Assembly (NCBI GenBank): GCA_003285105.1
Contig: CP030158.1
Span: 2,580,501 to 2,644,500, forward strand
DNA from: Roseithermus sacchariphilus
Lineage (GTDB): Bacteria; Bacteroidota; Rhodothermia; Rhodothermales; MEBIC09517
Length of the DNA: 64,000 nucleotides
Direction of reading: 5' to 3'
Positions within the stretch are counted from its first letter, which is position 1. Each line of letters opens with the position of its first letter. The notes beneath the pieces were generated by a model, which saw only the letters and a program-made list of their open reading frames with translations, was not told where the DNA came from and did not search any database. The position numbers and the translations under genes are program-made. Shown one piece after another: positions 1 through 64,000 of the stretch.

Positions 1-1
1 G

Positions 2-1027
2 ACGCGCTGGACGATCATCCCGTACCTGCGGAACGAGCGGCAGCGCATCGAGGATGCCCTCGAAGCCGATCTGAACGACATCGTGGCCGTCCGTGACAAT
101 GCCGGTAACGCGTTCATCCCGGCCTTCGGGATCAACCAGATCGAGTGGATGACGCCCGGCCAGGGCTACCTCATCTACATGAACGACGGGGATGGAACCT
201 CCGGTGAGACGCTGACGCTGACCTTCAGCGCGAGCAACAACTTCGTCGCGGACTCGATCCTGACGCGGAAGCAGGCCGAGCGGGCCGCCCTGGGCCGTGA
301 GGTGGCCGAGGAGATCCCGGCCTTCCCGGTGCCGGTGCAGAGCACGCGCTTCACGCCGGTGCGGACGCAGACCGGCTCGTCGGCCACGCTGATCCTGGAG
401 AGCCAGGAGCTGCGGGTGGGCGATGAGATCGGCGTGTTCAACCAGGCCGGAGACGTCGTCGGCGTCGGGGTCGTCGAGCAGAAAGGCCGTGTGGCCGTCA
501 CCATCTGGGGGGATGACATCATCACCGAAGACGTGGTCGACGGCGCGCAGCTCGGCGAGGAACTGACGCTGCGGGCCTGGGTGCAGCAGCTCGGCTCCGA
601 AGAGGCCATCGACGTGCTGCGCCTGCGGGACGTGCTCTCGGGGGCGGAGATGGACCCGGTCGTCCGCTACGAGGAGAACGGCGTCCATGCCGGTGAGGTG
701 AATGTGGCCAACGTGCAGGTGAGCACGGAAGGCGACCTGGGCCTCCCGACCGAGTTCGAGCTGGCGCAGAACTACCCGAACCCGTTCAACCCGGTCACCA
801 CGATCCGCTACGCCCTGCCCGAGGCGGCGCAGGTCACCCTGGAGGTCTTTGACATCACGGGGCGGCGTGTGGCGCAGCTGGTCAACACGCAGCAGGCCGC
901 TGGCCGCTACGAGGCCACTTGGAACGGCCGCAACAGCGCCGGGCAGCAGGTCTCCAGCGGCGTGTACTTCTACCGCATCACCGCCGGGACCTTCACGCAG
1001 ACCCATCGGATGGTGCTGCTGAAATAG
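2..1027 (+). CDS. Secreted protein with C-terminal type IX sorting domain (5' end outside window)
   Basis: The frame is open from the first bases of the window, so only the C-terminal part (about 341 residues) is visible. Three parts can be seen. The first, around bases 60-240, contains a 'PGQGYLIYM' segment of the kind that recurs in Bacteroidota extracellular proteins. The second (about 350-620) is a module with 'GDEIGVF' and 'TIWGDD' that is also repeated three times in the next gene. The third (about 743-1024) is a FlgD-like type IX sorting domain with the hallmark 'NYPNPFNP', 'FDITGRRV' and a 'GVYFYRI' strand, ending in a basic-tipped 'MVLLK'. The protein is therefore expected to cross the outer membrane by the Por system and be anchored or released at the surface. 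No catalytic domain is visible in this part. A hairpin follows the stop codon. Confidence 0.85.
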
Positions 1028-1069
1028 CCCCGGGATCGTTCACGAACCCGGATTCCTTACCGAACCACG

Positions 1070-1102
1070 CGAGGGGGAGCGGCCGCCGGTCGCTCCCCCT
1101 CG
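1070..1102 (+). terminator. GC-rich hairpin after the first secreted-protein gene
   Basis: A perfect 12-bp stem (CGAGGGGGAGCG at 1070-1081 with its complement at 1091-1102) and a 9-nt loop begin 42 bases after the stop codon. The following tract (GTCGTTCC) is only weakly T-rich, so this is a probable rather than classical intrinsic terminator. Confidence 0.5.
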
Positions 1103-1190
1103 TCGTTCCGGGGGAAAGTCTTGCCGGGGCGCAGGAAGGGGCGTACGGTCCCGGATCTGCGGGGGCGCGCCGGGCGGGGCGGCAGCGCCC

Positions 1191-1234
1191 GAAAGCGGCC
1201 TGAAAGCGGGCTGAAAGCGGCCAGAAAGCGGGCC
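1191..1234 (+). repeat. Four tandem 11-bp repeats in a 370-bp intergenic gap
   Basis: Units GAAAGCGGCCT, GAAAGCGGGCT, GAAAGCGGCCA and GAAAGCGGGCC follow one another without spacing. They alternate GGCC and GGGC cores. The rest of the 1028-1397 gap holds the hairpin at 1070-1102 and GC-rich sequence in which no gene or promoter box was recognised. Confidence 0.7.
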
Positions 1235-1397
1235 GGGCGGGGCGTTTCGAGGGCGCCGCGGCGGGAAGCAGGCGGTGCGGCCGGGCGGCGCGGAGGCCGG
1301 ACGGCTTGGCACATCGTTTGTCCCCGGAGCAGGCCGGTGCCCCCGCTCATCGTCCGGGCGTGGGGTGCGCCCCCTCTCTTCCCCAGGTGCGTCATCC

Positions 1398-3308
1398 ATG
1401 CAAACCGGCCGATCCTCCCGATGGCTCCGGGTGCGGGCCTTCCTGCCGTGGCTGGTGCTGAGCGTCGCGGCGCTCGGGCCGTCCACGGCGTCGGCCCAGA
1501 ACCGGCTGGTCCCCACGTTCTTCCGGCCGATCCACGAGCGCACGGGCAACTCGGCCATCGTGCTCATGGGGCGCGATACGATCCCGGCCATCCACGACCT
1601 GATCCAGGATCAACTGGTGCGGCTGGACTCGCTCGACGAGATCGGCATCTTCCGCCGTTTTCCCCAGGGGGATAGCTGTGTCGGGGCCGGCGTCTGGCAG
1701 AACGAGCCCCTCAGCATCACCGTCTGGGGCGACAACGAGCAGACCAACACCATCGACGGCATGCGGGCCGGCGACAGCCTCTACGTCCGCGTCTGGCACC
1801 GGAGCCTCGACTCCCTGCGCGTCGACGTGCGCGTCACCTATTCCGCCGACCCCCCGGCCACCGTGGCCTCGCCCATCTACGTCCCCAACGGCATCTACCT
1901 GGTCACGGACGTCCCGCGGCCGAACGATCCCGGCGGGGGCTCCGGTGGCGGCGGGGGCGGCTCCGGCGGGGGAGACGGCGGGGGCTCCGGCGGCGGCGGT
2001 TCCGGTGGCGGGGGCGATGGCGGGGGAGACGGCGGGGGCTCGGACGGCCCCGTTCCGGTCTTCTTCACCCCCAAGCACGAAACCACGGGCAACCTGGCCA
2101 CGGTGATCGTCCCGGTCGATGCCAACCCGCAGTTCGCCGACGGCACCCCGCTCGATTCGCTGGACGAGATCGGGGTCTTCCAGCGGCTCGGTGACGGCAC
2201 CTATCGCTGCGTGGGGGCCGGCGTCTGGCAGCGGGAAAACCTGGCCGTGACGGTCTGGGGCGACGACAACATCACCGCTGCCATCGTGGAGGGGATGCAG
2301 CCCAACGACAGCCTCTACTACCGGGTCTGGGATCGCTCCGCCAACGTCGAGTACGACTCGGTGGGGGTGGCCTACCGGGGGACGGTCCCGTTCTGGAACA
2401 CCACGGGCCGGTACGCGCCCAACGATCTGTACGTGCTCGATCGCCTGGTGGCCTACATCGGGACGGGCGGAGGCGACGATGGCGGGGGAGACGACGCGCG
2501 GGAGCCTGAGCATTTCGCACCGGAGCACGAGGACACCGGCACCAGCGCCACGGTGCTGATCCCGGTGCAGGCCAGCCCGCAGTACGGCTCCATCGACGGA
2601 TCGCCGGGGACGCCGCTGGACCTCTACGACGAGATCGGCATCTTTCAGGCCCTGGGCGACGGCACGTTCCGCTGTGTGGGCGCCGGGGTCTGGCTCCAGT
2701 CGCTCCTCTCCATCACGATCTGGGGCGATGACATGACCACCTCGGTCGTGATGGAGGGCCTGCTGACGGGGGACAGCCTCTACTACCGGGTCTGGGACCG
2801 TTCCGCCGACGTCGAGTACGACTCCGTGGCCGTCTCGTACCGCAGCACCTCCCCGGACCCGGCATTGCCCGAGCCCACGTCCACCTCGGGGCGGTTCGAG
2901 CCCGGCGCCCGCTACATGCTCGGCAGCCTCGTCGCCTACGTCAGTTCGGGCGGTAAGGGCGGCGGCTCGGGCGGTGGCGAGGGGGGGCAGTCCACCGACG
3001 GCAGCGAGGCCCGGGAGGCGTTCCAGACGCGCCATCGCTACGAGATTCACTTCTACCCCAATCCGGGGCGCTCCGGGGAGATCCGCATGGCCGTGCAGAT
3101 CCCCGAGGCCAACCTGAGCAACTACGTCCGTCTCAAGATCTACAACACCCTGGGGCAGGAGGTGGCCTCCATGATCGACGGGGTGGTGCCCGAGGTGCTG
3201 ATCCACGACGAGCCGCTGCCCTTCGCGTTGCCGCCCGGGGTGTACCTCTACGTCTTCGAAGCCGGGCCTTTCGTCCGGCAGGTCGGGAAGTTTGTCGTTG
3301 TTCGCTAA
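1398..3308 (+). CDS. Secreted protein with three repeated modules, Gly-rich linkers and a sorting domain
   Basis: This is a 636-residue protein. The frame is open further upstream, but ATG 1398 is chosen because it gives a clean signal peptide (basic start, hydrophobic core, 'ASAQ' cleavage site near residue 34). Three homologous modules follow, each about 120 residues and containing 'LDSLDEIG(I/V)F', 'CVGAGVW', a 'T(V/I)WGD' strand, and in modules 2-3 'DSLYYRVWDRSA'. Modules 1 and 2 are joined by a Gly/Ser/Asp linker of about 39 residues (bases 1930-2048), and shorter Gly linkers follow modules 2 and 3. The C-terminus ('HFYPNPG', 'IYNTLGQEVA', 'PPGVYLYVFEAG') is a divergent type IX sorting domain. 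Function is unknown; an adhesive or structural surface role is an inference from the repeat architecture. Confidence 0.85.
   Translation: MQTGRSSRWLRVRAFLPWLVLSVAALGPSTASAQNRLVPTFFRPIHERTGNSAIVLMGRDTIPAIHDLIQDQLVRLDSLDEIGIFRRFPQGDSCVGAGVWQNEPLSITVWGDNEQTNTIDGMRAGDSLYVRVWHRSLDSLRVDVRVTYSADPPATVASPIYVPNGIYLVTDVPRPNDPGGGSGGGGGGSGGGDGGGSGGGGSGGGGDGGGDGGGSDGPVPVFFTPKHETTGNLATVIVPVDANPQFADGTPLDSLDEIGVFQRLGDGTYRCVGAGVWQRENLAVTVWGDDNITAAIVEGMQPNDSLYYRVWDRSANVEYDSVGVAYRGTVPFWNTTGRYAPNDLYVLDRLVAYIGTGGGDDGGGDDAREPEHFAPEHEDTGTSATVLIPVQASPQYGSIDGSPGTPLDLYDEIGIFQALGDGTFRCVGAGVWLQSLLSITIWGDDMTTSVVMEGLLTGDSLYYRVWDRSADVEYDSVAVSYRSTSPDPALPEPTSTSGRFEPGARYMLGSLVAYVSSGGKGGGSGGGEGGQSTDGSEAREAFQTRHRYEIHFYPNPGRSGEIRMAVQIPEANLSNYVRLKIYNTLGQEVASMIDGVVPEVLIHDEPLPFALPPGVYLYVFEAGPFVRQVGKFVVVR
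1507..2935 (+). repeat. Three intragenic module repeats (DEIG-F / VGAGVW / WGD)
   Basis: Approximate module borders are 1507-1911, 2050-2457 and 2510-2935. Modules 2 and 3 are closest to each other, sharing 'GDSLYYRVWDRSA' and 'VEYDSV', while module 1 is more diverged ('LYVRVWHRS'). A single further copy lies in the preceding gene at about 350-620, which suggests duplication of one module within this locus. Confidence 0.75.
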
Positions 3309-3314
3309 AGCATC

Positions 3315-3746
3315 ATGATCGACCGTATCTCTCTGAATCGCGCCCGGGCGGCCGTCGTGGCGGCCGTGCTGCTGAGCGGTATGTGGCTGGGCGGGTGCAG
3401 CCTGCTCTTTCCCGAAGAGGCCGAGCTCGTCGGCGTGCAGATCGAGTTGAAGGGCTTCGGCGGCAACTTCGTCTGGGTCGTGCTGGAGGGCGACCTCGTC
3501 ATGCATGCCAAGCTGGATTCCAGCGTGGCCGTGGTCGGCTCGGAAGCCACCGCGCTGACCTACACGCAGCGGGGGCTCCGCTGGCTCGACGTGCAGTGGG
3601 ACCAGACCAGCCAGCCGGTCCGCCCCAACCAGTACCGCACGCAGATGAGCCTGGACAAGGAGGACCGCTACTTCGTGCTGATCGACGGCTCGGACCCCGA
3701 GAACCCGACTGTCACGGTGCAGACCTCGCCGTTCAGCGGGCAGTAG
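3315..3746 (+). CDS. Small putative lipoprotein, function unknown
   Basis: The protein has 143 residues and starts 6 bases after the preceding stop, so the two are probably co-transcribed. The N-terminus is a lipoprotein signal: basic residues, a hydrophobic stretch and the lipobox 'LGGC' with Cys at about residue 28. The mature part is short, beta-rich and has no recognised motif. The tight spacing behind the repeat-module gene suggests a partner role at the envelope, but nothing in the sequence fixes a function. Confidence 0.75.
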   Translation: MIDRISLNRARAAVVAAVLLSGMWLGGCSLLFPEEAELVGVQIELKGFGGNFVWVVLEGDLVMHAKLDSSVAVVGSEATALTYTQRGLRWLDVQWDQTSQPVRPNQYRTQMSLDKEDRYFVLIDGSDPENPTVTVQTSPFSGQ

Positions 3747-3755
3747 GCTGCGAGC

Positions 3756-3892
3756 TTCTGGCTTCTGGCTGCTGGCTTCTGGCTGCTGGCTTCTGGCTTC
3801 TGGCTTCTGGCTGCTGGCTTCTGGCTGCTGGCTTCTGGCTGCTGGCTGCGGTGCGGGCTGACCGCTGACCGCTGACGGCTGAAAGCTGCTGG
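3756..3892 (+). repeat. Long heptad-periodic array, left arm of composite repeat copy A
   Basis: Thirteen uninterrupted 7-bp units (TTCTGGC or TGCTGGC) fill 3756-3846. After a short break, five more units of CTGACCG/CTGACGG/CTGAAAG/CTGCTGG type follow at 3858-3892. Read in another phase the units are GCTTCTG, GCTGCTG, GCTGACC, i.e. mostly GCTGNNN. The array lies just downstream of the lipoprotein stop codon and has no coding character. Confidence 0.85.
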
Positions 3893-3909
3893 CTTCGTGC
3901 CGGAACGAG

Positions 3910-4050
3910 CCCTTCCCCCTGGCCGCAGGCCGCACAGGGGGACGTCCCCGCAGGGGGAAGGGGGTCATGACTCCCGCATCGCCGAGCCGCCATCATCCAG
4001 GGGTCTACCCCTCCGTCGCTCCGCGACACCTCCCCTTCGCAAGGGGAGGA
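3910..4050 (+). repeat. Hairpin-rich dispersed repeat core, copy A
   Basis: This stretch matches the reverse complement of 37527-37662. One block of 57 bp (3910-3966) has three visible mismatches and a second of 47 bp (4004-4050) has one; the roughly 37 bp between them differ. The core is full of inverted repeats: CCCTTCCCCCTG near 3910 pairs with its complement near 3951; GTCGC/GCGAC at 4015-4027; and CCTCCCCTT/AAGGGGAGG at 4029-4049 with a 3-base loop. Heptad arrays flank it on both sides. No transposase or direct target repeat is visible. Confidence 0.8.
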
Positions 4051-4051
4051 T

Positions 4052-4100
4052 CTGACGGCTGACGGCTGACGGCTGACCGCTGACGGCTGACCGCTGGAGG
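4052..4100 (+). repeat. Short heptad array, right arm of composite repeat copy A
   Basis: Seven consecutive 7-bp units: CTGACGG three times, CTGACCG, CTGACGG, CTGACCG, CTGGAGG. The array abuts the hairpin core and ends about 27 bases before the promoter-like box of the next gene. Confidence 0.8.
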
Positions 4101-4126
4101 CTGTAGCTCCTGACGGGGGGGGCGCG

Positions 4127-4133
4127 TATCTTG
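4127..4133 (+). promoter_or_regulatory. TATCTTG box, probable -7 promoter element of the ABC ATPase gene
   Basis: GTATCTTG lies 28 bases before the ATG. It matches most of the Bacteroidota -7 consensus TAnnTTTG, and similar boxes precede at least seven other genes here. No clear -33 element is visible. Confidence 0.55.
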
Positions 4134-4161
4134 CGCGGCGGATCGTTCAGGGCCGGGCGGT

Positions 4162-4788
4162 ATGGTGCATCTCATTGCCGAAGACATAGGACACCGATTC
4201 GGGCGGCGGGTGCTGTTCCGGGCGCTGGGGTTCTCGCTGCGCAGCGGCGAGGCCCTGGCGGTGACGGGCCCCAACGGCTCGGGCAAGTCGACGCTGCTGA
4301 GCATCGTGGCCGGGTTACGGCGGCCGGTGCGGGGGCGGGTGCGGCTGGAGGACGGCGGGAGGGTGGTGGCGGACGAGGACCGGCCGCTACGGACCGGGCT
4401 GGTGGCGCCGTACCTCAACGTCTACGACGGCTTCAGCGCCCGGGAAAACCTGGCCTTCATCGCGCGGGCGCGGCGGTTGCCGCGGGCCGAGGCGCGCATC
4501 CGGGCCCTGCTGGATCTGGTGGGGCTGGCCGGGCGCAGCGACGACCGGGTGGCGACCTACTCTTCCGGCATGAAGCAGCGCGTGCGCTTCGCCGCAGCCC
4601 TGCTGCCCGAGCCGCCGCTGCTGCTGCTCGACGAGCCGACGTCCAACCTGGATGAGGCCGGCCGGGCCATGGTGGTGCGGGTGATGGCGCACCACCGCGA
4701 GCGTGGCGGGGTGCTGCTGCTGGCGACCAACAACCCGGAGGAGACGACCTGGTGTGACCGGGTGCTTCGCGTGGACGCCTTTCGCTGA
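4162..4788 (+). CDS. ABC transporter ATP-binding protein, CcmA-like
   Basis: This is a 208-residue stand-alone nucleotide-binding domain. Walker A 'GPNGSGKST' is at residues 36-44, the signature 'YSSGMKQR' at 133-140 and Walker B 'LLLLDEPTSNLD' at 153-164. The Q-loop region reads 'APYLNVYDGFSARENL' without the usual Gln, and the switch position reads 'ATNNPEE' instead of His. Both are patterns I associate with the haem-exporter CcmA-like ATPases of Bacteroidota. No permease is adjacent, so the exported substrate cannot be read from context; cytochrome-c haem export is possible but unproven. It acts on the cytoplasmic face of the membrane with a permease encoded elsewhere. The gene converges on the comF-like gene, 8 bases away. 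Confidence 0.85.
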   Translation: MVHLIAEDIGHRFGRRVLFRALGFSLRSGEALAVTGPNGSGKSTLLSIVAGLRRPVRGRVRLEDGGRVVADEDRPLRTGLVAPYLNVYDGFSARENLAFIARARRLPRAEARIRALLDLVGLAGRSDDRVATYSSGMKQRVRFAAALLPEPPLLLLDEPTSNLDEAGRAMVVRVMAHHRERGGVLLLATNNPEETTWCDRVLRVDAFR

Positions 4789-4796
4789 GGCGTGGA

Positions 4797-5519
4797 TCAA
4801 CGTGCCAGGGCCAGCGCGACGAACGCGGTGCCGGCGGCTCCGGCCGCCTGCAGGGTGCGCAGCGCTGCCGCCGCCGTGGCCCCCGTCGTCATTACATCGT
4901 CGACTAGGAGCACCTGCCGGCCGGACACGGCCTGCGGGGTCGCTACCGCAAAGGCGTCCTGCACGTTCTGCCAGCGGGCCCCCGCATCGAGGTGCGTCTG
5001 CGAGCGCGTGGCCACCGGCCGCGTCAGCACCGTGGCATCCGCCGGCACGCCCAGCCGTTCGGCGAGGCCGCGGGCCAGCCAGGCGCTCTGGTTGTAGCCG
5101 CGCTCCAGATGCCGGCGACGGTGCAGCGGGACGGGCACGACCACGTCCGGGGGTGGGAGGCCGGCGTCCGTGCAGGCCTCGGCCATCAGGCGGCCCAGCG
5201 GGAGGCCGTAGGCGGGGCGGTTCTGGTACTTGAGGGCGTGCTGGAGCTGCTGGAGCACGCCGCCCTTGTCGAATCGCCACAGGGCCACGCCCACCGTGCG
5301 CGCCGGATCGAGCCCCTCGAAGCGGTGCAGCGCAGCCGTCACCGTCGTGGCGTCGGCCCGTTCCAGCCGGCGCAGGCATCCGGTGCAGAGCGGCAGGTGC
5401 GGTTCGAGGGCTCGCGCTCCGCAGGCCAGGCAGCGGGCCGGGTAGAGCAGGTCCAGCACGCCCTGCCAGCCCTCGCGGAGCCGGCGTAGCACCGAGGCAG
5501 GGAAGGCGGGAGCGGGCAT
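4797..5519 (-). CDS. ComF family phosphoribosyltransferase-like protein
   Basis: The protein has 240 residues. Cys30, Cys33, Cys45 and Cys48 form a four-cysteine zinc-binding knuckle, followed by the conserved 'LKYQNRPAYG' stretch, 'VPVPLHRRRHLERGYNQ' near 128-144 and a PRPP-binding loop 'LLVDDVMTTGAT' at 204-215. This is the standard ComF/GntX layout and a normal length. In competent bacteria ComF is needed for uptake of transforming DNA, but in most species its molecular role is not settled. It is transcribed convergently with the ABC ATPase gene and stands alone. Confidence 0.9.
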   Translation of the reverse strand: MPAPAFPASVLRRLREGWQGVLDLLYPARCLACGARALEPHLPLCTGCLRRLERADATTVTAALHRFEGLDPARTVGVALWRFDKGGVLQQLQHALKYQNRPAYGLPLGRLMAEACTDAGLPPPDVVVPVPLHRRRHLERGYNQSAWLARGLAERLGVPADATVLTRPVATRSQTHLDAGARWQNVQDAFAVATPQAVSGRQVLLVDDVMTTGATAAAALRTLQAAGAAGTAFVALALAR

Positions 5520-5731
5520 CGTGCCAGGTTCGACGAGTCGGGTTCGCTAGAATTCTGCAAAGACGCCGGAGCGGCGCCGGCGCCGGCCGGCCGCAGGCCT
5601 CATGCGTGTCAGAATTGTCGTATACTGAGCGGGCAAGCGCATCGCCCGGCCCGGGTGGAAAGATGAAAAGAGACGCCTCCGGGCCTCCCGTGTTCGAGTC
5701 CAATCGTTGAGCCTAACGCAGAGGGAACCGC

Positions 5732-5977
5732 ATGGCGAAGAAACGACGCGGCATGATCATCAAAAATGCCAATACCCGGCCGGTGGAGATTGCTATGGCC
5801 ACGCGGACCATCCGCCTGGAGCCCGGGCAGGAGGAGGTCATCAGCGCGGAGGAAGTGCGGGACGCCGTCTTGCGCGAGCACCTGCAGGTCCGGGCGATCA
5901 GCATCGTGCGGCCCACCACCGAGGAAGAAGAGGAGGCGCTCCGCCGGATCCTGAACGGAAACGGCGCCTCCACCTGA
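5732..5977 (+). CDS. Small hypothetical protein
   Basis: The protein has 81 residues with a highly basic start ('MAKKRRG') and an acidic tail ('TTEEEEEAL'). Two short strands and an 'ISAEEVRDAVLREHL' helix suggest a small folded domain. I do not recognise the family. It lies 66 bases upstream of the glycosyltransferase on the same strand and may share its transcript. A possible box (TATACTG near 5630) precedes it. Codon use and GC match the neighbours. Confidence 0.65.
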   Translation: MAKKRRGMIIKNANTRPVEIAMATRTIRLEPGQEEVISAEEVRDAVLREHLQVRAISIVRPTTEEEEEALRRILNGNGAST

Positions 5978-6043
5978 GCCCCTCCTGGACCCCCTGCCCC
6001 GGTCGGCGCGGCCCGGTCGTAACGGAACGAGGACCCCTTTCGC

Positions 6044-7201
6044 ATGAACATCCTGGCACTGGAACCCTGGTACGGCGGTTCGCACCGCAACTTTCTCGAC
6101 GGCCTGATCCGCCACAGCCGCCACGACTACTACCCGGTCACGATGGCGGCGCGCTTCTGGAAGTGGCGTATGCACGGCGGGGCCGTCACCATGGCCCGCA
6201 AGGCGCTCGGCGCGCTGGAGGAAGGCTTTGTGCCGGACCTGATCTTCGCCAACGACATGGTGAACCTGCCGGCCTTCCTGGCGCTCACGCGCGGGCGGCT
6301 GGCCGAGGTCCCGGTCGTGCTCTATTTCCACGAGAACCAGTTGACCTATCCGCTGCCCGAAGGCCGCGAGCGGGACCACACCTACGCCTACATCAATTAC
6401 CTCTCGTGCCTGACGGCGGACCGCATCGTCTTCAACTCGCAGTTCCACTACGACGAGTTCATGGAGGCGCTGCCCGTGCTGTTGCGGGCCTTCCCGGATT
6501 ACACCCACCTGAACACGGTGCAGGAGATCCGGGACAAGAGCCTCGTCCTCCATGTGGGGATGGACCTGGAGGCGCACGATGCCTACGACGCCGAGTATCC
6601 GCCGCACGACTGGGGGCCGGGCATGAAACCGCCCATCGTGCTGTGGAACCAGCGCTGGGAATACGACAAGAACCCCGAGGCTTTCTTCCGCCTGATGAAT
6701 CGCCTGGACGATGCCGGCTGCCGGTTCCGGCTCATCCTGGCGGGCGAGCACTTCGAAGAGCAACCCTACGAGTTCGAGAAAGCCTTCGAGCGCTATGCCG
6801 AGCGCATCCTGCACTACGGCTATGCGGAGGACTTCGAGGAGTACAGCCGCCTCCTGCACCGCGCCGATCTGGTCGTGTCGACGGCGTTGCACGAGTTCTT
6901 CGGCATCGCCATCCTGGAGGCGATCTACTGCGGGTGCCACCCGCTCCTGCCGAACCGGCTCAGCTACCCCGAGCTGATCCCGCCGTCGCTGCACCGCCCG
7001 CTGTTGCACGCGCCGGTGCTCTACGAAAACGAGGAGGAGCTCTTCCAGATCATGGCCCGCATCCTCAAGGGCGAGGAGCGGCCGCTGCCGGTTTCTACCC
7101 TCCGCAGCATCCCCGAGCGGCTGGACTGGCGGCGGCACGTGACCCACTACGACGACCTGTTCGAGGAGGTGGGCGCTCGCCGGACGGTGGCCGTCGGGTA
7201 A
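6044..7201 (+). CDS. DUF3524 glycosyltransferase, tRNA-queuosine mannosyltransferase-like (QTMAN/GTDC1 family)
   Basis: The protein has 385 residues. The N-terminus 'MNILALEPWYGGSHRNFLDGL' is the hallmark of the DUF3524/GTDC1 family, with 'FHENQL' near residue 103 and 'NSQFH' near 132. The C-terminal half is GT-B/GT4-like ('LWNQRWEYDKNPEAFF' and 'STALHEFFGIAILEAIYCGC', the donor-binding region). The vertebrate member QTMAN attaches mannose to queuosine in tRNA-Asp. Bacterial members are usually annotated by homology, and the substrate here is inferred. The length fits the family and no truncation is seen. No queuosine biosynthesis gene (tgt, queA, queG) lies in the window. Confidence 0.8.
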   Translation: MNILALEPWYGGSHRNFLDGLIRHSRHDYYPVTMAARFWKWRMHGGAVTMARKALGALEEGFVPDLIFANDMVNLPAFLALTRGRLAEVPVVLYFHENQLTYPLPEGRERDHTYAYINYLSCLTADRIVFNSQFHYDEFMEALPVLLRAFPDYTHLNTVQEIRDKSLVLHVGMDLEAHDAYDAEYPPHDWGPGMKPPIVLWNQRWEYDKNPEAFFRLMNRLDDAGCRFRLILAGEHFEEQPYEFEKAFERYAERILHYGYAEDFEEYSRLLHRADLVVSTALHEFFGIAILEAIYCGCHPLLPNRLSYPELIPPSLHRPLLHAPVLYENEEELFQIMARILKGEERPLPVSTLRSIPERLDWRRHVTHYDDLFEEVGARRTVAVG

Positions 7202-7221
7202 GCCGGGTCGGTTGAGCCGGG

Positions 7222-7686
7222 TCAGTTGAGCAGGGCGCGGGCGCGCTCCAGGGCTTGCGGGGGGCGCAGGGTGCTCTCGACGCGGTAGACGCGGGGCGGC
7301 TCGTCCTCTCGCACGAAGACGAACAGCCCGGCCTCGCGCGGATCGTAGGCCTCCAGCTCTTCGTCCAGCGCCTTCGAGGCGGTGTTGCCGAAGGTGTCGC
7401 GCATCCAGGCGCCGACGCCGGCGGCGTAGGAGAGCTGGTGCCGCACGAAGCCCGCGGGGGGCTCACCGACCGCGGCGGAGCGCCCACGGGCGCCGGCCTC
7501 GTGGATGATGACAGCCCCGATGCCGAAGCGGCGGAAGCCCTCGTAGGCGGCGGCGCCCAGGCTCGGCCAGTAGGCCATGATGAATCGGTGATGGGCCGCC
7601 TCCACGGCATCCTCCCGCCCCAGTCCGGGCAGCGCGGTGATCTCGATGCACGTGGCGCCCCGGGTGTAGGTCGTCGTCCGGTACAT
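7222..7686 (-). CDS. Hypothetical protein
   Basis: The protein has 154 residues and begins at ATG 7686 with 'MYRTTTYTRGATCIEI'. It has a mixed alpha/beta look without signal peptide or membrane segment, and motifs such as 'HHRFIMAYWPSLGAAAYEGFRRFGIG' that I cannot assign to a family. It converges on the glycosyltransferase gene. The intergenic 20 bases contain an imperfect 14-bp duplication (AGCCGGGTCGGTTG / AGCCGGGTCAGTTG, 7201-7228). Coding potential is supported by its length in the only plausible frame. Confidence 0.65.
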   Translation of the reverse strand: MYRTTTYTRGATCIEITALPGLGREDAVEAAHHRFIMAYWPSLGAAAYEGFRRFGIGAVIIHEAGARGRSAAVGEPPAGFVRHQLSYAAGVGAWMRDTFGNTASKALDEELEAYDPREAGLFVFVREDEPPRVYRVESTLRPPQALERARALLN

Positions 7687-7857
7687 GTCTCGTCAGGCGG
7701 GTTGAAGGAGTCAGGGACGTCACCGGCCGGGGGTGGACCGAAACCGGCGAGGGGGCGTTCGGTTAAGCACACACGGCGAGCGCGTCTCCGGATCCGGCCG
7801 TGGGTATCGGTGCAGCCGGGACGCATCCGGGGCGAGGCGCTGCACGCCGTTTTTCGG

Positions 7858-7865
7858 TATCTTTG
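7858..7865 (+). promoter_or_regulatory. TATCTTTG box, best promoter match in the window
   Basis: TATCTTTG is a full match to the Bacteroidota -7 consensus TAnnTTTG. It lies 75 bases before the ATG of the SPFH gene. A good Shine-Dalgarno-like GGAGG follows at about 7929-7933. Confidence 0.6.
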
Positions 7866-7940
7866 TGCGGCCGGCTGCGTAGACCCGCGCCGGGCCGCCC
7901 GCCCTCGACCGTTCCGCACGTCCAACTCGGAGGAAGCCCC

Positions 7941-9050
7941 ATGTCACTCTGGCGCAAGATCAAAGGCGAACTGATCGACATCATCGAATGGCTCGATGAT
8001 TCGCGGGATACCATGGTCTACCGCTTCGAGCGGTACGACAACGAAATCAAATATGGGGCCAAACTGATCGTTCGCGAAGGGCAGGCTGCCGTCTTCGTCA
8101 ACAAGGGAGCCCTGGCCGACGTCTTTCCGCCCGGCACCTACACGCTGCAGACCGACAACCTGCCCATCCTCTCGACCCTGCAGGGATGGAAGCACGGCTT
8201 CGAGAGCCCCTTCAAGGCGGAAGTCTACTTCGTCAACACGCGGCAATTCACCGACCTGAAGTGGGGCACGCGCAACCCGATCATGCTCCGCGATCCCGAG
8301 TTCGGGCCGATCCGGCTGCGAGCCTTCGGGACGTACGCCATCCGCGTCAGCGACCCCGGCACCTTCATCCGCGAGATCGTCGGCACGGACGGACATTTTA
8401 CCGCCGACGGCATCACGAACCAGCTCCGCAACCTCGTCGTCAGCCGCTTCACCGATGTCCTGGCCGAGAGCGGGCTGGCCGCGCTGGACCTGGCGGCCAA
8501 CTACGACGAGCTGGGCGACTTCGTGGCGGAGCGCATCCGGCCGGATTTCCAGGCCTACGGCCTCGATCTGACGTCGATGCTGGTCGAGAACATCTCGCTG
8601 CCGCCGGCCGTCGAGGAGGCGCTCGACAAGCGCACGAGCATGGGTGTCATCGGCAACCTGGGGGCGTACACCCAGTACCAGGCCGCCCAGGCGATGGAGC
8701 AGGCCGCCAGGAACCCGGCGGGCGGCGGGGCGGCCGAGGGGATGGGCCTGGGGATGGGGTTCGCCATGGCCGGTCAGATGGCGCAGGGGTTCGGGCAGGC
8801 CGCGCAACCGGCCTCGCCGCCGCCACCCCCGCCGCCCGTGGCTTTCCACGTGGCCGTGGACGGGCAGACGACGGGGCCGTTCGATGTGAACACCCTGGCC
8901 CAGCAGGCACGGGCCGGGCAGTTCACCCCGGACTCCCTCGTCTGGAAAGCCGGCTTCGAGGGCTGGAAAAGGGCCGGAGACGTCCCGGAGCTGCAGGCCG
9001 TCTTCGCGCAGACCCCGCCGCCTCCGCCGCCTCCCCCGCCGACGTCGTAA
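7941..9050 (+). CDS. SPFH-domain protein with C-terminal GYF_2-like domain (YdjI-like)
   Basis: The protein has 369 residues. ATG 7941 is chosen over an open frame upstream because of the GGAGG just before it and the conserved 'MSLWRKIKGELIDIIEW' start. The SPFH/band-7 domain spans about residues 30-230 ('VREGQAAVFVNKG', 'VYFVNTRQFTDLKWGT', 'YGLDLTSMLVENISLP'). A Gly/Ala/Met-rich stretch and a poly-Pro hinge (about 291-299) lead to a GYF_2-type domain (300-357; 'GPFDVNTLAQQARAGQFTPDSLVWKAG'), and the tail is poly-Pro. The layout matches the 'virion core protein' YdjI family that acts with zinc-ribbon proteins at the membrane. The next gene is such a partner. No hydrophobic anchor is present in this protein itself. 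Confidence 0.85.
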   Translation: MSLWRKIKGELIDIIEWLDDSRDTMVYRFERYDNEIKYGAKLIVREGQAAVFVNKGALADVFPPGTYTLQTDNLPILSTLQGWKHGFESPFKAEVYFVNTRQFTDLKWGTRNPIMLRDPEFGPIRLRAFGTYAIRVSDPGTFIREIVGTDGHFTADGITNQLRNLVVSRFTDVLAESGLAALDLAANYDELGDFVAERIRPDFQAYGLDLTSMLVENISLPPAVEEALDKRTSMGVIGNLGAYTQYQAAQAMEQAARNPAGGGAAEGMGLGMGFAMAGQMAQGFGQAAQPASPPPPPPPVAFHVAVDGQTTGPFDVNTLAQQARAGQFTPDSLVWKAGFEGWKRAGDVPELQAVFAQTPPPPPPPPPTS

Positions 9051-9123
9051 TCCTGATGCAGGGCATCCTGATGCAGGGCATCCTGATGCAGGGCATCCTG
9101 ATGCAGAGCATCCTGATGCAGGG
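9051..9123 (+). repeat. 15-bp tandem repeat directly after a stop codon
   Basis: TCCTGATGCAGGGCA is repeated 4.9 times starting at the base after the TAA of the SPFH gene. The fourth copy has one substitution (GAGCA). Each unit contains the near-palindrome TGATGCA and an in-phase TGA. It is not a CRISPR array because there are no spacers. Confidence 0.85.
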
Positions 9124-9217
9124 CCATGGACGGACGACCGGAGGCGCGGCGCGGCCAGGTCATCCGGCTGCCCGCCCGCTTCGCCTTTCGTTTTCTGCGT
9201 CCCTGGCGTGATCCGGC

Positions 9218-10327
9218 ATGGAGCCTCCGTTTCCCTCTTCTGCGGCCCCCCGTACGTTTCCCTGCCGGCAGTGTGGTGCGTCGCTGGCTTACCAGCCCGG
9301 CACGGAGCTGCTGAAATGCCCGTATTGCGGGTATGAGAACCACATCGAAGCCCGCCAGGACCCCATCGAGGAGCGGGACTTCCGTGCGGTGCTGGCCGAG
9401 CAGGAGGCCCGGGAAGATCACATCGAGGTCCTGACGGTGCACTGCGAACAGTGCGGCGCCGAGACGACGCTCGACCCGAACGTGACGGCCGATACCTGCC
9501 CGTTCTGTGACACGCCGTTCGTCCAGACGGCCGTCTCCCAGCGCATCGTCAAGCCGCAGGCCCTGCTGCCCTTCCGTGTCACGCGGGAGGAGGCGCAGGC
9601 GGCGTTTCGAAAATGGATCCGCGGGCTCTGGTTCGCCCCGAACGACGTCAAACGCTATGCCCGCCGGGAGGAGCGCCTCGCGGGCATGTACATCCCGCAC
9701 TGGACCTACGATGCCGTGACGACGACGGCCTACACCGGGCAGCGCGGCGAGTATTACTACGTCTCCGAAACCTATACGGCCATCGAGAACGGCAAGCCCG
9801 TCACCCGGAGGCGACAGGTCCGTAAGACGCGCTGGTACCCGGCTTCCGGCGTCGTCCACAACCGCTTCGACGATGTCCTCGTCTGTGCCAGCAACTCGCT
9901 GCCGCGCAAGTACATCACCGCGCTGGAGCCGTGGGACCTGGAGGCGCTGACGCCCTACGACGATGCCTACCTCAGCGGCTTCCGCGCCGAGAGTTACAGC
10001 GTGGACCTGGAGATGGGCTTCGGCATCGCGGCGAGCCGCATGGAGCCGGTGATCGACGCAACCATCCGGCAGGATATCGGCGGGGATACGCAGCGCATCC
10101 TGTCCAAACGGACGCGCTACGACGACATCACGTTCAAGCACCTGTTGCTGCCCGTCTGGATCAGCGCGTATCGGTACCGCGACAGGGTCTACCGCTTCAT
10201 GATCAACGCCCGGACCGGCGAGGTGCAGGGCGAGCGGCCCTGGAGCTGGGTCAAGATCACGCTGGCCGTCCTCGCCGGGCTGATCGTGGCGGCCGTGGTG
10301 GCGTACCTCTACAGCCAGTCCCGCTGA
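9218..10327 (+). CDS. Double zinc-ribbon protein with C-terminal membrane anchor (YdjG-like)
   Basis: The protein has 369 residues. Two zinc ribbons open it: Cys16/Cys19 with Cys34/Cys37, and Cys76/Cys79 with Cys94/Cys97. A long soluble middle domain follows, with conserved 'MYIPHWTYDA' and 'HLLLPVWISAYRYRD' strands. One transmembrane helix (about 344-365) precedes a short basic tail. Similar proteins are often misnamed 'replication restart/PriA-like' because of the ribbons; no helicase motif exists here. In Bacillus the related YdjG works with the SPFH protein YdjI and a PspA-type protein at the membrane, so the adjacency to the SPFH gene supports a joint envelope-stress role. No PspA gene is next to it here. 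Confidence 0.8.
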   Translation: MEPPFPSSAAPRTFPCRQCGASLAYQPGTELLKCPYCGYENHIEARQDPIEERDFRAVLAEQEAREDHIEVLTVHCEQCGAETTLDPNVTADTCPFCDTPFVQTAVSQRIVKPQALLPFRVTREEAQAAFRKWIRGLWFAPNDVKRYARREERLAGMYIPHWTYDAVTTTAYTGQRGEYYYVSETYTAIENGKPVTRRRQVRKTRWYPASGVVHNRFDDVLVCASNSLPRKYITALEPWDLEALTPYDDAYLSGFRAESYSVDLEMGFGIAASRMEPVIDATIRQDIGGDTQRILSKRTRYDDITFKHLLLPVWISAYRYRDRVYRFMINARTGEVQGERPWSWVKITLAVLAGLIVAAVVAYLYSQSR

Positions 10328-10490
10328 GGACGTTCGGACCGCTTCGGCTGCCGCCGCTTCGGCCGCGGGGCATGACCGCTTCGGCGGTGAAATGACGAAT
10401 AGAGAAGTGGGAACCCGTAGAGTAGGCAGCCGCCGTGTCGACGCGCCGGGGTTGCCGTTCGTGCATCGCTCATCCAACCCTCCCATCACC

Positions 10491-11603
10491 ATGAAACACG
10501 GTACTGCCGGTCGCCTCGTACTCCTGCTGCTCGGCTGGAGCCTGCTGGCCCTGCCCCCTGACGTGCACGCGCAAGACGTCCCGACGACGTCGGTCGACTT
10601 CCGGGCCACCTCGGCCAGCATCGCCGAGGGCGCGACGAGCGTGGCCCTCGATGCGACGCTCACCTTCACGCTGGACAAACCCCTGCCCGATGAGGCGACG
10701 CTGGCAGAGTTTTCCATCGAGAGCATCGAGGATCTGATCATCGGTGCCGGCGAGGATGCCGTGGTGGGTAGCTCGGTCAGCGGGGACCGCCGGGAGGTCA
10801 CCTACCAGCTGGCCCTCGACCCCTCGACGGACTATGCCATCGGCTTCTGGGGCTTTACCTACGTCTACAACAACGCATCCGACTGGACGTATGGCTTCAA
10901 TCCCTTCGCCGTGAACTTCACCACGGCCGAGGCCTTCGGAGATGCCACCCTCACCGGCACGCTGTACCTGGATCCGGTGACGTACCCGGACGTGAACCCG
11001 GACTTCACCAGCGCGCTGGTCATCATCACGGGCGTGGACCAGGACAACGACTACCTGAGCGTCGTGGCGGATGTCTCCAACCAGTACACGGTGAATGTCG
11101 TCCGCCCGGGCAGTTACTCGATCCAGGCGCTGTACTACGGCCCCTCCACCGTGGCGCCCTTCCAGGCCGTCTTCGGCGCCCACGATGGGGATGGCGATGG
11201 CGTGACCTTCTTCGACAATCCGCTGGAGATCCTGGAGGACACGGTCGTCGTCGCGGCGGGGGCGACGGTCACGGCCGACATCGAGATGGCCGGCTACTTC
11301 TTCGAGATCGGCACGGCGGCCGAGGGGGCGCCGGAGAGGCCGGGGACGGTGCTGGGCCCCGGTGCGCCCAACCCGGTCCAGACGCGCACGACGATTCCGT
11401 TCGAGCTGAGCGCGCCGCAGCCGGTGCGGCTGGCCGTCTACGACGTGCTGGGCCGGGAGGTGGCCGTGCTGGTCGACGGGGTGCGCGCGGCGGGCCGGCA
11501 CGCGGCGGTGTTCGAGGCGGCGCATCTGCCGAGCGGGCTGTACCTGGTCCGGCTCGAGACGCCGCAGGGATCGCGGACGCGCTCGCTCGTGATCACGCGC
11601 TGA
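10491..11603 (+). CDS. Secreted protein with Ig-like domain and type IX sorting domain
   Basis: The protein has 370 residues. ATG 10491 gives a typical signal peptide ending 'VHAQD'; an upstream in-frame ATG (10392) would add 33 residues that look non-coding. Residues about 25-140 resemble an SbsA/Big_5-type Ig-like domain ('SIAEGATSVALDATLTFTLDKPL'). A beta-rich middle follows ('GTLYLDP', 'YTVNVVRPGSYSIQALYYG', and 'HDGDGDGV', which looks like a calcium-binding loop). The C-terminus is a type IX sorting domain ('APNPVQTRTTIPFELS', 'YDVLGREVAVL', 'PSGLYLVRLE'). It is exported to the surface; its substrate or partner is unknown. Confidence 0.82.
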   Translation: MKHGTAGRLVLLLLGWSLLALPPDVHAQDVPTTSVDFRATSASIAEGATSVALDATLTFTLDKPLPDEATLAEFSIESIEDLIIGAGEDAVVGSSVSGDRREVTYQLALDPSTDYAIGFWGFTYVYNNASDWTYGFNPFAVNFTTAEAFGDATLTGTLYLDPVTYPDVNPDFTSALVIITGVDQDNDYLSVVADVSNQYTVNVVRPGSYSIQALYYGPSTVAPFQAVFGAHDGDGDGVTFFDNPLEILEDTVVVAAGATVTADIEMAGYFFEIGTAAEGAPERPGTVLGPGAPNPVQTRTTIPFELSAPQPVRLAVYDVLGREVAVLVDGVRAAGRHAAVFEAAHLPSGLYLVRLETPQGSRTRSLVITR

Positions 11604-11646
11604 GTGGCCGGCCCCGGTGTCCGTCGGAAAAGCCCGCCGCAAAAAA

Positions 11647-11676
11647 AGCCCGAAGCCGTTTCGATGGCTTCGGGCT
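11647..11676. terminator. Bidirectional intrinsic terminator
   Basis: AGCCCGAAGCC (11647-11657) pairs perfectly with GGCTTCGGGCT (11666-11676) around an 8-base loop. A run of T follows on the plus strand and a run of seven A precedes it, so the hairpin can stop transcription of the secreted-protein gene from the left and of icd from the right. Confidence 0.9.
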
Positions 11677-11704
11677 TTTCTGGTTGGATGGGAGGCGGGG
11701 GGCC

Positions 11705-12964
11705 TCAGCCCATGTTTTCCACCAGCGCCTGGCCGAACTCGCTGCACTTGAGCAGCGTCGCACCCTCCATCAGCCGCTCGAAGTCGTACGTGACGCGCTT
11801 CTGGCCGATGGTCTTCTCCATGGCGTGGATGATCAGGTCGGCCGCCTCGTTCCAGCCCAGGTAGCGGAACATCATCTCGCCCGAGAGGATGACCGACGAC
11901 GGGTTGACCTTGTCCTGGCCGGCATATTTGGGGGCGGTGCCGTGCGTGGCCTCGAAGACGGCCTGCCCGGTGGTGTAGTTGATATTGGCCCCGGGGGCGA
12001 TGCCGATGCCGCCCACCTGCGCCGCCAGCGCGTCCGAGATGTAGTCCCCGTTCAGGTTCATCGTGGCGATGACCTCGTATTCGGAGGGCCGGGTGAGGAT
12101 CTGCTGCAGGAAGGCGTCGGCGATGACGTCCTTGACGATGATCTCATGGCCGTCGTCGAGGCGGATGACCTGCCAGGGGCCGCCGTCGAGGTCCTCGGCG
12201 CCGTAGTGATCCTTCGCCACCTGGTAGCCCCAGTCCCGGAAGGCGCCCTCGGTGAACTTCATGATGTTGCCTTTGTGGACGAGCGTGACGCTCTTCTTGC
12301 GCTGCTCGATGGCGTAATCGATGGCCGCCCGGACGAGCCGGGCCGTGCCCTCCTGCGAGATGGGTTTGATGCCGATGCCGCTGGTATCCGGGAAGCGGAT
12401 CTTCTCGTAGCGGTCGGGGAACGCCTCTTTGAAGAGCCGCTTGAAGCGCTCGGCGTCCTCGGTGCCGCTCTTGAACTCGATGCCGGCGTAGATGTCCTCC
12501 GAGTTCTCCCGGAAGATGATCATGTCCACCTGTTCCGGGTGTTTCACCGGGGAGGGGACGCCGTTGAAGTACCGCACCGGGCGCACGCAGGCGTAGAGGT
12601 CGAGCTGCTGGCGCAGGGCGACGTTCAGCGAGCGGATGCCGCCGCCGACGGGCGTGGTGAGGGGGCCTTTGATGGCGACGAGGTACTCCTGGATGGCCGT
12701 CAGCGTATCCTCGGGCAGCCACTCGCCGAAGGTGTTGTAGGCTTTCTCGCCGGCATACACCTCGAACCAGACGATCTCACGCCGGCCGCCGTAGGCCTTG
12801 CGCACGGCACCGTCGAAGACAAGCTGCGCGGCGCGCCAGATGTCCGGGCCGGTGCCGTCGCCCTCGATGAACGGGAGGATGGGATGATCCGGCACCTGCA
12901 GCGTGCCGTCTTTCATGACGATCTTCTCGCCGCGCGCGGGCGGGGTAAGGTGCGTGTAAGCCAT
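11705..12964 (-). CDS. icd: NADP-dependent isocitrate dehydrogenase
   Basis: The protein has 419 residues, close in length and sequence to Escherichia coli Icd. It oxidatively decarboxylates isocitrate to 2-oxoglutarate in the tricarboxylic acid cycle in the cytoplasm. The substrate-binding serine in 'GGGIRSLN' is Ser112, the position that IDH kinase phosphorylates in enterics. Metal-binding and active-site segments '[19 protein letters not shown]' and '[13 protein letters not shown]' are intact. NADP preference is supported by the Lys346-Tyr347 pair and by Tyr393/Arg397 in 'TYDFERLM'. It is a single gene ending in the shared terminator. Confidence 0.97.
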
Positions 12965-13057
12965 GATGGAAAGGGGTTGAAGTCCAGACCGTACGAAACC
13001 GCCCGGAAAATGTGAAAAAGAGGCGCTAAAATCGACAATGGAAAATTCATAAAGAGC

Positions 13058-13188
13058 GGTCAGCGATCAGCGGTCAGCGGTCAGCGATCAGCCAGCAGGC
13101 TTGACGCGGTGGTGCCCGCCGCGCAGCTTCGGCTGACGGCTGACGGCTGACGGCTGACGGCTGACGGCTGACGGCTGACGGCTGACGG
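13058..13188. repeat. Facing heptad arrays between icd and the glycosyltransferase
   Basis: Five NNNCAGC units (GGTCAGC, GATCAGC) at 13058-13092 face eight perfect CTGACGG units at 13133-13188 across about 40 bp. Because NNNCAGC and GCTGNNN are reverse complements, the two arms could pair into a long imperfect hairpin. The array ends 8 bases beyond the stop codon of the minus-strand glycosyltransferase gene and lies about 95 bp upstream of icd. Confidence 0.85.
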
Positions 13189-13196
13189 CTTCGCCC

Positions 13197-13973
13197 TCAC
13201 AGCCGCCCCAGCAGGGAGCGGAGGCGCAGTTCCCAGACTTTCCAGGCGGCTTCGCGGACGATGGCTTTGCTCATCTTCGACTGCCCCTCGGTGCGTTCGG
13301 TGAAGACGATGGGCACCTCCTGGAGGCGGAAGCCCGCGCGCCAGGCCCGGTAGTTCATCTCGATCTGGAACGAATAGCCGTTCGACTTCACCCGGTCCAG
13401 GTCGATGGCGGCCAGCACGCGCCGGTGGAAGCATTTGAACCCGGCCGTGGCATCGAAGACGGGCAGGCCCGTGATGGTGCGGGTGTAGATGCTGGCGCCG
13501 TAGGACAGGACGAGCCGCCCGATGGGCCAGTTCATCACCCGGACGCCGTCGACGTACCGCGAGCCGATGGCCAGGTCCGCCTCACCGGCCCGGACCGGAG
13601 CCAGCAGCCGCGGCAGATCCGCCGGGTCGTGCGAGTGATCGGCATCCATCTCGCAGACGTAGGCGAAGTCGTGTTCCAGCGCGAACCGAAAGCCCGTCAC
13701 GTAGGCCGATCCCAGCCCGAGCTTGCCGCTGCGCTCGATCAGGTGGACGCGGCCGGGGAAGCGAGCCTGTACGTCCCGGACGACCGCCGCGGTGCCGTCC
13801 GGCGAGGCATCGTCCACGATCAGGACGGAGAAGTCCCCCGGCTGGGCGAGCACCTCGGTCAGGACGACGGCGATGTTCTCGGCCTCGTTGTAGGTCGGGA
13901 TGACGACGAGGGCCCGGTCGGAGGGCGGGGCGGCGGGGTCGGGGGGCGCGGGCAGGGGGGTAGACAAGGACAC
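13197..13973 (-). CDS. Family 2 glycosyltransferase, polyprenol monophosphomannose synthase-like
   Basis: The likely start is GTG 13973, 51 bases downstream of a promoter-like box, giving 258 residues. The frame is open far upstream but that part reads as non-coding. The GT-A fold is clear: 'LVVIPTYNEAENI' at the start, 'VDDASPDGTA', the DXD-type 'EMDADHSHDP', 'AIGSRYVDG' and 'AGFKCFHRRVL'. The C-terminal 'EVPIVFTERTEGQSKMS' is typical of dolichol/polyprenol-phosphate mannose synthases. No extra transmembrane domain follows, so this is the soluble or peripheral form. It would transfer a sugar, probably mannose, from a nucleotide donor to a lipid carrier for envelope glycosylation; the donor is inferred. 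Confidence 0.88.
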   Translation of the reverse strand: MSLSTPLPAPPDPAAPPSDRALVVIPTYNEAENIAVVLTEVLAQPGDFSVLIVDDASPDGTAAVVRDVQARFPGRVHLIERSGKLGLGSAYVTGFRFALEHDFAYVCEMDADHSHDPADLPRLLAPVRAGEADLAIGSRYVDGVRVMNWPIGRLVLSYGASIYTRTITGLPVFDATAGFKCFHRRVLAAIDLDRVKSNGYSFQIEMNYRAWRAGFRLQEVPIVFTERTEGQSKMSKAIVREAAWKVWELRLRSLLGRL

Positions 13974-14024
13974 CAGGGCTTTCCGGACGGACGAAGGCAG
14001 CGGACCCGGCAGGAGGGCCGGGCC

Positions 14025-14031
14025 CAAGATA
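14025..14031 (-). promoter_or_regulatory. TATCTTG box upstream of the glycosyltransferase gene (minus strand)
   Basis: On the minus strand the sequence reads CGTATCTTGGG. It lies between the stop codon of the anti-sigma gene and the glycosyltransferase GTG, suggesting the glycosyltransferase has its own promoter in addition to any read-through from the sigma operon. Confidence 0.55.
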
Positions 14032-14049
14032 CGAAAGGAAGCGGCTCCG

Positions 14050-14358
14050 TCACGAGGGGTCGGCGGCGTCCGCGTCGGGCGGGGGCGCGTCGAGGTGCCG
14101 TTGGAGGAACGCCAGCGTGAGGTCGGCCAGCTCGGCGGGCGGCGGGGGGAGCTGCTCGGCTTCCCGCACCAGGGCGATGGTGTGCCGGTACTGTGCCAGG
14201 TAGGCCGAGCAGTTGGCACAGTGCGCGAGGTGGGCTTCGAAGCGGGCGCGGAGCCGGTCCGGCAGCGCGTCGTCCAGATACGCGACGATGAAGCGGTTGA
14301 CGTCCTCGCACGAGAGCGGGGGGCGGAACAACCGACGCAGGAAGGCAGGAGCTTTCAT
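14050..14358 (-). CDS. Zinc-finger anti-sigma factor (ZAS/zf-HC2 type)
   Basis: The protein has 102 residues and is located 12 bases downstream of the sigma factor gene. It carries the HXXXCXXC zinc signature His43, Cys47, Cys50 in 'HLAHCANC', with an upstream Cys17 in the expected position. There is no transmembrane helix; the C-terminal half is Pro/Ala/Asp-rich. It should be a cytoplasmic anti-sigma that sequesters its operon partner and may respond to redox state or another cytoplasmic signal. The signal is not readable from the sequence. Confidence 0.88.
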   Translation of the reverse strand: MKAPAFLRRLFRPPLSCEDVNRFIVAYLDDALPDRLRARFEAHLAHCANCSAYLAQYRHTIALVREAEQLPPPPAELADLTLAFLQRHLDAPPPDADAADPS

Positions 14359-14370
14359 CGGGGGCGGTGC

Positions 14371-15075
14371 TCAGGATAGGTGTTCGCTCAGCAGCGCACG
14401 GAGGGCCTGGCGGGCGCGGTGGAGGCGGACACGCACGGCCCCCTCGCTGATGCCGAGGATCGCTGCCGTCTCGGTGGTCGAGCGCTCCTCCAGATCCCGG
14501 AGGACGACGACGGTGCGGTAGATGTCCGGGAGCCGGTCGATGGCCTCGTGGACGAGGCGGTGCAGTTCCGTGCGCTCCGCGGCCTGCTGCGGATTCCAGG
14601 GCTGGTAGCGGCTCACGTACATGCCGTTGCGGAAGGTCGGCTGCAGGCGGTCGATGTCCTGCTCGTCCAGCACGTCCTGCCGGCGGAGCCGGCGTGCTGC
14701 GGCCCGGGCCTGGTTGATGCCGATGGCGTAGAGCCAGGTCGTGAAGCGGGCCTCCCGGCGGAAGGTCGCCAGGCGCTGATAGGCCTGCAAAAAGGTTTCC
14801 TGCATGACACTCCGGGCTTCGTCCTCGTCCCGGACGATGCGGAGGATGACCTGGAACAGCCGGGGGCTCTCCCGGCGGACCAGCAGAGCGAAGGCCTGCC
14901 GGTCGCCGCTGAGGAGCGCCTCCAGGTCGATCGGGTCGTTGGATGCGGCGTCGGCGGAGGGCACGGCAGGTTTTCGTGGGTGAGCGGGGGCTTCCGTTAC
15001 ATCGGGCAACCCGGCAGCAGCCCGGCGGGCGTTGCGGGAGGTCGGCGCCGGGAGCCGTCGGGGGCGGTCGGGCAC
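14371..15075 (-). CDS. ECF-type RNA polymerase sigma factor
   Basis: The longest frame gives 234 residues. The first 37 are low-complexity, and a GTG at 14964 would give a more usual length of 197. Region 2 is clear ('ALLVRRESPRLFQVILRIVRDEDEARSVMQETFLQAY', with 'FTTWLYAIGINQAR' for promoter melting), then region 4 with 'LPDIYRTVVVLRDLEERSTTETAAILGISEGAVRVRLHRARQ' as the -35-binding helix-turn-helix. The linker between them includes 'MYVSRYQPWNPQQAAER'. It directs RNA polymerase to a stress or envelope regulon and is held by the anti-sigma encoded next to it. Confidence 0.93.
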   Translation of the reverse strand: MPDRPRRLPAPTSRNARRAAAGLPDVTEAPAHPRKPAVPSADAASNDPIDLEALLSGDRQAFALLVRRESPRLFQVILRIVRDEDEARSVMQETFLQAYQRLATFRREARFTTWLYAIGINQARAAARRLRRQDVLDEQDIDRLQPTFRNGMYVSRYQPWNPQQAAERTELHRLVHEAIDRLPDIYRTVVVLRDLEERSTTETAAILGISEGAVRVRLHRARQALRALLSEHLS

Positions 15076-15192
15076 AAGGTCGGCGGCGGCCCGGTCATCA
15101 TCAAGTCGACGCGCTGTGTCCTTTCGGCCCGGAGTTCGTTGTGTCGTGTCCTGTGGAGAAGCCGCGAAGAACGTGGGACTGAGGAGGGGAAC

Positions 15193-15425
15193 CCGTATAT
15201 TTACCGGGCTCGACCGGGATGGTGTTAAAAAGCCGTAAATCCGGGGGGCGCCCCGCGAAAGCGGGACGGGTTGGTGAAAGCGCGGTGAAACCGCTTCGCC
15301 CCCCTCGAATACAACAAAGGCTACGCGCTTCGAGCCCCACGGCCGTCTTCGTCCGCGCGCCTGCGTGCGGTGCCAGAGCGGCGGAAGCCAGCATTACGTG
15401 TCAACCCGTCAAAGCTGTAAGGAAT
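15193..15425 (+). promoter_or_regulatory. Promoter-like box and ~225-nt structured leader of the pyruvate dehydrogenase operon
   Basis: TATATTTA at 15193-15200 resembles the -7 box seen before other genes. The leader to the ATG at 15426 contains two stable hairpins: CCCGC-GAAA-GCGGG (15252-15265), which has a GNRA-type tetraloop, and GCGGT-GAA-ACCGC (15282-15294). I could not match it to a known riboswitch consensus. The rest of the 15076-15425 gap shows no gene. Confidence 0.4.
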
Positions 15426-16571
15426 ATGGCAAGCGAAACGCAAAAGAAGAGCACCCGCCAGCGCAGCCCGAAGTCGACGCGGGCGTCGGCGGAGGAGAAG
15501 CGGAACGGGCAGGTTGCCGTGCCGGAAGTGACCACCTACGAGGTGAGCTTCGCGACGTATGCGGCGGACGCATACGGGCACGAGGAACTCGGCCTGACGC
15601 CGGAGCAGTTGCTCGAGATGTACGAGAACATGATGCTCCAGCGTCGCTTCGAGGAACGCGCCGCGCAGATGTACGGCAAGCAGAAGATCGCCGGGTTCCT
15701 GCATCTCTACATCGGCCAGGAAGCCGTGTCGACCGGGGCGGCCTTTGCCCTGAACATCGGGCAGGACTCGGTCATCACCGCCTACCGGGACCACGGCATC
15801 GGGCTGGCGCTGGGCATGAGCCCGAACGCGTGCATGGCCGAGCTCTTCGGCAAGATCGACGGCTGCTCGCGCGGCAAGGGCGGGTCGATGCACTACTTCA
15901 GCAAGGAGCTGGGGATGTTCGGCGGGCACGGCATCGTGGGCGGGCACATCCCGGTGGGGACCGGCATTGCCTTTGCGCACAAGTACAAAGGCGACGGGGG
16001 CGTCTGCCTGACGTTCTTCGGGGACGGTGCCGTGGGGCAGGGCTCGTGGCACGAGGCCGCCAACCTCGCCTCGCTCTACAAGCTGCCCGTCGTCTTCATC
16101 ATCGAGAACAACCAGTACGCGATGGGGACCGCCACGCATCGCGCCTTCGCCGAGCCGGATTTCTACAAGCAGGCGGTGCCCTACAACCTGCCGGCCGCCG
16201 TCGTCAACGGCATGGACGTGCTGGCCGTCTACAAAGCGATGAAGGACCACGTGGCCCTGGCGCGAGACAACCAGCCCTCGCTCCTGGAGGTGCGGACCTA
16301 CCGCTACCGCGGCCACTCGATGAGTGACCCGGCCAAGTACCGCACGAAGGAGGAGCTGGAGCAGAAGAAGAACGACGACCCCATCCTCCGCCTCAAAGGC
16401 TATCTGCTCAAGCACGGCCTGGCCGACAACGAACGGTTCGACGCCATCGACGAGCGGGTGAAGCAGATCGTGATGGAATCGGTCGAGTTCGCCGAGAACA
16501 GCCCGCTGCCGCCGCTGGAGACGATCTACGAGGACGTCTACGTGCAGAAGGACTACCCCTTCATTTCGTAA
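15426..16571 (+). CDS. pdhA: Pyruvate dehydrogenase E1 component, alpha subunit
   Basis: The protein has 381 residues from ATG 15426; the frame is open upstream but that part lies in the leader. It begins with a basic Lys/Arg-rich tail, then the E1-alpha fold: 'MMLQRRFEERAAQMY', 'YIGQEAVSTG', 'YRDHGIGLALG', the phosphorylation-loop equivalent 'YRYRGHSMSDPAKYR', and the thiamine-diphosphate/Mg signature 'GDGAVGQGSWHEA...ENN' starting near residue 199. With the beta subunit it decarboxylates pyruvate and reductively acetylates the E2 lipoyl group. It is the first gene of an E1alpha-E1beta-E2 cluster; no E3 (lipoamide dehydrogenase) gene is in the window. Confidence 0.96.
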   Translation: MASETQKKSTRQRSPKSTRASAEEKRNGQVAVPEVTTYEVSFATYAADAYGHEELGLTPEQLLEMYENMMLQRRFEERAAQMYGKQKIAGFLHLYIGQEAVSTGAAFALNIGQDSVITAYRDHGIGLALGMSPNACMAELFGKIDGCSRGKGGSMHYFSKELGMFGGHGIVGGHIPVGTGIAFAHKYKGDGGVCLTFFGDGAVGQGSWHEAANLASLYKLPVVFIIENNQYAMGTATHRAFAEPDFYKQAVPYNLPAAVVNGMDVLAVYKAMKDHVALARDNQPSLLEVRTYRYRGHSMSDPAKYRTKEELEQKKNDDPILRLKGYLLKHGLADNERFDAIDERVKQIVMESVEFAENSPLPPLETIYEDVYVQKDYPFIS

Positions 16572-16593
16572 GCGCCCGGCCGGGCACGACCCA

Positions 16594-16628
16594 CTGATTG
16601 CTGAATCCTGAAATCTGATCTGCTTATT
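16594..16628 (+). repeat. Heptad array forming the initiation region of pdhB
   Basis: Units CTGATTG, CTGAATC, CTGAAAT, CTGATCT and GCTTATT run in 7-bp register and stop three bases before the ATG at 16632. The array is AT-rich compared with its surroundings and replaces any recognisable Shine-Dalgarno sequence. Confidence 0.7.
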
Positions 16629-16631
16629 ACG

Positions 16632-17615
16632 ATGCCTGAAATGCAACTCCGCGAGGCGATCCGCGCGGCCATGACGGAGGAGATGGAGCGGGACGAAACC
16701 ATCTTCCTCATGGGCGAGGAAGTCGCCGAGTACAACGGGGCCTACAAGGTCAGCGAGGGGATGCTGGACAAGTTCGGCCCCAAGCGCGTCATCGACACGC
16801 CCATCAGCGAGAACGGCTTTGCCGGCCTCGGCATCGGCGCCGCCATGAACGGCCTCCGGCCGATCATCGAGTTCATGACGTTCAACTTCTCCTTCGTCGC
16901 CATCGACCAGATCATCAACAACGCGGCGAAGATCCGCTACATGAGCGGCGGCCAGTTCAAAATCCCGATCGTCTTCCGCGGCCCCAACGGCGCGGCCGGC
17001 CAGCTGGCCGCCACGCACTCGACCTCGGTCGAGTCCATCTACGCGATCTTCCCGGGGCTCAAGGTGATCTCCATCTCCAATCCGGACGACGCCTACGGCC
17101 TGCTCAAGAGCGCCATCCGGGACGATGACCCGGTCATCTTCCTCGAAAGCGAGCTGATGTACGGCATGAAGGGCCACGTGGATCTCGACCCGGAGCGGAC
17201 CATCCCCATCGGGAAGGCGCGCATTGCCCGCGAAGGCGAGGACGTCACGATCATCGGCCACAACAAGAGCTACTGGGTGGCGATGGAGGTGGCCGACCGC
17301 CTCGCGCACGAGGGCTACAGCGCCGAGGTCATCGACCCCCGCACCATCCGCCCGCTGGACTTCGACACCATCCTGGCCTCGGTCAAGAAGACCAACCGCT
17401 GCGTCGTCATCGACGAGAGCAACCCCTACGCCAGCATCGCCTCGGAGATCGGCTTCCGCCTGCAGGAGCAGGCCTTCGACTACCTCGACGCGCCGGTCAT
17501 GCGCATCACGGCGAAGGACGTCCCGGCGCCCTACGCCAAGAACCTGATCGAGTACTACATGCCCCAGGCCGACGATGCGTACGAGGCCTGCAAGAAGGTC
17601 ATGTACGTCAACTGA
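16632..17615 (+). CDS. pdhB: Pyruvate dehydrogenase E1 component, beta subunit
   Basis: The protein has 327 residues, the usual length for the family. 'GEEVAEYNGAYKVSEGM', 'RVIDTPISENGFAGLGIGAAM', 'PIIEFMTFNFSFVAIDQIINNAAKIRYMSGGQ' and the acceptor-binding 'FRGPNGAAGQLAATHS' are intact. The C-terminal transketolase-type domain ('IDPRTIRPLDFDTI', 'VVIDE') is complete. It pairs with the alpha subunit to form the thiamine-diphosphate active sites. It is separated from pdhA by 60 bases occupied by a heptad repeat. Confidence 0.96.
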   Translation: MPEMQLREAIRAAMTEEMERDETIFLMGEEVAEYNGAYKVSEGMLDKFGPKRVIDTPISENGFAGLGIGAAMNGLRPIIEFMTFNFSFVAIDQIINNAAKIRYMSGGQFKIPIVFRGPNGAAGQLAATHSTSVESIYAIFPGLKVISISNPDDAYGLLKSAIRDDDPVIFLESELMYGMKGHVDLDPERTIPIGKARIAREGEDVTIIGHNKSYWVAMEVADRLAHEGYSAEVIDPRTIRPLDFDTILASVKKTNRCVVIDESNPYASIASEIGFRLQEQAFDYLDAPVMRITAKDVPAPYAKNLIEYYMPQADDAYEACKKVMYVN

Positions 17616-17617
17616 GC

Positions 17618-17710
17618 CGTCCGCGGTCAGCGTTCAGCGGGAAGCCGTCTGCGCTGGCCGTTCCGGCAGAATCTCACTGAACGCTGATAGCTAAAAGCTG
17701 ATAGCTGATT
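17618..17710. repeat. Facing heptad arrays between pdhB and pdhC
   Basis: NNNCAGC-type units (CGTCCGC, GGTCAGC, GTTCAGC, GGGAAGC, CGTCTGC) occupy 17618-17652. Opposite-orientation units (CTGAACG, CTGATAG, CTAAAAG, CTGATAG, CTGATTA) occupy 17677-17710 and run straight into the pdhC start codon at 17711. The arms are partly complementary and could form a hairpin over the pdhC initiation region. Confidence 0.75.
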
Positions 17711-19030
17711 ATGGCCATTCCCGTAGAGATGCCCAAGATGAGTGACACCATGGAAGAGGGTGTCCTCGTAGCATGGTTGGCCGAGGAGGGGGATGCCGTG
17801 TCGGCGGGCGACGTGATCGCCCAGGTGGAAACCGACAAGGCGACGATGGATCTGGAAGTCTATGACGACGGGGTCCTGCTCAAACGTGTCATCGAGGAGG
17901 GGGACGCGGTGCCCATCGGAGGCCTCATTGCCGTGCTGGGCAAGGAGGGAGAAGACATCTCGGACATCCTGGCGAAGTACCAGGCCGGCACCGCGGAGGC
18001 GGCGGCCTCGGGGGACGGCGCCGAGGCGGAGGCCGAGGCCGCCGATGCCCCGGCCGCACCGGCCGGTGGGGACGGCGCTCCGGCGGCGCGGCCCGAACCC
18101 GTGCCGGCCACGGCCGAGGGCGAGGGGCGCATCAAAGCCTCGCCCCTGGCGCGTCGGCTGGCCGGCGAGCACGGCATCGACCTGGCCGCGGTGTCCGGCA
18201 GCGGACCGGAAGGCCGCATCATCAAGCGGGACATCGAGGCGCTGATCGGGGCGCCGAAGGCGGCCCCGGCGCGGCCCGAGCCCGCCCGCCCCGAGCCGGC
18301 CCGTCCCGAGCCTCGGCCCGCCGAAGCCGAGCCGCTCTACGAGGCCGTGCCGATCTCGCAGATGCGCAAGACGATCGCGCGTCGCCTGGCCGAGAGCAAG
18401 TTCACCGCGCCGCATTTCTACCTGCAGGTGGACGTGAACGTGGAGCCGCTGGTGGCCTTCCGCCGGCAGCTCAACGAGCTGGCCGAGGCGCAGGGCCGCG
18501 CCAAGGTGTCGTTCAACGACCTCATCACGAAGGCCTGTGCGCTGGCGCTCCGGCAGCATCCGCAGGTCAACGCCTCCTATCTGGAGAAAGAGGGCGAGAT
18601 CCGGCAGTACAAGGCCGTGCACGTGGCCGTCGCCGTGGCCATCGACGAGGGGCTCGTCACCCCGGTCATCCGCCACGCCGACCAGAAAGGCCTCGCGCAG
18701 ATCGCCGAGGAGACGCGCGCGCTGGCCGAGAAAGCCCGCGACCGCAAGCTCCAGCCGGAGGACTACACGGGCTCGACCTTCACGACGAGCAACCTCGGCA
18801 TGTTTGGCATCGAGGAGTTCACGGCCATCATCAACCCGCCGAACGCCTGCATCCTGGCCATCGGGGCCATCCGGGACGTGCCGGTGGTGCGGGACGGGGA
18901 GGTCGTGCCGGGCAAACGCATGAAGCTGACGCTCTCGTGCGATCACCGCATCGTGGACGGGGCCGTCGGCGCGCGCTTCCTCGCTACCCTCCAGCAGTAC
19001 CTGGAGGAGCCGATGAATCTGTTGCTGTGA
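17711..19030 (+). CDS. pdhC: Pyruvate dehydrogenase E2, dihydrolipoamide acetyltransferase
   Basis: The protein has 439 residues. One lipoyl domain (1-80) has the lipoylated Lys43 in '[10 protein letters not shown]'. An Ala/Glu/Pro-rich flexible linker leads to the E3/E1-binding domain (141-179, '[23 protein letters not shown]'), then a Pro/Ala/Arg repeat linker '[15 protein letters not shown]' and the catalytic domain from about 210. The catalytic His412 and Asp416 sit in '[13 protein letters not shown]'. It forms the core of the complex and transfers acetyl to CoA. A single lipoyl domain is typical of this subgroup. A strong hairpin follows the gene. Confidence 0.96.
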
Positions 19031-19037
19031 TGCAAAC

Positions 19038-19084
19038 GGGGCCGGCGGAGGGACGGCGCACCGGCTCGGTCCCTCGCCGGCCCC
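19038..19084 (+). terminator. Strong GC-rich hairpin after the pyruvate dehydrogenase operon
   Basis: GGGGCCGGC plus GGAGGGAC (19038-19054) pairs with GTCCCTC plus GCCGGCCCC (19069-19084) with one bulge. There is no U-tract, so it could act as a transcription terminator or as a 3' end stabiliser. Confidence 0.55.
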
Positions 19085-19094
19085 GGCCATCGTC

Positions 19095-19907
19095 ATGACG
19101 ATTGCACACCTCTCGGATCTCCACTTCGGGCGGATCGCCCGTCCCGAGGTCGTCGACCGCATCCTGGAGGACGTGCATGCGCGAGCGGTGGACCTGGTCG
19201 TCGTCAGCGGCGATCTGACCCAGCGGGCGCGGCGCTGGCAGTTTCAGGCGGCGGCCGAGATGCTCGGGCGATTCCAGCCCCCCACGCTGGTCGTGCCGGG
19301 CAATCACGACGTGTATGCGTGGTGGTACCCGGTCTCGCGGCTGTTCCGCCCGCTGCGCCGGTACCGGCGCTACATCACCGACGATCTGACGCCGACGTAC
19401 GTGCAGGACGGGCTGGCCGTGCTCGGGATCAACTCGGCCACGGGCCGTACCGTCAAGGGCGGGCACATCAGCCGGGCGGCCCGACGGGCCGTGCGCACCT
19501 TCTTCGCCGGGCAGCCGGCGTCGGCCTTCAAGGTGCTGGTGGTGCATCACCACCTGATCAAGATCCAGGCCCTGGCCCCGCACGACGTGGCGCGGGCGGC
19601 GCGGGATACGCTGGAGGCGGCCGTCGAGGCCGGCGTCGACCTCGTGCTGTGCGGGCATCTGCACATCTCCCACGTGGAGCCGGTGGACATCGTGCCCGGT
19701 GAGCACCGCCTGGTGATTGCCAGCGCCGGCACGGCCACGAGCAGCCGCGGACGCCGGTCGAACCGCCGGTCCAACTTCTACAACGTGGTCACCATCGAGC
19801 CGGATCGGTTTTCGATCGAGGAGCGCCGGTTCCACCCGGCCGAGGGGCGGTTTGAGACGGAGTGCCGTACGGTCTTCGACCGGGTCGGCGTGGCTTCCCC
19901 CACGTGA
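19095..19907 (+). CDS. Metallophosphoesterase, calcineurin-like
   Basis: The protein has 270 residues with all metal-binding motifs of the family in order: 'SDLHFG' (Asp8, His10), 'GDLTQRA', 'GNHD', 'VVHHH' and 'GHLHISH'. The closest overall look is to the small cytoplasmic 3',5'-cyclic-nucleotide phosphodiesterase (CpdA)/YfcE-like group, but the substrate cannot be read from the sequence. There is no signal peptide. It overlaps no neighbour; the next gene starts 3 bases after its stop, suggesting an operon with the UbiA-like membrane protein. Confidence 0.88.
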   Translation: MTIAHLSDLHFGRIARPEVVDRILEDVHARAVDLVVVSGDLTQRARRWQFQAAAEMLGRFQPPTLVVPGNHDVYAWWYPVSRLFRPLRRYRRYITDDLTPTYVQDGLAVLGINSATGRTVKGGHISRAARRAVRTFFAGQPASAFKVLVVHHHLIKIQALAPHDVARAARDTLEAAVEAGVDLVLCGHLHISHVEPVDIVPGEHRLVIASAGTATSSRGRRSNRRSNFYNVVTIEPDRFSIEERRFHPAEGRFETECRTVFDRVGVASPT

Positions 19908-19910
19908 GCC

Positions 19911-20810
19911 GTGGCGGCGGAGCCGACGCGACGGGTGCCGCGGGCGAGGTCGTCGCACCTCCGAGCCCTCGTCGGTGGGCTCATCGCGTATGCCGGCCTG
20001 CTGGAGGGGGGGATTGCCGTGGCGCTGGTGCTTGGCACCTACGCGCTGTTGCAGCGCACGCCGGACCCGGCGCTGGTGCTGGTGGCAGGCTGTGCCGTGG
20101 CGCTGGTGTACCTGGCCGAGCGGACGCTGGCCCGGGCGCCGGAGGACGGCTTTACGTGTCCGGACCGTGTGGCGTGGTTGCGGGATCACCGGGGGCTGGT
20201 GGCCGGGGTGGCGGGGCTCCTGGCGGCCGGGTGCGGCCTGGGCCTGCTCGCGCTGCGGCCGGTGACGCTGGGGCTCGGGGTGGTGCTGGGCCTCGCCGGT
20301 GCCGGCTACATGCTTCCGGTGGGGCCGGGCGGGCGGCGGCTGAAGGCTCACCCCTGGCTCAAGCCGGCCACGATCAGCGGAGCCTGGGCCGTGGGGGCGG
20401 TGATGATGCCCGCGCTGGAAGCGGGTGTGGCCCTGACGGGGATGCTGCTGTGGCTCGTCGTCTACCGCTGGTGCCTGCTGTTGCCCAACGTGCTCCTGGC
20501 CGACTGGGCGGACCGCGCGGGGGATGCGCGGGCGGGCTTGCAGACGCTGGCCACGCGCTATCCGCTGGCGGTGCTCCGGGGGGCGTCCGGCCTCGCCCTC
20601 GGGCTGGCTCTGGCAGGCGGAGCGCTGGCAGCGTCCGTGGCCTCCGACCCCGTACGGTGGTGGCTGGATCTGGTCGGATACGGGCTGATGCTGGGAGTCG
20701 TCCTCGGCGTGCCGGAGGGCGCGGGCCGTCGCCTGGGGCGGCTGCTGGACGTCCTGGTCGCCTGGCCGCTGATGACGGCGCTGGGTGCCTGGGGAATGGG
20801 CGGGCTGTAG
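19911..20810 (+). CDS. UbiA-like integral membrane protein with degenerate active site
   Basis: The protein has 299 residues from GTG 19911 and about eight hydrophobic segments. A segment 'LLPNVLLADWADRAGDARAGLQTL' resembles the second Asp-rich motif and 'TL' of UbiA prenyltransferases. The first canonical motif (NDXXDXXXD) is not recognisable; 'YLAERTLARAPED' sits near that place. It may therefore be a UbiA-superfamily member with altered substrate or without prenyltransferase activity. It immediately follows the metallophosphoesterase. Assignment to UbiA is tentative. Confidence 0.6.
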   Translation: MAAEPTRRVPRARSSHLRALVGGLIAYAGLLEGGIAVALVLGTYALLQRTPDPALVLVAGCAVALVYLAERTLARAPEDGFTCPDRVAWLRDHRGLVAGVAGLLAAGCGLGLLALRPVTLGLGVVLGLAGAGYMLPVGPGGRRLKAHPWLKPATISGAWAVGAVMMPALEAGVALTGMLLWLVVYRWCLLLPNVLLADWADRAGDARAGLQTLATRYPLAVLRGASGLALGLALAGGALAASVASDPVRWWLDLVGYGLMLGVVLGVPEGAGRRLGRLLDVLVAWPLMTALGAWGMGGL

Positions 20811-20896
20811 GCGCACCGCCGCAGCCACCGGGTGGAACAACCCCGATCCGCCGGGCATTGCGTGCTCGACGACTCGAAACCCATCCGACTCCGAAT

Positions 20897-22291
20897 ATGA
20901 CGATGCGATGCCGGTGCGTGGTGCCGGGGCTGCTGCTGGGGCTGCTGCTGGGGCTGGCAGGGCGTCCGGCGCCCGCGCAGAGCCCCCAACGGCTCCAGGT
21001 GGACGTGGATCAGGCTACCTTCGCGCTCGACGAGGCGCGCACCGAGGTGGCTCTCTACCTGGCCATCGAGGCCCGGAGCCTGGAGTACCGGGCGGACAGC
21101 GTGCAGTACCGGGCCCCGGTGGTTCTGGAGGCGGCGTTGCTCGCGGCGGACGGCAGGCCGGCGTGGCAGGATACGTCGGAGGTGGCCTTCCTCAGCCCCG
21201 ACACCAGCGCTCTGCAGAAGGGGCAGTACTTCGTCCACGCCCTGCAGGCCGTGGCGCCGCCCGGCCCGCACACCCTCGTGCTGACCGCCCGCAACGGCCG
21301 CCGCACCGCGCAGGTGCGGCGTGACCTCACGGTGCCTGCCTATCCCGCCTCCACCGCCCGATTGTCCGACGTGATCCTGGCCACGAGCCTGCGTGCCGGC
21401 ACCGACGAGGCGCAGGATGCGCTGATCCGCCACGGGCTGTTCATGCGCCCGAACCCCCGGCACCTCTTCGGCGCCGGCCTGACGCAGCTGTTCTACTACG
21501 CCGAGGCCTATCACCTCGACCGGCTGGGGACGCCGGTCTACACCGTGCGGGCGATGGTCACCCCGGCCGGGCGGACGCAGCCCGTCGCCGGACTGCTGCG
21601 CCGGACCGAGCACGAGGCCCGACCGGCCGATCGCATCGTCGGCGCCTTCGACCTGGCTGCCGTGCCCAACGGCTCCTACGAGCTGCGCCTCGAAATGCTG
21701 GCCGGCGATTCCGTGGCCGCCGTGCAGACGCGCAAGTTCTTCGTCTACAACCCCGCCGTCGAGCGCGTCGAGCCGACGGCCGCCACGCTCACGTACGAGA
21801 ACAGCGAGTACGCCCTCATGTCCGACGCCGAGGTCGATGCCGCAATCGAGCACCTGCGGGTCCTGGCCGGCCCCCGCGAGTGGCGCCGGGCCCGCAGCAT
21901 CGAGGACCCCGAGGAGAAACGGCGCTTCCTGATGGAGTTCTGGCGGCAACGCGACCCGAATCCGAAGACGCTGGTCAACGAGTTCAAGGAAGAATTCTAC
22001 CGCCGGCTCCAGTACGCCACCGAACGCTTCGGCGACGGGCTGCTGGAGGGCTGGAAGACCGAGCGGGGGCGCGTCTTCCTCAAATACGGCGAACCCTCCA
22101 GCGTGCAGACCAACCTCTACGAACCCAACCAGTACCCGCACGAAATCTGGACGTACGACTACGTGCAGGGCGAGGGGCAGAGCATCTTCGTCTTCCTCGA
22201 CCGGGACGGCTTCGGCTCGTTTCGCCTCATCCACTCCAACGTAGCCGGCGAGCCCAAGTCGGGCAACTGGCAGATGGAACTCATCCGGTAG
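20897..22291 (+). CDS. GWxTD domain-containing secreted protein
   Basis: The protein has 464 residues. ATG 20897 (or ATG 20903) gives a signal peptide 'CVVPGLLLGLLLGLAG...AQS'; longer upstream frames overlap the preceding gene. After a beta-sandwich-like region, the C-terminal part carries the GWxTD domain: 'FWRQRDPNPKTLVNEFKEEFYRRLQYA' and 'GWKTERGRVFLKYGEP', then 'EIWTYDY'. This domain is common in extracytoplasmic proteins of Bacteroidota and Acidobacteria, and its biochemical role is not established. It precedes asnS by 91 bases on the same strand. Confidence 0.85.
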   Translation: MTMRCRCVVPGLLLGLLLGLAGRPAPAQSPQRLQVDVDQATFALDEARTEVALYLAIEARSLEYRADSVQYRAPVVLEAALLAADGRPAWQDTSEVAFLSPDTSALQKGQYFVHALQAVAPPGPHTLVLTARNGRRTAQVRRDLTVPAYPASTARLSDVILATSLRAGTDEAQDALIRHGLFMRPNPRHLFGAGLTQLFYYAEAYHLDRLGTPVYTVRAMVTPAGRTQPVAGLLRRTEHEARPADRIVGAFDLAAVPNGSYELRLEMLAGDSVAAVQTRKFFVYNPAVERVEPTAATLTYENSEYALMSDAEVDAAIEHLRVLAGPREWRRARSIEDPEEKRRFLMEFWRQRDPNPKTLVNEFKEEFYRRLQYATERFGDGLLEGWKTERGRVFLKYGEPSSVQTNLYEPNQYPHEIWTYDYVQGEGQSIFVFLDRDGFGSFRLIHSNVAGEPKSGNWQMELIR

Positions 22292-22382
22292 GCGTGGCGT
22301 GGTGCACGCGCCGGGCGACGCGGCCCCTCTCCCGCCGTGCCCGGACTCCATCGCCTTTTACCGCCTTTATCTGTAGCCTTTC

Positions 22383-23882
22383 ATGAGCTGGACCTATATC
22401 GAAGACCTGCACCGGCACGAGGGCGAGTCCGTCACCCTCAAGGGCTGGCTGTACAACAAACGGGACTCGAAAGGGCTGTTCTTCCTGATCCTGCGCGACG
22501 GCACGGGCCTCTGCCAGTGCGTGGTGAACGAGGAGCAGGTGGCGCCCGAAGCCTGGGCCGCTGCCGGCGCCGCCACGCAGGAAAGCGCCCTGGAGGTCGA
22601 CGGCGTCGTCGTGCGGGATGAACGGCAGGTGGGTGGCTACGAGGTGCAGGCGACGGCCGTGCGGCTGCTCAGCCCGGCGGACGACTACCCGATCACGCCG
22701 AAGGAGCACGGCATCGAGTTCCTGATGAACCACCGCCACCTGTGGCTCCGCAGCCGGCGCCCCTGGGCGCTGATGCGCCTGCGCAACCGGGTCGTCATGG
22801 CCATCCACCACTTCTTCCAGGAACGCGGCTTCCTCCAGCTCGACGCCCCGATCCTGACGGGCAACGCCGTCGAGGGCACCACCACGCTCTTCGCCCTCGA
22901 CTACTTCGGCGAGCCGGCGTATCTCACCCAGAGCGGCCAGCTCTACGGCGAAGCCATGGCCATGGCCTTCGGCCGCATCTACACCTTCGGCCCGACCTTC
23001 CGCGCCGAGAAGTCGAAGACCCGCCGGCATCTGACGGAGTTCTGGATGATCGAGCCGGAGATGGCCTTTTATGACCTGGACATGAACATGGACCTGGCCG
23101 AGGACTTCATCGTCCACATCGTCCAGGACGTCCTCCAGCACGCGCGGGAGGAGCTGGCCGTGCTCGGGCGGGACCTCGCCCCGCTGGAGCGCGTCCGCAA
23201 ACCCTTCCCGCGGCTGACCTACAGCGAGGCCGTCGACCTGCTCCGCAGCGACGCCACGCGGCAGATGCTCGACGAGCGCATGGAGGCCCTCCGCCAGGAA
23301 CAGGCCGCGCTGGAGCACGAGCGTGCGGAGAACCGCGCGGCCTACGACCGGGCCAAGAAGTGGAAGAAACGCCAGATCGACGCGCGCGAGATCGAGATCA
23401 ACCAGCGGCTCGAAGAGATCGAGGAGATGCTGCGCAACCTGCCGCAGTGGCAGGAGTCGGCGCGGACCTTCACCTGGGGGGACGACTTCGGGGGGAGCGA
23501 CGAGACGGTGCTCACCTGGCACTTCGACCGTCCCATCATCGTCCACCGCTATCCGGCGGCGGTCAAGGCCTTCTACATGAAGCGGGACCCGGAGGACGAC
23601 CGCCTGGCGCTGGGCATGGACGTGCTGGCTCCGGAAGGCTACGGGGAGATCATCGGCGGCGGCGAGCGGGCCACGGATCTGGCGTTTCTGGAGGCCCAGG
23701 TCCGGGAGCATGGCCTGCCGCGTGAGGCCTTCGAATGGTACTTCGACCTGCGCCGCTACGGATCGGTCCCGCACAGCGGCTTCGGCCTCGGGCTGGAGCG
23801 GACCCTCACCTGGCTGGCCGGCATCAAGCATCTGCGGGAGACGATCCCGTTCCCCCGGATGCTGGGCCGGCTGACGCCCTGA
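22383..23882 (+). CDS. asnS: Asparagine-tRNA ligase with coiled-coil insertion
   Basis: The protein has 499 residues. An N-terminal OB-fold binds the tRNA anticodon ('VTLKGWLYNKRDSKGLFFLILRDG', about 17-40). The class II catalytic core has motif 2 'FRAEKSKTRRHLTEFWMIEPE' (206-226) and motif 3 'GFGLGLERT' (466-474). It charges tRNA-Asn in the cytoplasm. Between 'LTYSEAVDLL' and 'WGDDFGGSDE' lies an extra segment of about 70 residues (290-362) rich in Glu, Lys, Arg and Ala, with strong coiled-coil character, absent from the ~430-466-residue enzymes I know. This makes the protein longer than usual without disturbing the catalytic motifs. Confidence 0.95.
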   Translation: MSWTYIEDLHRHEGESVTLKGWLYNKRDSKGLFFLILRDGTGLCQCVVNEEQVAPEAWAAAGAATQESALEVDGVVVRDERQVGGYEVQATAVRLLSPADDYPITPKEHGIEFLMNHRHLWLRSRRPWALMRLRNRVVMAIHHFFQERGFLQLDAPILTGNAVEGTTTLFALDYFGEPAYLTQSGQLYGEAMAMAFGRIYTFGPTFRAEKSKTRRHLTEFWMIEPEMAFYDLDMNMDLAEDFIVHIVQDVLQHAREELAVLGRDLAPLERVRKPFPRLTYSEAVDLLRSDATRQMLDERMEALRQEQAALEHERAENRAAYDRAKKWKKRQIDAREIEINQRLEEIEEMLRNLPQWQESARTFTWGDDFGGSDETVLTWHFDRPIIVHRYPAAVKAFYMKRDPEDDRLALGMDVLAPEGYGEIIGGGERATDLAFLEAQVREHGLPREAFEWYFDLRRYGSVPHSGFGLGLERTLTWLAGIKHLRETIPFPRMLGRLTP

Positions 23883-24022
23883 CGTCCGGGCGTCGGCCGG
23901 CGGGCGCACGCCGTGTACGAAACAGCGCCCGCCGTGCGTTCATGAGGGGCGAGGCCATACCGGGTTCGCGCCTGCGAAACCGTTCCCGGCACCGCTTCTT
24001 TCCATCAACCGGCACATTCCTC

Positions 24023-24772
24023 ATGGCGATCCCCATGGCAACTCCTCCACGCGCGTTGTTGCTGGCCTTCAGCCTTTTGCTGGCCCTTCCGATCATGGCT
24101 CAGGACACGACCTCCCCACGGACCATCACCGTCAGCGGCGAAGGCATCGTCCGCGCCGAACCCGATCAGGCCGTCGTGCGCTTCGGCATCGTGACGCGGG
24201 CCGGGGACCCGGAGACGGCGCGGCAGCGCAATGCGGAGGCGTCCCGGGAGGCGATGAATGCCGTCCGGGCCCTCGGCGTGCCCGAGCGCAAGCTGCGTCT
24301 GGAGACGCTCCAGCTCCAGCCCCGGCGGGAGTGGGACCCCGACACGCGGCAATGGCGCGATCAGGGCTATGAAGCCATCCGCCAGGTCGTCGTCGAGGTG
24401 GACGATCTGGAGCGGCTGCCGGCGCTCGTGACGGAGGTGGTTCAGAAGGGGGCCAACCGCCTCGATGGCGTCTCCTACCGGCTCCAGGACGAGAAACAGG
24501 CGCGCAACGAAGCATTGCTCCAGGCCGTCACGGAAGCCCGCGAGAAGGCGGCGCTGATGGCCGGTGCCCTGGGAGAATCACTTGGACGGGTGCGGCTCAT
24601 CAACGAGCAGAGCTTCAGCGTGCCCCGCCCGATGATGCGCATGGCGGCGGAAGCGGTGATGATGGCCGACAAGGCAGCCCCCGAACCGGACGCCTATGCC
24701 GCCGGCGAGATCGAGGTCCGCGCCACGGTGCAGGTGGTCTTCGAACTGGACGAGACGCCGTCTGGCGGCTGA
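24023..24772 (+). CDS. SIMPL domain (DUF541) periplasmic protein
   Basis: The protein has 249 residues. ATG 24023 is chosen because it yields a signal peptide ending 'IMAQD'; an in-frame ATG at 23942 adds a basic, unlikely extension. The SIMPL/DUF541 fold is shown by 'TITVSGEGIVRAEPDQAVVRFGIVTRA', 'ASREAMNAVRALGV', 'LQLQPRREWD' and 'GANRLDGVSYRLQDEKQARNEAL...ARE KA' helices. Members are periplasmic or surface proteins linked to oxidative or membrane stress tolerance, and the exact function is not established. It lies 140 bases after asnS. Confidence 0.88.
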   Translation: MAIPMATPPRALLLAFSLLLALPIMAQDTTSPRTITVSGEGIVRAEPDQAVVRFGIVTRAGDPETARQRNAEASREAMNAVRALGVPERKLRLETLQLQPRREWDPDTRQWRDQGYEAIRQVVVEVDDLERLPALVTEVVQKGANRLDGVSYRLQDEKQARNEALLQAVTEAREKAALMAGALGESLGRVRLINEQSFSVPRPMMRMAAEAVMMADKAAPEPDAYAAGEIEVRATVQVVFELDETPSGG

Positions 24773-24810
24773 TCCGGCTCCGCCGGGCCCGGCGTTCCCT
24801 GGTCCGGCGT

Positions 24811-25683
24811 TCAGGGATCCCGGGTGCCGGCCCAGGCCGGCGTGTGCTCTTCGAGCCAGTCCGCCAGGGTGTCGAGCACGATCCGGCCGTCGGGTTCGTT
24901 GAAGGGTTCGTGGTAGAAGCCCTCGAAGAGGCTGAGGGTTTTGTCGGTCGCGCCGGCGCGATCGTAGAGGGCTTCGCTACCCCGCGGGTCGGCGATGGGG
25001 TCGGCCGTGCCGTGGGTGATCAGCAGCGGGAGCGTCAGATGGGCGGCCCGGTCCAGCACGGTGCGACCGGCTTCGAGGAGGGCGGCGGCCGTTCCGGCCG
25101 GTGTGGCGCCGTGGAAGTTGAGCGGGTCCGTCTCGGCCTGCCGCACCACCTCGGGATCGTGCGAGAGGCCGCGCCGGTCGAGGGGCAGCGTGGGCAGGCC
25201 GGGCAGGACGCGGCCCAGAACGCGCACGAGGGGGTGCAGGGGCGGGAGGATGGGGATCTGCAGGGCCGGGCTGCTGAGCATCAGGCCGGCGAGGGAGGAC
25301 GGATGGGCGAGGGCATGCAGGGCGGCCAGGCTGCCGCCCATGCTGTGGCCCAGCATCAGCAACGCCCGCTCGGGAGCCTGCCGCCGGACGTGCGCCACGA
25401 CCCGGTCGAGGTCCTGCAGGGCCGTCGTCAGCGCCACCCGTCCCCGACGGCCTTCCGACCGCCCGAAGCCCCGGTGGTCGTAGGCGTGGACCACGTAGCC
25501 GGCCTTCGTCAGGTGCCCGGCCAGCCGGTGGTAGCGCCCGCTGTGCTCGGCATAGCCGTGTACGATCAGCAGGGCGGCGCGGGGCGGCCCGGCCGGCCAC
25601 CAGGTGCGCGTGAAGAGGCGCGTCCCGTCGGCGGCGGCCAGCGTGTCTTCCGTGGGCGGGCGCATCGAAGCGAGGGAATCCAT
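24811..25683 (-). CDS. Alpha/beta hydrolase, monoacylglycerol lipase-like
   Basis: The protein has 290 residues from ATG 25683; an internal Met at residue 7 is an alternative start. '[18 protein letters not shown]' forms the oxyanion region, the nucleophile elbow 'GHSMGG' contains Ser114, and Asp228 ('HGTADPI') and His258 ('FYHEPFNE') complete the triad. This pattern is typical of bacterial monoacylglycerol lipases/lysophospholipases (Hydrolase_4). No signal peptide is seen, so it is likely cytoplasmic. It is divergent from the nitroreductase gene with 95 bases between. Confidence 0.88.
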
Positions 25684-25735
25684 GGGCCGTTGGCAAAAGG
25701 GCGGAAGTCGCGTGGATGGGAGCGGGGCTACCCGT

Positions 25736-25742
25736 TATCTTG
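25736..25742 (+). promoter_or_regulatory. TATCTTG box upstream of the nitroreductase gene
   Basis: GTTATCTTGGGG lies 36 bases before the ATG at 25779 in the divergent intergenic region. Confidence 0.5.
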
Positions 25743-25778
25743 GGGCACACGCGAGATGTCCATCGGCCCCTCAACCCC

Positions 25779-26483
25779 ATGTCCGCGCAATATACGCCGA
25801 TCCCGCTGGATTATCAGGCCCGCCCCCTGGAGGAGATGCAGGCCCGTGCCGACGCCTTTTACGAGCTCATGCGCACCCGGCGATCGGTCCGTGCCTTCAG
25901 CGACCGGCCGGTGCCGCGGCGCCTCATCGAGCGGGCGATCCAGACCGCCGGAACCGCGCCGAGCGGCGCGCATCGCCAGCCCTGGCGCTTCGTCGCCGTC
26001 AGCGATCCGGCCCTGAAGCACCGCATCCGCGTGGCCGCCGAAGCCGAGGAGCGAGCCTCCTACGCGCATCGTATGTCCGACGAGTGGCGGGCGGCGCTGG
26101 CCCCGCTGGGCACCGACTGGCACAAGCCGTTTCTGGAGGTCGCCCCGTGGCTGGTCGTCTGTTTTGCCGAGCGGTACGAGCGAGCGGCGGACGGGCGCAC
26201 CATCAAGAACTACTACGTCCAGGAAAGCTGCGGCATAGCGTGCGGGCTGTTCATCGCCGCCGTGCACCACATGGGCCTCGTCACCCTGACCCACACGCCC
26301 AGCCCCATGCGCTTTCTGAACGAGCTGCTGGGGCGCCCCGCGAACGAGCACCCTTACATCCTCTTTCCCGTCGGCTATCCCGCCGACGGGGCGACCGTGC
26401 CGGCCCTGGAACGCAAGCCCCTGGAGGCCATTGCCGACTGGCATGAAGCGCCGCCGGATGAGGCCGGCGCCGCCGGTGGGTGA
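25779..26483 (+). CDS. Nitroreductase family flavoprotein
   Basis: The protein has 234 residues. The FMN-binding signature '[21 protein letters not shown]' and '[16 protein letters not shown]' at the N-terminus, '[24 protein letters not shown]' in the middle and '[13 protein letters not shown]' near the C-terminus are all present. The family reduces nitro groups, quinones or flavins with NAD(P)H. The closest look is to the BluB/iodotyrosine-deiodinase-like branch ('PWLVVCF', '[13 protein letters not shown]'), but the substrate is not decidable from sequence. Start ATG 25779 follows the promoter-like box. Confidence 0.87.
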
Positions 26484-26717
26484 TCAGCCCGTCGGTGCCG
26501 GGGCGGTTTCGGCCCCGAGGGGCCGGCGGCGGCGCGGGGCGGGGCGGATCGGGCGGTCCGCTACGGGCGGTCCCGCCGGCAGGTCCGTGGCGGGTTCTGC
26601 CTCCGGGTAGAGAACCTCCGGGTAGGGCCGGCCCGAGAGGGCGAACACGGCGGCCGGGATGAGGGCGGCCAGCGGTTGGGCCGCCGGGCGAGCGGTGGGC
26701 ATGGGTGCGGGCGTCAT
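26484..26717 (-). CDS. Possible small Pro/Ala/Arg-rich protein
   Basis: This is a 77-residue frame starting at ATG 26717, tail to tail with the nitroreductase and head to head with the next gene. It has a weak hydrophobic stretch ('PLAALIPAAVFALSG') and a Pro/Arg-rich tail. Composition is that of random GC-rich sequence and I recognise no family, so it may not be translated. The 223 bases between it and the next gene show no promoter box. Confidence 0.3.
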   Translation of the reverse strand: MTPAPMPTARPAAQPLAALIPAAVFALSGRPYPEVLYPEAEPATDLPAGPPVADRPIRPAPRRRRPLGAETAPAPTG

Positions 26718-26940
26718 GGCCGTGCGGGCGTCGGTGCGTGTGGACGCCGGGCAAGGTCGTAACGGGCGGTGACAGCGCTGTGACACAGGGTGCCGCCGGC
26801 CGAGCGTATGAAATCGGAGCGCACGGGAACGGCTCCCCACACCGGGCGTAGGGGCGACCCATGCCGGGTTGGTCGTCTCCCGGCCACCCATCCGACCAAT
26901 TCGACTTCCACACGGACCATTGCCCCGCCGGCGGGTCGCC

Positions 26941-27495
26941 ATGCAACGGCTGCGGACACAGGGAGGACGCTGGGTGCTGGTCGCGGTGATGCTGACCAGC
27001 CTGCTGCCGCTGGTGGTGACGCCGGCGACCCAGGAAGCGCTCCACCGTGTCACGACGTCCTACAGCGACTGGCTGCGGGCACAGTTGCGCGTGCCGCCCG
27101 ATGCGGTGATCGAGGCGGCGCTGGCAGAAGCCGAGGCCACCGGAGCCCGCACGCCCCATGCGTTCGTCGAGGCGTTCGTCGAGGCCTACACCGCGCACCG
27201 GCCGGCCGAGACGCTGGCGGAGGCCTTCTCGGCGTTGGCCCTCTCGCACGAGGCGCTCGTCGCCTTCCTGCAGGGCCGCATCGCGCGGCTGGCGGGGACG
27301 GCGGTGTTGCCGCGTGTGTTGTGGCTCGGCGCGGCCCCTCCGGCCCCTCCGAGCCCGGAACGCCTGGAGCCCGGGCTCCCCGTGACGCTCCCGGCCATGC
27401 AGGCCCGGTGGGCGGTCGCCCGTCGGGTGCTGGACGGCTGGCCGCTGGTGGCCGGCCCGCGTCGGCTGTCCGCGGCGCAGCCGCTGGGGCCATAG
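26941..27495 (+). CDS. Hypothetical protein with N-terminal membrane/signal segment
   Basis: The protein has 184 residues from ATG 26941. It opens with a basic region and a hydrophobic stretch ('WVLVAVMLTSLLPLVVTPA') that is either a signal peptide or a membrane anchor. An Ala-rich helical domain follows ('AHRPAETLAEAFSALALSHEALVAFLQGRIARLAG') and a Pro-rich C-terminus. No family recognised. It stands alone 165 bases upstream of secD on the same strand. Confidence 0.6.
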   Translation: MQRLRTQGGRWVLVAVMLTSLLPLVVTPATQEALHRVTTSYSDWLRAQLRVPPDAVIEAALAEAEATGARTPHAFVEAFVEAYTAHRPAETLAEAFSALALSHEALVAFLQGRIARLAGTAVLPRVLWLGAAPPAPPSPERLEPGLPVTLPAMQARWAVARRVLDGWPLVAGPRRLSAAQPLGP

Positions 27496-27660
27496 TCCCG
27501 CGCGGCCTCTCCTTTCTCAGCCCCTTCCCCCTTTTCACGGCCCGGCGGTGCGCTTCTTTGAGAAGCCGTCGGGCCTGGCGGCTGCCGGCCGATCCCCGAG
27601 TGCCTTCCTGGCGGGCCGGCGCTGCCCCGTGCTTCAATAACCCATTTCGTGAGGACGTCC

Positions 27661-29574
27661 ATGCAAGGCAACGGACTGAAGATCGGACTGACCCTGTTCT
27701 TCCTCGTGCTGTCCGGCTACTACCTCTATCCTTCGGTGAAGGCCTACGTCATCAACCAGCGGCTGGAGGCGATGACGGAGGAAGAGCGGGCGGCGTACAT
27801 GGAGGAACACTACGATGACATCCGCCAGACACAGGAGCGCGCCCTGAAGCTGGGGCTGGACCTGCTCGGCGGGATGCACGTCACGCTGGAGGTGCGCGTC
27901 GATGAGCTGGTGCGCGAACTGGCGACCGACACCGACGCCACCTTCGACGAGGTGATGGAGGCCGCCCGTGCGCGGTCCGCCTCCGGCGACGTCTCGTTCA
28001 TCCAGGCCTTCGTGCAGGAGTTCGAGGCACGGGACCCCAACGCCCGGCTTTCCCGCTATTTCCGCAGCGATGAAGCCGGCATCAACCGGCGCTCGACGAA
28101 CGAAGAGGTCGCGGCCTACCTGGAGCAGGAAGCCAACGACGCCATCGATCGGGCCATCGAGATCATCCGCCAGCGGGTCGACCGCTACGGCGTCACGGAG
28201 CCGTCCATCCAGAAGCAGGGCACCCGCCGCATCGTGGTGGAGTTGCCCGGCATCGACGACGCCGAGCGCGTCCGGCGGCTGTTGCGGGGCACGGCGCGCC
28301 TGGAGTTCCGCCTCATGGCCGACCCGGCCGAGCTGACCCGTGTGGCCCAGAGCATCATCGAATACTACGAAGCCGCCGCCGACACCGCCGCATCTGATAC
28401 CTCGGGGGCCGCCGGTACGGGCGAGGCCGACACCGCGGCGGCCGATCCGCTGCTGGCCGGGGCGGACACCTCCGCCGGTGACGCCGTGCTCGGCGACGAT
28501 CCCGTCGGTGCGGGCAACCCGCTGCTCGCGGTGATGCAGCCGCTGCCCTACGGGCCGGGCGTCGTCTTCGGGCAGGTGCTCGAGACGGACACGGCCGCCG
28601 TCAACCGGCTGCTCCGCAACCCCGAGGTGCAGGCGCTCATCCCCGACGACATCGAGCTGATGTACACCGCTTCGCCGGTGGGCGTCGACCAGAACGGCCG
28701 CGAGGTCTACGACATCCTCGGTGTGCGCTCCACCGCCGAGCTCACCGGTGAGGCCATTGTAGAGGCCACGGTCGACTTCGACCAGTTCACCAACCAGCCG
28801 CAGGTGTCCATGACGATGGACTCCGAGGGCGCGCGGACGTGGGCCCGGGTGACGGGCGCCAACGTCGGCAAGAACATCGCCATCGTGCTGGACGGCGTGG
28901 TCTACTCGTATCCCGTCGTGGAAGGCCGCATCGTGGGCGGGCGCTCGCGCATCACCGGGCTGGACTCGCGCGAGGAGGCGCAGGACATCGTCACCGTGCT
29001 GGAATCGGGCGCGTTGCCGGCGCCGGTCGTCATCGTCGAGGAGCGGACCGTCGGCCCGAGCCTCGGGCAGGCGTCGATCCGGGCCGGCTTCTGGTCGGTG
29101 CTCGTTGGCTTGCTGCTGGTGGCGCTGTTCATGATCTGGTACTACCGCACGGCCGGCGTCGTGGCGGACCTGGCGCTGCTGCTGAACATCGTGTTCATCC
29201 TCGGCATCCTGGCGGCCTTCGGGGCCACGCTGACGCTGCCCGGCATCGCCGGTATCGTGCTGACGATCGGTATGGCGGTGGACGCCAACGTGCTCATCTT
29301 CGAGCGCATCCGGGAAGAGCAGGGGACCGGCAAGACGCTCAAGGCGGCGGTGGAGGCGGGCTACGCGAAGGCCCTGAGCGCCATCGTCGACGCGAACATC
29401 ACCACGTTCTTCGTGGGCGTCATCCTCTACTCGTTCGGGGTCGGCCCCATCCAGGGCTTCGCCGTGACGCTCATGGCCGGCATCCTGTGCTCGATGTTCA
29501 CCGCCATCATCGTGACGCGCATCATCTTCGACTACATGATCATCGAGCGCCGCGCCACGGTCAGCTACGGGTGA
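27661..29574 (+). CDS. secD: Protein translocase subunit SecD
   Basis: The protein has 637 residues; ATG 27661 is preferred to GTG 27649 four codons upstream. An N-terminal transmembrane helix is followed by 'LGLDLLGGMHVTLEV' (SecD motif 1), a large periplasmic P1 domain ('RVDRYGVTEPSIQKQGTRRIVVELPG') and five C-terminal helices ('GLLLVALFMIWYYR', 'GIVLTIGMAVDANVLIFERIREE', 'FFVGVILYSFGVGPIQGFA'). With SecF it uses the proton-motive force to complete protein export through SecYEG. The periplasmic domain carries an Ala/Asp/Thr-rich insertion near residues 245-290 ('AADTAASDTSGAAGTGEADTAA') that is not part of the core fold. Confidence 0.96.
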   Translation: MQGNGLKIGLTLFFLVLSGYYLYPSVKAYVINQRLEAMTEEERAAYMEEHYDDIRQTQERALKLGLDLLGGMHVTLEVRVDELVRELATDTDATFDEVMEAARARSASGDVSFIQAFVQEFEARDPNARLSRYFRSDEAGINRRSTNEEVAAYLEQEANDAIDRAIEIIRQRVDRYGVTEPSIQKQGTRRIVVELPGIDDAERVRRLLRGTARLEFRLMADPAELTRVAQSIIEYYEAAADTAASDTSGAAGTGEADTAAADPLLAGADTSAGDAVLGDDPVGAGNPLLAVMQPLPYGPGVVFGQVLETDTAAVNRLLRNPEVQALIPDDIELMYTASPVGVDQNGREVYDILGVRSTAELTGEAIVEATVDFDQFTNQPQVSMTMDSEGARTWARVTGANVGKNIAIVLDGVVYSYPVVEGRIVGGRSRITGLDSREEAQDIVTVLESGALPAPVVIVEERTVGPSLGQASIRAGFWSVLVGLLLVALFMIWYYRTAGVVADLALLLNIVFILGILAAFGATLTLPGIAGIVLTIGMAVDANVLIFERIREEQGTGKTLKAAVEAGYAKALSAIVDANITTFFVGVILYSFGVGPIQGFAVTLMAGILCSMFTAIIVTRIIFDYMIIERRATVSYG

Positions 29575-29715
29575 TCGGGACGGTGTGCCGCGCCGGGGAT
29601 CGGCCCGGGGCCTGTGCCCCGGCGCCTCCGCGGCGGGCGCCGTCGCTCCCTGCCCTTTCGACATGCACGGGCCGGGCCTCCTGCCGGCGGCCGGCCCCAA
29701 GATACCGAGACTGCC

Positions 29716-30636
29716 ATGCGCATCTTTGAAAACGCCAACTTCGACTTCATCCAGAACCGGACCCGGGGCTATATCTTCTCCGGCATCCTGATCCTCATCA
29801 GCATCTTCGGGCTCGTCACCCGTGGGCTGGAGGTCGGCATCGACTTCAGCGGCGGCATGGAGTTCGTCATCGAGACGGACGCGCCGCTCAACGTGACCGC
29901 CGTGCGCACCACGCTGGCCGACGTGCTGGGCTCCGACCCGGAGGTCAAGACCTTCGGGGAGGGCGCCATCCTCGTACGCACCCTGGCCGAGGGAGACATC
30001 AACGAGATGCAGGCCCGCATCATCGAGAGCATCAACAGCGCCTTCCCCGGGGTCAACCCGCGCGTGCAGAAGACCGACATCGTCGGGCCGCGCTTTGCCG
30101 AGGACCTGAAAGAAGGGGCCGTCTTCGCCGTGCTCGGGTCGCTGCTGGTCATCTTCGCCTACATCCTGATCCGCTTCGAGTGGCGGTTCGGCCTGGGGGC
30201 GGTGGTGGCGCTGTTCCACGACGTGTTCATCACGCTGGGGCTGTTCGCCCTGCTGCATCATCTGCTGCCGTTCTCGCTGCAGATCGACCAGACCATCATC
30301 GCCGCCCTGCTGACGATCGTCGGGTACTCGCTCAACGATACCGTGGTCGTGTTCGACCGCATCCGCGAGTACACGAACCTGTTCAAGACCGAGGCCTACC
30401 CGAACATCGTCAACCGGTCCATCAACAACACGCTGAGCCGGACGCTGATCACCTCGGGGACGACCTTGCTCGTGGTGATCACGCTCTTTATATTGGGCGG
30501 AGAAGTGCTGCGCGGCTTCGCGTTTGCGTTGATCGTAGGGATCGCCATCGGCACCTACTCGTCCATCTTCGTGGCCTCGCCCGTCGTGGTGGAACTGCGG
30601 CTCCGGGCGGACGCGCAGAAAGCGGCGCGTCGGTAG
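29716..30636 (+). CDS. secF: Protein translocase subunit SecF
   Basis: The protein has 306 residues from ATG 29716, 141 bases after secD. It has the SecF hallmarks 'GLEVGIDFSGGMEFVIETD' after the first helix, a short periplasmic domain ('IVGPRFAEDLKEGAVFAVLGSLLVIFAYI') and 'IIAALLTIVGYSLNDTVVVFDRIRE' with 'INNTLSRTLITSGTTLLVV' in the C-terminal membrane domain. It forms a heterodimer with SecD in the inner membrane. Split secD and secF genes in this order are the common arrangement. Confidence 0.96.
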   Translation: MRIFENANFDFIQNRTRGYIFSGILILISIFGLVTRGLEVGIDFSGGMEFVIETDAPLNVTAVRTTLADVLGSDPEVKTFGEGAILVRTLAEGDINEMQARIIESINSAFPGVNPRVQKTDIVGPRFAEDLKEGAVFAVLGSLLVIFAYILIRFEWRFGLGAVVALFHDVFITLGLFALLHHLLPFSLQIDQTIIAALLTIVGYSLNDTVVVFDRIREYTNLFKTEAYPNIVNRSINNTLSRTLITSGTTLLVVITLFILGGEVLRGFAFALIVGIAIGTYSSIFVASPVVVELRLRADAQKAARR

Positions 30637-30678
30637 GCGCGTGCTCCCTGTTCTCTCTTCCTCCAGCCCCGAGATCAC

Positions 30679-31032
30679 ATGAACTACAGCGTCGACGAGC
30701 GCTACAACGCGGTTGTCATCACCCTCAAGGGCAACGTCATGGGCGGCCCGGACGGCGCCAAGCTCCATGAAACCCTGCACGAGTTGAAGGAGCAGGGCAA
30801 GAAGAACGTCGTCGTGGACCTCTCGAAGGTCAAGTTCATGAACTCCAGCGGCCTCGGCATGCTCATCAGCGGGATGACCACGATGCGCAACGCGGGCGGC
30901 GACCTGCGCCTGGCCAACGTGGCCGACCGCATCCAGTCGCTGCTGGTGATCACGAAGCTGATCACGGTCTTCAAGCACTACGACTCGGTCGAGGAAGCCA
31001 TCGAGAGCTTTCAGGAGGAGCCGGCCGGTTGA
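30679..31032 (+). CDS. STAS-domain anti-anti-sigma factor
   Basis: The protein has 117 residues, a complete single STAS domain. The phosphorylatable serine region reads 'FMNSSGLGMLIS' (Ser56/Ser57), with the usual 'VVVDLSKVKF' strand before it. In SpoIIAA/RsbV-type switches a kinase phosphorylates this serine and dephosphorylation frees the protein to bind an anti-sigma kinase. No partner kinase or sigma-B-type factor is adjacent; a histidine kinase of a different class lies 1.5 kb downstream. It starts 42 bases after secF. Confidence 0.9.
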   Translation: MNYSVDERYNAVVITLKGNVMGGPDGAKLHETLHELKEQGKKNVVVDLSKVKFMNSSGLGMLISGMTTMRNAGGDLRLANVADRIQSLLVITKLITVFKHYDSVEEAIESFQEEPAG

Positions 31033-31081
31033 GGCGGCGGCGCTTCCGGGCGGGTGCCTGGAGGAGGCCGGCTGCACGGAT

Positions 31082-31137
31082 CGAACACGGTGGCCGAAGG
31101 CGGCGAGACGCGGCTCTCGCCGCCTTCCTTGTGTTCG
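31082..31137 (+). terminator. Long hairpin between the STAS gene and purA
   Basis: A perfect 12-bp stem GAAGGCGGCGAG (31096-31107) with its complement at 31116-31127 is extended by an outer 7-bp stem CGAACAC (31082-31088) with GTGTTCG (31131-31137). The tail is not U-rich. It is a likely terminator or attenuator before purA. Confidence 0.55.
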
Positions 31138-31195
31138 CCGCGCCCGCCGGCCCTGCCGCGATCCCTTCCTTTCCATGTGGAAAATCTAGCGTGTT

Positions 31196-32494
31196 ATGCC
31201 CGTTTCGGTTGTCATAGGAAGCCAGTGGGGCGACGAAGGCAAAGGCAAGATCGTCGACCTGTTGAGCCAGGAGGTGGATATCGTGGCCCGCTATCAGGGC
31301 GGGGCCAATGCCGGTCATACGATCTGCTGGGGGGATCAGACCTTCGTGTTGCACCTGGTGCCGAGCGGCATCTTCCATGAAGGGGTCACCTGCGTCATCG
31401 GCAACGGGGTGGTGATCGACCCGGTGGCCGTCATGGAGGAGATCCGCATGATCCGCGAGCTCGGCTATGAGGTGGAAGGGCGGCTGTTCATCTCGCACAA
31501 CGCCCATCTCATCATGCCCTACCACAAGCGCATCGAGCAGGTCCGCGAGCAGGCGCGTGACGGTGGGGCCATCGGCACGACCGGCCGTGGCATCGGCCCG
31601 GCCTACGTGGACAAGTTCGCCCGCACCGGCATCCGGGTGGTCGATCTGCTGGACCGCGACGTGCTGCGCACCAAGCTGACGCGGGCCATCGAGGAGAAGA
31701 ACACGCTGCTCCGCGGTGTCTACGGAGCCGAGGAGCTGGACGTGGACGCGATCATCGAGGAGTACGTGGAGTTCGACAAACGCATCGACCCGTACGTGAC
31801 GGACACCACGGAGTACCTCTGCCAGGCGCTCCGGGCGGGCAAGCACGTGCTGGCCGAAGGCGCGCAGGGTTCGCTGCTGGACGTCGACTTCGGCACGTAT
31901 CCGTATGTCACCTCCAGCCATCCGACGGTCGGCGGATGCTGCACCGGGCTCGGTGTGCCGCCGACCGAGATCGAGCGCGTCATCGGCATCGTCAAGGCCT
32001 ACTGCACCCGCGTGGGCAACGGCCCGTTCCCGACGGAGCTGGAGGACGCCACGGGCGAGCAGCTGCGCAACGTGGGCCACGAGTACGGGGCCACCACCGG
32101 GCGGCCGCGCCGCTGCGGCTGGCTCGACCTCGTCGCGCTGCGCTACACCTCCATGGTCAACGGCTTCACCGATCTCGCCATCACGAAGCTGGATGTGCTC
32201 AGCGGCCTGGACGAGTTGAAGGTGTGCACCCGCTACCGCTACGACGGCAAGGAAACCACTCGCTTCCCGAGCGAAGTGCAGACGCTGGAGCGCGTCGAGC
32301 CGGTGTACGAAAGCTTCCCGGGCTGGCAGGAGGACATCACGGAGGTCCGCCGGTTCGAGGACCTGCCGGCCAACGCGCAGCGGTATCTGCGGTTCATCGC
32401 CGAGCAGGTGGGCGTGGAGATCAGCATGATCTCGACCGGTCCCAAGCGCAGCCAGACGATCGTCGACCGGGGGCTGGCGCTGGCGGCAGACTGA
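31196..32494 (+). CDS. purA: Adenylosuccinate synthetase
   Basis: The protein has 432 residues, the standard length. The GTP/IMP-binding 'GSQWGDEGKGKIVD' is at 9-22, with 'GGANAGHT', 'IGTTGRGIGPAY', 'EGAQGSLLDVDFGTYPYVTSSHPTVGG' and 'ITKLDVLSGLDELKVC' all in place. It condenses IMP and aspartate to adenylosuccinate with GTP, the first committed step to AMP, in the cytoplasm. The start codon sits in 'GTTATGCC', two bases downstream of an unremarkable AT-rich stretch with no clear Shine-Dalgarno sequence. Confidence 0.97.
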   Translation: MPVSVVIGSQWGDEGKGKIVDLLSQEVDIVARYQGGANAGHTICWGDQTFVLHLVPSGIFHEGVTCVIGNGVVIDPVAVMEEIRMIRELGYEVEGRLFISHNAHLIMPYHKRIEQVREQARDGGAIGTTGRGIGPAYVDKFARTGIRVVDLLDRDVLRTKLTRAIEEKNTLLRGVYGAEELDVDAIIEEYVEFDKRIDPYVTDTTEYLCQALRAGKHVLAEGAQGSLLDVDFGTYPYVTSSHPTVGGCCTGLGVPPTEIERVIGIVKAYCTRVGNGPFPTELEDATGEQLRNVGHEYGATTGRPRRCGWLDLVALRYTSMVNGFTDLAITKLDVLSGLDELKVCTRYRYDGKETTRFPSEVQTLERVEPVYESFPGWQEDITEVRRFEDLPANAQRYLRFIAEQVGVEISMISTGPKRSQTIVDRGLALAAD

Positions 32495-32588
32495 CGACGC
32501 GATGGGGTGAGCCGGCGGATGGCCGGCGGATCCTGTGGGCGCCGGCGGCATACCCACACCCCCACGCACGTCCACGCCCCGATCCGCC

Positions 32589-33971
32589 ATGCGAGCCTAC
32601 CGCGTCTCGGTGAACCTGAAGCTCGGGCTGGTGATTGCCGCCGTAGCCATCGCGGTGGCGTCGCTGGCCTACACGAACCGGCTGGTCCGGCAGCTCCGCG
32701 AGCGCGAGCAGGCTTTCATCGAGCTGTGGGCCCGGGCGCTGGAGCAGGTGCCCCGGATGCAGGCCCAGTCGATCAACCCGTACCAGCAGGAGCTGGCGGA
32801 GCTGGAGGCGTTCCTGCAGGACCTCGCCCGCGGCGAGGCCCCTCGCCCGGCGCCCGAGCGGCTGGCGGCGTTCCGGGAGGCCGTGGCCTGGGCGCAGGGG
32901 ATGCCGCCCGCCGGTGAGCTGAACTTCATCACCAACGAGATCCTGGTTGGCCGGACGTTCAGCATTCCGGCCATCGTCACGGATTCGAGCGAGAGCCCCA
33001 TCTTCGTCAACTGGCGGAACGTGCCGGTCGATACCACGCTCGCGGCCCTGCCGCCGTCCGAGCGCGAACGCGCGCTGCGGCGGCTGGAGCGGTTGCAGGC
33101 CGAGATGGACCGGGTCTACGACCCCATCCCCATCGTGCTGAGCTTCCCCGCCGGCCCCGACCGCGCCCCGGTTCAGCTGCGGCAGTACGTGCACTACGGA
33201 GAGTCCCGCCTGATCCGCGAGCTGCGGTGGTTCCCGTACGTGCAACTGCTGTTCATCGGGTTGTTCATCCTGGTCGGGTACCTCGGTTTTTCGTACGTCC
33301 GGCGCAGCGAGCAGCGCAGCCTGTGGGTGGGGATGGCCAAGGAAGCCGCCCACCAGCTCGGCACGCCCATCTCCAGCCTCATGGGGTGGCTGGAGTTGCT
33401 GCGCCTGCCGGACCTGCCCCCGGAGCAGCGTCACGAGGCGCTCGACGAAGTCGAGAAGGACATCGAGCGGCTGAAACGGGTGACGAGCCGCTTCTCGGAC
33501 ATCGGCTCGCTGCCGAAGCTGGAGGTGCAGCCGCTCGGGCCGGTGATTGAGAGCACGGCCGATTACATCCGGCGGCGGGTACCGCAGCAGGGCAAGCGCG
33601 TCGCGCTCGAGGTCCGGGTGGAGCCGGGGCTGCAGGCCCCGCTCAACGCCGAGCTCTTCGAGTGGGTGATCGAGAACCTCCTGAAGAACGCCCTCGACGC
33701 CATCGAGACGGAAACCGGCCGCATCGACGTCGAGGCATGGCGGGCCGGAGATCGCATCGTCATCGAGGTGCGGGACACCGGGCGGGGGATCGACCGGCGG
33801 CAGTGGAAGAACGTGTTCCGGCCGGGGTACAGCACCAAGACGCGCGGCTGGGGCCTCGGCCTGAGCCTGGCCAAGCGCATCGTGGAGGACTACCACGGCG
33901 GCGAGCTGACGCTGGCGAAGTCGCGCCCGGGGCACGGGACGACGTTTCGGATCGAGCTGCCGGCGGCGTAG
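32589..33971 (+). CDS. Sensor histidine kinase
   Basis: The protein has 460 residues. A transmembrane helix at about 10-28, a sensor region of about 185 residues outside the cytoplasm and a second helix at about 217-237 give a classical membrane sensor. The phospho-acceptor His255 sits in 'KEAAHQLGTPISSL', followed by the N box 'ENLLKNALDA' (362-371), G1 'DTGRGI' (396-401) and G2 'TRGWGLGL' (418-425). The sensor domain is rich in Arg/Glu helices and has no recognised ligand-binding fold. No response regulator is encoded next to it, so it is an orphan kinase in this window. Confidence 0.93.
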   Translation: MRAYRVSVNLKLGLVIAAVAIAVASLAYTNRLVRQLREREQAFIELWARALEQVPRMQAQSINPYQQELAELEAFLQDLARGEAPRPAPERLAAFREAVAWAQGMPPAGELNFITNEILVGRTFSIPAIVTDSSESPIFVNWRNVPVDTTLAALPPSERERALRRLERLQAEMDRVYDPIPIVLSFPAGPDRAPVQLRQYVHYGESRLIRELRWFPYVQLLFIGLFILVGYLGFSYVRRSEQRSLWVGMAKEAAHQLGTPISSLMGWLELLRLPDLPPEQRHEALDEVEKDIERLKRVTSRFSDIGSLPKLEVQPLGPVIESTADYIRRRVPQQGKRVALEVRVEPGLQAPLNAELFEWVIENLLKNALDAIETETGRIDVEAWRAGDRIVIEVRDTGRGIDRRQWKNVFRPGYSTKTRGWGLGLSLAKRIVEDYHGGELTLAKSRPGHGTTFRIELPAA

Positions 33972-34019
33972 CGGGCGCCCGATCCCGCCGGCAGCTGGCG
34001 CGCCGGCTCCGGTGTGGCC

Positions 34020-34577
34020 TCAGGAGGGGAAGGAGATGCGGTCCGGGAGCGCGGGGTCGTCGAGCGGGGTGACGGCCACGAAGATGTCATCGCGGTGGCG
34101 CCAGACAAGGACCGTGTCGTTCTCGAAGCGTTGCAGGTCGAAGGAGCGGTCCCGTTCGATGTTGCGCAGGATTTCCGGGGCCAGGCGGATGCGGTCTTCG
34201 TACTGGTTGAGCAGGGCGTAGGTGTAGGTGAAGAGCGCGATGGGCAGCTCGGCCGTTTGATCCTGGTAGAGGAGCACCGGCACCTCGACGCCGGGGGCCA
34301 CCTCGCAGATGTCCACGCCGATGAGGGCGGTGCCCTCGATGTCCGGCACCACGACCCGCCATCCGAGCCGGTCGCGGATGTAGCGTTCGATGGCTTCGGG
34401 GGCGGGGCTCTGCACCGAGGGGCGGACGAGGCCGGCCTGCCGGGCGGACAGGGCGATGAGGTTGACCTCGGGGGTACGCTCGAACAGGGAGGCGCCGCCG
34501 TAGCCGATGAGGGCGGCCGTGATGATGAGCAGGAGGACGAGCACGGCGCGCCGGACGCGGCTCGGGGCCGAGGGGGG
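34020..34577 (-). CDS. Membrane-anchored C-terminal half of a probably frameshifted sigma-like protein
   Basis: In this frame the segment reads 'SRVRRAVLVLLLIITAALIGYGGASLF', a single transmembrane helix, followed by about 150 residues of extracytoplasmic protein ('RYIRDRLGWRVVVPDIEGTALIGVDICEVAPGVEVPVLLYQDQ' and 'YTYALLNQYEDR'). No acceptable start codon lies just upstream in the frame; the only candidate, a GTG inside the helix, would remove its basic flank. A one-base slip at the C6 run (complement of 34572-34577) joins it smoothly to the sigma-like half. The C-terminal domain resembles the extracytoplasmic portion of membrane anti-sigma factors in general layout only. Confidence 0.6.
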   Translation of the reverse strand, partial: PPSAPSRVRRAVLVLLLIITAALIGYGGASLFERTPEVNLIALSARQAGLVRPSVQSPAPEAIERYIRDRLGWRVVVPDIEGTALIGVDICEVAPGVEVPVLLYQDQTAELPIALFTYTYALLNQYEDRIRLAPEILRNIERDRSFDLQRFENDTVLVWRHRDDIFVAVTPLDDPALPDRISFPS

Positions 34578-35239
34578 CGTCCGGGCCGGGGGGTGGGGCG
34601 AGCGGGTTCGGTGGAGGTGCGCAGGGCCGCGGCCACGCGAGGCCGCAGGGTGGGCGGCACGGGGGTCAGGTGGGCGGCGAGCGCCCGGGCCAGCAGGCGC
34701 GGCACCTCGTCCGCCTCCAGGCCCTGATCCAGCAGCCGGCGGTCTGCCGGCGAGGCTCCGGCGTACAGATGGCGTCGCAGCGCGGCGGCGGCCCGCTCGA
34801 AGCGGACCTCGGCGGCGGAGGCCGTCGTGCCCAGCAGCCGGGCGATCTCGGGCCAGGACAGCTGCTCGACGGCCCGCAGGTGCAGGACGTGCCGGTCGGC
34901 ATCGGGCAGGGCTGCGAAGAGCCGGGGGAGGACCGCCTCGGCGTAGGCCCGGGCCAGCCGGCGGTGCAGGGTCGTTGCTGCCGGTGGGGCCGGGCCGGCC
35001 GGCCGTTCCGTACGCTCCCGGTGCACGGCGACCATCAGGTCCAGGAGGTCGGTTCGCTCGGGCGCGGGCCGCTCCGTGGCCCGGGCCTGCCGGTAGGTCG
35101 CTTCCACCAGCGCGGCTGCCTGGTCGGCGTCGGCCGTGAGGAGCTGCGCGAAGCGGAACAGCGCGTCCAGGTGCTCGAAGGGATCTCGGGAGCCGGGGGA
35201 CCGGGGCTGGGCCGCCGTCAGGCAGAAGGGGATGAGCAT
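34572..35239 (-). CDS. Sigma-factor-like N-terminal half, frame broken at a poly-C run
   Basis: ATG 35239 starts 'MLIPFCLTAAQ'. Residues about 23-55 resemble sigma region 2 ('HLDALFRFAQLLTADADQAAALVEATYRQA') and about 120-170 resemble region 4 ('LPDADRHVLHLRAVEQLSWPEIARLLGTTASAAEVRFERAAAALRR'), followed by an Arg/Pro-rich linker. In the given sequence the frame then runs on through 34570 into a nonsense Ser/Pro-rich stretch. With one more C at the C6 run the linker 'RPGRPP' continues as 'SAPSRVRRAVLV' into the membrane helix, giving a 406-residue sigma-TM fusion. This could be a sequencing error, a real mutation or programmed slippage. Confidence 0.65.
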
Positions 35240-35289
35240 GAGAGGCGTGGAACGGGTCCGGTACGGCCCGGAGCGGGTGGGTCGCAGCG

Positions 35290-36090
35290 TTATCGGTCGT
35301 CGAGGAAGACCACGTTGATCGGGTCGCCCTTTCGAATGCTGAGCAGATCCGCCGCGTTCCCGGCATGGACGGCAATCTCCAGCAGCCCGCTGCTGCCGAT
35401 CAGCAGCAGCGGTTCGCCCGGGGCCACGTCGCCGTAGGTGGTGTGTAGCCCGTGCAGGATGGCGCTGCCGGCGAAGCACTTGATCGGCCGTCCGGCACGG
35501 CGGGCGTGCAGCAGGTCGGCCGGGATGTTCGTGATGCAATTGCCGAAGTGGTCGATGTGGACGACCCAGCCCCGGATGCCCTGGGCATCGGGGATGGGCA
35601 GGGCCCAGTGCATCGGCCGCAGCGCGTCGATGGGCGTGCCGACGTCGGAGAGGGTGCGGCCGGCGGCCAGGTGGGCGGCCACGGGGGCGAAGATGTCCCG
35701 GCCGTGGAAGGTCTGGCTCGGGTTCGGGGTGCGCCAGTAGGCCGGGCGGTCCAGCGAGACGACCACGTCCGGCGCGGCGCCGTCGAGCAGGAGGGCAAAG
35801 AGGCCGTTGTCCGGGCCGACGAAGCGGGAGCCGTGGGCGGCCAGCGCCACGGCGCGGCGGTCGGTGCCCACGCCGGGGTCCACGACCACCAGATGCACGG
35901 CGCCGCGGGGGAAGTAGGGCACCGCCTCGCGCAGCACGAAGGCCGCCTCCATCACGTCCTGCTGGGCGATGTCGTGCGTGATGTCCACGAGGTGAGCCTC
36001 GGGCAGGATCGACAGGATGGTGCCTTTCATGGCCGCGACGTAGGCGTCGCCCGTCCCGAAGTCCGTCGTCAGGGTGATCAGGTGGGTCAC
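35290..36090 (-). CDS. SAM hydroxide adenosyltransferase / SAM hydrolase (adenosine-forming, DUF62)
   Basis: The protein has 266 residues, the normal family length. The N-terminal 'LTTDFGTGDAYVAAMKG', 'VDITHDIAQQDVMEAAFVL', 'VVVDPGVGTDRRAVA' and 'FVGPDNGLFALLL' are the signature of the DUF62/SalL-fluorinase-like superfamily, and the C-terminal beta-barrel ('HIDHFGNCITNIP') is complete. Characterised prokaryotic members hydrolyse S-adenosylmethionine to adenosine and methionine; the halogenases of the family have a different loop, which I do not see here. Cytoplasmic. The biological purpose of this reaction is still uncertain. It precedes the sigma-like gene on the same strand. Confidence 0.9.
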   Translation of the reverse strand: MTHLITLTTDFGTGDAYVAAMKGTILSILPEAHLVDITHDIAQQDVMEAAFVLREAVPYFPRGAVHLVVVDPGVGTDRRAVALAAHGSRFVGPDNGLFALLLDGAAPDVVVSLDRPAYWRTPNPSQTFHGRDIFAPVAAHLAAGRTLSDVGTPIDALRPMHWALPIPDAQGIRGWVVHIDHFGNCITNIPADLLHARRAGRPIKCFAGSAILHGLHTTYGDVAPGEPLLLIGSSGLLEIAVHAGNAADLLSIRKGDPINVVFLDDR

Positions 36091-36377
36091 AGAGGGATGC
36101 GGTCTGGCTCAGGGGCAGGGGGAGAGGCGGGCGCGAGAAGGAGCGGCCCGCAACAAGCAGGGGGTAGACAAGTTAAGGGGAACGACACCTCCGGTGCGGC
36201 CGTCGCGTCCGGCCGGGCCGGGTTCGTAGGAAATCCACACCGTGCTTGCGGTGGGTGCCCTACGTTCCGTACACATGGAAACCACCGTATCCATTGAAAC
36301 CACGGCCGCCGTGGCCGGATGCCGAGCACCGGCAACCGCGCCGTGAAGCCCATCCTTTCCTCGCCACCACGAACGCC

Positions 36378-37022
36378 ATGCGTACCGACGAGCCCTCGGT
36401 TGCCCGGAAGAACAGCCTGTCGCCCCGGCATCAGGAAGCGCTGGAGCGATTCGTCCTGTTCTGGGGCGAGATGGCTTCGAACTGGGGCATCAACCGCACC
36501 ATGGCGCAGATCCACGCGTTGCTCTATGCCTCCGAGGAACCGCTCGACACGGATGCCATCATGGAGCGGTTGCAGATCTCGCGGGGCAATGCCAACATGA
36601 ACCTGCGCTCCCTCACCAACTGGGATCTGATCCGCAAGGTGCATCTGCCCGGCTCGCGCAAGGACTACTACGTGGCAGAGAAGGACGTCTGGGAGATCAC
36701 GGCGCTGATCATCCGCGAGCGGGAGCGGCGCGAGCTGCGCCCCGTCCGGCAGCAACTGGAGGAATGCCGGGAGATCCTGCTGGGCGACCGGCGTGACTGC
36801 GGGGCGCTCACGGGCGCCGAGCAGGTGTTCTGCACCCGCATCGAGAACTGGATGCAGCTGATGGAGGTGTTCGAAGGGTTCTCGCGGGCGCTGTTGCCCT
36901 TCGTGCAGCACCGCAACGTCGACCTCATCAAGGCCCTCATCGCCTTCGCACAGCGGATGCACGAGGACGCGCCCCCGGCTTCGTCGGAGGAGGCCGAGGG
37001 CGACCCCGGCGCGAGCCCGTGA
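36378..37022 (+). CDS. GbsR/MarR-type transcriptional regulator
   Basis: The protein has 214 residues from ATG 36378. An N-terminal winged helix-turn-helix is clear: 'FVLFWGEMASNWGINRTMAQIHALLYASEEPLDTDAIMERLQISRGNANMNLRSLTNWDLIRKV', then 'GSRKDYYVAE' for the wing. This is the GbsR pattern (regulators of choline/glycine betaine and related genes in Firmicutes). The C-terminal helical half ('ERERRELRPVRQQLEECREIL') mediates dimerisation. No osmoprotectant genes are next to it, so the regulon is unknown. It is divergent from the SAM hydrolase gene, with 287 bases between. Confidence 0.88.
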   Translation: MRTDEPSVARKNSLSPRHQEALERFVLFWGEMASNWGINRTMAQIHALLYASEEPLDTDAIMERLQISRGNANMNLRSLTNWDLIRKVHLPGSRKDYYVAEKDVWEITALIIRERERRELRPVRQQLEECREILLGDRRDCGALTGAEQVFCTRIENWMQLMEVFEGFSRALLPFVQHRNVDLIKALIAFAQRMHEDAPPASSEEAEGDPGASP

Positions 37023-37056
37023 GCGTCTGGGCGTCCCGCCGTGTCCCCCCTGCACG

Positions 37057-37063
37057 TATCTTC
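37057..37063 (+). promoter_or_regulatory. TATCTTC box immediately upstream of yraN
   Basis: CGTATCTTCC ends only 12 bases before the ATG at 37076. If it is a -7 element the transcript would begin about 5-6 bases before the start codon and be almost leaderless. Confidence 0.45.
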
Positions 37064-37075
37064 CCTCACACCCTC

Positions 37076-37459
37076 ATGGCTACGAAAGACGTCGGCGACC
37101 GGGGCGAGGCCATCGCGGCCGCGTACCTCGAAGGGCTGGGCTATCACATCCTGGAGCGGCAGTACCGGTTTCAGCGGGCCGAAGTGGACCTCGTGTGCTT
37201 CGAGCCGGCCGAGCCCTACGACCTGGGCGGCGAGCTGGTCTTCGTCGAGGTGAAGACCCGCACCGGCCTGGGCTTCGGGCGACCCGAGGAGGCCGTCACG
37301 CCGGAGAAGAAGCGGCACATCATCCGGGCGGCCGAGGCCTACCTGCACGAGCGCCGCCTGGAGGGCTCGCCGTGCCGGTTCGACGTGGTGGCGGTGATGC
37401 TGGGGGAGGGCGAACCGCAGATCGAGCACTTCAAACACGCCTTCGGCCTGCTCTTCTAG
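37076..37459 (+). CDS. yraN: YraN family (UPF0102) putative endonuclease
   Basis: The protein has 127 residues. It carries the restriction-endonuclease-like fold of UPF0102: 'GDRGEAIAAAYLEGLGYHILERQYRF' at the start, Asp in 'AEVDLVCF', and the 'LVFVEVKTRTGLGFGRPEEAVTPEKKRHI' region with the EXK catalytic residues. The family is common in bacteria and is thought to process DNA or recombination intermediates; no function is firmly established. It follows the GbsR-type gene by 53 bases but seems to have its own promoter box. Confidence 0.9.
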   Translation: MATKDVGDRGEAIAAAYLEGLGYHILERQYRFQRAEVDLVCFEPAEPYDLGGELVFVEVKTRTGLGFGRPEEAVTPEKKRHIIRAAEAYLHERRLEGSPCRFDVVAVMLGEGEPQIEHFKHAFGLLF

Positions 37460-37498
37460 CGGCCGGCTGCGTCCTCGCCATCCGCCGCGTCCTCTCGT

Positions 37499-37526
37499 TA
37501 TCAGCTTTCAGCGGTCAGCGAACAGT
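37499..37526 (-). repeat. Short heptad array, arm of composite repeat copy B
   Basis: Units TATCAGC, TTTCAGC, GGTCAGC and GAACAGT run in 7-bp register directly against the hairpin core. On the minus strand they read GCTGNNN, as in copy A. Confidence 0.7.
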
Positions 37527-37662
37527 TCCTCTCCTTGCGAAGGGGAGGTGTCGCGGAGCGACGGAGGGGTAGATTCCGGGCGCTGGCGGCATCGTGGCGG
37601 GGGTGGACCCCCTTCCCCCTTCGGGGACTTCCCCCTGTTCGGCCTGCGGCCAGGGGGAAGGG
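37527..37662 (-). repeat. Hairpin-rich dispersed repeat core, copy B (inverted)
   Basis: Bases 37527-37573 match 4004-4050 in reverse complement with one mismatch, and 37606-37662 match 3910-3966 with three mismatches. The central part differs. The same palindromes occur (CCTCTCCTT/AAGGGGAGG, GTCGC/GCGAC, and the CCCTTCCCCC/GGGGGAAGGG arms). It lies in the convergent gap between yraN and the carboxypeptidase-regulatory-like gene. The whole 37460-37868 gap is taken up by this composite element. Confidence 0.8.
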
Positions 37663-37675
37663 GTCACGCCGAAGC

Positions 37676-37822
37676 TTTCAGCGGTCCGCTTTCAGCCGTC
37701 AGCGAACAGCCTTCCGCGAATAGCCAGCCGCCCACAGCGAGCCGCCCGCAGCCCACAGCCAGCCGCCCACAGCCAGCCGCCTACAGCCAGCCGCCCACAG
37801 CCAGAAGCCAGAAGCCCACAGC
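37676..37822 (-). repeat. Long heptad array, 21 units, arm of composite repeat copy B
   Basis: Twenty-one consecutive 7-bp units fit the register without a single insertion or deletion: TTTCAGC, GGTCCGC, TTTCAGC, CGTCAGC, GAACAGC, CTTCCGC, GAATAGC, CAGCCGC, CCACAGC and variants. Every unit ends in GC and most end in AGC or CGC. The second half alternates CAGCCGC with CCACAGC, a 14-bp higher-order period. Confidence 0.85.
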
Positions 37823-37868
37823 CAGGGAAAGGCGTCGGGCGATGCGCGTCGTGGCCGTTGCGAAACGC

Positions 37869-39053
37869 TCACGGGGATCGCCCGCTCGTCGCAGGCATCG
37901 GGGTGGGGCGGTACTCCCGGGGCAGCAGCTCGGCGACGCGCTCGAAGGCGAAGTAGCCGTAGGTCGTCACCCCGTACGGGTCGATGACCTCGCCCGTGTG
38001 GTCGATCAGCGTGGGGCCATCGGTCAGGCGGATGAAGGAGGTCTGGTTGCGGCGGGGGGTGGCGTGGGGGCGGCCCTGCCAGCGCTGGAAGGCCTCGTTC
38101 TCCCGTTCGTGCAGGTAGACGATCTCCACGAAGCCCGAGAAGCGGAGCTGTTGCTCGGTGGGGGAGGGTCCGGGCCGGAGCAGTTGGGCGGGCGTGACGG
38201 GGTAGCGCCGGGTGTTCGATCCGTAGGCGTCGCCCGACGGGAGCATCGAGAGCAGAAAGCCTTCCTCCCGGCTGGTGCCCGCCAGCAGGCTCAGCAGGAA
38301 GTGCCGGAAGGACCCCTCGAAGGCCTGCCGGCGGTGCACCTCCCAGCGGGCCCGCTCGGCCGCGTCGGTCGGCTCCAGTTCCTCGAAGAACGGCTCGCCA
38401 TCGTAGCGGAGCGTCGAACCACGTAGCTCGAAGTCGCGCAGGTGGTAGCGAATCCGATAGCCCAGGGCCCGGTTTTCGATGAGCAGGGGCGCGTGGGCGC
38501 GGGCCGCGAAGCGTCCCCACCATTTGCCCTCGAACGCCAGCACCTCCGGGTTCAGGATGCGGCACTGCCGGGCGAAGTCGGATTCCCCGAGGAACAGCCG
38601 GGTGAACCGTTCCAGCCGTTTTTCCCAGCGGCGGTCCCGGTGCGCCGTCACGGTCACCTCGTCCACCGGCAGGACCGTCGGCGTCAGGTGCAGAGTCAGC
38701 GGGGGCGGAGCGGCCTCGCGGATCCGCACCGTCTGCGTGGCGGGCGTGTAGCCGAGCCGGGTGGCGATGAGCCGGTGCGTGCCTGCCGGGATCCGTTCCA
38801 GCCGGAAGCGGCCGTCCGGCCCGGCGGCGGTGCCCGTCATGGAGGCGGCGATGAAGACGTGCGCACCGGCCAGCGGGCGGCCCGTTTCGGCATCCAGCAC
38901 GACGCCGCTCAGCGTGACGCGCAAGGCCTCTTGAGCCGTCGCCGTCTGCGGCATCGCCGTCTGAGCCGCCGCCGTTTGCAGGCCGAGGCTCATCAGCAGA
39001 CACAGCCATCTCACCGAAGGCACGCCGCGCATCGCTCCCTTGCCCGAAGACAT
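37869..39053 (-). CDS. Carboxypeptidase-regulatory-like domain envelope protein, paralogue 1
   Basis: The protein has 394 residues from ATG 39053; ATG 39032, preceded by AAGGGAG, is an alternative start. A signal peptide ends near 'TAAAQ'. Residues about 40-125 form a carboxypeptidase D regulatory-like (transthyretin-like) domain: 'VTLSGVVLDAETGRPLAGAHVFIAASMTGTAAGPDGRFRLERIPAG'. A domain of about 260 residues unique to this family follows ('RRWEKRLERFTRLFLGES', 'IENRALGYRIRYHLRDFE', 'GSFRHFLLSLLAG'). There is no TonB plug or barrel, so it is not a SusC-type transporter. The next gene upstream is a close paralogue, indicating tandem duplication. Confidence 0.8.
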   Translation of the reverse strand: MSSGKGAMRGVPSVRWLCLLMSLGLQTAAAQTAMPQTATAQEALRVTLSGVVLDAETGRPLAGAHVFIAASMTGTAAGPDGRFRLERIPAGTHRLIATRLGYTPATQTVRIREAAPPPLTLHLTPTVLPVDEVTVTAHRDRRWEKRLERFTRLFLGESDFARQCRILNPEVLAFEGKWWGRFAARAHAPLLIENRALGYRIRYHLRDFELRGSTLRYDGEPFFEELEPTDAAERARWEVHRRQAFEGSFRHFLLSLLAGTSREEGFLLSMLPSGDAYGSNTRRYPVTPAQLLRPGPSPTEQQLRFSGFVEIVYLHERENEAFQRWQGRPHATPRRNQTSFIRLTDGPTLIDHTGEVIDPYGVTTYGYFAFERVAELLPREYRPTPMPATSGRSP

Positions 39054-39130
39054 CCGTTGACGGATTCCCTGCGTGACAAGAAAACGGGCGGGTCCGACAA
39101 ATCCAAGCGGCGATCCAGGGGCGGGCGGCG

Positions 39131-40273
39131 TCAGCGGCCGGGACGATACTCGCGCGGCACCTCGTCCGCCACGCGCTCGAAGGCCCAGTAGCGGAAGAGC
39201 GTGACGCCGTAGGGGTCCAGCACGTCGCCCTTGTAGTCGACCGTGGTCGGGCCGCGTTCGAGCCGGATCATGGAAGTCTGGAAGCGCGGGCGACGCCGGC
39301 CCTCGCCGATCCACTCCAGGTAGGCTTCATCCTCCAGTTCACCCTGGAAGACGACCTCCACGAAGCCCTGAAAGTCGAGCGTGTACTCGGCGCGTGAGGC
39401 ACCGGGCTGGAGGAGCGTCTTCGGGTCCAGCGGGAAGCGCTGGTTGCCGGCGACGGGGTTGCCGCCGCCGAGCGGGCCGGCTGAGGCGGCGGTGCCGTCC
39501 GCTGCCGGGCGGCTGAAGGTGAGGAAGCCCTGGGCCTCCGTCTGCCCGGCCAGCAGGGCGAGCAAGAAGTGGCGGAACGAGCCAATGAAGGCCTCCCGTC
39601 GCCGGGCCTCCCAGGCCGCCTGTTGCTCCGGGCTCTCCGCTTCCATCTCTTCGAAGAGCGGCTCGCCGTCGTACTGCGTGCGGGTCGGCAGGGCCTTGAA
39701 CTCGCGCAGGAAGTACCGAATCCGGTAGCCGAGGGCCCGGTTCTCGATGACGAGCGGCTCGCTGGCCAGGGCGATGAACTCCCCACCCCGGTTGGCGAAG
39801 TCGAGCACCTCGGGGTTGACGATGACGGTTTCCCGGGCGTTGGGCGTCTCGCCGATGAACAGCTTCGTGAACCGCTCCAGCCGCTCTTTCCAGCGCGGAT
39901 CGCCTTTGGCCTCGACGGTGACCTCCCCCAGCTCGAGCACCTCGGGCCGGAGCTGCACGTCGATGGTATAGACCCGCGGTTCGCGCAGCAGCGTGTCGAT
40001 GGCGACCTGCTCGAAGCCGATCATCGAGACGAACAGGCGCAGCGCCCCCACGGGGACGCGCGTCAGCTCGTAGCGGCCCTCGGCGTCGGTCGCCGTCCCG
40101 GTCATCGAGTTGGCGATGAAGACGTTGACGCCGATCAGGGGCTCGCCCGTGTCGGCGTCGGTGACCGTGCCGACGAGGGCGGCCGTGGGGGGCTGGGGCT
40201 GGGCGAGGGCCGCCGTGGAGGCCAGGGCGAGGACGGTAAGAGAGAGGAGGAGCCGGAGCGGGCACGCACGCAT
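39131..40273 (-). CDS. Carboxypeptidase-regulatory-like domain envelope protein, paralogue 2
   Basis: The protein has 380 residues from ATG 40273 with a clear signal peptide ('LLLSLTVLALASTAALAQ'). The layout is the same as the neighbouring gene: regulatory-like domain ('GTVTDADTGEPLIGVNVFIANSMTGTATDAEGRYELTRVPVG') and the family-specific C-terminal domain ('RWKERLERFTKLFIGETPNA', 'IENRALGYRIRYFLREF', 'FIGSFRHFLLALLAG', 'DPYGVTLFRYWAFERVADEVPREYRP'). The pair are 77 bases apart on the same strand. Similar genes occur throughout Bacteroidota; no biochemical function is known to me. Confidence 0.82.
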   Translation of the reverse strand: MRACPLRLLLSLTVLALASTAALAQPQPPTAALVGTVTDADTGEPLIGVNVFIANSMTGTATDAEGRYELTRVPVGALRLFVSMIGFEQVAIDTLLREPRVYTIDVQLRPEVLELGEVTVEAKGDPRWKERLERFTKLFIGETPNARETVIVNPEVLDFANRGGEFIALASEPLVIENRALGYRIRYFLREFKALPTRTQYDGEPLFEEMEAESPEQQAAWEARRREAFIGSFRHFLLALLAGQTEAQGFLTFSRPAADGTAASAGPLGGGNPVAGNQRFPLDPKTLLQPGASRAEYTLDFQGFVEVVFQGELEDEAYLEWIGEGRRRPRFQTSMIRLERGPTTVDYKGDVLDPYGVTLFRYWAFERVADEVPREYRPGR

Positions 40274-40297
40274 GATCGGGCCGGGGATGAAGGGGGG

Positions 40298-40343
40298 GAA
40301 GGCCTGACGGGAAGGCCTGACGGGAAGGCCTGGAGGGAAGGCC
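40298..40343 (+). repeat. 13-bp tandem repeat, about 3.5 copies
   Basis: GAAGGCCTGACGG at 40298-40310 and 40311-40323, GAAGGCCTGGAGG at 40324-40336, then a partial copy. It lies just upstream of the second paralogue's start. The rest of the 40274-40523 gap is GC-rich with nothing recognised. Confidence 0.7.
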
Positions 40344-40523
40344 GTGGCACGGCCCGCAAGGTTCGCGCCGGAGGGCGAGCAGGGCGTCGGGCGGGCGTGG
40401 CCGGGCGCGAAACGACGGCGACGGGACCGGGCCGGCGTGCGGCGTTGTACGGCAGAGGCGACACCGGGTGCCCGGCCGGGGGGACACCCCGCCGGGGGAC
40501 CCGCTGGAGTGCGGTCTGCGCCT

Positions 40524-42491
40524 TCACCGGGCCGTCCGGATCGCCTCGATGGTGGACGGGTCCTCCAGGCTGCTCACGTCGCCCGGGTCCTGGCCCAGGT
40601 AGGTGGCGCGGATGACGCGGCGCATGATCTTGGCGTTGCGCGTGCGGGGCAGCGCCCGCGTGAACAACAGCGCCTTCGGGCGGAGCGGCTTGCCCAGTTC
40701 CGCCGTGACGCGCTCGATCAGCTCGGCGCGCAGCGCTTCGGAGGCCGCCTCGGGGTCCGTGAGCACGACGAAGGCCACGAGCGCCTCGCCCTTGACCGGG
40801 TCGGGCACGCCGATGGCCGCGCTCTCGGCGACGGCCGGGTGGGCGTTCAGCAGCGCCTCCACCTCGGCCGGCCCCAGGCGCTTGCCGGCCACCTTGATCG
40901 TGTCGTCGCTGCGTCCCAGGATGTACCACAGCCCGTCCGCGTCGATGGCGGCAAAGTCGCCGTGGACCCACAGCCCCTCGAAGCGGCGCCAGTAGGTGTC
41001 CAGGTAGCGCTCGGGGTCCTGCCAGAAGCCCCGTGTCATCCCGATCCACGGCTGCCGGATGACGAGTTCGCCGACTTCGCCGCGCACCGGTTCGCCCCGG
41101 GCGTTGACCACGTCGGCATCCATGCCGGGGACGGGGCCGGAGAAGGCGCAGGGTTTGAGGGGCGTGAGGAAGTTGCCGCACAGGATGCCGCCGCTGATCT
41201 CGGTGCCCCCGGAGTAGTTCAGGATCGGCTTCTGCCCGCCGAGGACGTGCTCGAAGCACCAGCGCCAGGAGGCCGGGTCCCACGGGCTGCCGGTCGAGCC
41301 GACGGCGCGGAGGCGCGAGAGGTCGTGCCGCCGGACGGGGTCCGTGCCGTGGGGGCGGAGGGCGCGGATGAGCACGGGGGAGAGGCCGAGGTGCGTCACC
41401 CCGTGCGTCGCACAGAGCTGCCAGACGCGGTCCGGGCCGGGGTAGTCCGGGGCGCCGTCGTAGAACACCATCGTCGCCCCGATGCAGAGCGTGCCGAAGA
41501 CGAGCCACGGCCCCATCATCCAGCCCATGTCCGTCATCCAGTACATACACTCGCCGGGCTTGAGGTCCATGCTGTGGAACATGTCCTGCGCGCCCTTGAC
41601 GGGGAAGCCGCAATGGGTGTGCACGGCCCCCTTGGGGCGGCCCGTGGTGCCGCTCGTGTAGATGATCATCAGCACGTCCTCGGCCCCGGTGCGCGCCGTG
41701 TCGGCCTCGGGCGGCTGCTCCGGGACGAGGTCGTGCCACCAGTGATCCCGGCCGTCTTGCATGGGCGTGTCGAGGCCGGCATGGCGGTGGACGAGGACGT
41801 GCCGGACCGACGGGCAGGCCGCCAGGGCTTCGTCGGCGGTGGGCTTCATGGCGATGGTCTTGCCGCGCCGGGTGAAGCCGTCGGCGGTGAACAACGCCTT
41901 CGCGCCGGCATCGTTGAGCCGCGTGGCGACGGCGGCCGGGCCGTAGCCGCTGAAGAGAGGCAGGACGATGCCGCCGATCTTGATGACGGCCAGGAAGGCG
42001 ATGCACAGCTCCGGCGTCATCGGCATGTAGAGCCCGACGGCGTCGCCCCGGCCCAGGCCGAGGCGGCGCAGGGCGTTGGCGCAGCGCCCCACCTCGGCGT
42101 GCAACGCGGCGTAGGTCAGCGTGCGCCGGGTGCCGTCCTCGCCCTCCCAGCGGAGCGCGTCGCGGTCGCGCACCGGCGTGGCCTGCCACTTGTCCAGCAG
42201 GTTGTGGACGATGTTCATCTCGCCGCCGACGCACCACGTCGGGAACGCCGGGCCACAGCTCAGGTCGACGATGCGCTCGTAGGGCCTGTAGAACGCGATG
42301 CCGAGGTCCTCCAGCGCGGCGGTCCAGAACCAGCCGATGTCCGCCGTGGCCCGGGTCAGCAGATCGTCGTACGTGGCGATGCCGTGGCGATCCATGAAGC
42401 GCCGCAGGTTGCTCCGGGCGACCACGTCGGGGTCGGGTTCCCAGACGACGGACTGGCCAAAGGGGAAGGTGTCGGGGAAGGCAGCAGACAT
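40524..42491 (-). CDS. AMP-forming acyl-CoA synthetase (acetyl/propionyl-CoA synthetase type)
   Basis: The protein has 655 residues from ATG 42491; an in-frame ATG at 42572 would add 27 residues of poor coding quality. The N-terminal ACAS_N-like segment, the AMP-binding P-loop 'YTSGTTGRPKGAVHTHCG', 'YSGGTEISGG', the A8 hinge 'GRSDDTIKVAGKRLGPAEVE' and the C-terminal catalytic Lys621 in 'TRNAKIMRR' are intact. It activates a short-chain carboxylate with ATP to the acyl-adenylate and then the CoA thioester. Substrate choice (acetate, propionate or acetoacetate) is not decidable here. The Lys is the usual site of regulatory acetylation in this family. Confidence 0.9.
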   Translation of the reverse strand: MSAAFPDTFPFGQSVVWEPDPDVVARSNLRRFMDRHGIATYDDLLTRATADIGWFWTAALEDLGIAFYRPYERIVDLSCGPAFPTWCVGGEMNIVHNLLDKWQATPVRDRDALRWEGEDGTRRTLTYAALHAEVGRCANALRRLGLGRGDAVGLYMPMTPELCIAFLAVIKIGGIVLPLFSGYGPAAVATRLNDAGAKALFTADGFTRRGKTIAMKPTADEALAACPSVRHVLVHRHAGLDTPMQDGRDHWWHDLVPEQPPEADTARTGAEDVLMIIYTSGTTGRPKGAVHTHCGFPVKGAQDMFHSMDLKPGECMYWMTDMGWMMGPWLVFGTLCIGATMVFYDGAPDYPGPDRVWQLCATHGVTHLGLSPVLIRALRPHGTDPVRRHDLSRLRAVGSTGSPWDPASWRWCFEHVLGGQKPILNYSGGTEISGGILCGNFLTPLKPCAFSGPVPGMDADVVNARGEPVRGEVGELVIRQPWIGMTRGFWQDPERYLDTYWRRFEGLWVHGDFAAIDADGLWYILGRSDDTIKVAGKRLGPAEVEALLNAHPAVAESAAIGVPDPVKGEALVAFVVLTDPEAASEALRAELIERVTAELGKPLRPKALLFTRALPRTRNAKIMRRVIRATYLGQDPGDVSSLEDPSTIEAIRTAR

Positions 42492-42723
42492 GGCGTTACG
42501 AGGCAGGGCGGGGGCAGAGGTCACCGGCAGGGCCGCTTCCGGCATGATACAGGCCGCCTCGCAGAGGGACAAGCCGGAGGTCGGGGGAGAGGAACCGCGG
42601 CGTTCGATCGACGTGGGAGGACCCCGTGCCGGCCGGGTTCGTGTGCGGTGGTCGTGTAACCGGATCGTCGCCGGTGCGTACGCCCCGGCTTGCCCCGTCT
42701 CGTCCCATCATCGCTGACTCACC

Positions 42724-44115
42724 ATGCCTAGATCCTTGCTCGCCGTCCTCGTCGTGGGCCTGAGCCTGACGCTCGGCGCCTGCCGGCCGGACGGCGCCGG
42801 CGACGGCGCCGAAGCCTTCGAGGTGCCGGTCGATTACTACACGCTCGACAACGGCCTGCGGGTGGTGCTCTCGGAAGACCACACGGCCCCCACCGTGGTC
42901 GTCGCCGTGTATTACAACATCGGCTTCCGCATCGAGCCGCGCGACCGCACGGGCTTCGCCCATCTCTTCGAGCACATGATGTTCCAGGGCTCGGAGAACC
43001 TCGGGAAGATGGAGTTCGTCCGCCTGGTCCAGCAGAGCGGCGGGGTGCTCAACGGCTCGACGCGGTTCGACTTCACCAACTACTTCGAGATCGTCCCGGC
43101 CCACAAGCTGGAGACCATCCTCTGGGCCGAGGCCGACCGCATGAAGGGGCTCGCCATCACGCAGGAGAACCTGACCAACCAGCAGGGGGTGGTCATCAAC
43201 GAGGTCAAGGTCAACGTCATCAACCAGCCCTACGGCGGCTTCCCGTGGCTCGACATGCCGCAGTACGCCAACGAGAACTGGTACAACTCGCACAACTTCT
43301 ACGGGGATCTGGAGGACCTCGAAGCGGCCACGCTCGAAGACGTGCAGGCCTTCTTCGACACCTACTACGCTCCGAACAACGCCGCCCTGGTCATCGTGGG
43401 CGACTTCGACCCGCAGCAGGCGCGGGCGTGGGTCGAGCAGTACTTCGGCGACATCCCGGCACGCGAGGTGCCGCCCAAGCCGGACATCTCCGAGCCGCGG
43501 CAGACCGAGGAGAAGGTCTTCTCGAAGACCGACCGGCTGGCCCAGCGCCCGGCCCTCGCCTTCGCCTACCACATGCCGGAGCGGAATTCGCCGGAATACT
43601 ACGCCATGGGCCTGATCGACCAGATCCTGCTCCAGGGCGAGGACAGCCGGCTCCACCAGGCGCTCGTGAGCGAGCGCGGCCTCACCGGCGACGTCAGCGG
43701 CGGCATCAACCTGCTCGGCAACATGTACAACTACGACGGGCCGATGCTGTGGACCGCCTACCTGTTCCACGACCGCGACGTCTCGGCCGACTCGATCATG
43801 GCGGTGGTGGATGAGGCCGTCGAGCGCCTGCGCTCCGAGCCGGTCGACCAGGCCACGCTGGATCGCGCGCTCGTCAAGCTCCGCTCCAGCCTCTACGACG
43901 AGATGGGCGGGTTCTTCGGCTTCGGACGCGCCGATCTGCTGGCGTCCTTCGCGCTGTTCGACGACGACCCCGCCCGCATCAACCACCTCGAAGAGGCCTT
44001 CCGCAGCGTCACGCCCGACCTCATCCTGCAGACGGCCCGGGAGTACCTGCGCCCGACGAATCGGACGGTCCTGACCGTGGAACCCGCCGCGCAGGTAGCC
44101 GCTCCTACGGGCTGA
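42724..44115 (+). CDS. M16 zinc metallopeptidase, catalytic subunit, lipoprotein
   Basis: The protein has 463 residues. The lipobox 'LGAC' places Cys20 as the lipid-modified residue, so it is membrane-anchored in the envelope. The inverted zinc motif HXXEH is present as His80-Leu-Phe-Glu83-His84 ('FAHLFEHMMFQGSENL'), with the distal Glu in 'GVVINEVKVN'. The remaining M16 fold ('YYAPNNAALVIVGDFDPQQA') is complete. The next gene encodes the matching half without the zinc site, the usual arrangement for two-subunit M16 peptidases resembling mitochondrial processing peptidase. Confidence 0.93.
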   Translation: MPRSLLAVLVVGLSLTLGACRPDGAGDGAEAFEVPVDYYTLDNGLRVVLSEDHTAPTVVVAVYYNIGFRIEPRDRTGFAHLFEHMMFQGSENLGKMEFVRLVQQSGGVLNGSTRFDFTNYFEIVPAHKLETILWAEADRMKGLAITQENLTNQQGVVINEVKVNVINQPYGGFPWLDMPQYANENWYNSHNFYGDLEDLEAATLEDVQAFFDTYYAPNNAALVIVGDFDPQQARAWVEQYFGDIPAREVPPKPDISEPRQTEEKVFSKTDRLAQRPALAFAYHMPERNSPEYYAMGLIDQILLQGEDSRLHQALVSERGLTGDVSGGINLLGNMYNYDGPMLWTAYLFHDRDVSADSIMAVVDEAVERLRSEPVDQATLDRALVKLRSSLYDEMGGFFGFGRADLLASFALFDDDPARINHLEEAFRSVTPDLILQTAREYLRPTNRTVLTVEPAAQVAAPTG

Positions 44116-44168
44116 CCCCCCGGCGCTCGCTCGTCCCTCCCGCCTCGTCTCAACGCGCTGCATCCCCC

Positions 44169-45554
44169 ATGAAGAAGATCCTGCTCCTCCTCGCCTGCAC
44201 GGCCGCCTGGTTCCTGCCGGCCGCTCCGCTCCGGGCCCAGCAGACCCCGCCGCCGGGCGGCGAGCCGAAGCCCTTCACGCTCCCGGATAAGACCACGTTC
44301 ACGCTGGACAACGGCCTGGACGTCACGCTCGTCCCCTACGGGGCGCTGCCGAAGGTCACCGTGCGCGCCGTCGTCCGTACGGGCAACATCCACGAGGGGC
44401 CGGAGGAGGTCTGGCTGGCCGACCTGATGGGGGATCTGATGAAGGAGGGGACGACCTCGCGCACCGCCGAAGACATCGCCCGTGAGGCGGCCGACATGGG
44501 CGGCTCGGTCGAGGTGGCGGTGGGGGTGGACCAGTCCTTCGTCAGCGGCGACGTGCTCTCGGAGTACGGCCCGGCGCTGGTGGAGCTCATCGCCGACATC
44601 CTGCAGCACCCGGCCTTCCCGGCCTCGGAGCTGGACCGGCTGAAGCGCGACCGGATCCGGCAGGTCAGCATCGCCCGGACGCAGCCCGGCACGATCGCCC
44701 TGGAGACGTTCCGCTCCGTGCTCTACGGGAATCATCCCTACGGCCGGCTGTTCCCGACGGAGGCCATGCTGCAGTCCTACACCGTCGAGGACATCCGCCG
44801 GTTCTACGAGGAGAACGTGGGTGCGGGGCGGACGCACGTCTACGTGGTCGGCCGGTTCGATGAGGGGGCCATGGAAGACGCCATCCGGACGGCCTTCGGC
44901 GGGTGGGCGCGGGGGAGCGAGCCGGCCCTGCCGCTGCCGCAGCCACGCAGCGAACGCGCCGTGCACCTGGTCGACCTCCCCGGCGCCGCCCAGTCGAACG
45001 TCTACATCGGGCTGCCCGTCATCGACCCCTCGCACGAGGATTACGTGGCTCTGCAGGTGACCAACGCGCTGCTCGGCGGGTCCTTCGCCTCGCGGATCAC
45101 GAGCAACATCCGGGAGGACAAAGGCTACACCTATTCGCCGTACAGCACCGTATCCGCGCGGTATCGGGATGCCTACTGGGCCGAGATCGCGGCGGTGACC
45201 ACGAGCGTCACCGGCCCGGCCATCCGGGAGATCTTCAACGAGATCGAGCGGCTGCGGGCCGAACCGCCGTCGCCCGACGAGCTGGAAGGCATCCAGAACT
45301 ACCTGGCCGGCACGTTCGTCCTGCAGAACTCGTCCCGGTCCGGCATCATCGGCCAGCTGGCGTTCCTCGACCTCCACGGACTGGACGACGACTACCTGCG
45401 CACCTACGTACAGCGGGTCTATGCCGTGACGCCGGAGGAGGTGCAGCGCATCGCGCAGACGTACCTGAACCCCGAGGACATGGTGATCGTGATCGCCGGG
45501 GACGTGGCGCAGATCCGGGACCAGGTGGACGACTTCGGGCCGCTGGTGCCCTGA
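44169..45554 (+). CDS. M16 metallopeptidase-like, non-catalytic subunit
   Basis: The protein has 461 residues with a signal peptide ('ILLLLACTAAWFLPAAPLRAQ'). The fold matches M16 ('FTLDNGLDVTLVPYGALPKVTVRAVVRTG', 'FYEENVGAGRTHVYVVGRF', 'SFASRITSNIREDKGYTYSPYS'), but at the place of HXXEH the sequence reads 'LADLMGDLMKEGTTS', so zinc cannot be bound. The Arg/Tyr 'KGYTYSP' substrate-binding motif is kept, as expected for the partner subunit. It starts 53 bases after the catalytic partner. Confidence 0.92.
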   Translation: MKKILLLLACTAAWFLPAAPLRAQQTPPPGGEPKPFTLPDKTTFTLDNGLDVTLVPYGALPKVTVRAVVRTGNIHEGPEEVWLADLMGDLMKEGTTSRTAEDIAREAADMGGSVEVAVGVDQSFVSGDVLSEYGPALVELIADILQHPAFPASELDRLKRDRIRQVSIARTQPGTIALETFRSVLYGNHPYGRLFPTEAMLQSYTVEDIRRFYEENVGAGRTHVYVVGRFDEGAMEDAIRTAFGGWARGSEPALPLPQPRSERAVHLVDLPGAAQSNVYIGLPVIDPSHEDYVALQVTNALLGGSFASRITSNIREDKGYTYSPYSTVSARYRDAYWAEIAAVTTSVTGPAIREIFNEIERLRAEPPSPDELEGIQNYLAGTFVLQNSSRSGIIGQLAFLDLHGLDDDYLRTYVQRVYAVTPEEVQRIAQTYLNPEDMVIVIAGDVAQIRDQVDDFGPLVP

Positions 45555-45580
45555 AAGCGGCTCCTGGCTGTTCGACTGTC

Positions 45581-45636
45581 GAATGGCGAATAGCGCACAG
45601 CGAATAGCGCACAGCGAATAGCGCACAGCGAATAGC
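45581..45636 (-). repeat. 14-bp (two-heptad) tandem repeat before msrB
   Basis: GAATGGC is followed by GAATAGC-GCACAGC three times and one more GAATAGC, all in 7-bp register, ending five bases before the msrB ATG. The array fills most of the 87-base gap after the M16 gene and occupies the ribosome-binding region. Confidence 0.8.
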
Positions 45637-45641
45637 GAGTC

Positions 45642-46055
45642 ATGGCCGAGAAGATCCGGAAATCCGACGCCGAGTGGCGGCGTGTGCTGACGCCGGAGCA
45701 GTACCACGTGACCCGGCAGAAGGGCACCGAGCGCGCCTTCACGGGGAAGTACTGGAACCACAAGGGGCGAGGCGTCTACCGCTGCGTCGCCTGCGGTGCG
45801 CCGCTGTTTCGCTCCGAGACGAAGTACGACTCGGGATCGGGCTGGCCCAGCTTCTACGCGCCCGTCGACGAGGCGCACGTCGAGACCGAGCTGGACCTCA
45901 GCCTGGGGATGCGCCGGGAGGAGGTACATTGCGCCCGCTGCGAGGCGCACCTGGGGCACGTCTTCGACGACGGGCCGCCGCCCACCGGCCGCCGCTATTG
46001 CATCAACTCGGCCGCGCTCGACTTCGTGCCGGACGACGCGGACGAGGCGGCCTGA
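45642..46055 (+). CDS. msrB: Peptide-methionine (R)-S-oxide reductase
   Basis: The protein has 137 residues, the family's usual length. Structural zinc ligands Cys48/Cys51 ('CVACGAPLF') and Cys97/Cys100 ('[10 protein letters not shown]') and the catalytic Cys120 in '[12 protein letters not shown]' are present, as are '[11 protein letters not shown]' and '[13 protein letters not shown]'. It repairs oxidised methionine in proteins using thioredoxin; with no signal peptide it is cytoplasmic. There is no resolving Cys in the usual Cys63-like position ('SETKYDSG'), so recycling may use another route. A Nudix gene follows 40 bases later. Confidence 0.96.
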
Positions 46056-46095
46056 AGGACCGCACGGAAGCCTCCCTCACGACGACGACCGCGCG

Positions 46096-46638
46096 ATGGA
46101 ACCCTGGCGTGTCCTCCACACCCGCTATCTGCTCAAACGATGGTGGATGAACCTGCGGGTCGACCGCGTGCAGCTGCCCGACGGTACCGAGATCGAGGAG
46201 TTCCACGTCGTCGAATACCCGGACTGGGCCTGCGTGGTCTGCCTGGACCGGGAGGGGCATCTAGTGCTGGTGCGGCAGTACCGCCACGGCATCGGTCGGA
46301 CGTTGCTCGAGTGTCCGGCCGGTGCGGTGGGGCCGGCCGAGGAGCCGCTGGCGGCGGCGCAGCGGGAGCTGCTGGAGGAGACGGGCTATGCGGCGGAGGA
46401 GTGGATCTACCTGGGCCGGTGTGCCCCGGAGCCGAGCAAGCACACCAACTACGCGCATCTGTTCGTGGCCCGCGGCGCCCGCCCCGTGCAGCCGCCGCAG
46501 CTCGATCATACCGAGGACCTGAGCGTGCACCGCGTGCCGATCGAGGAGGCGTTCCGGCAGGCGGAGGACGGCGATCTGGCACACGGCATTCACCTGACCG
46601 CGCTGTTCTGGGCCCGGCAGCGTGGCCTGCTGGAGTAG
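46096..46638 (+). CDS. Nudix hydrolase, ADP-ribose pyrophosphatase-like
   Basis: The protein has 180 residues from ATG 46096. The Nudix box is complete: Gly76, Glu82, Arg90, Glu91, Glu94, Glu95, Gly97 in 'GAVGPAEEP...RELLEETGY'. The flanking 'VVCLDREGHLVLVRQYRHGIGRTLLECPAG' matches the ADP-sugar pyrophosphatase (NudF-like) group. It would hydrolyse ADP-ribose or related nucleoside diphosphate derivatives in the cytoplasm. Together with msrB it suggests oxidative-damage housekeeping. Confidence 0.9.
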   Translation: MEPWRVLHTRYLLKRWWMNLRVDRVQLPDGTEIEEFHVVEYPDWACVVCLDREGHLVLVRQYRHGIGRTLLECPAGAVGPAEEPLAAAQRELLEETGYAAEEWIYLGRCAPEPSKHTNYAHLFVARGARPVQPPQLDHTEDLSVHRVPIEEAFRQAEDGDLAHGIHLTALFWARQRGLLE

Positions 46639-46734
46639 GGTCGCGGCCGGCCGGCGGGGACCCGCCGCCTCCGGCGTTCGTTCCGGCAGGGCCTTCGAGG
46701 GGTTCACCAGGGTAACGGAGTCTGGCACCACGTC

Positions 46735-47874
46735 ATGCAGTACACACGGACAGGTTGGCTGGCGCTCTGGCTGCTGCTGCTCGGCAGCGGCGGGTGCACG
46801 TGGGATGCCGAATACGTCGTGGCCCGCTTCGAGGTCACGCCGGTCAACTGGGATACGCTCCGTGTGGCGGTGACCTTCGGGCATCTGCCGCGGTTCGGCA
46901 AGCCGCAGGGCGCCGAGCCCGAGCAGGTGGAGGTGTTCGCCTTCGACGGAGCCTACGACACGCTCTACGCCGGGCAGGGCCCTCTCATCCCCATTCCCGA
47001 TGCACGCCTCGCCTCGCGCGAGCAGGTCCTCGTCGAGGTCTGCGGGACGTTCGGCCGGCAGCGGGTGTGCGAGCAGCAGGCCCTGACTGCCTCGCCCAAG
47101 CGGCTCCACGTGCGTCCCGAGATCACCTACCCCGAGCGGGGGCGCCTGGAGCAGGGACGCTATGCCTTCGAAGCCGAGGTCGAGCGGCAGACCTTCGGGG
47201 CGGATGTCTGGGAGCCCATCCCCTGGACGCGCCCCGTCCGCGGCCATCTGCTGGCCTACCTCGACGGGCAACGCGAACAGGCCATCCGCATCCCCTTCAC
47301 CCGCCCCGAGGGGCGGTTCGACCTGACGCGGTACCCCGCCTATCGGGACTACCGCTACGCGCTCGACACGCGACTGCTGGACGAGGAGGAGGTCGTCATT
47401 CGCTTCGACGTGTGGGCGGGGCTGGGGGAGGAGGTGGAGCCCGTGGCGTCGGTCGAAAAGCACATCCGCCCCAAGACGCGGGCCGAGCGGACGTACGACG
47501 TCGCCTCCTTCGCCGAACAGGCCGCCACGCAGATCCTGGATCGCCTCGGCGTCGAGGAACGCCGGCGGGTGCGGGCCTACATCGACGGCTGGGAGTACAA
47601 CAAGCTCAACCGGCGCTACCGGATTGAAGTGGAAGTGCAATGGGGCGGATCGGCCTTCGGGCGGGGGCGCTACCGGCTCAACGGCCTGCTGGAGGTCGGT
47701 GAGGACGGGCAGGACGGGCGTTTCACCGTGCTGCGCAGCAACCGCCGCGCCGAGCACCGCTGGGAGGAGGTGCTGAAGGCGCCGGTGCTGGCGCTCGATC
47801 CGATGGTGCTGGAGGTCGAGGACGTCATGGAGACGACCCCGGAGGCCGGTGCCGGAGCCGCGGTCGGTCGCTAG
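46735..47874 (+). CDS. Lipoprotein of unknown function
   Basis: The protein has 379 residues. Signal and lipobox 'GSGGCTW' place the lipidated Cys near residue 21. The mature protein is a beta-rich chain with several Ig-like strand patterns ('RFEVTPVNWDTLRVAVTFGHL', 'RYRIEVEVQWGG'), many Arg/Glu and Tyr residues, and no recognised motif. It is alone on its strand between the Nudix gene and the convergent TonB-like gene. Function cannot be assigned. Confidence 0.7.
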   Translation: MQYTRTGWLALWLLLLGSGGCTWDAEYVVARFEVTPVNWDTLRVAVTFGHLPRFGKPQGAEPEQVEVFAFDGAYDTLYAGQGPLIPIPDARLASREQVLVEVCGTFGRQRVCEQQALTASPKRLHVRPEITYPERGRLEQGRYAFEAEVERQTFGADVWEPIPWTRPVRGHLLAYLDGQREQAIRIPFTRPEGRFDLTRYPAYRDYRYALDTRLLDEEEVVIRFDVWAGLGEEVEPVASVEKHIRPKTRAERTYDVASFAEQAATQILDRLGVEERRRVRAYIDGWEYNKLNRRYRIEVEVQWGGSAFGRGRYRLNGLLEVGEDGQDGRFTVLRSNRRAEHRWEEVLKAPVLALDPMVLEVEDVMETTPEAGAGAAVGR

Positions 47875-47880
47875 CCGGCA

Positions 47881-48642
47881 TCACCGCGGCCGCCGGGGAG
47901 CCGGGGCGGTCGAGTCCTGCCGCGTCGTGTCCGCCGGGACGGGGTCGATGTCGAGCAGTTCGAACCGGACCGGCAGGCGCATGCGCACCCGCACCGTTTG
48001 CCCGTTCTGGCGGCCGGGGATGAACGTGGTTCGCCGGAGGGCCTGCACGGCCGCCGAGTCGAGCAGGGCATGCAGGGGTTGCAGAACGCGGATATGGCTC
48101 GGCGTGCCGTCCGGTTCGACGATGAACTCGAGCACGAGGCGGCCCTCGATGCCGGCTCGCTGGGCGGCTTCTGGGTAGTGGATGTTCAGGTAGTAGGCGC
48201 CCAGCCCGCCTTCCACGCGGGGCTGTTGCTCGGCAAACTCCAGCACGGACATCTCCATGCGCGTGAGATCGTCCAGGGCGCGGACGGACTCGGGCTCCGG
48301 CTCCGGGCCGTCGGGTCCGGCATCGCCGGCCTCGTCGTCGCCGGCTGCGTCGTCGGCCGGCACGTCGAACCGCGTGATCGGTGCGGACGCCCCGCCGCCG
48401 GCCGGTTGCTCGCGGCGCTGCACCGTCTCGATGGCGAGCGGATCGACGGACGGGTCGACGCGCCATCCGACCCGGAGGGGGGCCTTGTGGATCGGAAGGT
48501 GCACGCTCGCCACGACCAGGCTCAGGCTCAACACGAGCCCGATCATGATACGCACGGGATAGGCATCCAGCGGACCCGGCGGTCGGGATCGCCTGCCGTG
48601 GAGACCGCCTGCCGGGTGCGTGTGTGAAGGGGCCTCGGGCAT
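47881..48642 (-). CDS. TonB C-terminal-domain protein
   Basis: The protein has 253 residues. ATG 48642 is preferred; an upstream ATG (48684) adds 14 residues. A single N-terminal membrane helix ('RIMIGLVLSLSLVVASVHLP'), an acidic Pro/Glu/Asp-rich spacer ('DAGPDGPEPEPES') and a C-terminal TonB domain ('YPEAAQRAGIEGRLVLEFIVEPDGTPSHIRVLQP', 'ALRRTTFIPGRQNGQTVRVRMRLPV') are present. It could energise TonB-dependent outer-membrane transporters, although no ExbBD genes or receptors are nearby and many such proteins in this phylum have unknown partners. Confidence 0.87.
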   Translation of the reverse strand: MPEAPSHTHPAGGLHGRRSRPPGPLDAYPVRIMIGLVLSLSLVVASVHLPIHKAPLRVGWRVDPSVDPLAIETVQRREQPAGGGASAPITRFDVPADDAAGDDEAGDAGPDGPEPEPESVRALDDLTRMEMSVLEFAEQQPRVEGGLGAYYLNIHYPEAAQRAGIEGRLVLEFIVEPDGTPSHIRVLQPLHALLDSAAVQALRRTTFIPGRQNGQTVRVRMRLPVRFELLDIDPVPADTTRQDSTAPAPRRPR

Positions 48643-48756
48643 GGCGAGAACGTGAACGTGGATACACGGTACTGACGCGGTCATGCGGCAATAGTTGCAG
48701 GATGGGCGGCGGTGCGCGCCCGCGCCCGGCGATTCGTCATTGCCCGGCGCCCATCG

Positions 48757-48764
48757 TATCTTTC
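48757..48764 (+). promoter_or_regulatory. TATCTTTC box upstream of acuI
   Basis: CGTATCTTTCGG lies 39 bases before the GTG start of the reductase gene in the divergent gap. Confidence 0.5.
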
Positions 48765-48803
48765 GGTCGGATCGCCCTGTGTCTCCACCAGCCCGCCTGC
48801 CCC

Positions 48804-49796
48804 GTGTTCAACGCCCTGGTCGTCGATCACACCGACTCGGCCCGGACCGTCCGGGTCCAGACCCTCGATGCCTCCGATCTGCCCGAGGGCGACGTGGAGG
48901 TCGAGGTGCTCTACAGCAGCCTCAACTACAAAGACGCCCTGGCCGTCACGGGCCGGGGGAAGATCATCCGGGGCGAGCTCCCGTTCGTGCCCGGGATCGA
49001 CCTGGTCGGGCGGGTGGTGGCGTCGGACGTGCCCGAGGTGGCGCCGGGGGACGTCGTTATCCAGACGGGCTGGGGGCTGGGGGAGACGCACTGGGGCGGC
49101 TATGCCGGGCGCCAGCGGGTGTGGGCCCGCCACCTCGTGCCGCTTCCGGAGGGGCTGACGCCGCTCGACGCCATGGTGATCGGCACGGCCGGGTTCACGG
49201 CGATGCTGGCCGTGCAGACGCTGGAGGAACACGGGGTGACGCCGGACCGCGGGGAGGTCGTCGTGACGGGGGCCTCCGGGGGCGTTGGCAGCTTTGCCGT
49301 GGCGTTGCTGGCCCGGGCCGGCTACCACGTCGTCGCCTCGACCGGCAGCGCCTCGGCGCATACCTATCTGACCCGGCTCGGAGCGACGCGGATCATCCCC
49401 CGGGACACGCTCGGGCAGGGGCCGCAGCGCCCCCTGGACTCCGCCCGGTGGGCCGGCGCCGTCGATGCCGTGGGAGGGGCCACCCTGGCGGCCATCCTCA
49501 GCACGCTGGACCGCCACGGCTGTGTGGCGGCCTGTGGGCTGGCCGGCGGTGTGGAGCTGCACACGACGGTCTTCCCGTTCATCCTGCGGGGGGTGGTGCT
49601 GGCCGGCATCGACTCGAACACCTGCCCCAACGACCGGCGGCGGCAGATCTGGAAGCGGCTCGCCGAGGCGGTTTCGGAGGATCTGCGTGAACAAATCCTG
49701 GCGCGCATCATATCCCTCGAAGCCGTTCCGGAGGCCAGCGAGGCGGTGCTGGCCGGTCGCGTTCAGGGCCGCATCGTCGTCGATCCCCGGGCCTGA
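48804..49796 (+). CDS. acuI: Acryloyl-CoA reductase-like medium-chain oxidoreductase (YhdH/AcuI family)
   Basis: The protein has 330 residues from GTG 48804, which follows the promoter-like box; an upstream ATG in frame (48624) is unlikely. It aligns along its length with E. coli YhdH as I remember it: 'LPEGDVEVEVLYSSLNYKDALAVTGRGKIIR', 'VIQTGWGLGETHWGGYA', 'AMVIGTAGFTAMLAVQ', 'VTGASGGVGSFAVALLARAGY' and 'CVAACGLAGG'. It lacks the zinc ligands of alcohol dehydrogenases. It would reduce acryloyl-CoA to propionyl-CoA with NADPH, a detoxification or propionate-related step. Confidence 0.9.
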   Translation: MFNALVVDHTDSARTVRVQTLDASDLPEGDVEVEVLYSSLNYKDALAVTGRGKIIRGELPFVPGIDLVGRVVASDVPEVAPGDVVIQTGWGLGETHWGGYAGRQRVWARHLVPLPEGLTPLDAMVIGTAGFTAMLAVQTLEEHGVTPDRGEVVVTGASGGVGSFAVALLARAGYHVVASTGSASAHTYLTRLGATRIIPRDTLGQGPQRPLDSARWAGAVDAVGGATLAAILSTLDRHGCVAACGLAGGVELHTTVFPFILRGVVLAGIDSNTCPNDRRRQIWKRLAEAVSEDLREQILARIISLEAVPEASEAVLAGRVQGRIVVDPRA

Positions 49797-49854
49797 TCCG
49801 TTGCGCCCGGGGCGGGTGCCGTCCATCGCCATGAGGAGGTCAAGGGCAGGAAGC

Positions 49855-51063
49855 ATGACCCTTTCGTTCTGGCAGCACGCTACGCGAGAGCCCGAAGTCC
49901 GTGCCGACGTCGCGATCGTCGGCGGCGGGGTCGTGGGGTGTTCGACGGCCTACTGGCTGCACCGGCTGCGCCCGTCGCTGCGTCTCGTCATCGTGGAGGC
50001 CGGGATGCTGGCGCAGGGGGCCAGCGGGCGCAACGCCGGCTTTCTGCTGCCCGGCACCGCGGCCGACTATGCCACGGCGGTGGCGACCTATGGGGCCGAG
50101 CGGGCGCGCCGCCTGCTGCACTTCACCCGCGAGAATCGCGAGATGATCGCGGCCGAGCTGCGGGGGGCCGCCTTCGACCTGGAGCCCAGCGGGAGCCTCA
50201 CCGTGGCCGGCAGCGCGGCCGAAGAAGCCCGCCTGCTCGATTCGGTGTCCCTCCTGCGGGCCGACGGGATGCCCGTCGCATTCATCCCGCGTGACGAAAC
50301 CAACCGCCGGCTCGTGGCCCGGGGCTACGGCGGGGCCCTCTACGTGCCCTCCGGGGCCATGCTGCACCCCGTCCGCCTGGTGCGGCACCTGGCCGGCGAA
50401 AGCGAGGCCCGCCTCCTGACGCATCACCGCGTCGCCACGCTGCAGGAGGCCGGGGGCGACGTCGTGCTGGAGACGCCGGTGCGCCGCATCCGGGCCGGGC
50501 AGGTGGTGCTGGCCCTCAACGCCTACCTGCCGCAACTCGTGCCGGCGCTGAGCCCGTTCGTCCGCCCCGTCCGCGCGCAGATGCTGGCCACGGAGCCGGC
50601 CGCCTCGCGCTGGTTGCAGGTCCCGGTCTACTCGCACGAGGGCTATTACTACCTCCGCCAGCTGGCCGACGGGGTGGTGCTGCTGGGCGGGGCGCGCCAC
50701 CTGCACGCGGACGAGGAGCAGGGCTACGAGGATACGACGACCGAGGCCCTCCAGGCGGATCTGCTGCGCTACCTGCACTTCCACTTCCCGCAGACGCGCG
50801 GCCTGGGCGTCCGGCACCGCTGGAGCGGGGTGATGGGCTTCTCGCCGGATCACCTGCCCGTCGTGGGCACCGTGCCCGGCCTCGACGGGAGCGTCTGGGC
50901 CGCCGGCTTTACGGGGCACGGCATGGGATTCGGCTTTCGCTTCGGGCGGCTCCTGGCCGACGTGGTCCTCGGCACGCCCCACCCCGACGGGCTGGAGCTG
51001 TTCTCCGTGCGCCGCTTTCCCCGCCCGCAGACCGCCCGCCCGTCCGTGCCGGCCGGCGAGTAG
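49855..51063 (+). CDS. FAD-dependent oxidoreductase (DAO family)
   Basis: The protein has 402 residues. ATG 49855 is preceded by AGGAGGTCAAGGGCAGGAAGC and fits best; ATG 49831 is possible. The dinucleotide-binding fingerprint 'VAIVGGGVVGCSTAYWL' starts at about residue 19, then 'GASGRNAGFLLPG', typical of D-amino-acid oxidase/glycine-oxidase/YgaF-like enzymes. The C-terminal 'HRWSGVMGFSPDHLPVVGTVPG' and 'WAAGFTGHGMGFGFRFGRLLAD' close the FAD site. The substrate amine or hydroxy acid is not identifiable. Cytoplasmic, no signal peptide. Confidence 0.9.
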   Translation: MTLSFWQHATREPEVRADVAIVGGGVVGCSTAYWLHRLRPSLRLVIVEAGMLAQGASGRNAGFLLPGTAADYATAVATYGAERARRLLHFTRENREMIAAELRGAAFDLEPSGSLTVAGSAAEEARLLDSVSLLRADGMPVAFIPRDETNRRLVARGYGGALYVPSGAMLHPVRLVRHLAGESEARLLTHHRVATLQEAGGDVVLETPVRRIRAGQVVLALNAYLPQLVPALSPFVRPVRAQMLATEPAASRWLQVPVYSHEGYYYLRQLADGVVLLGGARHLHADEEQGYEDTTTEALQADLLRYLHFHFPQTRGLGVRHRWSGVMGFSPDHLPVVGTVPGLDGSVWAAGFTGHGMGFGFRFGRLLADVVLGTPHPDGLELFSVRRFPRPQTARPSVPAGE

Positions 51064-51104
51064 AGCCCTCCACGCCCGCTGGTTGGGCCGCCGTGCGGCG
51101 GCTG

Positions 51105-51111
51105 TATCTTC
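51105..51111 (+). promoter_or_regulatory. TATCTTC box upstream of the outer-membrane barrel gene
   Basis: TGTATCTTCCCGG lies 104 bases before the ATG at 51216, giving a leader of about 100 bases. Confidence 0.45.
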
Positions 51112-51215
51112 CCGGCTTCGAGCCCGTACGAGGGTCGTCCGTGCGGCGCCCGGTGGCTCCTGATTCCGGCCGGTGGCGTCGTGTCCTTCCTCTGTTCAGA
51201 CGCCACGAGACGGTC

Positions 51216-51941
51216 ATGCAACGTTCGTTCATTGCCTTCATCGCCATCCTGCTCATCGGGGGCTGGGCCGCTATGCCGGCCCGGGCGCAGCTACGCCCCT
51301 CGGTCGAGGTCAGCGGGCTGCTCGGACTGCCCCAGGGCGAATTCGGCGACCGGGTGGGCGCCGGGGGCGGCCTGCAGGTCTATGCCGGGCTGCAAGACGC
51401 CCGCTCGCCCGTGGCCTTCGGGGTCAACCTCGGGGTGCTCATCTACGGCATCGAGCGCCGCCGCGAACCCTTCAGCACGACGATCCCGGACGTCACGGTG
51501 GACGTGGAGACGACCAACAACATCTTCCTGGGGCATCTGGTGCTACGCCTCCAGCCCCCCGGCCAGCGGACGGCGCTCTCGCCCTACGTGCACGGCCTCT
51601 TCGGCTTCAAGTACCTGTTCACCGAGACGCGCATCGAAAGCGACCGCTTCGACGAGGAGATCGCGGCCTCCACGAACTTCGACGACGCGGCCCTGAGCTA
51701 CGGGCTCGGCGGCGGCGTGCGGATCCGGCTATACCACGGGCCGCTCGGTGAGGGCGAGGACGGACTCGCCCGCCCCGGCCGGGTGGACCTGAACGTCGGG
51801 CTGGACTACCTCTTCGGGGCCGAGGCCGAATACCTGAAGAAAGGCTCCATCCGCCGGGAGGACGGCGGCGTGTCCTTCGACGTCGAGCGCTCCGCCACGG
51901 CGCTGCTGCTGCCCTCGCTCGGTGTGACGCTCACGTTCTGA
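51216..51941 (+). CDS. Outer-membrane beta-barrel protein
   Basis: The protein has 241 residues with a signal peptide ('SFIAFIAILLIGGWAAMPARAQ'). The mature chain has alternating hydrophobic and polar strands ('VEVSGLLGLPQGEFGDRVGAGGGLQVYAGL', 'SYGLGGGVRIRLYHG', 'RVDLNVGLDYLFGAEAEYLKKGS') and ends in 'LGVTLTF' with a C-terminal Phe, as expected for BamA-assembled barrels. It probably forms an 8- to 10-strand barrel of the OmpA/OmpX-like porin-fold type. Function unknown. Confidence 0.8.
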   Translation: MQRSFIAFIAILLIGGWAAMPARAQLRPSVEVSGLLGLPQGEFGDRVGAGGGLQVYAGLQDARSPVAFGVNLGVLIYGIERRREPFSTTIPDVTVDVETTNNIFLGHLVLRLQPPGQRTALSPYVHGLFGFKYLFTETRIESDRFDEEIAASTNFDDAALSYGLGGGVRIRLYHGPLGEGEDGLARPGRVDLNVGLDYLFGAEAEYLKKGSIRREDGGVSFDVERSATALLLPSLGVTLTF

Positions 51942-51970
51942 CGGGCGGCGCATCGAAGCCGGGGGCCGCG

Positions 51971-52069
51971 TCAGGGCCGGCCGGTCCGGCGCCGCCATCC
52001 GATGAGCAGGCCGGTCGCCACGCCGACGGCCAGGACGGCGAGATACCAGGTCGGGGTGCCGATTTCCAT
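51971..52069 (-). CDS. Possible 32-residue single-pass membrane peptide
   Basis: ATG 52069 opens 'MEIGTPTWYLAVLAVGVATGLLIGWRRRTG', one transmembrane helix followed by a positively charged tip. The frame continues upstream without another plausible start. It overlaps the intergenic region between the barrel and MscS genes. Codon content does not prove translation; it is too short to recognise a family. Confidence 0.35.
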   Translation of the reverse strand: MEIGTPTWYLAVLAVGVATGLLIGWRRRTGRP

Positions 52070-52200
52070 GGAGGTTGCTTGAATCGTGCGGAGAGCCCGT
52101 GCGGTGGATGGTGTGGCCTCTCGGGAATGCCTACCATACACGGGACGAGCCGGCCTGGTTCGTCGACGTGTATCCCATCGAGGCAAGACCGACGGATCTC

Positions 52201-53334
52201 ATGGATCAGATGCTGCAGACGATCGATCAGGACATCCTCGGCCGCATGCTCTGGGGAGCAACGGCGCAGGAATGGTTGCTGGCGCTGCTGATCGGGGTGA
52301 CGGTGTCGGCGGGGCTGATCGCCTTGCACCGGCTCGTCACCTGGCGCTTCAAGCGCTTCGCCGAGCGGACGGCGAACATCGTGGACGACATCCTCTCCGT
52401 CGTACTCGAGAAAACCCGCCTCTACTTTCTGATCGCGGTGGGGCTTTATCTCGGCATCGTGCTGCGTGCGATCCCGCGTGAGGCGACGCTCCTTCTCGGG
52501 AAGGTGGTGCTCGTCCTGGTGTTGCTCCAGGTCATCCGCTGGGGCAGCAGCGTGATCACGTTCTACGTCTCGCGCTACAAGGAGCGGATGCTGGAGACGG
52601 ACCCCGGCGCCGTCACGACGATGCAGGCGGTGGGCTTCATCGGGCGGATGCTCCTGTGGATCGTGGTGGGGCTGCTGGCGCTGCAGAACTTCGGCATCGA
52701 GGTGACGGCGCTCGTGGCCAGCCTCGGCATCGGCGGTATTGCCGTGGCGCTGGCGGTGCAGAACATCCTGGGGGATCTTTTCGCCTCGCTCTCCATCGTG
52801 CTCGACAAGCCCTTCGTGGTCGGCGATTTCCTGATCGTGGACAACTACATGGGCACGGTCGAGAACGTCGGGCTCAAGACGACGCGCATCCGCAGCCTCT
52901 CCGGCGAGCAGATCGTCTTCTCGAACAGCGACCTGCTCAACAGCCGCCTGCGCAACTACAAGCGGATGTACGAGCGGCGGGTGGTCTTCGGCATCGGCGT
53001 GGTCTACCAGACGCCGGCCCGGCAACTCGCCCGCATCCCGGGCATGATCCGCGAGATCGTGGAGGCGCAGGAGCAGACCCGCTTCGACCGGGCGCATTTC
53101 AAGGCGTTCGGAGACTTCGCGCTCACCTTCGAGGTCGTCTACTACGTGCTCTCGCCGGACTACACGCTGTACATGGACATCCAGCAGGCCATCAACCTGG
53201 CCCTCTACCAGCGCTTCGAGGCCGAGGGCATCGTCTTCGCCTACCCGACGCAGACGCTCTACCTGACCGCCGAGCAGGCGCTGCCGGTGCAGACGCAGCC
53301 GGCCAACGGCCAGGCCGGGACGCCGGAGGCGTAG
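52201..53334 (+). CDS. Mechanosensitive ion channel of the MscS family
   Basis: The protein has 377 residues from ATG 52201. Transmembrane helices at about 19-40, 75-98, 106-125 and 150-170 precede the pore-lining TM3 and the beta-domain: 'VASLGIGGIAVALAVQNILGDLFASLSIVLDKPFVVGDFL', then 'GTVENVGLKTTRIRSLSGEQIVFSNSDLL' as the conserved MscS signature. It should release solutes on hypo-osmotic shock. The C-terminal alpha/beta cage is complete. It is transcribed towards the DUF547 gene. Confidence 0.92.
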   Translation: MDQMLQTIDQDILGRMLWGATAQEWLLALLIGVTVSAGLIALHRLVTWRFKRFAERTANIVDDILSVVLEKTRLYFLIAVGLYLGIVLRAIPREATLLLGKVVLVLVLLQVIRWGSSVITFYVSRYKERMLETDPGAVTTMQAVGFIGRMLLWIVVGLLALQNFGIEVTALVASLGIGGIAVALAVQNILGDLFASLSIVLDKPFVVGDFLIVDNYMGTVENVGLKTTRIRSLSGEQIVFSNSDLLNSRLRNYKRMYERRVVFGIGVVYQTPARQLARIPGMIREIVEAQEQTRFDRAHFKAFGDFALTFEVVYYVLSPDYTLYMDIQQAINLALYQRFEAEGIVFAYPTQTLYLTAEQALPVQTQPANGQAGTPEA

Positions 53335-53383
53335 CGTCGGGATTGGCGAGATGTTCGTTCCCTGACGGCGTGCGCGGTGCCGC

Positions 53384-54286
53384 TCAGCGTGCCCGGTTGA
53401 CGGTCCAGCGGTATGCGAAGCGCACGTCGGGCCGGGCTCGCAGCGCGGCGGCCGTCTGGCCCCGGAGCGCTGCCCGGAGCGCTGCCCGGAGCGCGTCATG
53501 GCCCGGGCGGTCGGCGGTCATGTAGCCGAGGATCACGTCCCCGGCGGGCCGGCCGTCGGCTTCGAAGTCGTCCCCGAACCAGTCGAGCAGGGCCGAGAGG
53601 ACGAGGGTGTCCCCGTCGAGGCGGAGGTGCGCCGGGTCGCTGGCAAAGTCGCGCATGGCGGCGTCCAACTCGGCGTCGAGCGTGGCGGGGGTGAAGGCGC
53701 GGCGGCGCAGGCGGGGGCAGGAGACGGCCGCACAGTTGAGGCCGACGTGGATGCGGAAGTCCAGGGTGTCCACCGGCAGGGCGGCCAGGTCGGGCGGAAC
53801 GTTCTGGCGCCGGAGGATGACGTGCTCGATCTGATCCAGCGTCAGGTCCATCCCGGCCGTGCGGTACGGCGTCCGGAAGAACCGGTCCACGTAGCCGTCG
53901 GCCACGATGTCCTGCACCTGCGGCGTTTCGAGGATGTGTTGCAGCATCTGGACGTTGTAGGCATTGATCCAGAACGCCCGCTTCTCCGCATCGGTGGAGA
54001 GGGTGGTGGCATCGAACGTTTCGATGGTCTTGAGCACCCGCCGGAAGTCGGCGTTGAGCGGGCCGCGGAGGCGGTCGTACCGCACGAGGCCCTCGTCCGT
54101 GACCACCTCGGCCAGGAGGGCGGAGAGGACGGGAGCGTATTCGTCCAGGGGTTCGGCATCTCCGGCCCGGCTCGGGGCGAGGGGCGCCGCAGGGGGCGGC
54201 GCCGGGCGTGGCGGGTCGGGGCGCGGCGGGTCGTCGGGGCGCGGTGGGAGGCCGGCCAGCAGGAGGCACAGGAGCAGGATCGGCAT
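53384..54286 (-). CDS. DUF547 domain-containing exported protein
   Basis: The protein has 300 residues starting with a short hydrophobic leader ('PILLLCLLLAGLPP') and a Pro/Asp-rich linker. The DUF547 domain is recognised by 'EKRAFWINAYNVQMLQHIL', 'IEHVILRRQ', 'FRIHVGLNCAAVSCPRL' and 'LDWFGDDFEA'. Members are widely spread and usually secreted; some appear with glutaredoxin-like domains, but the activity is unknown. The Cys pair in 'NCAAVSCP' is intact. A short GCGCTGCCCGGA-type duplication lies in its 3' part. Confidence 0.85.
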   Translation of the reverse strand: MPILLLCLLLAGLPPRPDDPPRPDPPRPAPPPAAPLAPSRAGDAEPLDEYAPVLSALLAEVVTDEGLVRYDRLRGPLNADFRRVLKTIETFDATTLSTDAEKRAFWINAYNVQMLQHILETPQVQDIVADGYVDRFFRTPYRTAGMDLTLDQIEHVILRRQNVPPDLAALPVDTLDFRIHVGLNCAAVSCPRLRRRAFTPATLDAELDAAMRDFASDPAHLRLDGDTLVLSALLDWFGDDFEADGRPAGDVILGYMTADRPGHDALRAALRAALRGQTAAALRARPDVRFAYRWTVNRAR

Positions 54287-54387
54287 GGCAGCGGTCGGAA
54301 GACGGTACGGGCAAGGGAGACGCGGGCAGGAAGGCGGCCACGCCGCACCCGGCCATGCCGGACCGGGCGCAGCCCCTCGCCCCGTGC

Positions 54388-56061
54388 TCAGCGGCCCCCG
54401 ACGGCCTCCGCCGGCTCCGCCAGCTTCAGCGGCTTGCGCGGCAGCTTCTCGTCCCGCTGGGCCGTGTGGTAGGCGAAGGCCGCGATGATGGTGGCCGCCT
54501 GCTTCAGGTCCTCCTCCTCGGCGTGGTCGTAGGTGTCCATGTTGGAGTGATGCGTCCGGCCGTAGGCGATCGGGTCCTGGATGAACTGAAAGCCGGGCAG
54601 GCCGACGAGGTCGAAGGGGATATGATCGGTGCTGCCCGTGTTCGAGATCGTCAGCGTGGCGGCACCGAGGTCGTGGAAGGGGGCCAGCCAGGCGGCGAAG
54701 ATCGGGCGGACGGCCTCATTGCCCTGGAGGTAGACCCCGCGGATCTTGCCCGTGCCGTTGTCCAGGTTGTAATAGGCCGAGAGGCGGGCATGGTCCGGCT
54801 TGAGGGCCGTCGGCGGCTCGGTGAAGCCGGGCAGGACGGCATAGTGCCGGTTGACGTGGGCGACGGAGCCGTAGAGGCCCTGCTCCTCGCCCGTCCACAG
54901 GCCGATGCGGATGGTGCGCCGCGGCTCCGTGCCGAGCGAGTCGAAGGTGGCGCGGAGGATGCGCATGGCCTCCATCATCACCGCGCTGCCGGCCCCGTTG
55001 TCCGTCGCACCCGTGCCGGCGTGCCACGAATCCAGATGCGCCCCGATCAGCACCACCTCCTCGCCGAGGGCGGGGTCGGTGCCGGGGATCTCGCCGATGA
55101 CGTTGTATTCCATCGGGTCGTCGTCGTGGAACTGCACGTCCAGGTCCACCTCCACTTGCACGGGGAAGCCTTTCTGGATCAGGCGGTAGATCCGGTTGTA
55201 ATGCTCGGCGGCGACGGTGATCTGCGGGATGACGTCGGCGCCCTGCGGGTCCCAGGGCGTGGGGCGCTCGTTCCAGGCGCTGCCCGCCGGGGCCGGCACG
55301 GAGGCGGCCGCGACGTAGACCGATCCGTAGTCTCCGCGGTCGTAGGAGCGATCCAGGATGGCGAGGGGGCGCTCGTCGTAGAGGAAGCGGATGCGGGCCT
55401 GCTGGAGGCGGTAGCGGCGGAGCGCGTCGGCGCTGTAGCGGCGCTGGGCCACGTCACGCGAGACGGCATTGGCCAGTTCGAGCAGGTCCTCGGCGTCGCG
55501 GCGCTCCGCTTCGGGCTCGAACGGCTCGTCCGGGTCCCGCGGCTCGTCGATCAGCACGATCTTGCCGGCCAGGCGGCCCCTGTAGTCGGCAAAGGCCTCC
55601 TCCGAGTCGGCATCGAAGACGACGACCTCGGCCGTCACGGGGCCGTCGATGCCGGGGGACCAGGCCTTCGGGAAGGCCAGCACGTCGAACGTGACGGGGC
55701 TGGTGACGTGCAGGCTGAAGCGTTCCATCGACCAGCCGCGCCCGAAGGGGCCCCAGGGTTCGAGGTGGACATTCTGCAGGCCCCAGGCTTCGAGCTGCTG
55801 CACGGCCCACCGGGCCGCTTCGTCCAGCCGGGGCGACCCCGTCAGGCGCGGGCCGTACACGTCGGTCAGCCAGCTCAGCGTTTCCATGACCCGGCTGTGT
55901 TCCAGCCCCTGGCTGCGTATGAGGGCGATGGCGGCTTCGTCGACGGGCTCCTGGGCATGGGCGGCGGGGAGGCGGACCAGGCTCAGCAGGGCCAGGCTCA
56001 GGAGCAGCACAGGGAGCCGGCCGGACGGGCGGGCAGCGGGCGTAGGCATGGCAATGGACAC
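54388..56061 (-). CDS. M28 family zinc aminopeptidase, secreted
   Basis: The protein has 557 residues with a signal peptide ('LPVLLLSLALLSLVRLPAAHAQE'). A protease-associated-like domain lies in the middle ('VFDADSEEAFADYRGRLAGKIVLIDEP'). The M28 catalytic region has 'VVLIGAHLDSWHAGTGATDNGAGSAVMME' (His and bridging Asp), 'RIGLWTGEEQGLYGS' (catalytic Glu pair), the Asp in 'YYNLDNGTG' and the last His in 'RTHHSNMDTYD'. It would trim amino acids from peptides in the periplasm or outside. Likely monocistronic; 102 bases separate it from the DUF547 gene. Confidence 0.93.
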   Translation of the reverse strand: MSIAMPTPAARPSGRLPVLLLSLALLSLVRLPAAHAQEPVDEAAIALIRSQGLEHSRVMETLSWLTDVYGPRLTGSPRLDEAARWAVQQLEAWGLQNVHLEPWGPFGRGWSMERFSLHVTSPVTFDVLAFPKAWSPGIDGPVTAEVVVFDADSEEAFADYRGRLAGKIVLIDEPRDPDEPFEPEAERRDAEDLLELANAVSRDVAQRRYSADALRRYRLQQARIRFLYDERPLAILDRSYDRGDYGSVYVAAASVPAPAGSAWNERPTPWDPQGADVIPQITVAAEHYNRIYRLIQKGFPVQVEVDLDVQFHDDDPMEYNVIGEIPGTDPALGEEVVLIGAHLDSWHAGTGATDNGAGSAVMMEAMRILRATFDSLGTEPRRTIRIGLWTGEEQGLYGSVAHVNRHYAVLPGFTEPPTALKPDHARLSAYYNLDNGTGKIRGVYLQGNEAVRPIFAAWLAPFHDLGAATLTISNTGSTDHIPFDLVGLPGFQFIQDPIAYGRTHHSNMDTYDHAEEEDLKQAATIIAAFAYHTAQRDEKLPRKPLKLAEPAEAVGGR

Positions 56062-56170
56062 GATGAAGATGGGGACGGACCGGGTGCCGGGGTGCCGGCG
56101 GCGGTTTTGAACCCGGCCCGGCCGGGGAGGTTGCCGGGGGCAGGGGGGCGATCCCGACGGCGAGCAAGGG

Positions 56171-56440
56171 CTACGCCTCGCCCACGGTCTGTACGAAGAT
56201 CTTATGGTCCAGCAAGGTCAGGGCCACCTCTGTGACACGCTCGTAGTAGGCCTTTCCAGACAGATCGCTGAGCTCTTTCCGATCGCGCACCCGTATCATC
56301 TGCGTACCGAAGTCCTCCGCGAACACGTCGAACCGGGTAATCATCATCAGCACCCTGCGCTGCTGCAGCGCGGTCCAGTCGTAGCGGGTATTGACGAAGT
56401 CGTTCGGCTCAACGATCCAGTCGGGCTTCGGGTCGACCAT
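56171..56440 (-). pseudogene. Truncated plasmid replication initiator (RepB/Rep_3 family)
   Basis: This is an 89-residue frame from ATG 56440 to the stop at 56171. 'PNDFVNTRYDWTALQQRRVLMMITRF' and 'IRVRDRKELSDLSGKAYYERVTEVALTLLDHKIFVQ' match the first winged-helix domain of Rep_3/RepB initiators, which normally run 250-350 residues with two winged helices. The second domain and the rest are missing and no other frame restores them. GC is clearly lower than the flanking genes. It is a remnant of an integrated plasmid or related element. Confidence 0.65.
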
Positions 56441-56720
56441 GATCTCTCCTACTCGTGTACGGTTCGCCCATCTCACAACCGGATGCTGCCAACAACAGAG
56501 GGCCCCACAATCTGTCGACGTTGAATGCTCCCTGAGGCCCGCTCTCCGTCGTTCCAGCCGGCTTTCCGTTCTCATAGCCCCCCGGCCCCTGGATGACCCT
56601 CCATCTGTCGTTCGAAGGACAAACCCTTGATCAACGAGTTCTCGCGGACACTACCCTTGCGAAAACATCCAGCCCGTAGCAGCCGTAAAACGGGCATCTT
56701 CGAATCCACAGCACACGGCT

Positions 56721-56933
56721 ATGTCCCCGGTTCTGCAACAGTTCATCAGCCGTCTCGAACGTCTCCCTGACGAGCTTCGAGAGCACTATGCAGCACGCTT
56801 TCTGGAAGAGCTCGATAAAGAGAACACTCCCGGTCCGAAGCATCGAATCCCGGGCCTTGGCGAAGGAAGCGTGACCATGACCAGCGACTTCGACGAGCCC
56901 CTTCCCGATGACTTCTGGACCGGGCAGGCATGA
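56721..56933 (+). CDS. DUF2281-like antitoxin of a degraded toxin-antitoxin pair
   Basis: The protein has 70 residues. 'RIPGLGEGSVTMTSDFDEPLPDDFW' is the hallmark C-terminal segment of DUF2281/VapB-type antitoxins that pair with PIN-domain toxins. Its stop codon overlaps the toxin start by 4 bases (ATGA), the typical coupled arrangement. The N-terminal half is helical and Leu/Glu-rich. The toxin next to it is broken, so the antitoxin may persist without a partner. Lower GC and different codon use mark it as acquired DNA. Confidence 0.75.
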   Translation: MSPVLQQFISRLERLPDELREHYAARFLEELDKENTPGPKHRIPGLGEGSVTMTSDFDEPLPDDFWTGQA

Positions 56934-57120
56934 GACTGCTCCTCGACACCCACACGCTCGTCTGGTGGCATGCTCAGCCGGTGCGCTTATCTGAAGCCGC
57001 CCGCACCGCCATCGAGGACCGGAGCAACGAAGTCTATATCAGCGTCGTCAACGCCTGGGAGATGCAGATCGGAAAACTCGTAGCGTCGGGCCAGTGTCGT
57101 GTGTCGTGCTTCCCGGTGAT
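56930..57120 (+). pseudogene. Truncated PIN-domain toxin (VapC-like)
   Basis: The start 'MRLLLDTHTLVWWHA' and 'NEVYISVVNAWEMQIGKL' match PIN toxins, with Asp6 and Glu44 as the first two metal-binding acidic residues. After about residue 50 the homology stops ('VASGQCRVSCFPV'), and the frame continues only as antisense of the following sigma gene. The third and fourth acidic residues and most of the fold are lost, so a nuclease is not expected. The break lies about 30-50 bases before the minus-strand sigma gene's stop. Confidence 0.75.
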
Positions 57121-57145
57121 GACCCAGGCTACAAATCTCGGATTT

Positions 57146-57709
57146 TCAGACGAAGTCCAGTTCCCGGCCCAGCCAGGCGCGGGCCAGGCGCCAGTCGCGC
57201 CGCACGGTCGGGACGGAGACGCCGAGCACTTCGGCGGTTTCCTCCTGGGTCAGCCCGGCGAAGAAGCGGCATTCCACGACCTTTGCCTGGCGCTCGTTGA
57301 GGGCGGCCAGGCGCTCCAGGGCTTCGTCCAGGGCCAGCAACTCCTCCGACCGCGTGCTGCGGGGCACCTGGTGCTCCTCGAAGGTTGCCAGGATCTGATC
57401 GCCTCCGCGCTTCTGGGCGCTGCGGTGCTTGGCATAGTTGATCAGCAGCCGCCGCATGACGGTGGCGGCCACCGCCATGAAGTGCGCCCGGTTCTTCCAG
57501 TCCACCCGATCCTGCTGGACGAGGTTGAGGTAGGCCTCGTGGACGAGCGCGGTGGTGTTGAGGGTGAACTGCGCCTCGCGGCGGCGCTGCCGCCGGGCGA
57601 GCCGGTGCAGCTCGTCGTAGATGAGCGGCATGAGCGCGTTCACCACGGCGTCGTTGCCGGCGCTCAGGTCGGCGAGCAGGGCGGTTACGTTGGGCGAGGA
57701 CGGGGGCAT
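57146..57709 (-). CDS. ECF-like sigma factor (Rhodopirellula/Planctomycete-type)
   Basis: The protein has 187 residues. 'LLADLSAGNDAVVNALMPLIYDELHRLARRQRRRE' with 'LVHEAYLNLV' and 'NRAHFMAVAATVMRRLLINYAKHRSAQKRGGD' is the typical N-terminus of the TIGR02999-type ECF-like group. Region 4 reads 'ALERLAALNERQAKVVECRFFAGLTQEETAEVLGVSVPTVRRDWRLARAWL'. No anti-sigma gene is adjacent, as is usual for this group. Its stop lies at the edge of the low-GC scar, so the plasmid-derived DNA was probably inserted just downstream of it. Confidence 0.92.
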   Translation of the reverse strand: MPPSSPNVTALLADLSAGNDAVVNALMPLIYDELHRLARRQRRREAQFTLNTTALVHEAYLNLVQQDRVDWKNRAHFMAVAATVMRRLLINYAKHRSAQKRGGDQILATFEEHQVPRSTRSEELLALDEALERLAALNERQAKVVECRFFAGLTQEETAEVLGVSVPTVRRDWRLARAWLGRELDFV

Positions 57710-57734
57710 GGGGCCGGAGGCAGGGGCGCGGAGG

Positions 57735-58289
57735 TCAGCGGACCGGTATGGGGACGGCCGCCGAGGCGGGCGCGGGGCCGGCGGAACGAGCCGGAGCGGG
57801 AAGGAGGCCGCGCTCCCAGGCGGCGAAGCGGTCCAGGTCGCTCCGCAGCGCCTGCACCACGACGGAGATGACGGCCACGTCGTCGGCCAGGCCGAGCACG
57901 AGCAGCACGTCCGGGACGGCGTCGAAGGGCGTCAGGAAGTAGAGCAGGGCCGCCACGCCGTAGAGCATCGAGCGCCAGGGCACGCCCCGGTACGTCCGGT
58001 TGGCCCACGCCCGCACGAGCCGCACGAGGGTCAGCAGGTCGGCGCGAACCTGTTGCAGGGCGGACTCGTGGCGGGACAGCTTGGCGTAGGCCCGGCCGGC
58101 CACGCGGACCAGCCGGACGCGACGGCGCAGGGCCTGCCGCGCCGCACGTTGCAGCAGACGGAACACGCGGCGCTCTCCCGGCGGCAGCACCTCGTCGAAG
58201 GCGGCCGAGAAGGAGGGCGCGGGGTGAGGACGAGCGGAGGACGGGTGTTCCACGAGGACGGCAGCGGTTCGGGGATGCAGGGACGACAC
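57735..58289 (-). CDS. DUF1232 (YkvA-like) membrane protein
   Basis: The protein has about 184 residues if GTG 58289 is the start; an upstream ATG (58382) would overlap the promoter of the divergent gene, and GTG 58253 is another choice. The DUF1232 signature is at the C-terminal side: 'YRGVPWRSMLYGVAALLYFLTPFDAVPDVLLVLGLADDVAVISVVVQAL', where 'PFDAVPD' and 'GLADD' are the conserved cores of a short hairpin membrane domain. The N-terminal half is Arg-rich and helical. Members are common inner-membrane proteins of unknown role. Confidence 0.78.
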   Translation of the reverse strand: MSSLHPRTAAVLVEHPSSARPHPAPSFSAAFDEVLPPGERRVFRLLQRAARQALRRRVRLVRVAGRAYAKLSRHESALQQVRADLLTLVRLVRAWANRTYRGVPWRSMLYGVAALLYFLTPFDAVPDVLLVLGLADDVAVISVVVQALRSDLDRFAAWERGLLPAPARSAGPAPASAAVPIPVR

Positions 58290-58353
58290 GCCCCACAAAA
58301 TAGCCGCCGCAGCGGTGCCTCGCCAGCCTCCGGCGCGTGCGCTGCGGGCGTCG

Positions 58354-58360
58354 TATCTTG
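58354..58360 (+). promoter_or_regulatory. TATCTTG box upstream of the BNR-repeat protein gene
   Basis: GTCGTATCTTGGAGC lies 36 bases before the ATG at 58397. Confidence 0.5.
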
Positions 58361-58396
58361 GAGCCGTCTTCGTTTCACCCACTCGTCCCCGTCCTC

Positions 58397-61354
58397 ATGC
58401 AGACTCCATGGCTCCGGCCGGTGCGGACGTGGCTCCTCGCCCTGCTGATGGGCGTTGCCGGCCTCTCCGTTCGCGCACAGCACCCCGCCCCCACCCCCGC
58501 CGAGCTGCGCCTGCGCGGCTTCGACCAGCGCCGCGCCCTGATCGAGGGCTCGCTGGTGCGTAACCTCGAACTGCGCAACATCGGCCCGACCGTGATGAGC
58601 GGCCGCGTCGTGGACCTCGACGTCAACCCCGCCGACCCCACCACGTTCTACGTCGCCTACGCCTCGGGCGGCCTCTGGAAGACCACCACCAACGGCATCG
58701 CCTTCACTCCGCTCTTCGACGCGCAGGCCGTCATGACCCTCGGCGACATCGCCGTCGACTGGCGTCACGGCGAGACGATCTGGGCCGGGACGGGGGAGAA
58801 CAACTCCAGCCGCTCCTCCTACGCCGGTACCGGCGTCTACCGCAGCACCGACGGCGGAGCCACCTGGGAGCACCGCGGCCTGGCCGAGACGCAGCGCATC
58901 GGCCGCATCGTGCTGCACCCGGACGACCCCAACACGCTCTGGGTGGCGGCGCTGGGGCCGCTCTATACCACCAGCCCGCACCGCGGCGTCTACAAGACGA
59001 CCGACGGCGGCGCTACCTGGACGCAGACGCTCTTCGTCGACGACACCACCGGCGTCGTCGACCTCGTCCTCGATCCCGCCAACCCGGACGTCCTCTACGC
59101 CGCCGCCTGGCACCGCCTCCGGCGCCCCTGGGACTTCGTCGAGAGCGGGGGCGGATCGGGCATCTACAAGAGCACCGACGGCGGCACCACCTGGACGCGC
59201 CTGACCACGCCGGGCAGCGGATTCCCCACCGGGGCCGGCGTCGGACGCATCGGGCTGGCGGTGTTTCCCGGCAACCCGGACCTCCTCTACGCCCTGCTGG
59301 ACAACCAGGACCGCCGCCCGCCGGAGGAGGAGGAAGCGCAGGAGGGGCTCGTCCGCGAAGACTTCCTCGGCATGACGCGAGACGCCCTGCTCGCGCTCGA
59401 CGCGGCGCTGCTCGAAGCCTACCTGCGGGACAACCGGTTCCCGGCGAAGTACTCGGCGCAGCGGGTCCGGGAGATGGTCGAGCGGGGCGAGATCCAGCCC
59501 GCCGCGCTGGCCGAGTACCTGGACGACGCCAACGCGCAGCTCTTCGACACCCCCGTCATCGGCGCCGAGGTCTATCGTAGCGACGACGGCGGGCAGACCT
59601 GGCGCCGCACGCACGAGGACTACATCGACAACCTGTACTACTCCTACGGCTACTACTTCGGCGAAATCCGCGTCGATGCCCGGAATCCCGACAAGCTCTA
59701 CCTCCTGGGGGTGCCCATCCTGACCTCCGACGACGGCGGCCGGTCCTTCCGCAGCATCAACGGGGACAACGTGCACGTGGACCACCACGCCCTCTGGGTG
59801 AATCCCGCGCGGTCCGGGCACCTCGTCCTCGGCAACGACGGCGGTGTCAACATCAGCTATGACGACGGGGCGACGTGGTTCAAGGCCAACACCCCGTCCG
59901 TCGGGCAGTTCTACGCCGTGCAGGTCGACGACGCCGAGCCGTACCGGGTCTACGGCGGCCTGCAGGACAACGGCGTCTGGGTGGGACCGCACACCTACCG
60001 CGCCAGCTATGCCTGGTACGAGGAAGGGGATTATCCCTATGACCGCCTCCTCGGCGGGGACGGCATGCAGGTCGAGGTCGACACGCGCACGAACGACGTC
60101 GTCTACACCGGCTTCCAGTTCGGAAACTACGTCCGCATCGACCGGGCTGCCGGCACGCGCACGCGCATCCAGCCGCGGCACGACCTCGGCGAGCGGCCCC
60201 TGCGCTTCAACTGGCAGACGCCCATCCACCTCTCCCGCCACAACCAGGACATCCTCTACCTGGGCGCCAACCGGCTCTTCCGCTCGCTGAACCGGGGCGA
60301 TGACTGGACGGCCATCTCGGGCGACCTCACGCAGGGCGGCCGTGAAGGCGATGTGCCCTTCGGCACGCTCACCACCATCGACGAATCGCCCCTCGCCTTC
60401 GGGGTGCTCTACACCGGATCGGACGATGGGCTGGTGCACGTCACGCGCGACGGCGGGGTGACGTGGGCACGCATCTCCGACGCGCTGCCGCCGGATCTCT
60501 GGGTGAGCCGCGTCGAGGCCTCGCATCACGACACGGCCCGGGTTTACGTCACGCTGAACGGCTATCGCGACGACCACTTCGAAGCCTACGTCTATCGCTC
60601 GGACGACTACGGGCAGACGTGGACGCGCCTCGGCCTGGACCTCCCGCCGGAGCCGGTCAACGTCATCGTCGAAGATCCCACGGACGAGCGGCTGCTCTAC
60701 GTCGGCACCGACCACGGCCTCTACGTCTCGATCGACGGCGGTGCTCGCTTCATGGCGATGATGGGCGGGATGCCCCATGTGCCGGTGCACGACCTGAAGA
60801 TCCAGGCCCGGGCGAAGGACCTCATCGTGGGCACCCACGGCCGGTCCATCTACGTGGCGGATCTGGAGCACGTGCAGGCCCTCCCGGATCTGCTCGAACA
60901 ACCCCTGCACGCCTTCGACCCGGAGCCCGTGACGTACCGCGAGCGCTGGGGGACGCGGGGGGCAGCGTGGATGGAGTACGTCGTGCCGGAGATCGCGCTG
61001 GCGTACTTCGCCGGTGCGGCGGGCACGGTGGCGATCCACGTGGACGCCGCGGACGGCACGCGCCTGCGCTCGTGGACCGACGAAGCCGAGCGCGGCCTCA
61101 ACGACACGACCTACGACCTCAGCGTGGCGGCCGACCGCGTGGAGGCGTACAACCGCGATCGGCCGGAGGAGGCCCGTCTGAGCGCCGCCGACAACGGGGT
61201 CGTCTACCTCAAACCCGGCACCTACACGGTCGTCTTCGAGCAGGCGGGCGCCACGGCGCGGACGACGCTGACCGTCGAGGCGCCGCCGGAACGCACCGGA
61301 GCCGACACCCCGGAGCCGGGCACGGAGCCCGGTGAGGAGGAGGACGGCAAGTGA
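58397..61354 (+). CDS. Large secreted BNR/sortilin-like beta-propeller protein
   Basis: The protein has 985 residues. ATG 58397 gives a signal peptide ('LLALLMGVAGLSVRAQ'). The main part is a series of BNR/Asp-box repeats characteristic of VPS10/sortilin-like and sialidase-like propellers: 'YRSTDGGATWEHRG', 'YKTTDGGATWTQT', 'YKSTDGGTTWTRL', 'YRSDDGGQTWRRT', 'ISYDDGATWFKA', 'YRSDDYGQTWTRL'. 'GTGENNSSRSSYAGTGVY' and 'GLQDNGVWVG' are signatures of the family commonly named 'glycosyl hydrolase' by automatic annotation without proven activity. The C-terminus is a Gly/Glu/Asp-rich tail after a small beta-sandwich ('TYTVVFEQAGATARTTLTV'), not a type IX sorting domain. Confidence 0.88.
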   Translation: MQTPWLRPVRTWLLALLMGVAGLSVRAQHPAPTPAELRLRGFDQRRALIEGSLVRNLELRNIGPTVMSGRVVDLDVNPADPTTFYVAYASGGLWKTTTNGIAFTPLFDAQAVMTLGDIAVDWRHGETIWAGTGENNSSRSSYAGTGVYRSTDGGATWEHRGLAETQRIGRIVLHPDDPNTLWVAALGPLYTTSPHRGVYKTTDGGATWTQTLFVDDTTGVVDLVLDPANPDVLYAAAWHRLRRPWDFVESGGGSGIYKSTDGGTTWTRLTTPGSGFPTGAGVGRIGLAVFPGNPDLLYALLDNQDRRPPEEEEAQEGLVREDFLGMTRDALLALDAALLEAYLRDNRFPAKYSAQRVREMVERGEIQPAALAEYLDDANAQLFDTPVIGAEVYRSDDGGQTWRRTHEDYIDNLYYSYGYYFGEIRVDARNPDKLYLLGVPILTSDDGGRSFRSINGDNVHVDHHALWVNPARSGHLVLGNDGGVNISYDDGATWFKANTPSVGQFYAVQVDDAEPYRVYGGLQDNGVWVGPHTYRASYAWYEEGDYPYDRLLGGDGMQVEVDTRTNDVVYTGFQFGNYVRIDRAAGTRTRIQPRHDLGERPLRFNWQTPIHLSRHNQDILYLGANRLFRSLNRGDDWTAISGDLTQGGREGDVPFGTLTTIDESPLAFGVLYTGSDDGLVHVTRDGGVTWARISDALPPDLWVSRVEASHHDTARVYVTLNGYRDDHFEAYVYRSDDYGQTWTRLGLDLPPEPVNVIVEDPTDERLLYVGTDHGLYVSIDGGARFMAMMGGMPHVPVHDLKIQARAKDLIVGTHGRSIYVADLEHVQALPDLLEQPLHAFDPEPVTYRERWGTRGAAWMEYVVPEIALAYFAGAAGTVAIHVDAADGTRLRSWTDEAERGLNDTTYDLSVAADRVEAYNRDRPEEARLSAADNGVVYLKPGTYTVVFEQAGATARTTLTVEAPPERTGADTPEPGTEPGEEEDGK

Positions 61355-61427
61355 CCCGCATCCGCGCCGTGATCCGCCCCGCGATCCGCCCCGGCCGGGG
61401 CCTCACGACAGCCAGAGGGGGTTCGCT

Positions 61428-62162
61428 ATGATGCAGTACCTTTATCGTTTTGGAACGATCGGCTCGGTCGTCCTCGCTCTGGCCGGTAGCGGTCTGCCGG
61501 ACGCCCATGCCCAGCCGGCGGCGTCCGAGGTGCTGCGCCGCAGCCAGGCCTATCATGACCCCGGCGGGCGATGGGCGCAGGTGCGGCACGTGCTGGAGCT
61601 GCGCGAGCGCCGCCCCGACGGGCGGGAGCGCCTGACCGGGCTCGTGATCGACTGGGCCGCGTCGCTGTTCGAGATCCGCCGCCCGGCCGGAGACGGCACC
61701 GCCACGGGGCGGTTGCAGGGCGCGGCCTGTGAGGTCACCGGCGTGGCGGCAGCGGCCGCGCCCTTTCGTTGCTCGGACGCGGATCCGGGAGCGGGACGAA
61801 CCGTGGCCTTCTGGCGGGATTATTACGGCTACCTCTACGGGCTGCCCATGAATCTGTCGGATGCAGGGGCCCTGCTCGATCCCCGGGTGACGCCGACGCG
61901 CTTCGACGGCCGGGACGTCTGGGCCCTGAAGGTGACCTACGAGGGCGGCGATACCTGGTACGTCTACGTGGACCCGGAACGCTACGCGCTGGTCGGATGC
62001 CGCTTCTACCACGACGAAGCGGCCCACGACGGCGAGTACATCGTCTTCGAGGGCGAGGTGGAAGCCGGCGGCCTGCGCCTGCCTCGAACGCGGGCCTGGT
62101 ACACCAACCAGGACGGCCGGTATCTGGGAACCGACACGGTCGAAGCCTACCGCATCCGGTAG
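61428..62162 (+). CDS. DUF6503-like exported protein
   Basis: The protein has 244 residues from ATG 61428, which follows AGAGGGG; the frame is open back to 61332 but that part looks non-coding. A signal peptide ends near 'AHAQP'. 'LRRSQAYHDPGGRW' at the N-terminus, 'FWRDYYGYLYGLPMNLSDAGALLDP', 'FDGRDVWALKVTYE...DTWYVYVDPERYALVGCRFYHDE' and 'EGEYIVFEGE'-like strands match the DUF6503 family of Bacteroidota periplasmic proteins (LolA/LolB-like sheet in general appearance). Function unknown. It follows the large BNR gene by 73 bases. Confidence 0.75.
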   Translation: MMQYLYRFGTIGSVVLALAGSGLPDAHAQPAASEVLRRSQAYHDPGGRWAQVRHVLELRERRPDGRERLTGLVIDWAASLFEIRRPAGDGTATGRLQGAACEVTGVAAAAAPFRCSDADPGAGRTVAFWRDYYGYLYGLPMNLSDAGALLDPRVTPTRFDGRDVWALKVTYEGGDTWYVYVDPERYALVGCRFYHDEAAHDGEYIVFEGEVEAGGLRLPRTRAWYTNQDGRYLGTDTVEAYRIR

Positions 62163-62191
62163 GGCGCCCACGTTGCGGGCCGGGGTGTGGC

Positions 62192-63478
62192 TTACAGCAC
62201 CGCGTCGTCGGTGGCGGGGGTGCCCAGGGCGTACTGCGGCGTGTGCGCCCCGCCGAGCAGGGGGAGCAGGCGGTCCCGTTCCGCTTCGAAGGCGGCCCGG
62301 TACGTCTCCTCGATCGGGCGGGAGGGCGGCATCTTCTCCCGCAGCGGATCCACCTGCACCCCGTTCTTCCAGAAGCGATAGCAGACGTGCGGCCCCGTGG
62401 CCAGGCCCGTACTGCCCACGTACCCGATCACGTCCCCCTGCCGGACGCGGGTGCCGCGCTGGATCCCCCGCGCGAACCTGGACATGTGCAGGTACCCGGT
62501 CGTGTACGTGCCGTTGTGGCGGATCTTGACGTAGTTGCCGTTGCCGCGGGTATAGCCGGCCTCGATGACGACGCCGTCGCCGGTGGCCCGGATCGGTGTG
62601 CCGGTGGGGGCGGCGTAGTCGGTGCCCAGGTGGGCACGGCGGCGTTTGAGGACGGGGTGGAAGCGGTTGGGGTTGTAGCGCGAGGTGAGGCGGTAATATT
62701 CGAGGGGGGCTTTCAGGAACGCCTTGCGCAGGCTGTTACCCTGCTCGTCAAAGTAGTCCGTACCTTCTTCCCGCTCGAACCGGAAGGCATAGAAGTCCTG
62801 GCCGAAGTGTGAGAACCGGGCGGCAACGATGCTGCCGATGCCCACGGGCTCGTCGTCGATCACCTGCTCCTCGTACACGATCGAGAAGCCGTCTCCCGGC
62901 TGAATGCGGAAGAAGTCGATCTGCCAGGCATACACCTCGGACAGGCGCACCGCCAGCAGCGGGTTGACGCCCTGCTCGGCCAGAGCCTCGTAGAGCGAAC
63001 GGGTGATGACGCCCTCTACGGAGCGGCGAACCGTGTGCACCGGTCGCTCGCCGATGCGGACGTTGAGGGAGTCGTCCAGGCTAAAGACGACGTAGGTGAT
63101 GGGATCGGGCTGATAGACGAGGTAGCGGGCGGCCTGCAGGGAGTCGTCCCGATAGATGCGCAGCGTTTTGCCGGCCTGGATGCGGCGGACGCTGAAGACG
63201 TCCTCGGCGGAACGGGCCAGCCGGAAGACCTGCCCGGGCGGGACGTTGTGTTCGGCGAGGATGTCGGAAAAGGTCTGGTTGCGCCGGATGCGATGCTCGA
63301 CCACGTCGTACGCGCCGGTTTCGAAGCCGAAGGCGTCGTAGGTGACTGCCGGTTCGGCCGGCTGCGGGGGGGGCGGTGTCTCCTCCGGCCTCGTCGGCGT
63401 GCGGGTCAGCAGCAGGCCGGTGCTGACGGCGAGGACGACCGATGCGACGGCGACGAGGAGGCGGGTGCGTGCGGGCAT
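62192..63478 (-). CDS. M23 family peptidase with a His-to-Cys zinc-ligand change
   Basis: The protein has 428 residues. ATG 63478 opens 'MPARTRLLVAVASVVLAVSTGLLL', a signal/anchor segment; the frame is open upstream without signal. Residues about 60-250 form a LysM/OapA-like region with 'NQTFSDILAEHNVPPGQVFRLARSA'. The lysostaphin-type domain has His283 and Asp287 ('HLGTDYAAPTGTP'), His331 ('YLHM'), then 'TGPHVCYRF', where catalytic His364 is kept but the second His of HXH is Cys366. The layout resembles MepM/YebA endopeptidases that cut peptidoglycan cross-links. Activity with Cys as ligand is possible but unproven. Confidence 0.88.
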   Translation of the reverse strand: MPARTRLLVAVASVVLAVSTGLLLTRTPTRPEETPPPPQPAEPAVTYDAFGFETGAYDVVEHRIRRNQTFSDILAEHNVPPGQVFRLARSAEDVFSVRRIQAGKTLRIYRDDSLQAARYLVYQPDPITYVVFSLDDSLNVRIGERPVHTVRRSVEGVITRSLYEALAEQGVNPLLAVRLSEVYAWQIDFFRIQPGDGFSIVYEEQVIDDEPVGIGSIVAARFSHFGQDFYAFRFEREEGTDYFDEQGNSLRKAFLKAPLEYYRLTSRYNPNRFHPVLKRRRAHLGTDYAAPTGTPIRATGDGVVIEAGYTRGNGNYVKIRHNGTYTTGYLHMSRFARGIQRGTRVRQGDVIGYVGSTGLATGPHVCYRFWKNGVQVDPLREKMPPSRPIEETYRAAFEAERDRLLPLLGGAHTPQYALGTPATDDAVL

Positions 63479-63536
63479 GGCAACCGGGGGGATCGGGCGG
63501 TGGCGGGTGGGTGGGGGGTGTCTGAACGTATCGGCG

Positions 63537-63543
63537 GAATATA
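63537..63543 (-). promoter_or_regulatory. TATATTC box upstream of the M23 peptidase gene (minus strand)
   Basis: On the minus strand CGTATATTCC lies about 58 bases before the ATG. It resembles the TATATTTA box before pdhA and may be a variant of the -7 element. Confidence 0.4.
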
Positions 63544-63572
63544 CGGATTCGCAAATTCGCCATCCCGGCGGT

Positions 63573-64000
63573 TCAGCGCGGTGTAGGGGCCCAGGTGGAC
63601 TCGGAGACGCCGGCACGGCGGTTGACCCAGCGGGCGAGCACGAAGAGCAGGTCCGAGAGGCGGTTCAGGTAGATGAGGCCTTGCTCGTTCAGGGGCTCAT
63701 CGGCCATGGCCTCCACCACGTGCCGCTCGGCGCGGCGGCAGACCGTGCGGGCCACGTGCAGCGTGGCCGCCGCCGGGGTGCCGCCGGGCAGGATGAAGTG
63801 CTTGAGCGGCGGCAGGTCGGCTTCGAGGCGGTCAATGTCTTCTTCCAGACGGAGCACGTGCCGCGGTTCGATGCGGGGCACCGTCGGGCCGGCGTCGAGC
63901 GGCGTGGCGAGGTCGGCGCCGAGGACGAACAACTCCTCCTGCAGCCGTCCCAGGAGCGGTTCGGCGAGGTCGGCGCCGGGGTGCGCTTGCAGGTGGCTGC
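63573..64000 (-). CDS. PduO-type ATP:cob(I)alamin adenosyltransferase (N-terminal part outside window)
   Basis: The reading frame is open to the window edge; about 142 residues of the C-terminal part are visible. '[15 protein letters not shown]' (with Phe/Leu residues of the nucleotide pocket), '[28 protein letters not shown]' and '[17 protein letters not shown]' are the conserved blocks of PduO/MMAB trimers, including the Arg/Asn/Asp residues of the active site. It converts cobalamin to adenosylcobalamin in the cytoplasm. The start and upstream regulatory region, where a cobalamin riboswitch might be, are not in the window. Confidence 0.93.

Follow-up and report, generated by a model that had tools for sequence, protein, structure and literature searches.

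On the minus strand of a 64 000-nt stretch of the Roseithermus sacchariphilus genome (hereafter, the window), a sigma-factor-like half and a membrane half are encoded side by side in two different reading frames. The question raised by this locus is whether the organism carries one sigma-TM gene whose frame was broken in the assembly or by mutation, one gene that is read by means of slippage, or two separate genes.

Two open frames around a pair of C6 runs

From the open reading frames, we found that the frame of the sigma-like half (N frame) has its start codon, ATG, at 35239 and is open as far as 33890, and that the frame of the TM/extracytoplasmic half (C frame) is open from 35375 to a stop at 34022–34020, both on the minus strand. 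The two frames are open together through an Arg/Pro-rich linker, as the first-pass annotation had described, and this linker holds two C6 runs whose positions had been given exactly: 34572–34577 and 34588–34593, read on the minus strand as 34577–34572 and 34593–34588, respectively. The former, the candidate site of a missing base, reads CGC CCC CCT in the N frame. Adding one base to the 1220 nt of the locus gives 406 codons and a stop for the joined halves, in agreement with the 406-residue sigma-TM protein proposed previously.

The sigma-like half (220 codons, 34578–35239, minus strand) comprises a degenerate ECF region 2, a region 4 HTH, a helical linker and an Arg/Pro-rich tail, as judged from its translation, Pfam, NCBIfam and coding score. 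The membrane half (34020–34574, minus strand), delineated by translation, structure model and family residues, comprises one TM helix (residues 6–30 of the membrane-half sequence P0001) and an extracytoplasmic domain of ~145 residues, and ends with TGA 34022–34020. It retains every invariant residue of its family, and both halves show normal codon usage and preserve conserved residues. Open reading frames and relatives identify two neighbors that are conserved beside the sigma-like gene: a SAM hydrolase/SAM hydroxide adenosyltransferase-like gene upstream (35290–36090, minus strand) and a convergent sensor histidine kinase-like gene downstream (32535–33971, plus strand).

A periodic-Markov gene model, applied ab initio and blind to the finding, placed a frameshift at ~34600 in the missing-base direction; according to this blind placement, the frame break exceeds chance expectation. 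The coding score of the N half was +0.053 per nt in its own frame (67th percentile of genes), compared with –0.041 in the C frame, and that of the C half was +0.058 per nt (78th percentile), compared with –0.173 in the other frame. That the wrong frames are open is less remarkable, because at the genomic G+C content of 68.6% a shifted frame is open for at least 690 nt at 5–13% of positions. Because the stretch between the two C6 runs is too short, the gene model cannot tell which of them lacks a base, and by sequence and gene model the second run is an equally possible site. When the N frame is read without a shift, ~230 out-of-frame residues are appended, ending at 33890. The TM half, which the first-pass annotation regarded as lacking a good start of its own, indeed has GTG 34544 as its sole internal start, and no purine-rich ribosome-binding site was seen there by eye.

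Fused homologues in Rhodothermales

Searching in the correct frame, we detected the membrane half in 87 of the 114 genomes of the order, the R. sacchariphilus genome included. Outside the window, 68 of the 87 membrane-half matches sit in a single open frame that spans no fewer than 360 codons. At 22 of the 29 Rhodothermales homologue loci inspected in detail, the sigma-like and membrane halves occur in one frame; the other seven contain the membrane half alone behind its own start and belong to two families (L020, L021, L026 and L030; L035, L037 and L039). Among 19 named loci, from Rhodothermales or other Bacteroidetes/Bacteroidota MAGs, 15 were fused in one frame. The closest homologues (L015–L019) are fused, and the nearest homologues are 49% identical to the window protein. 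Gene order around the locus is also widely kept: YraN, (GbsR), SAM hydrolase, sigma-TM gene, histidine kinase, PurA, STAS and SecF. A search of plasmids found no relative of the membrane half.

Thus, the look into related genomes that the first-pass annotation had called for returned the fused form as the rule. Because relatives carry the fused frame in conserved synteny, sequence comparison strongly supports the view that the two halves in the window belong to one gene and one protein.

Other arrangements were also observed at this locus. In L046, L047, L048 and L054, the TM segment and ectodomain remain and the sigma-like half is gone, one of the four having a long Pro-rich tail instead. In a member of family f4 (L210:1087–2037), the ectodomain lies behind a different N-terminal part, which contains an HTH-like stretch, had no significant Pfam match and is perhaps a further eroded sigma remnant. 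A literature search found no paper on the Rhodothermales sigma-TM family.

Domains of the sigma-like and membrane halves

The sigma-like half had been described as region 2/4-like. Region 4, in sigma factors the domain for –35 recognition, was recovered by Pfam above the cut-off (Sigma70_r4_2, PF08281; 35.4 bits versus 25.7), but region 2, the domain that contacts core RNAP and the –10 element, was not: the half has no Sigma70_r2 match and is absent from the Sigma70_r2 matches of the genome. By this region 2 test, the sigma-TM family is not a full member of the ECF sigma factors. The ECF and PhyR models of NCBIfam weakly cover the full sigma-like domain. When compared with the PDB, the family profile matched ECF sigma factors (SigE chain, E = 5e-8), and a fused homologue, modeled with a mean pLDDT of 80.6, likewise has a fold that matches ECF sigma factors. 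In several relatives (e.g. L053, L058 and L061), the HTH is eroded.

We also considered the sigma-like domain of PhyR, a sigma mimic with an anti-anti-sigma role, as one homologue (L011/L016) fits PhyR models better than Sigma70_r2. However, the Rhodothermales family is membrane-anchored, its matches to solved structures are led by ECF sigma factors, and a Pfam scan of the two window halves and 13 family members found no receiver domain, for which reason PhyR membership was rejected. The same scan found no zf-HC2 domain in these sequences.

The ectodomain of the window itself was modeled with a pLDDT of 88.4, and its profile reaches other families of the same phylum. These include L207, L213 and L214 (E = 6e-27, 1.6e-4 and 5.7e-4, respectively), in which the ectodomain sits in a zf-HC2 anti-sigma factor whose gene immediately follows an ECF sigma gene. 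Because the ectodomain belongs there to anti-sigma factors beside ECF sigma genes, the Rhodothermales family looks, at the level of sequence, like an anti-sigma sensor that is joined directly to a degenerate sigma module and lacks the zinc finger. A weak fold resemblance was also seen between the ectodomain model and RseB, the periplasmic regulator of sigma-E (best E = 3.4e-3), but it was too weak for membership (TM-score 0.21–0.35, ~11% identity).

Origin of the frame break

The first-pass annotation offered an indel error, inactivation of the gene and slippage as explanations of the split. We scanned 2.06 Mb of the R. sacchariphilus genome and 0.8 Mb of a relative (G010) with a frame-aware gene model, using a frameshift penalty of 22 (at 15, the model marked ordinary gene borders); the scan recovered 71 of 97 planted deletions (73%) and 41 of 97 planted stops (42%). 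In the 2.06 Mb, about six other conserved genes each lack one G/C in a G/C run of 5–9, making seven with the window gene, and all breaks found are deletions at G/C runs. The only genomic copy of tgt (tRNA-guanine transglycosylase) is split at a G5 run (L102:16328, ~2356328), its halves matching TIGR00430 at 2–254 and 257–364; the only copy of agmatine deiminase lacks one base at a C6 run, which splits the gene (L066:9196, ~189196); and EboE is broken at a G9 run (L115:6869), its halves matching the profile at 1–120 and 124–378. The others are a Kch/TrkA-like channel (G6, L107:6506; found in a first scan), a BNR-repeat protein (C5, L121:16502) and an LPG-synthase-like membrane protein (G6, L168:7808). 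No such breaks were found in the 0.8 Mb of the relative, where the flags were gene borders, N runs and a single extension that reached into upstream sequence. Neither scan (2.06 Mb and 0.8 Mb) found a nonsense break, and none of the breaks seen in the scanned 2.06 Mb lay in a strictly essential gene.

A further pair of halves, one HU/CCDC81-like and N-terminal and the other TM-SPOR, occupies two frames within a Pro/Ala/Glu-rich linker at L111:14164, away from any homopolymer. This is possibly another frame break.

The break in the window and the fused relatives are direct observations, from which we infer that the observed split is a homopolymer-deletion error of the assembly (probability about 0.72), one C having been lost from one of the linker C runs and the organism carrying an intact 406-residue gene. 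Of the explanations offered earlier, an error is thus favored, because several unrelated conserved genes are broken in the same way, all in the missing-base direction and none by nonsense. Homopolymer deletions (in runs of 2–8 nt) are a typical error of long-read assembly (PMC12007338), and the shortening of homopolymers therefore provides a simple explanation of breaks across the genome. Against this reading, the completeness of the genome is given as 99.98%, and the implied error rate is just ~3–4 per Mb. We regard the frame split as probably absent from the living cell.

An unlikely but not negligible alternative is that the base is truly absent from the sequenced strain, the fused gene being inactivated by a recent null mutation or by reversible phase variation of the C run. 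True indels likewise favor homopolymers and deletions, and the order tolerates loss of the sigma half, whose absence from 7 of the 29 loci suggests that it is probably dispensable. This alternative keeps its weight because strictly essential genes are missing from the set of broken genes found. However, the locus contains a single lesion in frames that are otherwise intact and have normal codon usage. That tgt and other conserved, unrelated genes show lesions of the same kind, with none of the nonsense kind found, speaks for a technical cause. In addition, a C6 run is short for phase variation.

Programmed slippage, by –1 ribosomal frameshifting at C_CCC_CCT or by slippage on the transcript, would yield an unshifted and a membrane-tethered product, and is much less probable again. 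It retains a small share because C CCC CCT fits the X XXY YYZ slippery pattern in the N frame; moreover, a hairpin can form downstream and both frames are open. However, the downstream structure is no stronger than that of shuffled sequences (z-scores –1.16 and –1.14), and C6/G6 runs are common in the coding DNA of this genome (~0.65 per 1220 nt). Relatives are fused without any shift, so that no conserved slippery site is needed for the fused product, and the unshifted product would not be a clean soluble sigma factor, since no stop lies near the junction to prevent the out-of-frame extension. The same lesion was also found in metabolic genes, for which slippage would be meaningless. It is correspondingly doubtful, to the same degree, that regulated slippage at the C6 run produces tethered and untethered sigma-like proteins from one gene, with recoding in place of proteolytic release in this lineage.

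Finally, the existence of two separate genes, with the membrane half starting at the internal GTG, is very nearly excluded: homologues with separate genes and a clear start for the membrane half had been named as evidence against a joined protein, and a membrane half with its own start does occur in the two families described above, but these lineages lack the sigma half and therefore have no bearing on the R. sacchariphilus genome, in which, moreover, the sigma frame has no stop close to the junction, the GTG has no visible ribosome-binding site and the closest homologues are fused.

Comparison with known fused sigma factors

In IutY of Pseudomonas putida (ECF243), an ECF sigma factor and a membrane anti-sigma factor form one fusion protein, and proteolysis relieves the tethering (PMC8999054). 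As in the family described here, an N-terminal sigma domain is followed by a TM segment and an extracytoplasmic domain in one protein; relatives of the window gene encode this architecture in one open frame, as does the window after one base is added. However, IutY is part of TonB-linked iron signaling, and no such gene is found among the conserved neighbors of the sigma-TM gene; also, the ectodomain of the Rhodothermales family is that of zf-HC2 anti-sigma factors.

In ECF52 (SCO4117 of Streptomyces), ECF48 and ECF53, an ECF domain is joined to a TM region and an extracytoplasmic domain, with a Pro-rich sequence in between (PMC5826349, PMC8999054), an arrangement that the Rhodothermales family shares. 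These groups differ in having a zinc-finger anti-sigma domain between the sigma and TM parts, none being detected by Pfam in the two window halves and 13 members of the Rhodothermales family, and ECF52 is confined to Actinobacteria. The Rhodothermales family therefore does not belong fully to the zinc-finger fused groups. In the canonical pairs of ECF sigma and zf-HC2 anti-sigma factors (L207, L213 and L214), the same ectodomain lies behind a TM segment, but a zinc finger forms the cytoplasmic part, and the sigma factor has an intact gene of its own. Overall, the intact family represents a variation on the fused sigma/anti-sigma arrangement of IutY and ECF52. In these proteins, release of the sigma part by proteolysis has been shown or proposed (PMC8999054, PMC5826349), and by analogy the Rhodothermales family may work most like one of them, with proteolytic release presumed.

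Implications for the genome and the family

The new aspect of this locus is the fused family, which is mildly novel; the frame split itself most likely arose in the assembly. As a caution, a single-contig genome of 99.98% completeness still appears to contain homopolymer deletions that make tgt, agmatine deiminase, EboE and other genes look falsely like pseudogenes.

The intact gene represents a conserved, syntenic family of membrane-tethered sigma-like proteins in Rhodothermales. Its members combine an ECF-sigma-like module in the cytoplasm with a sensor domain outside it, the two being connected by a flexible Arg/Pro-rich linker and one TM helix. The membrane anchor and sensor would keep the sigma-like module at the membrane until an envelope signal frees it, probably via regulated proteolysis as in IutY. 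The freed module would then have promoters as its target or, in members with an eroded HTH, a partner protein. An anti-sigma sensor placed on a degenerate sigma module without a zinc finger offers a testable case of the merging of a sigma/anti-sigma pair.
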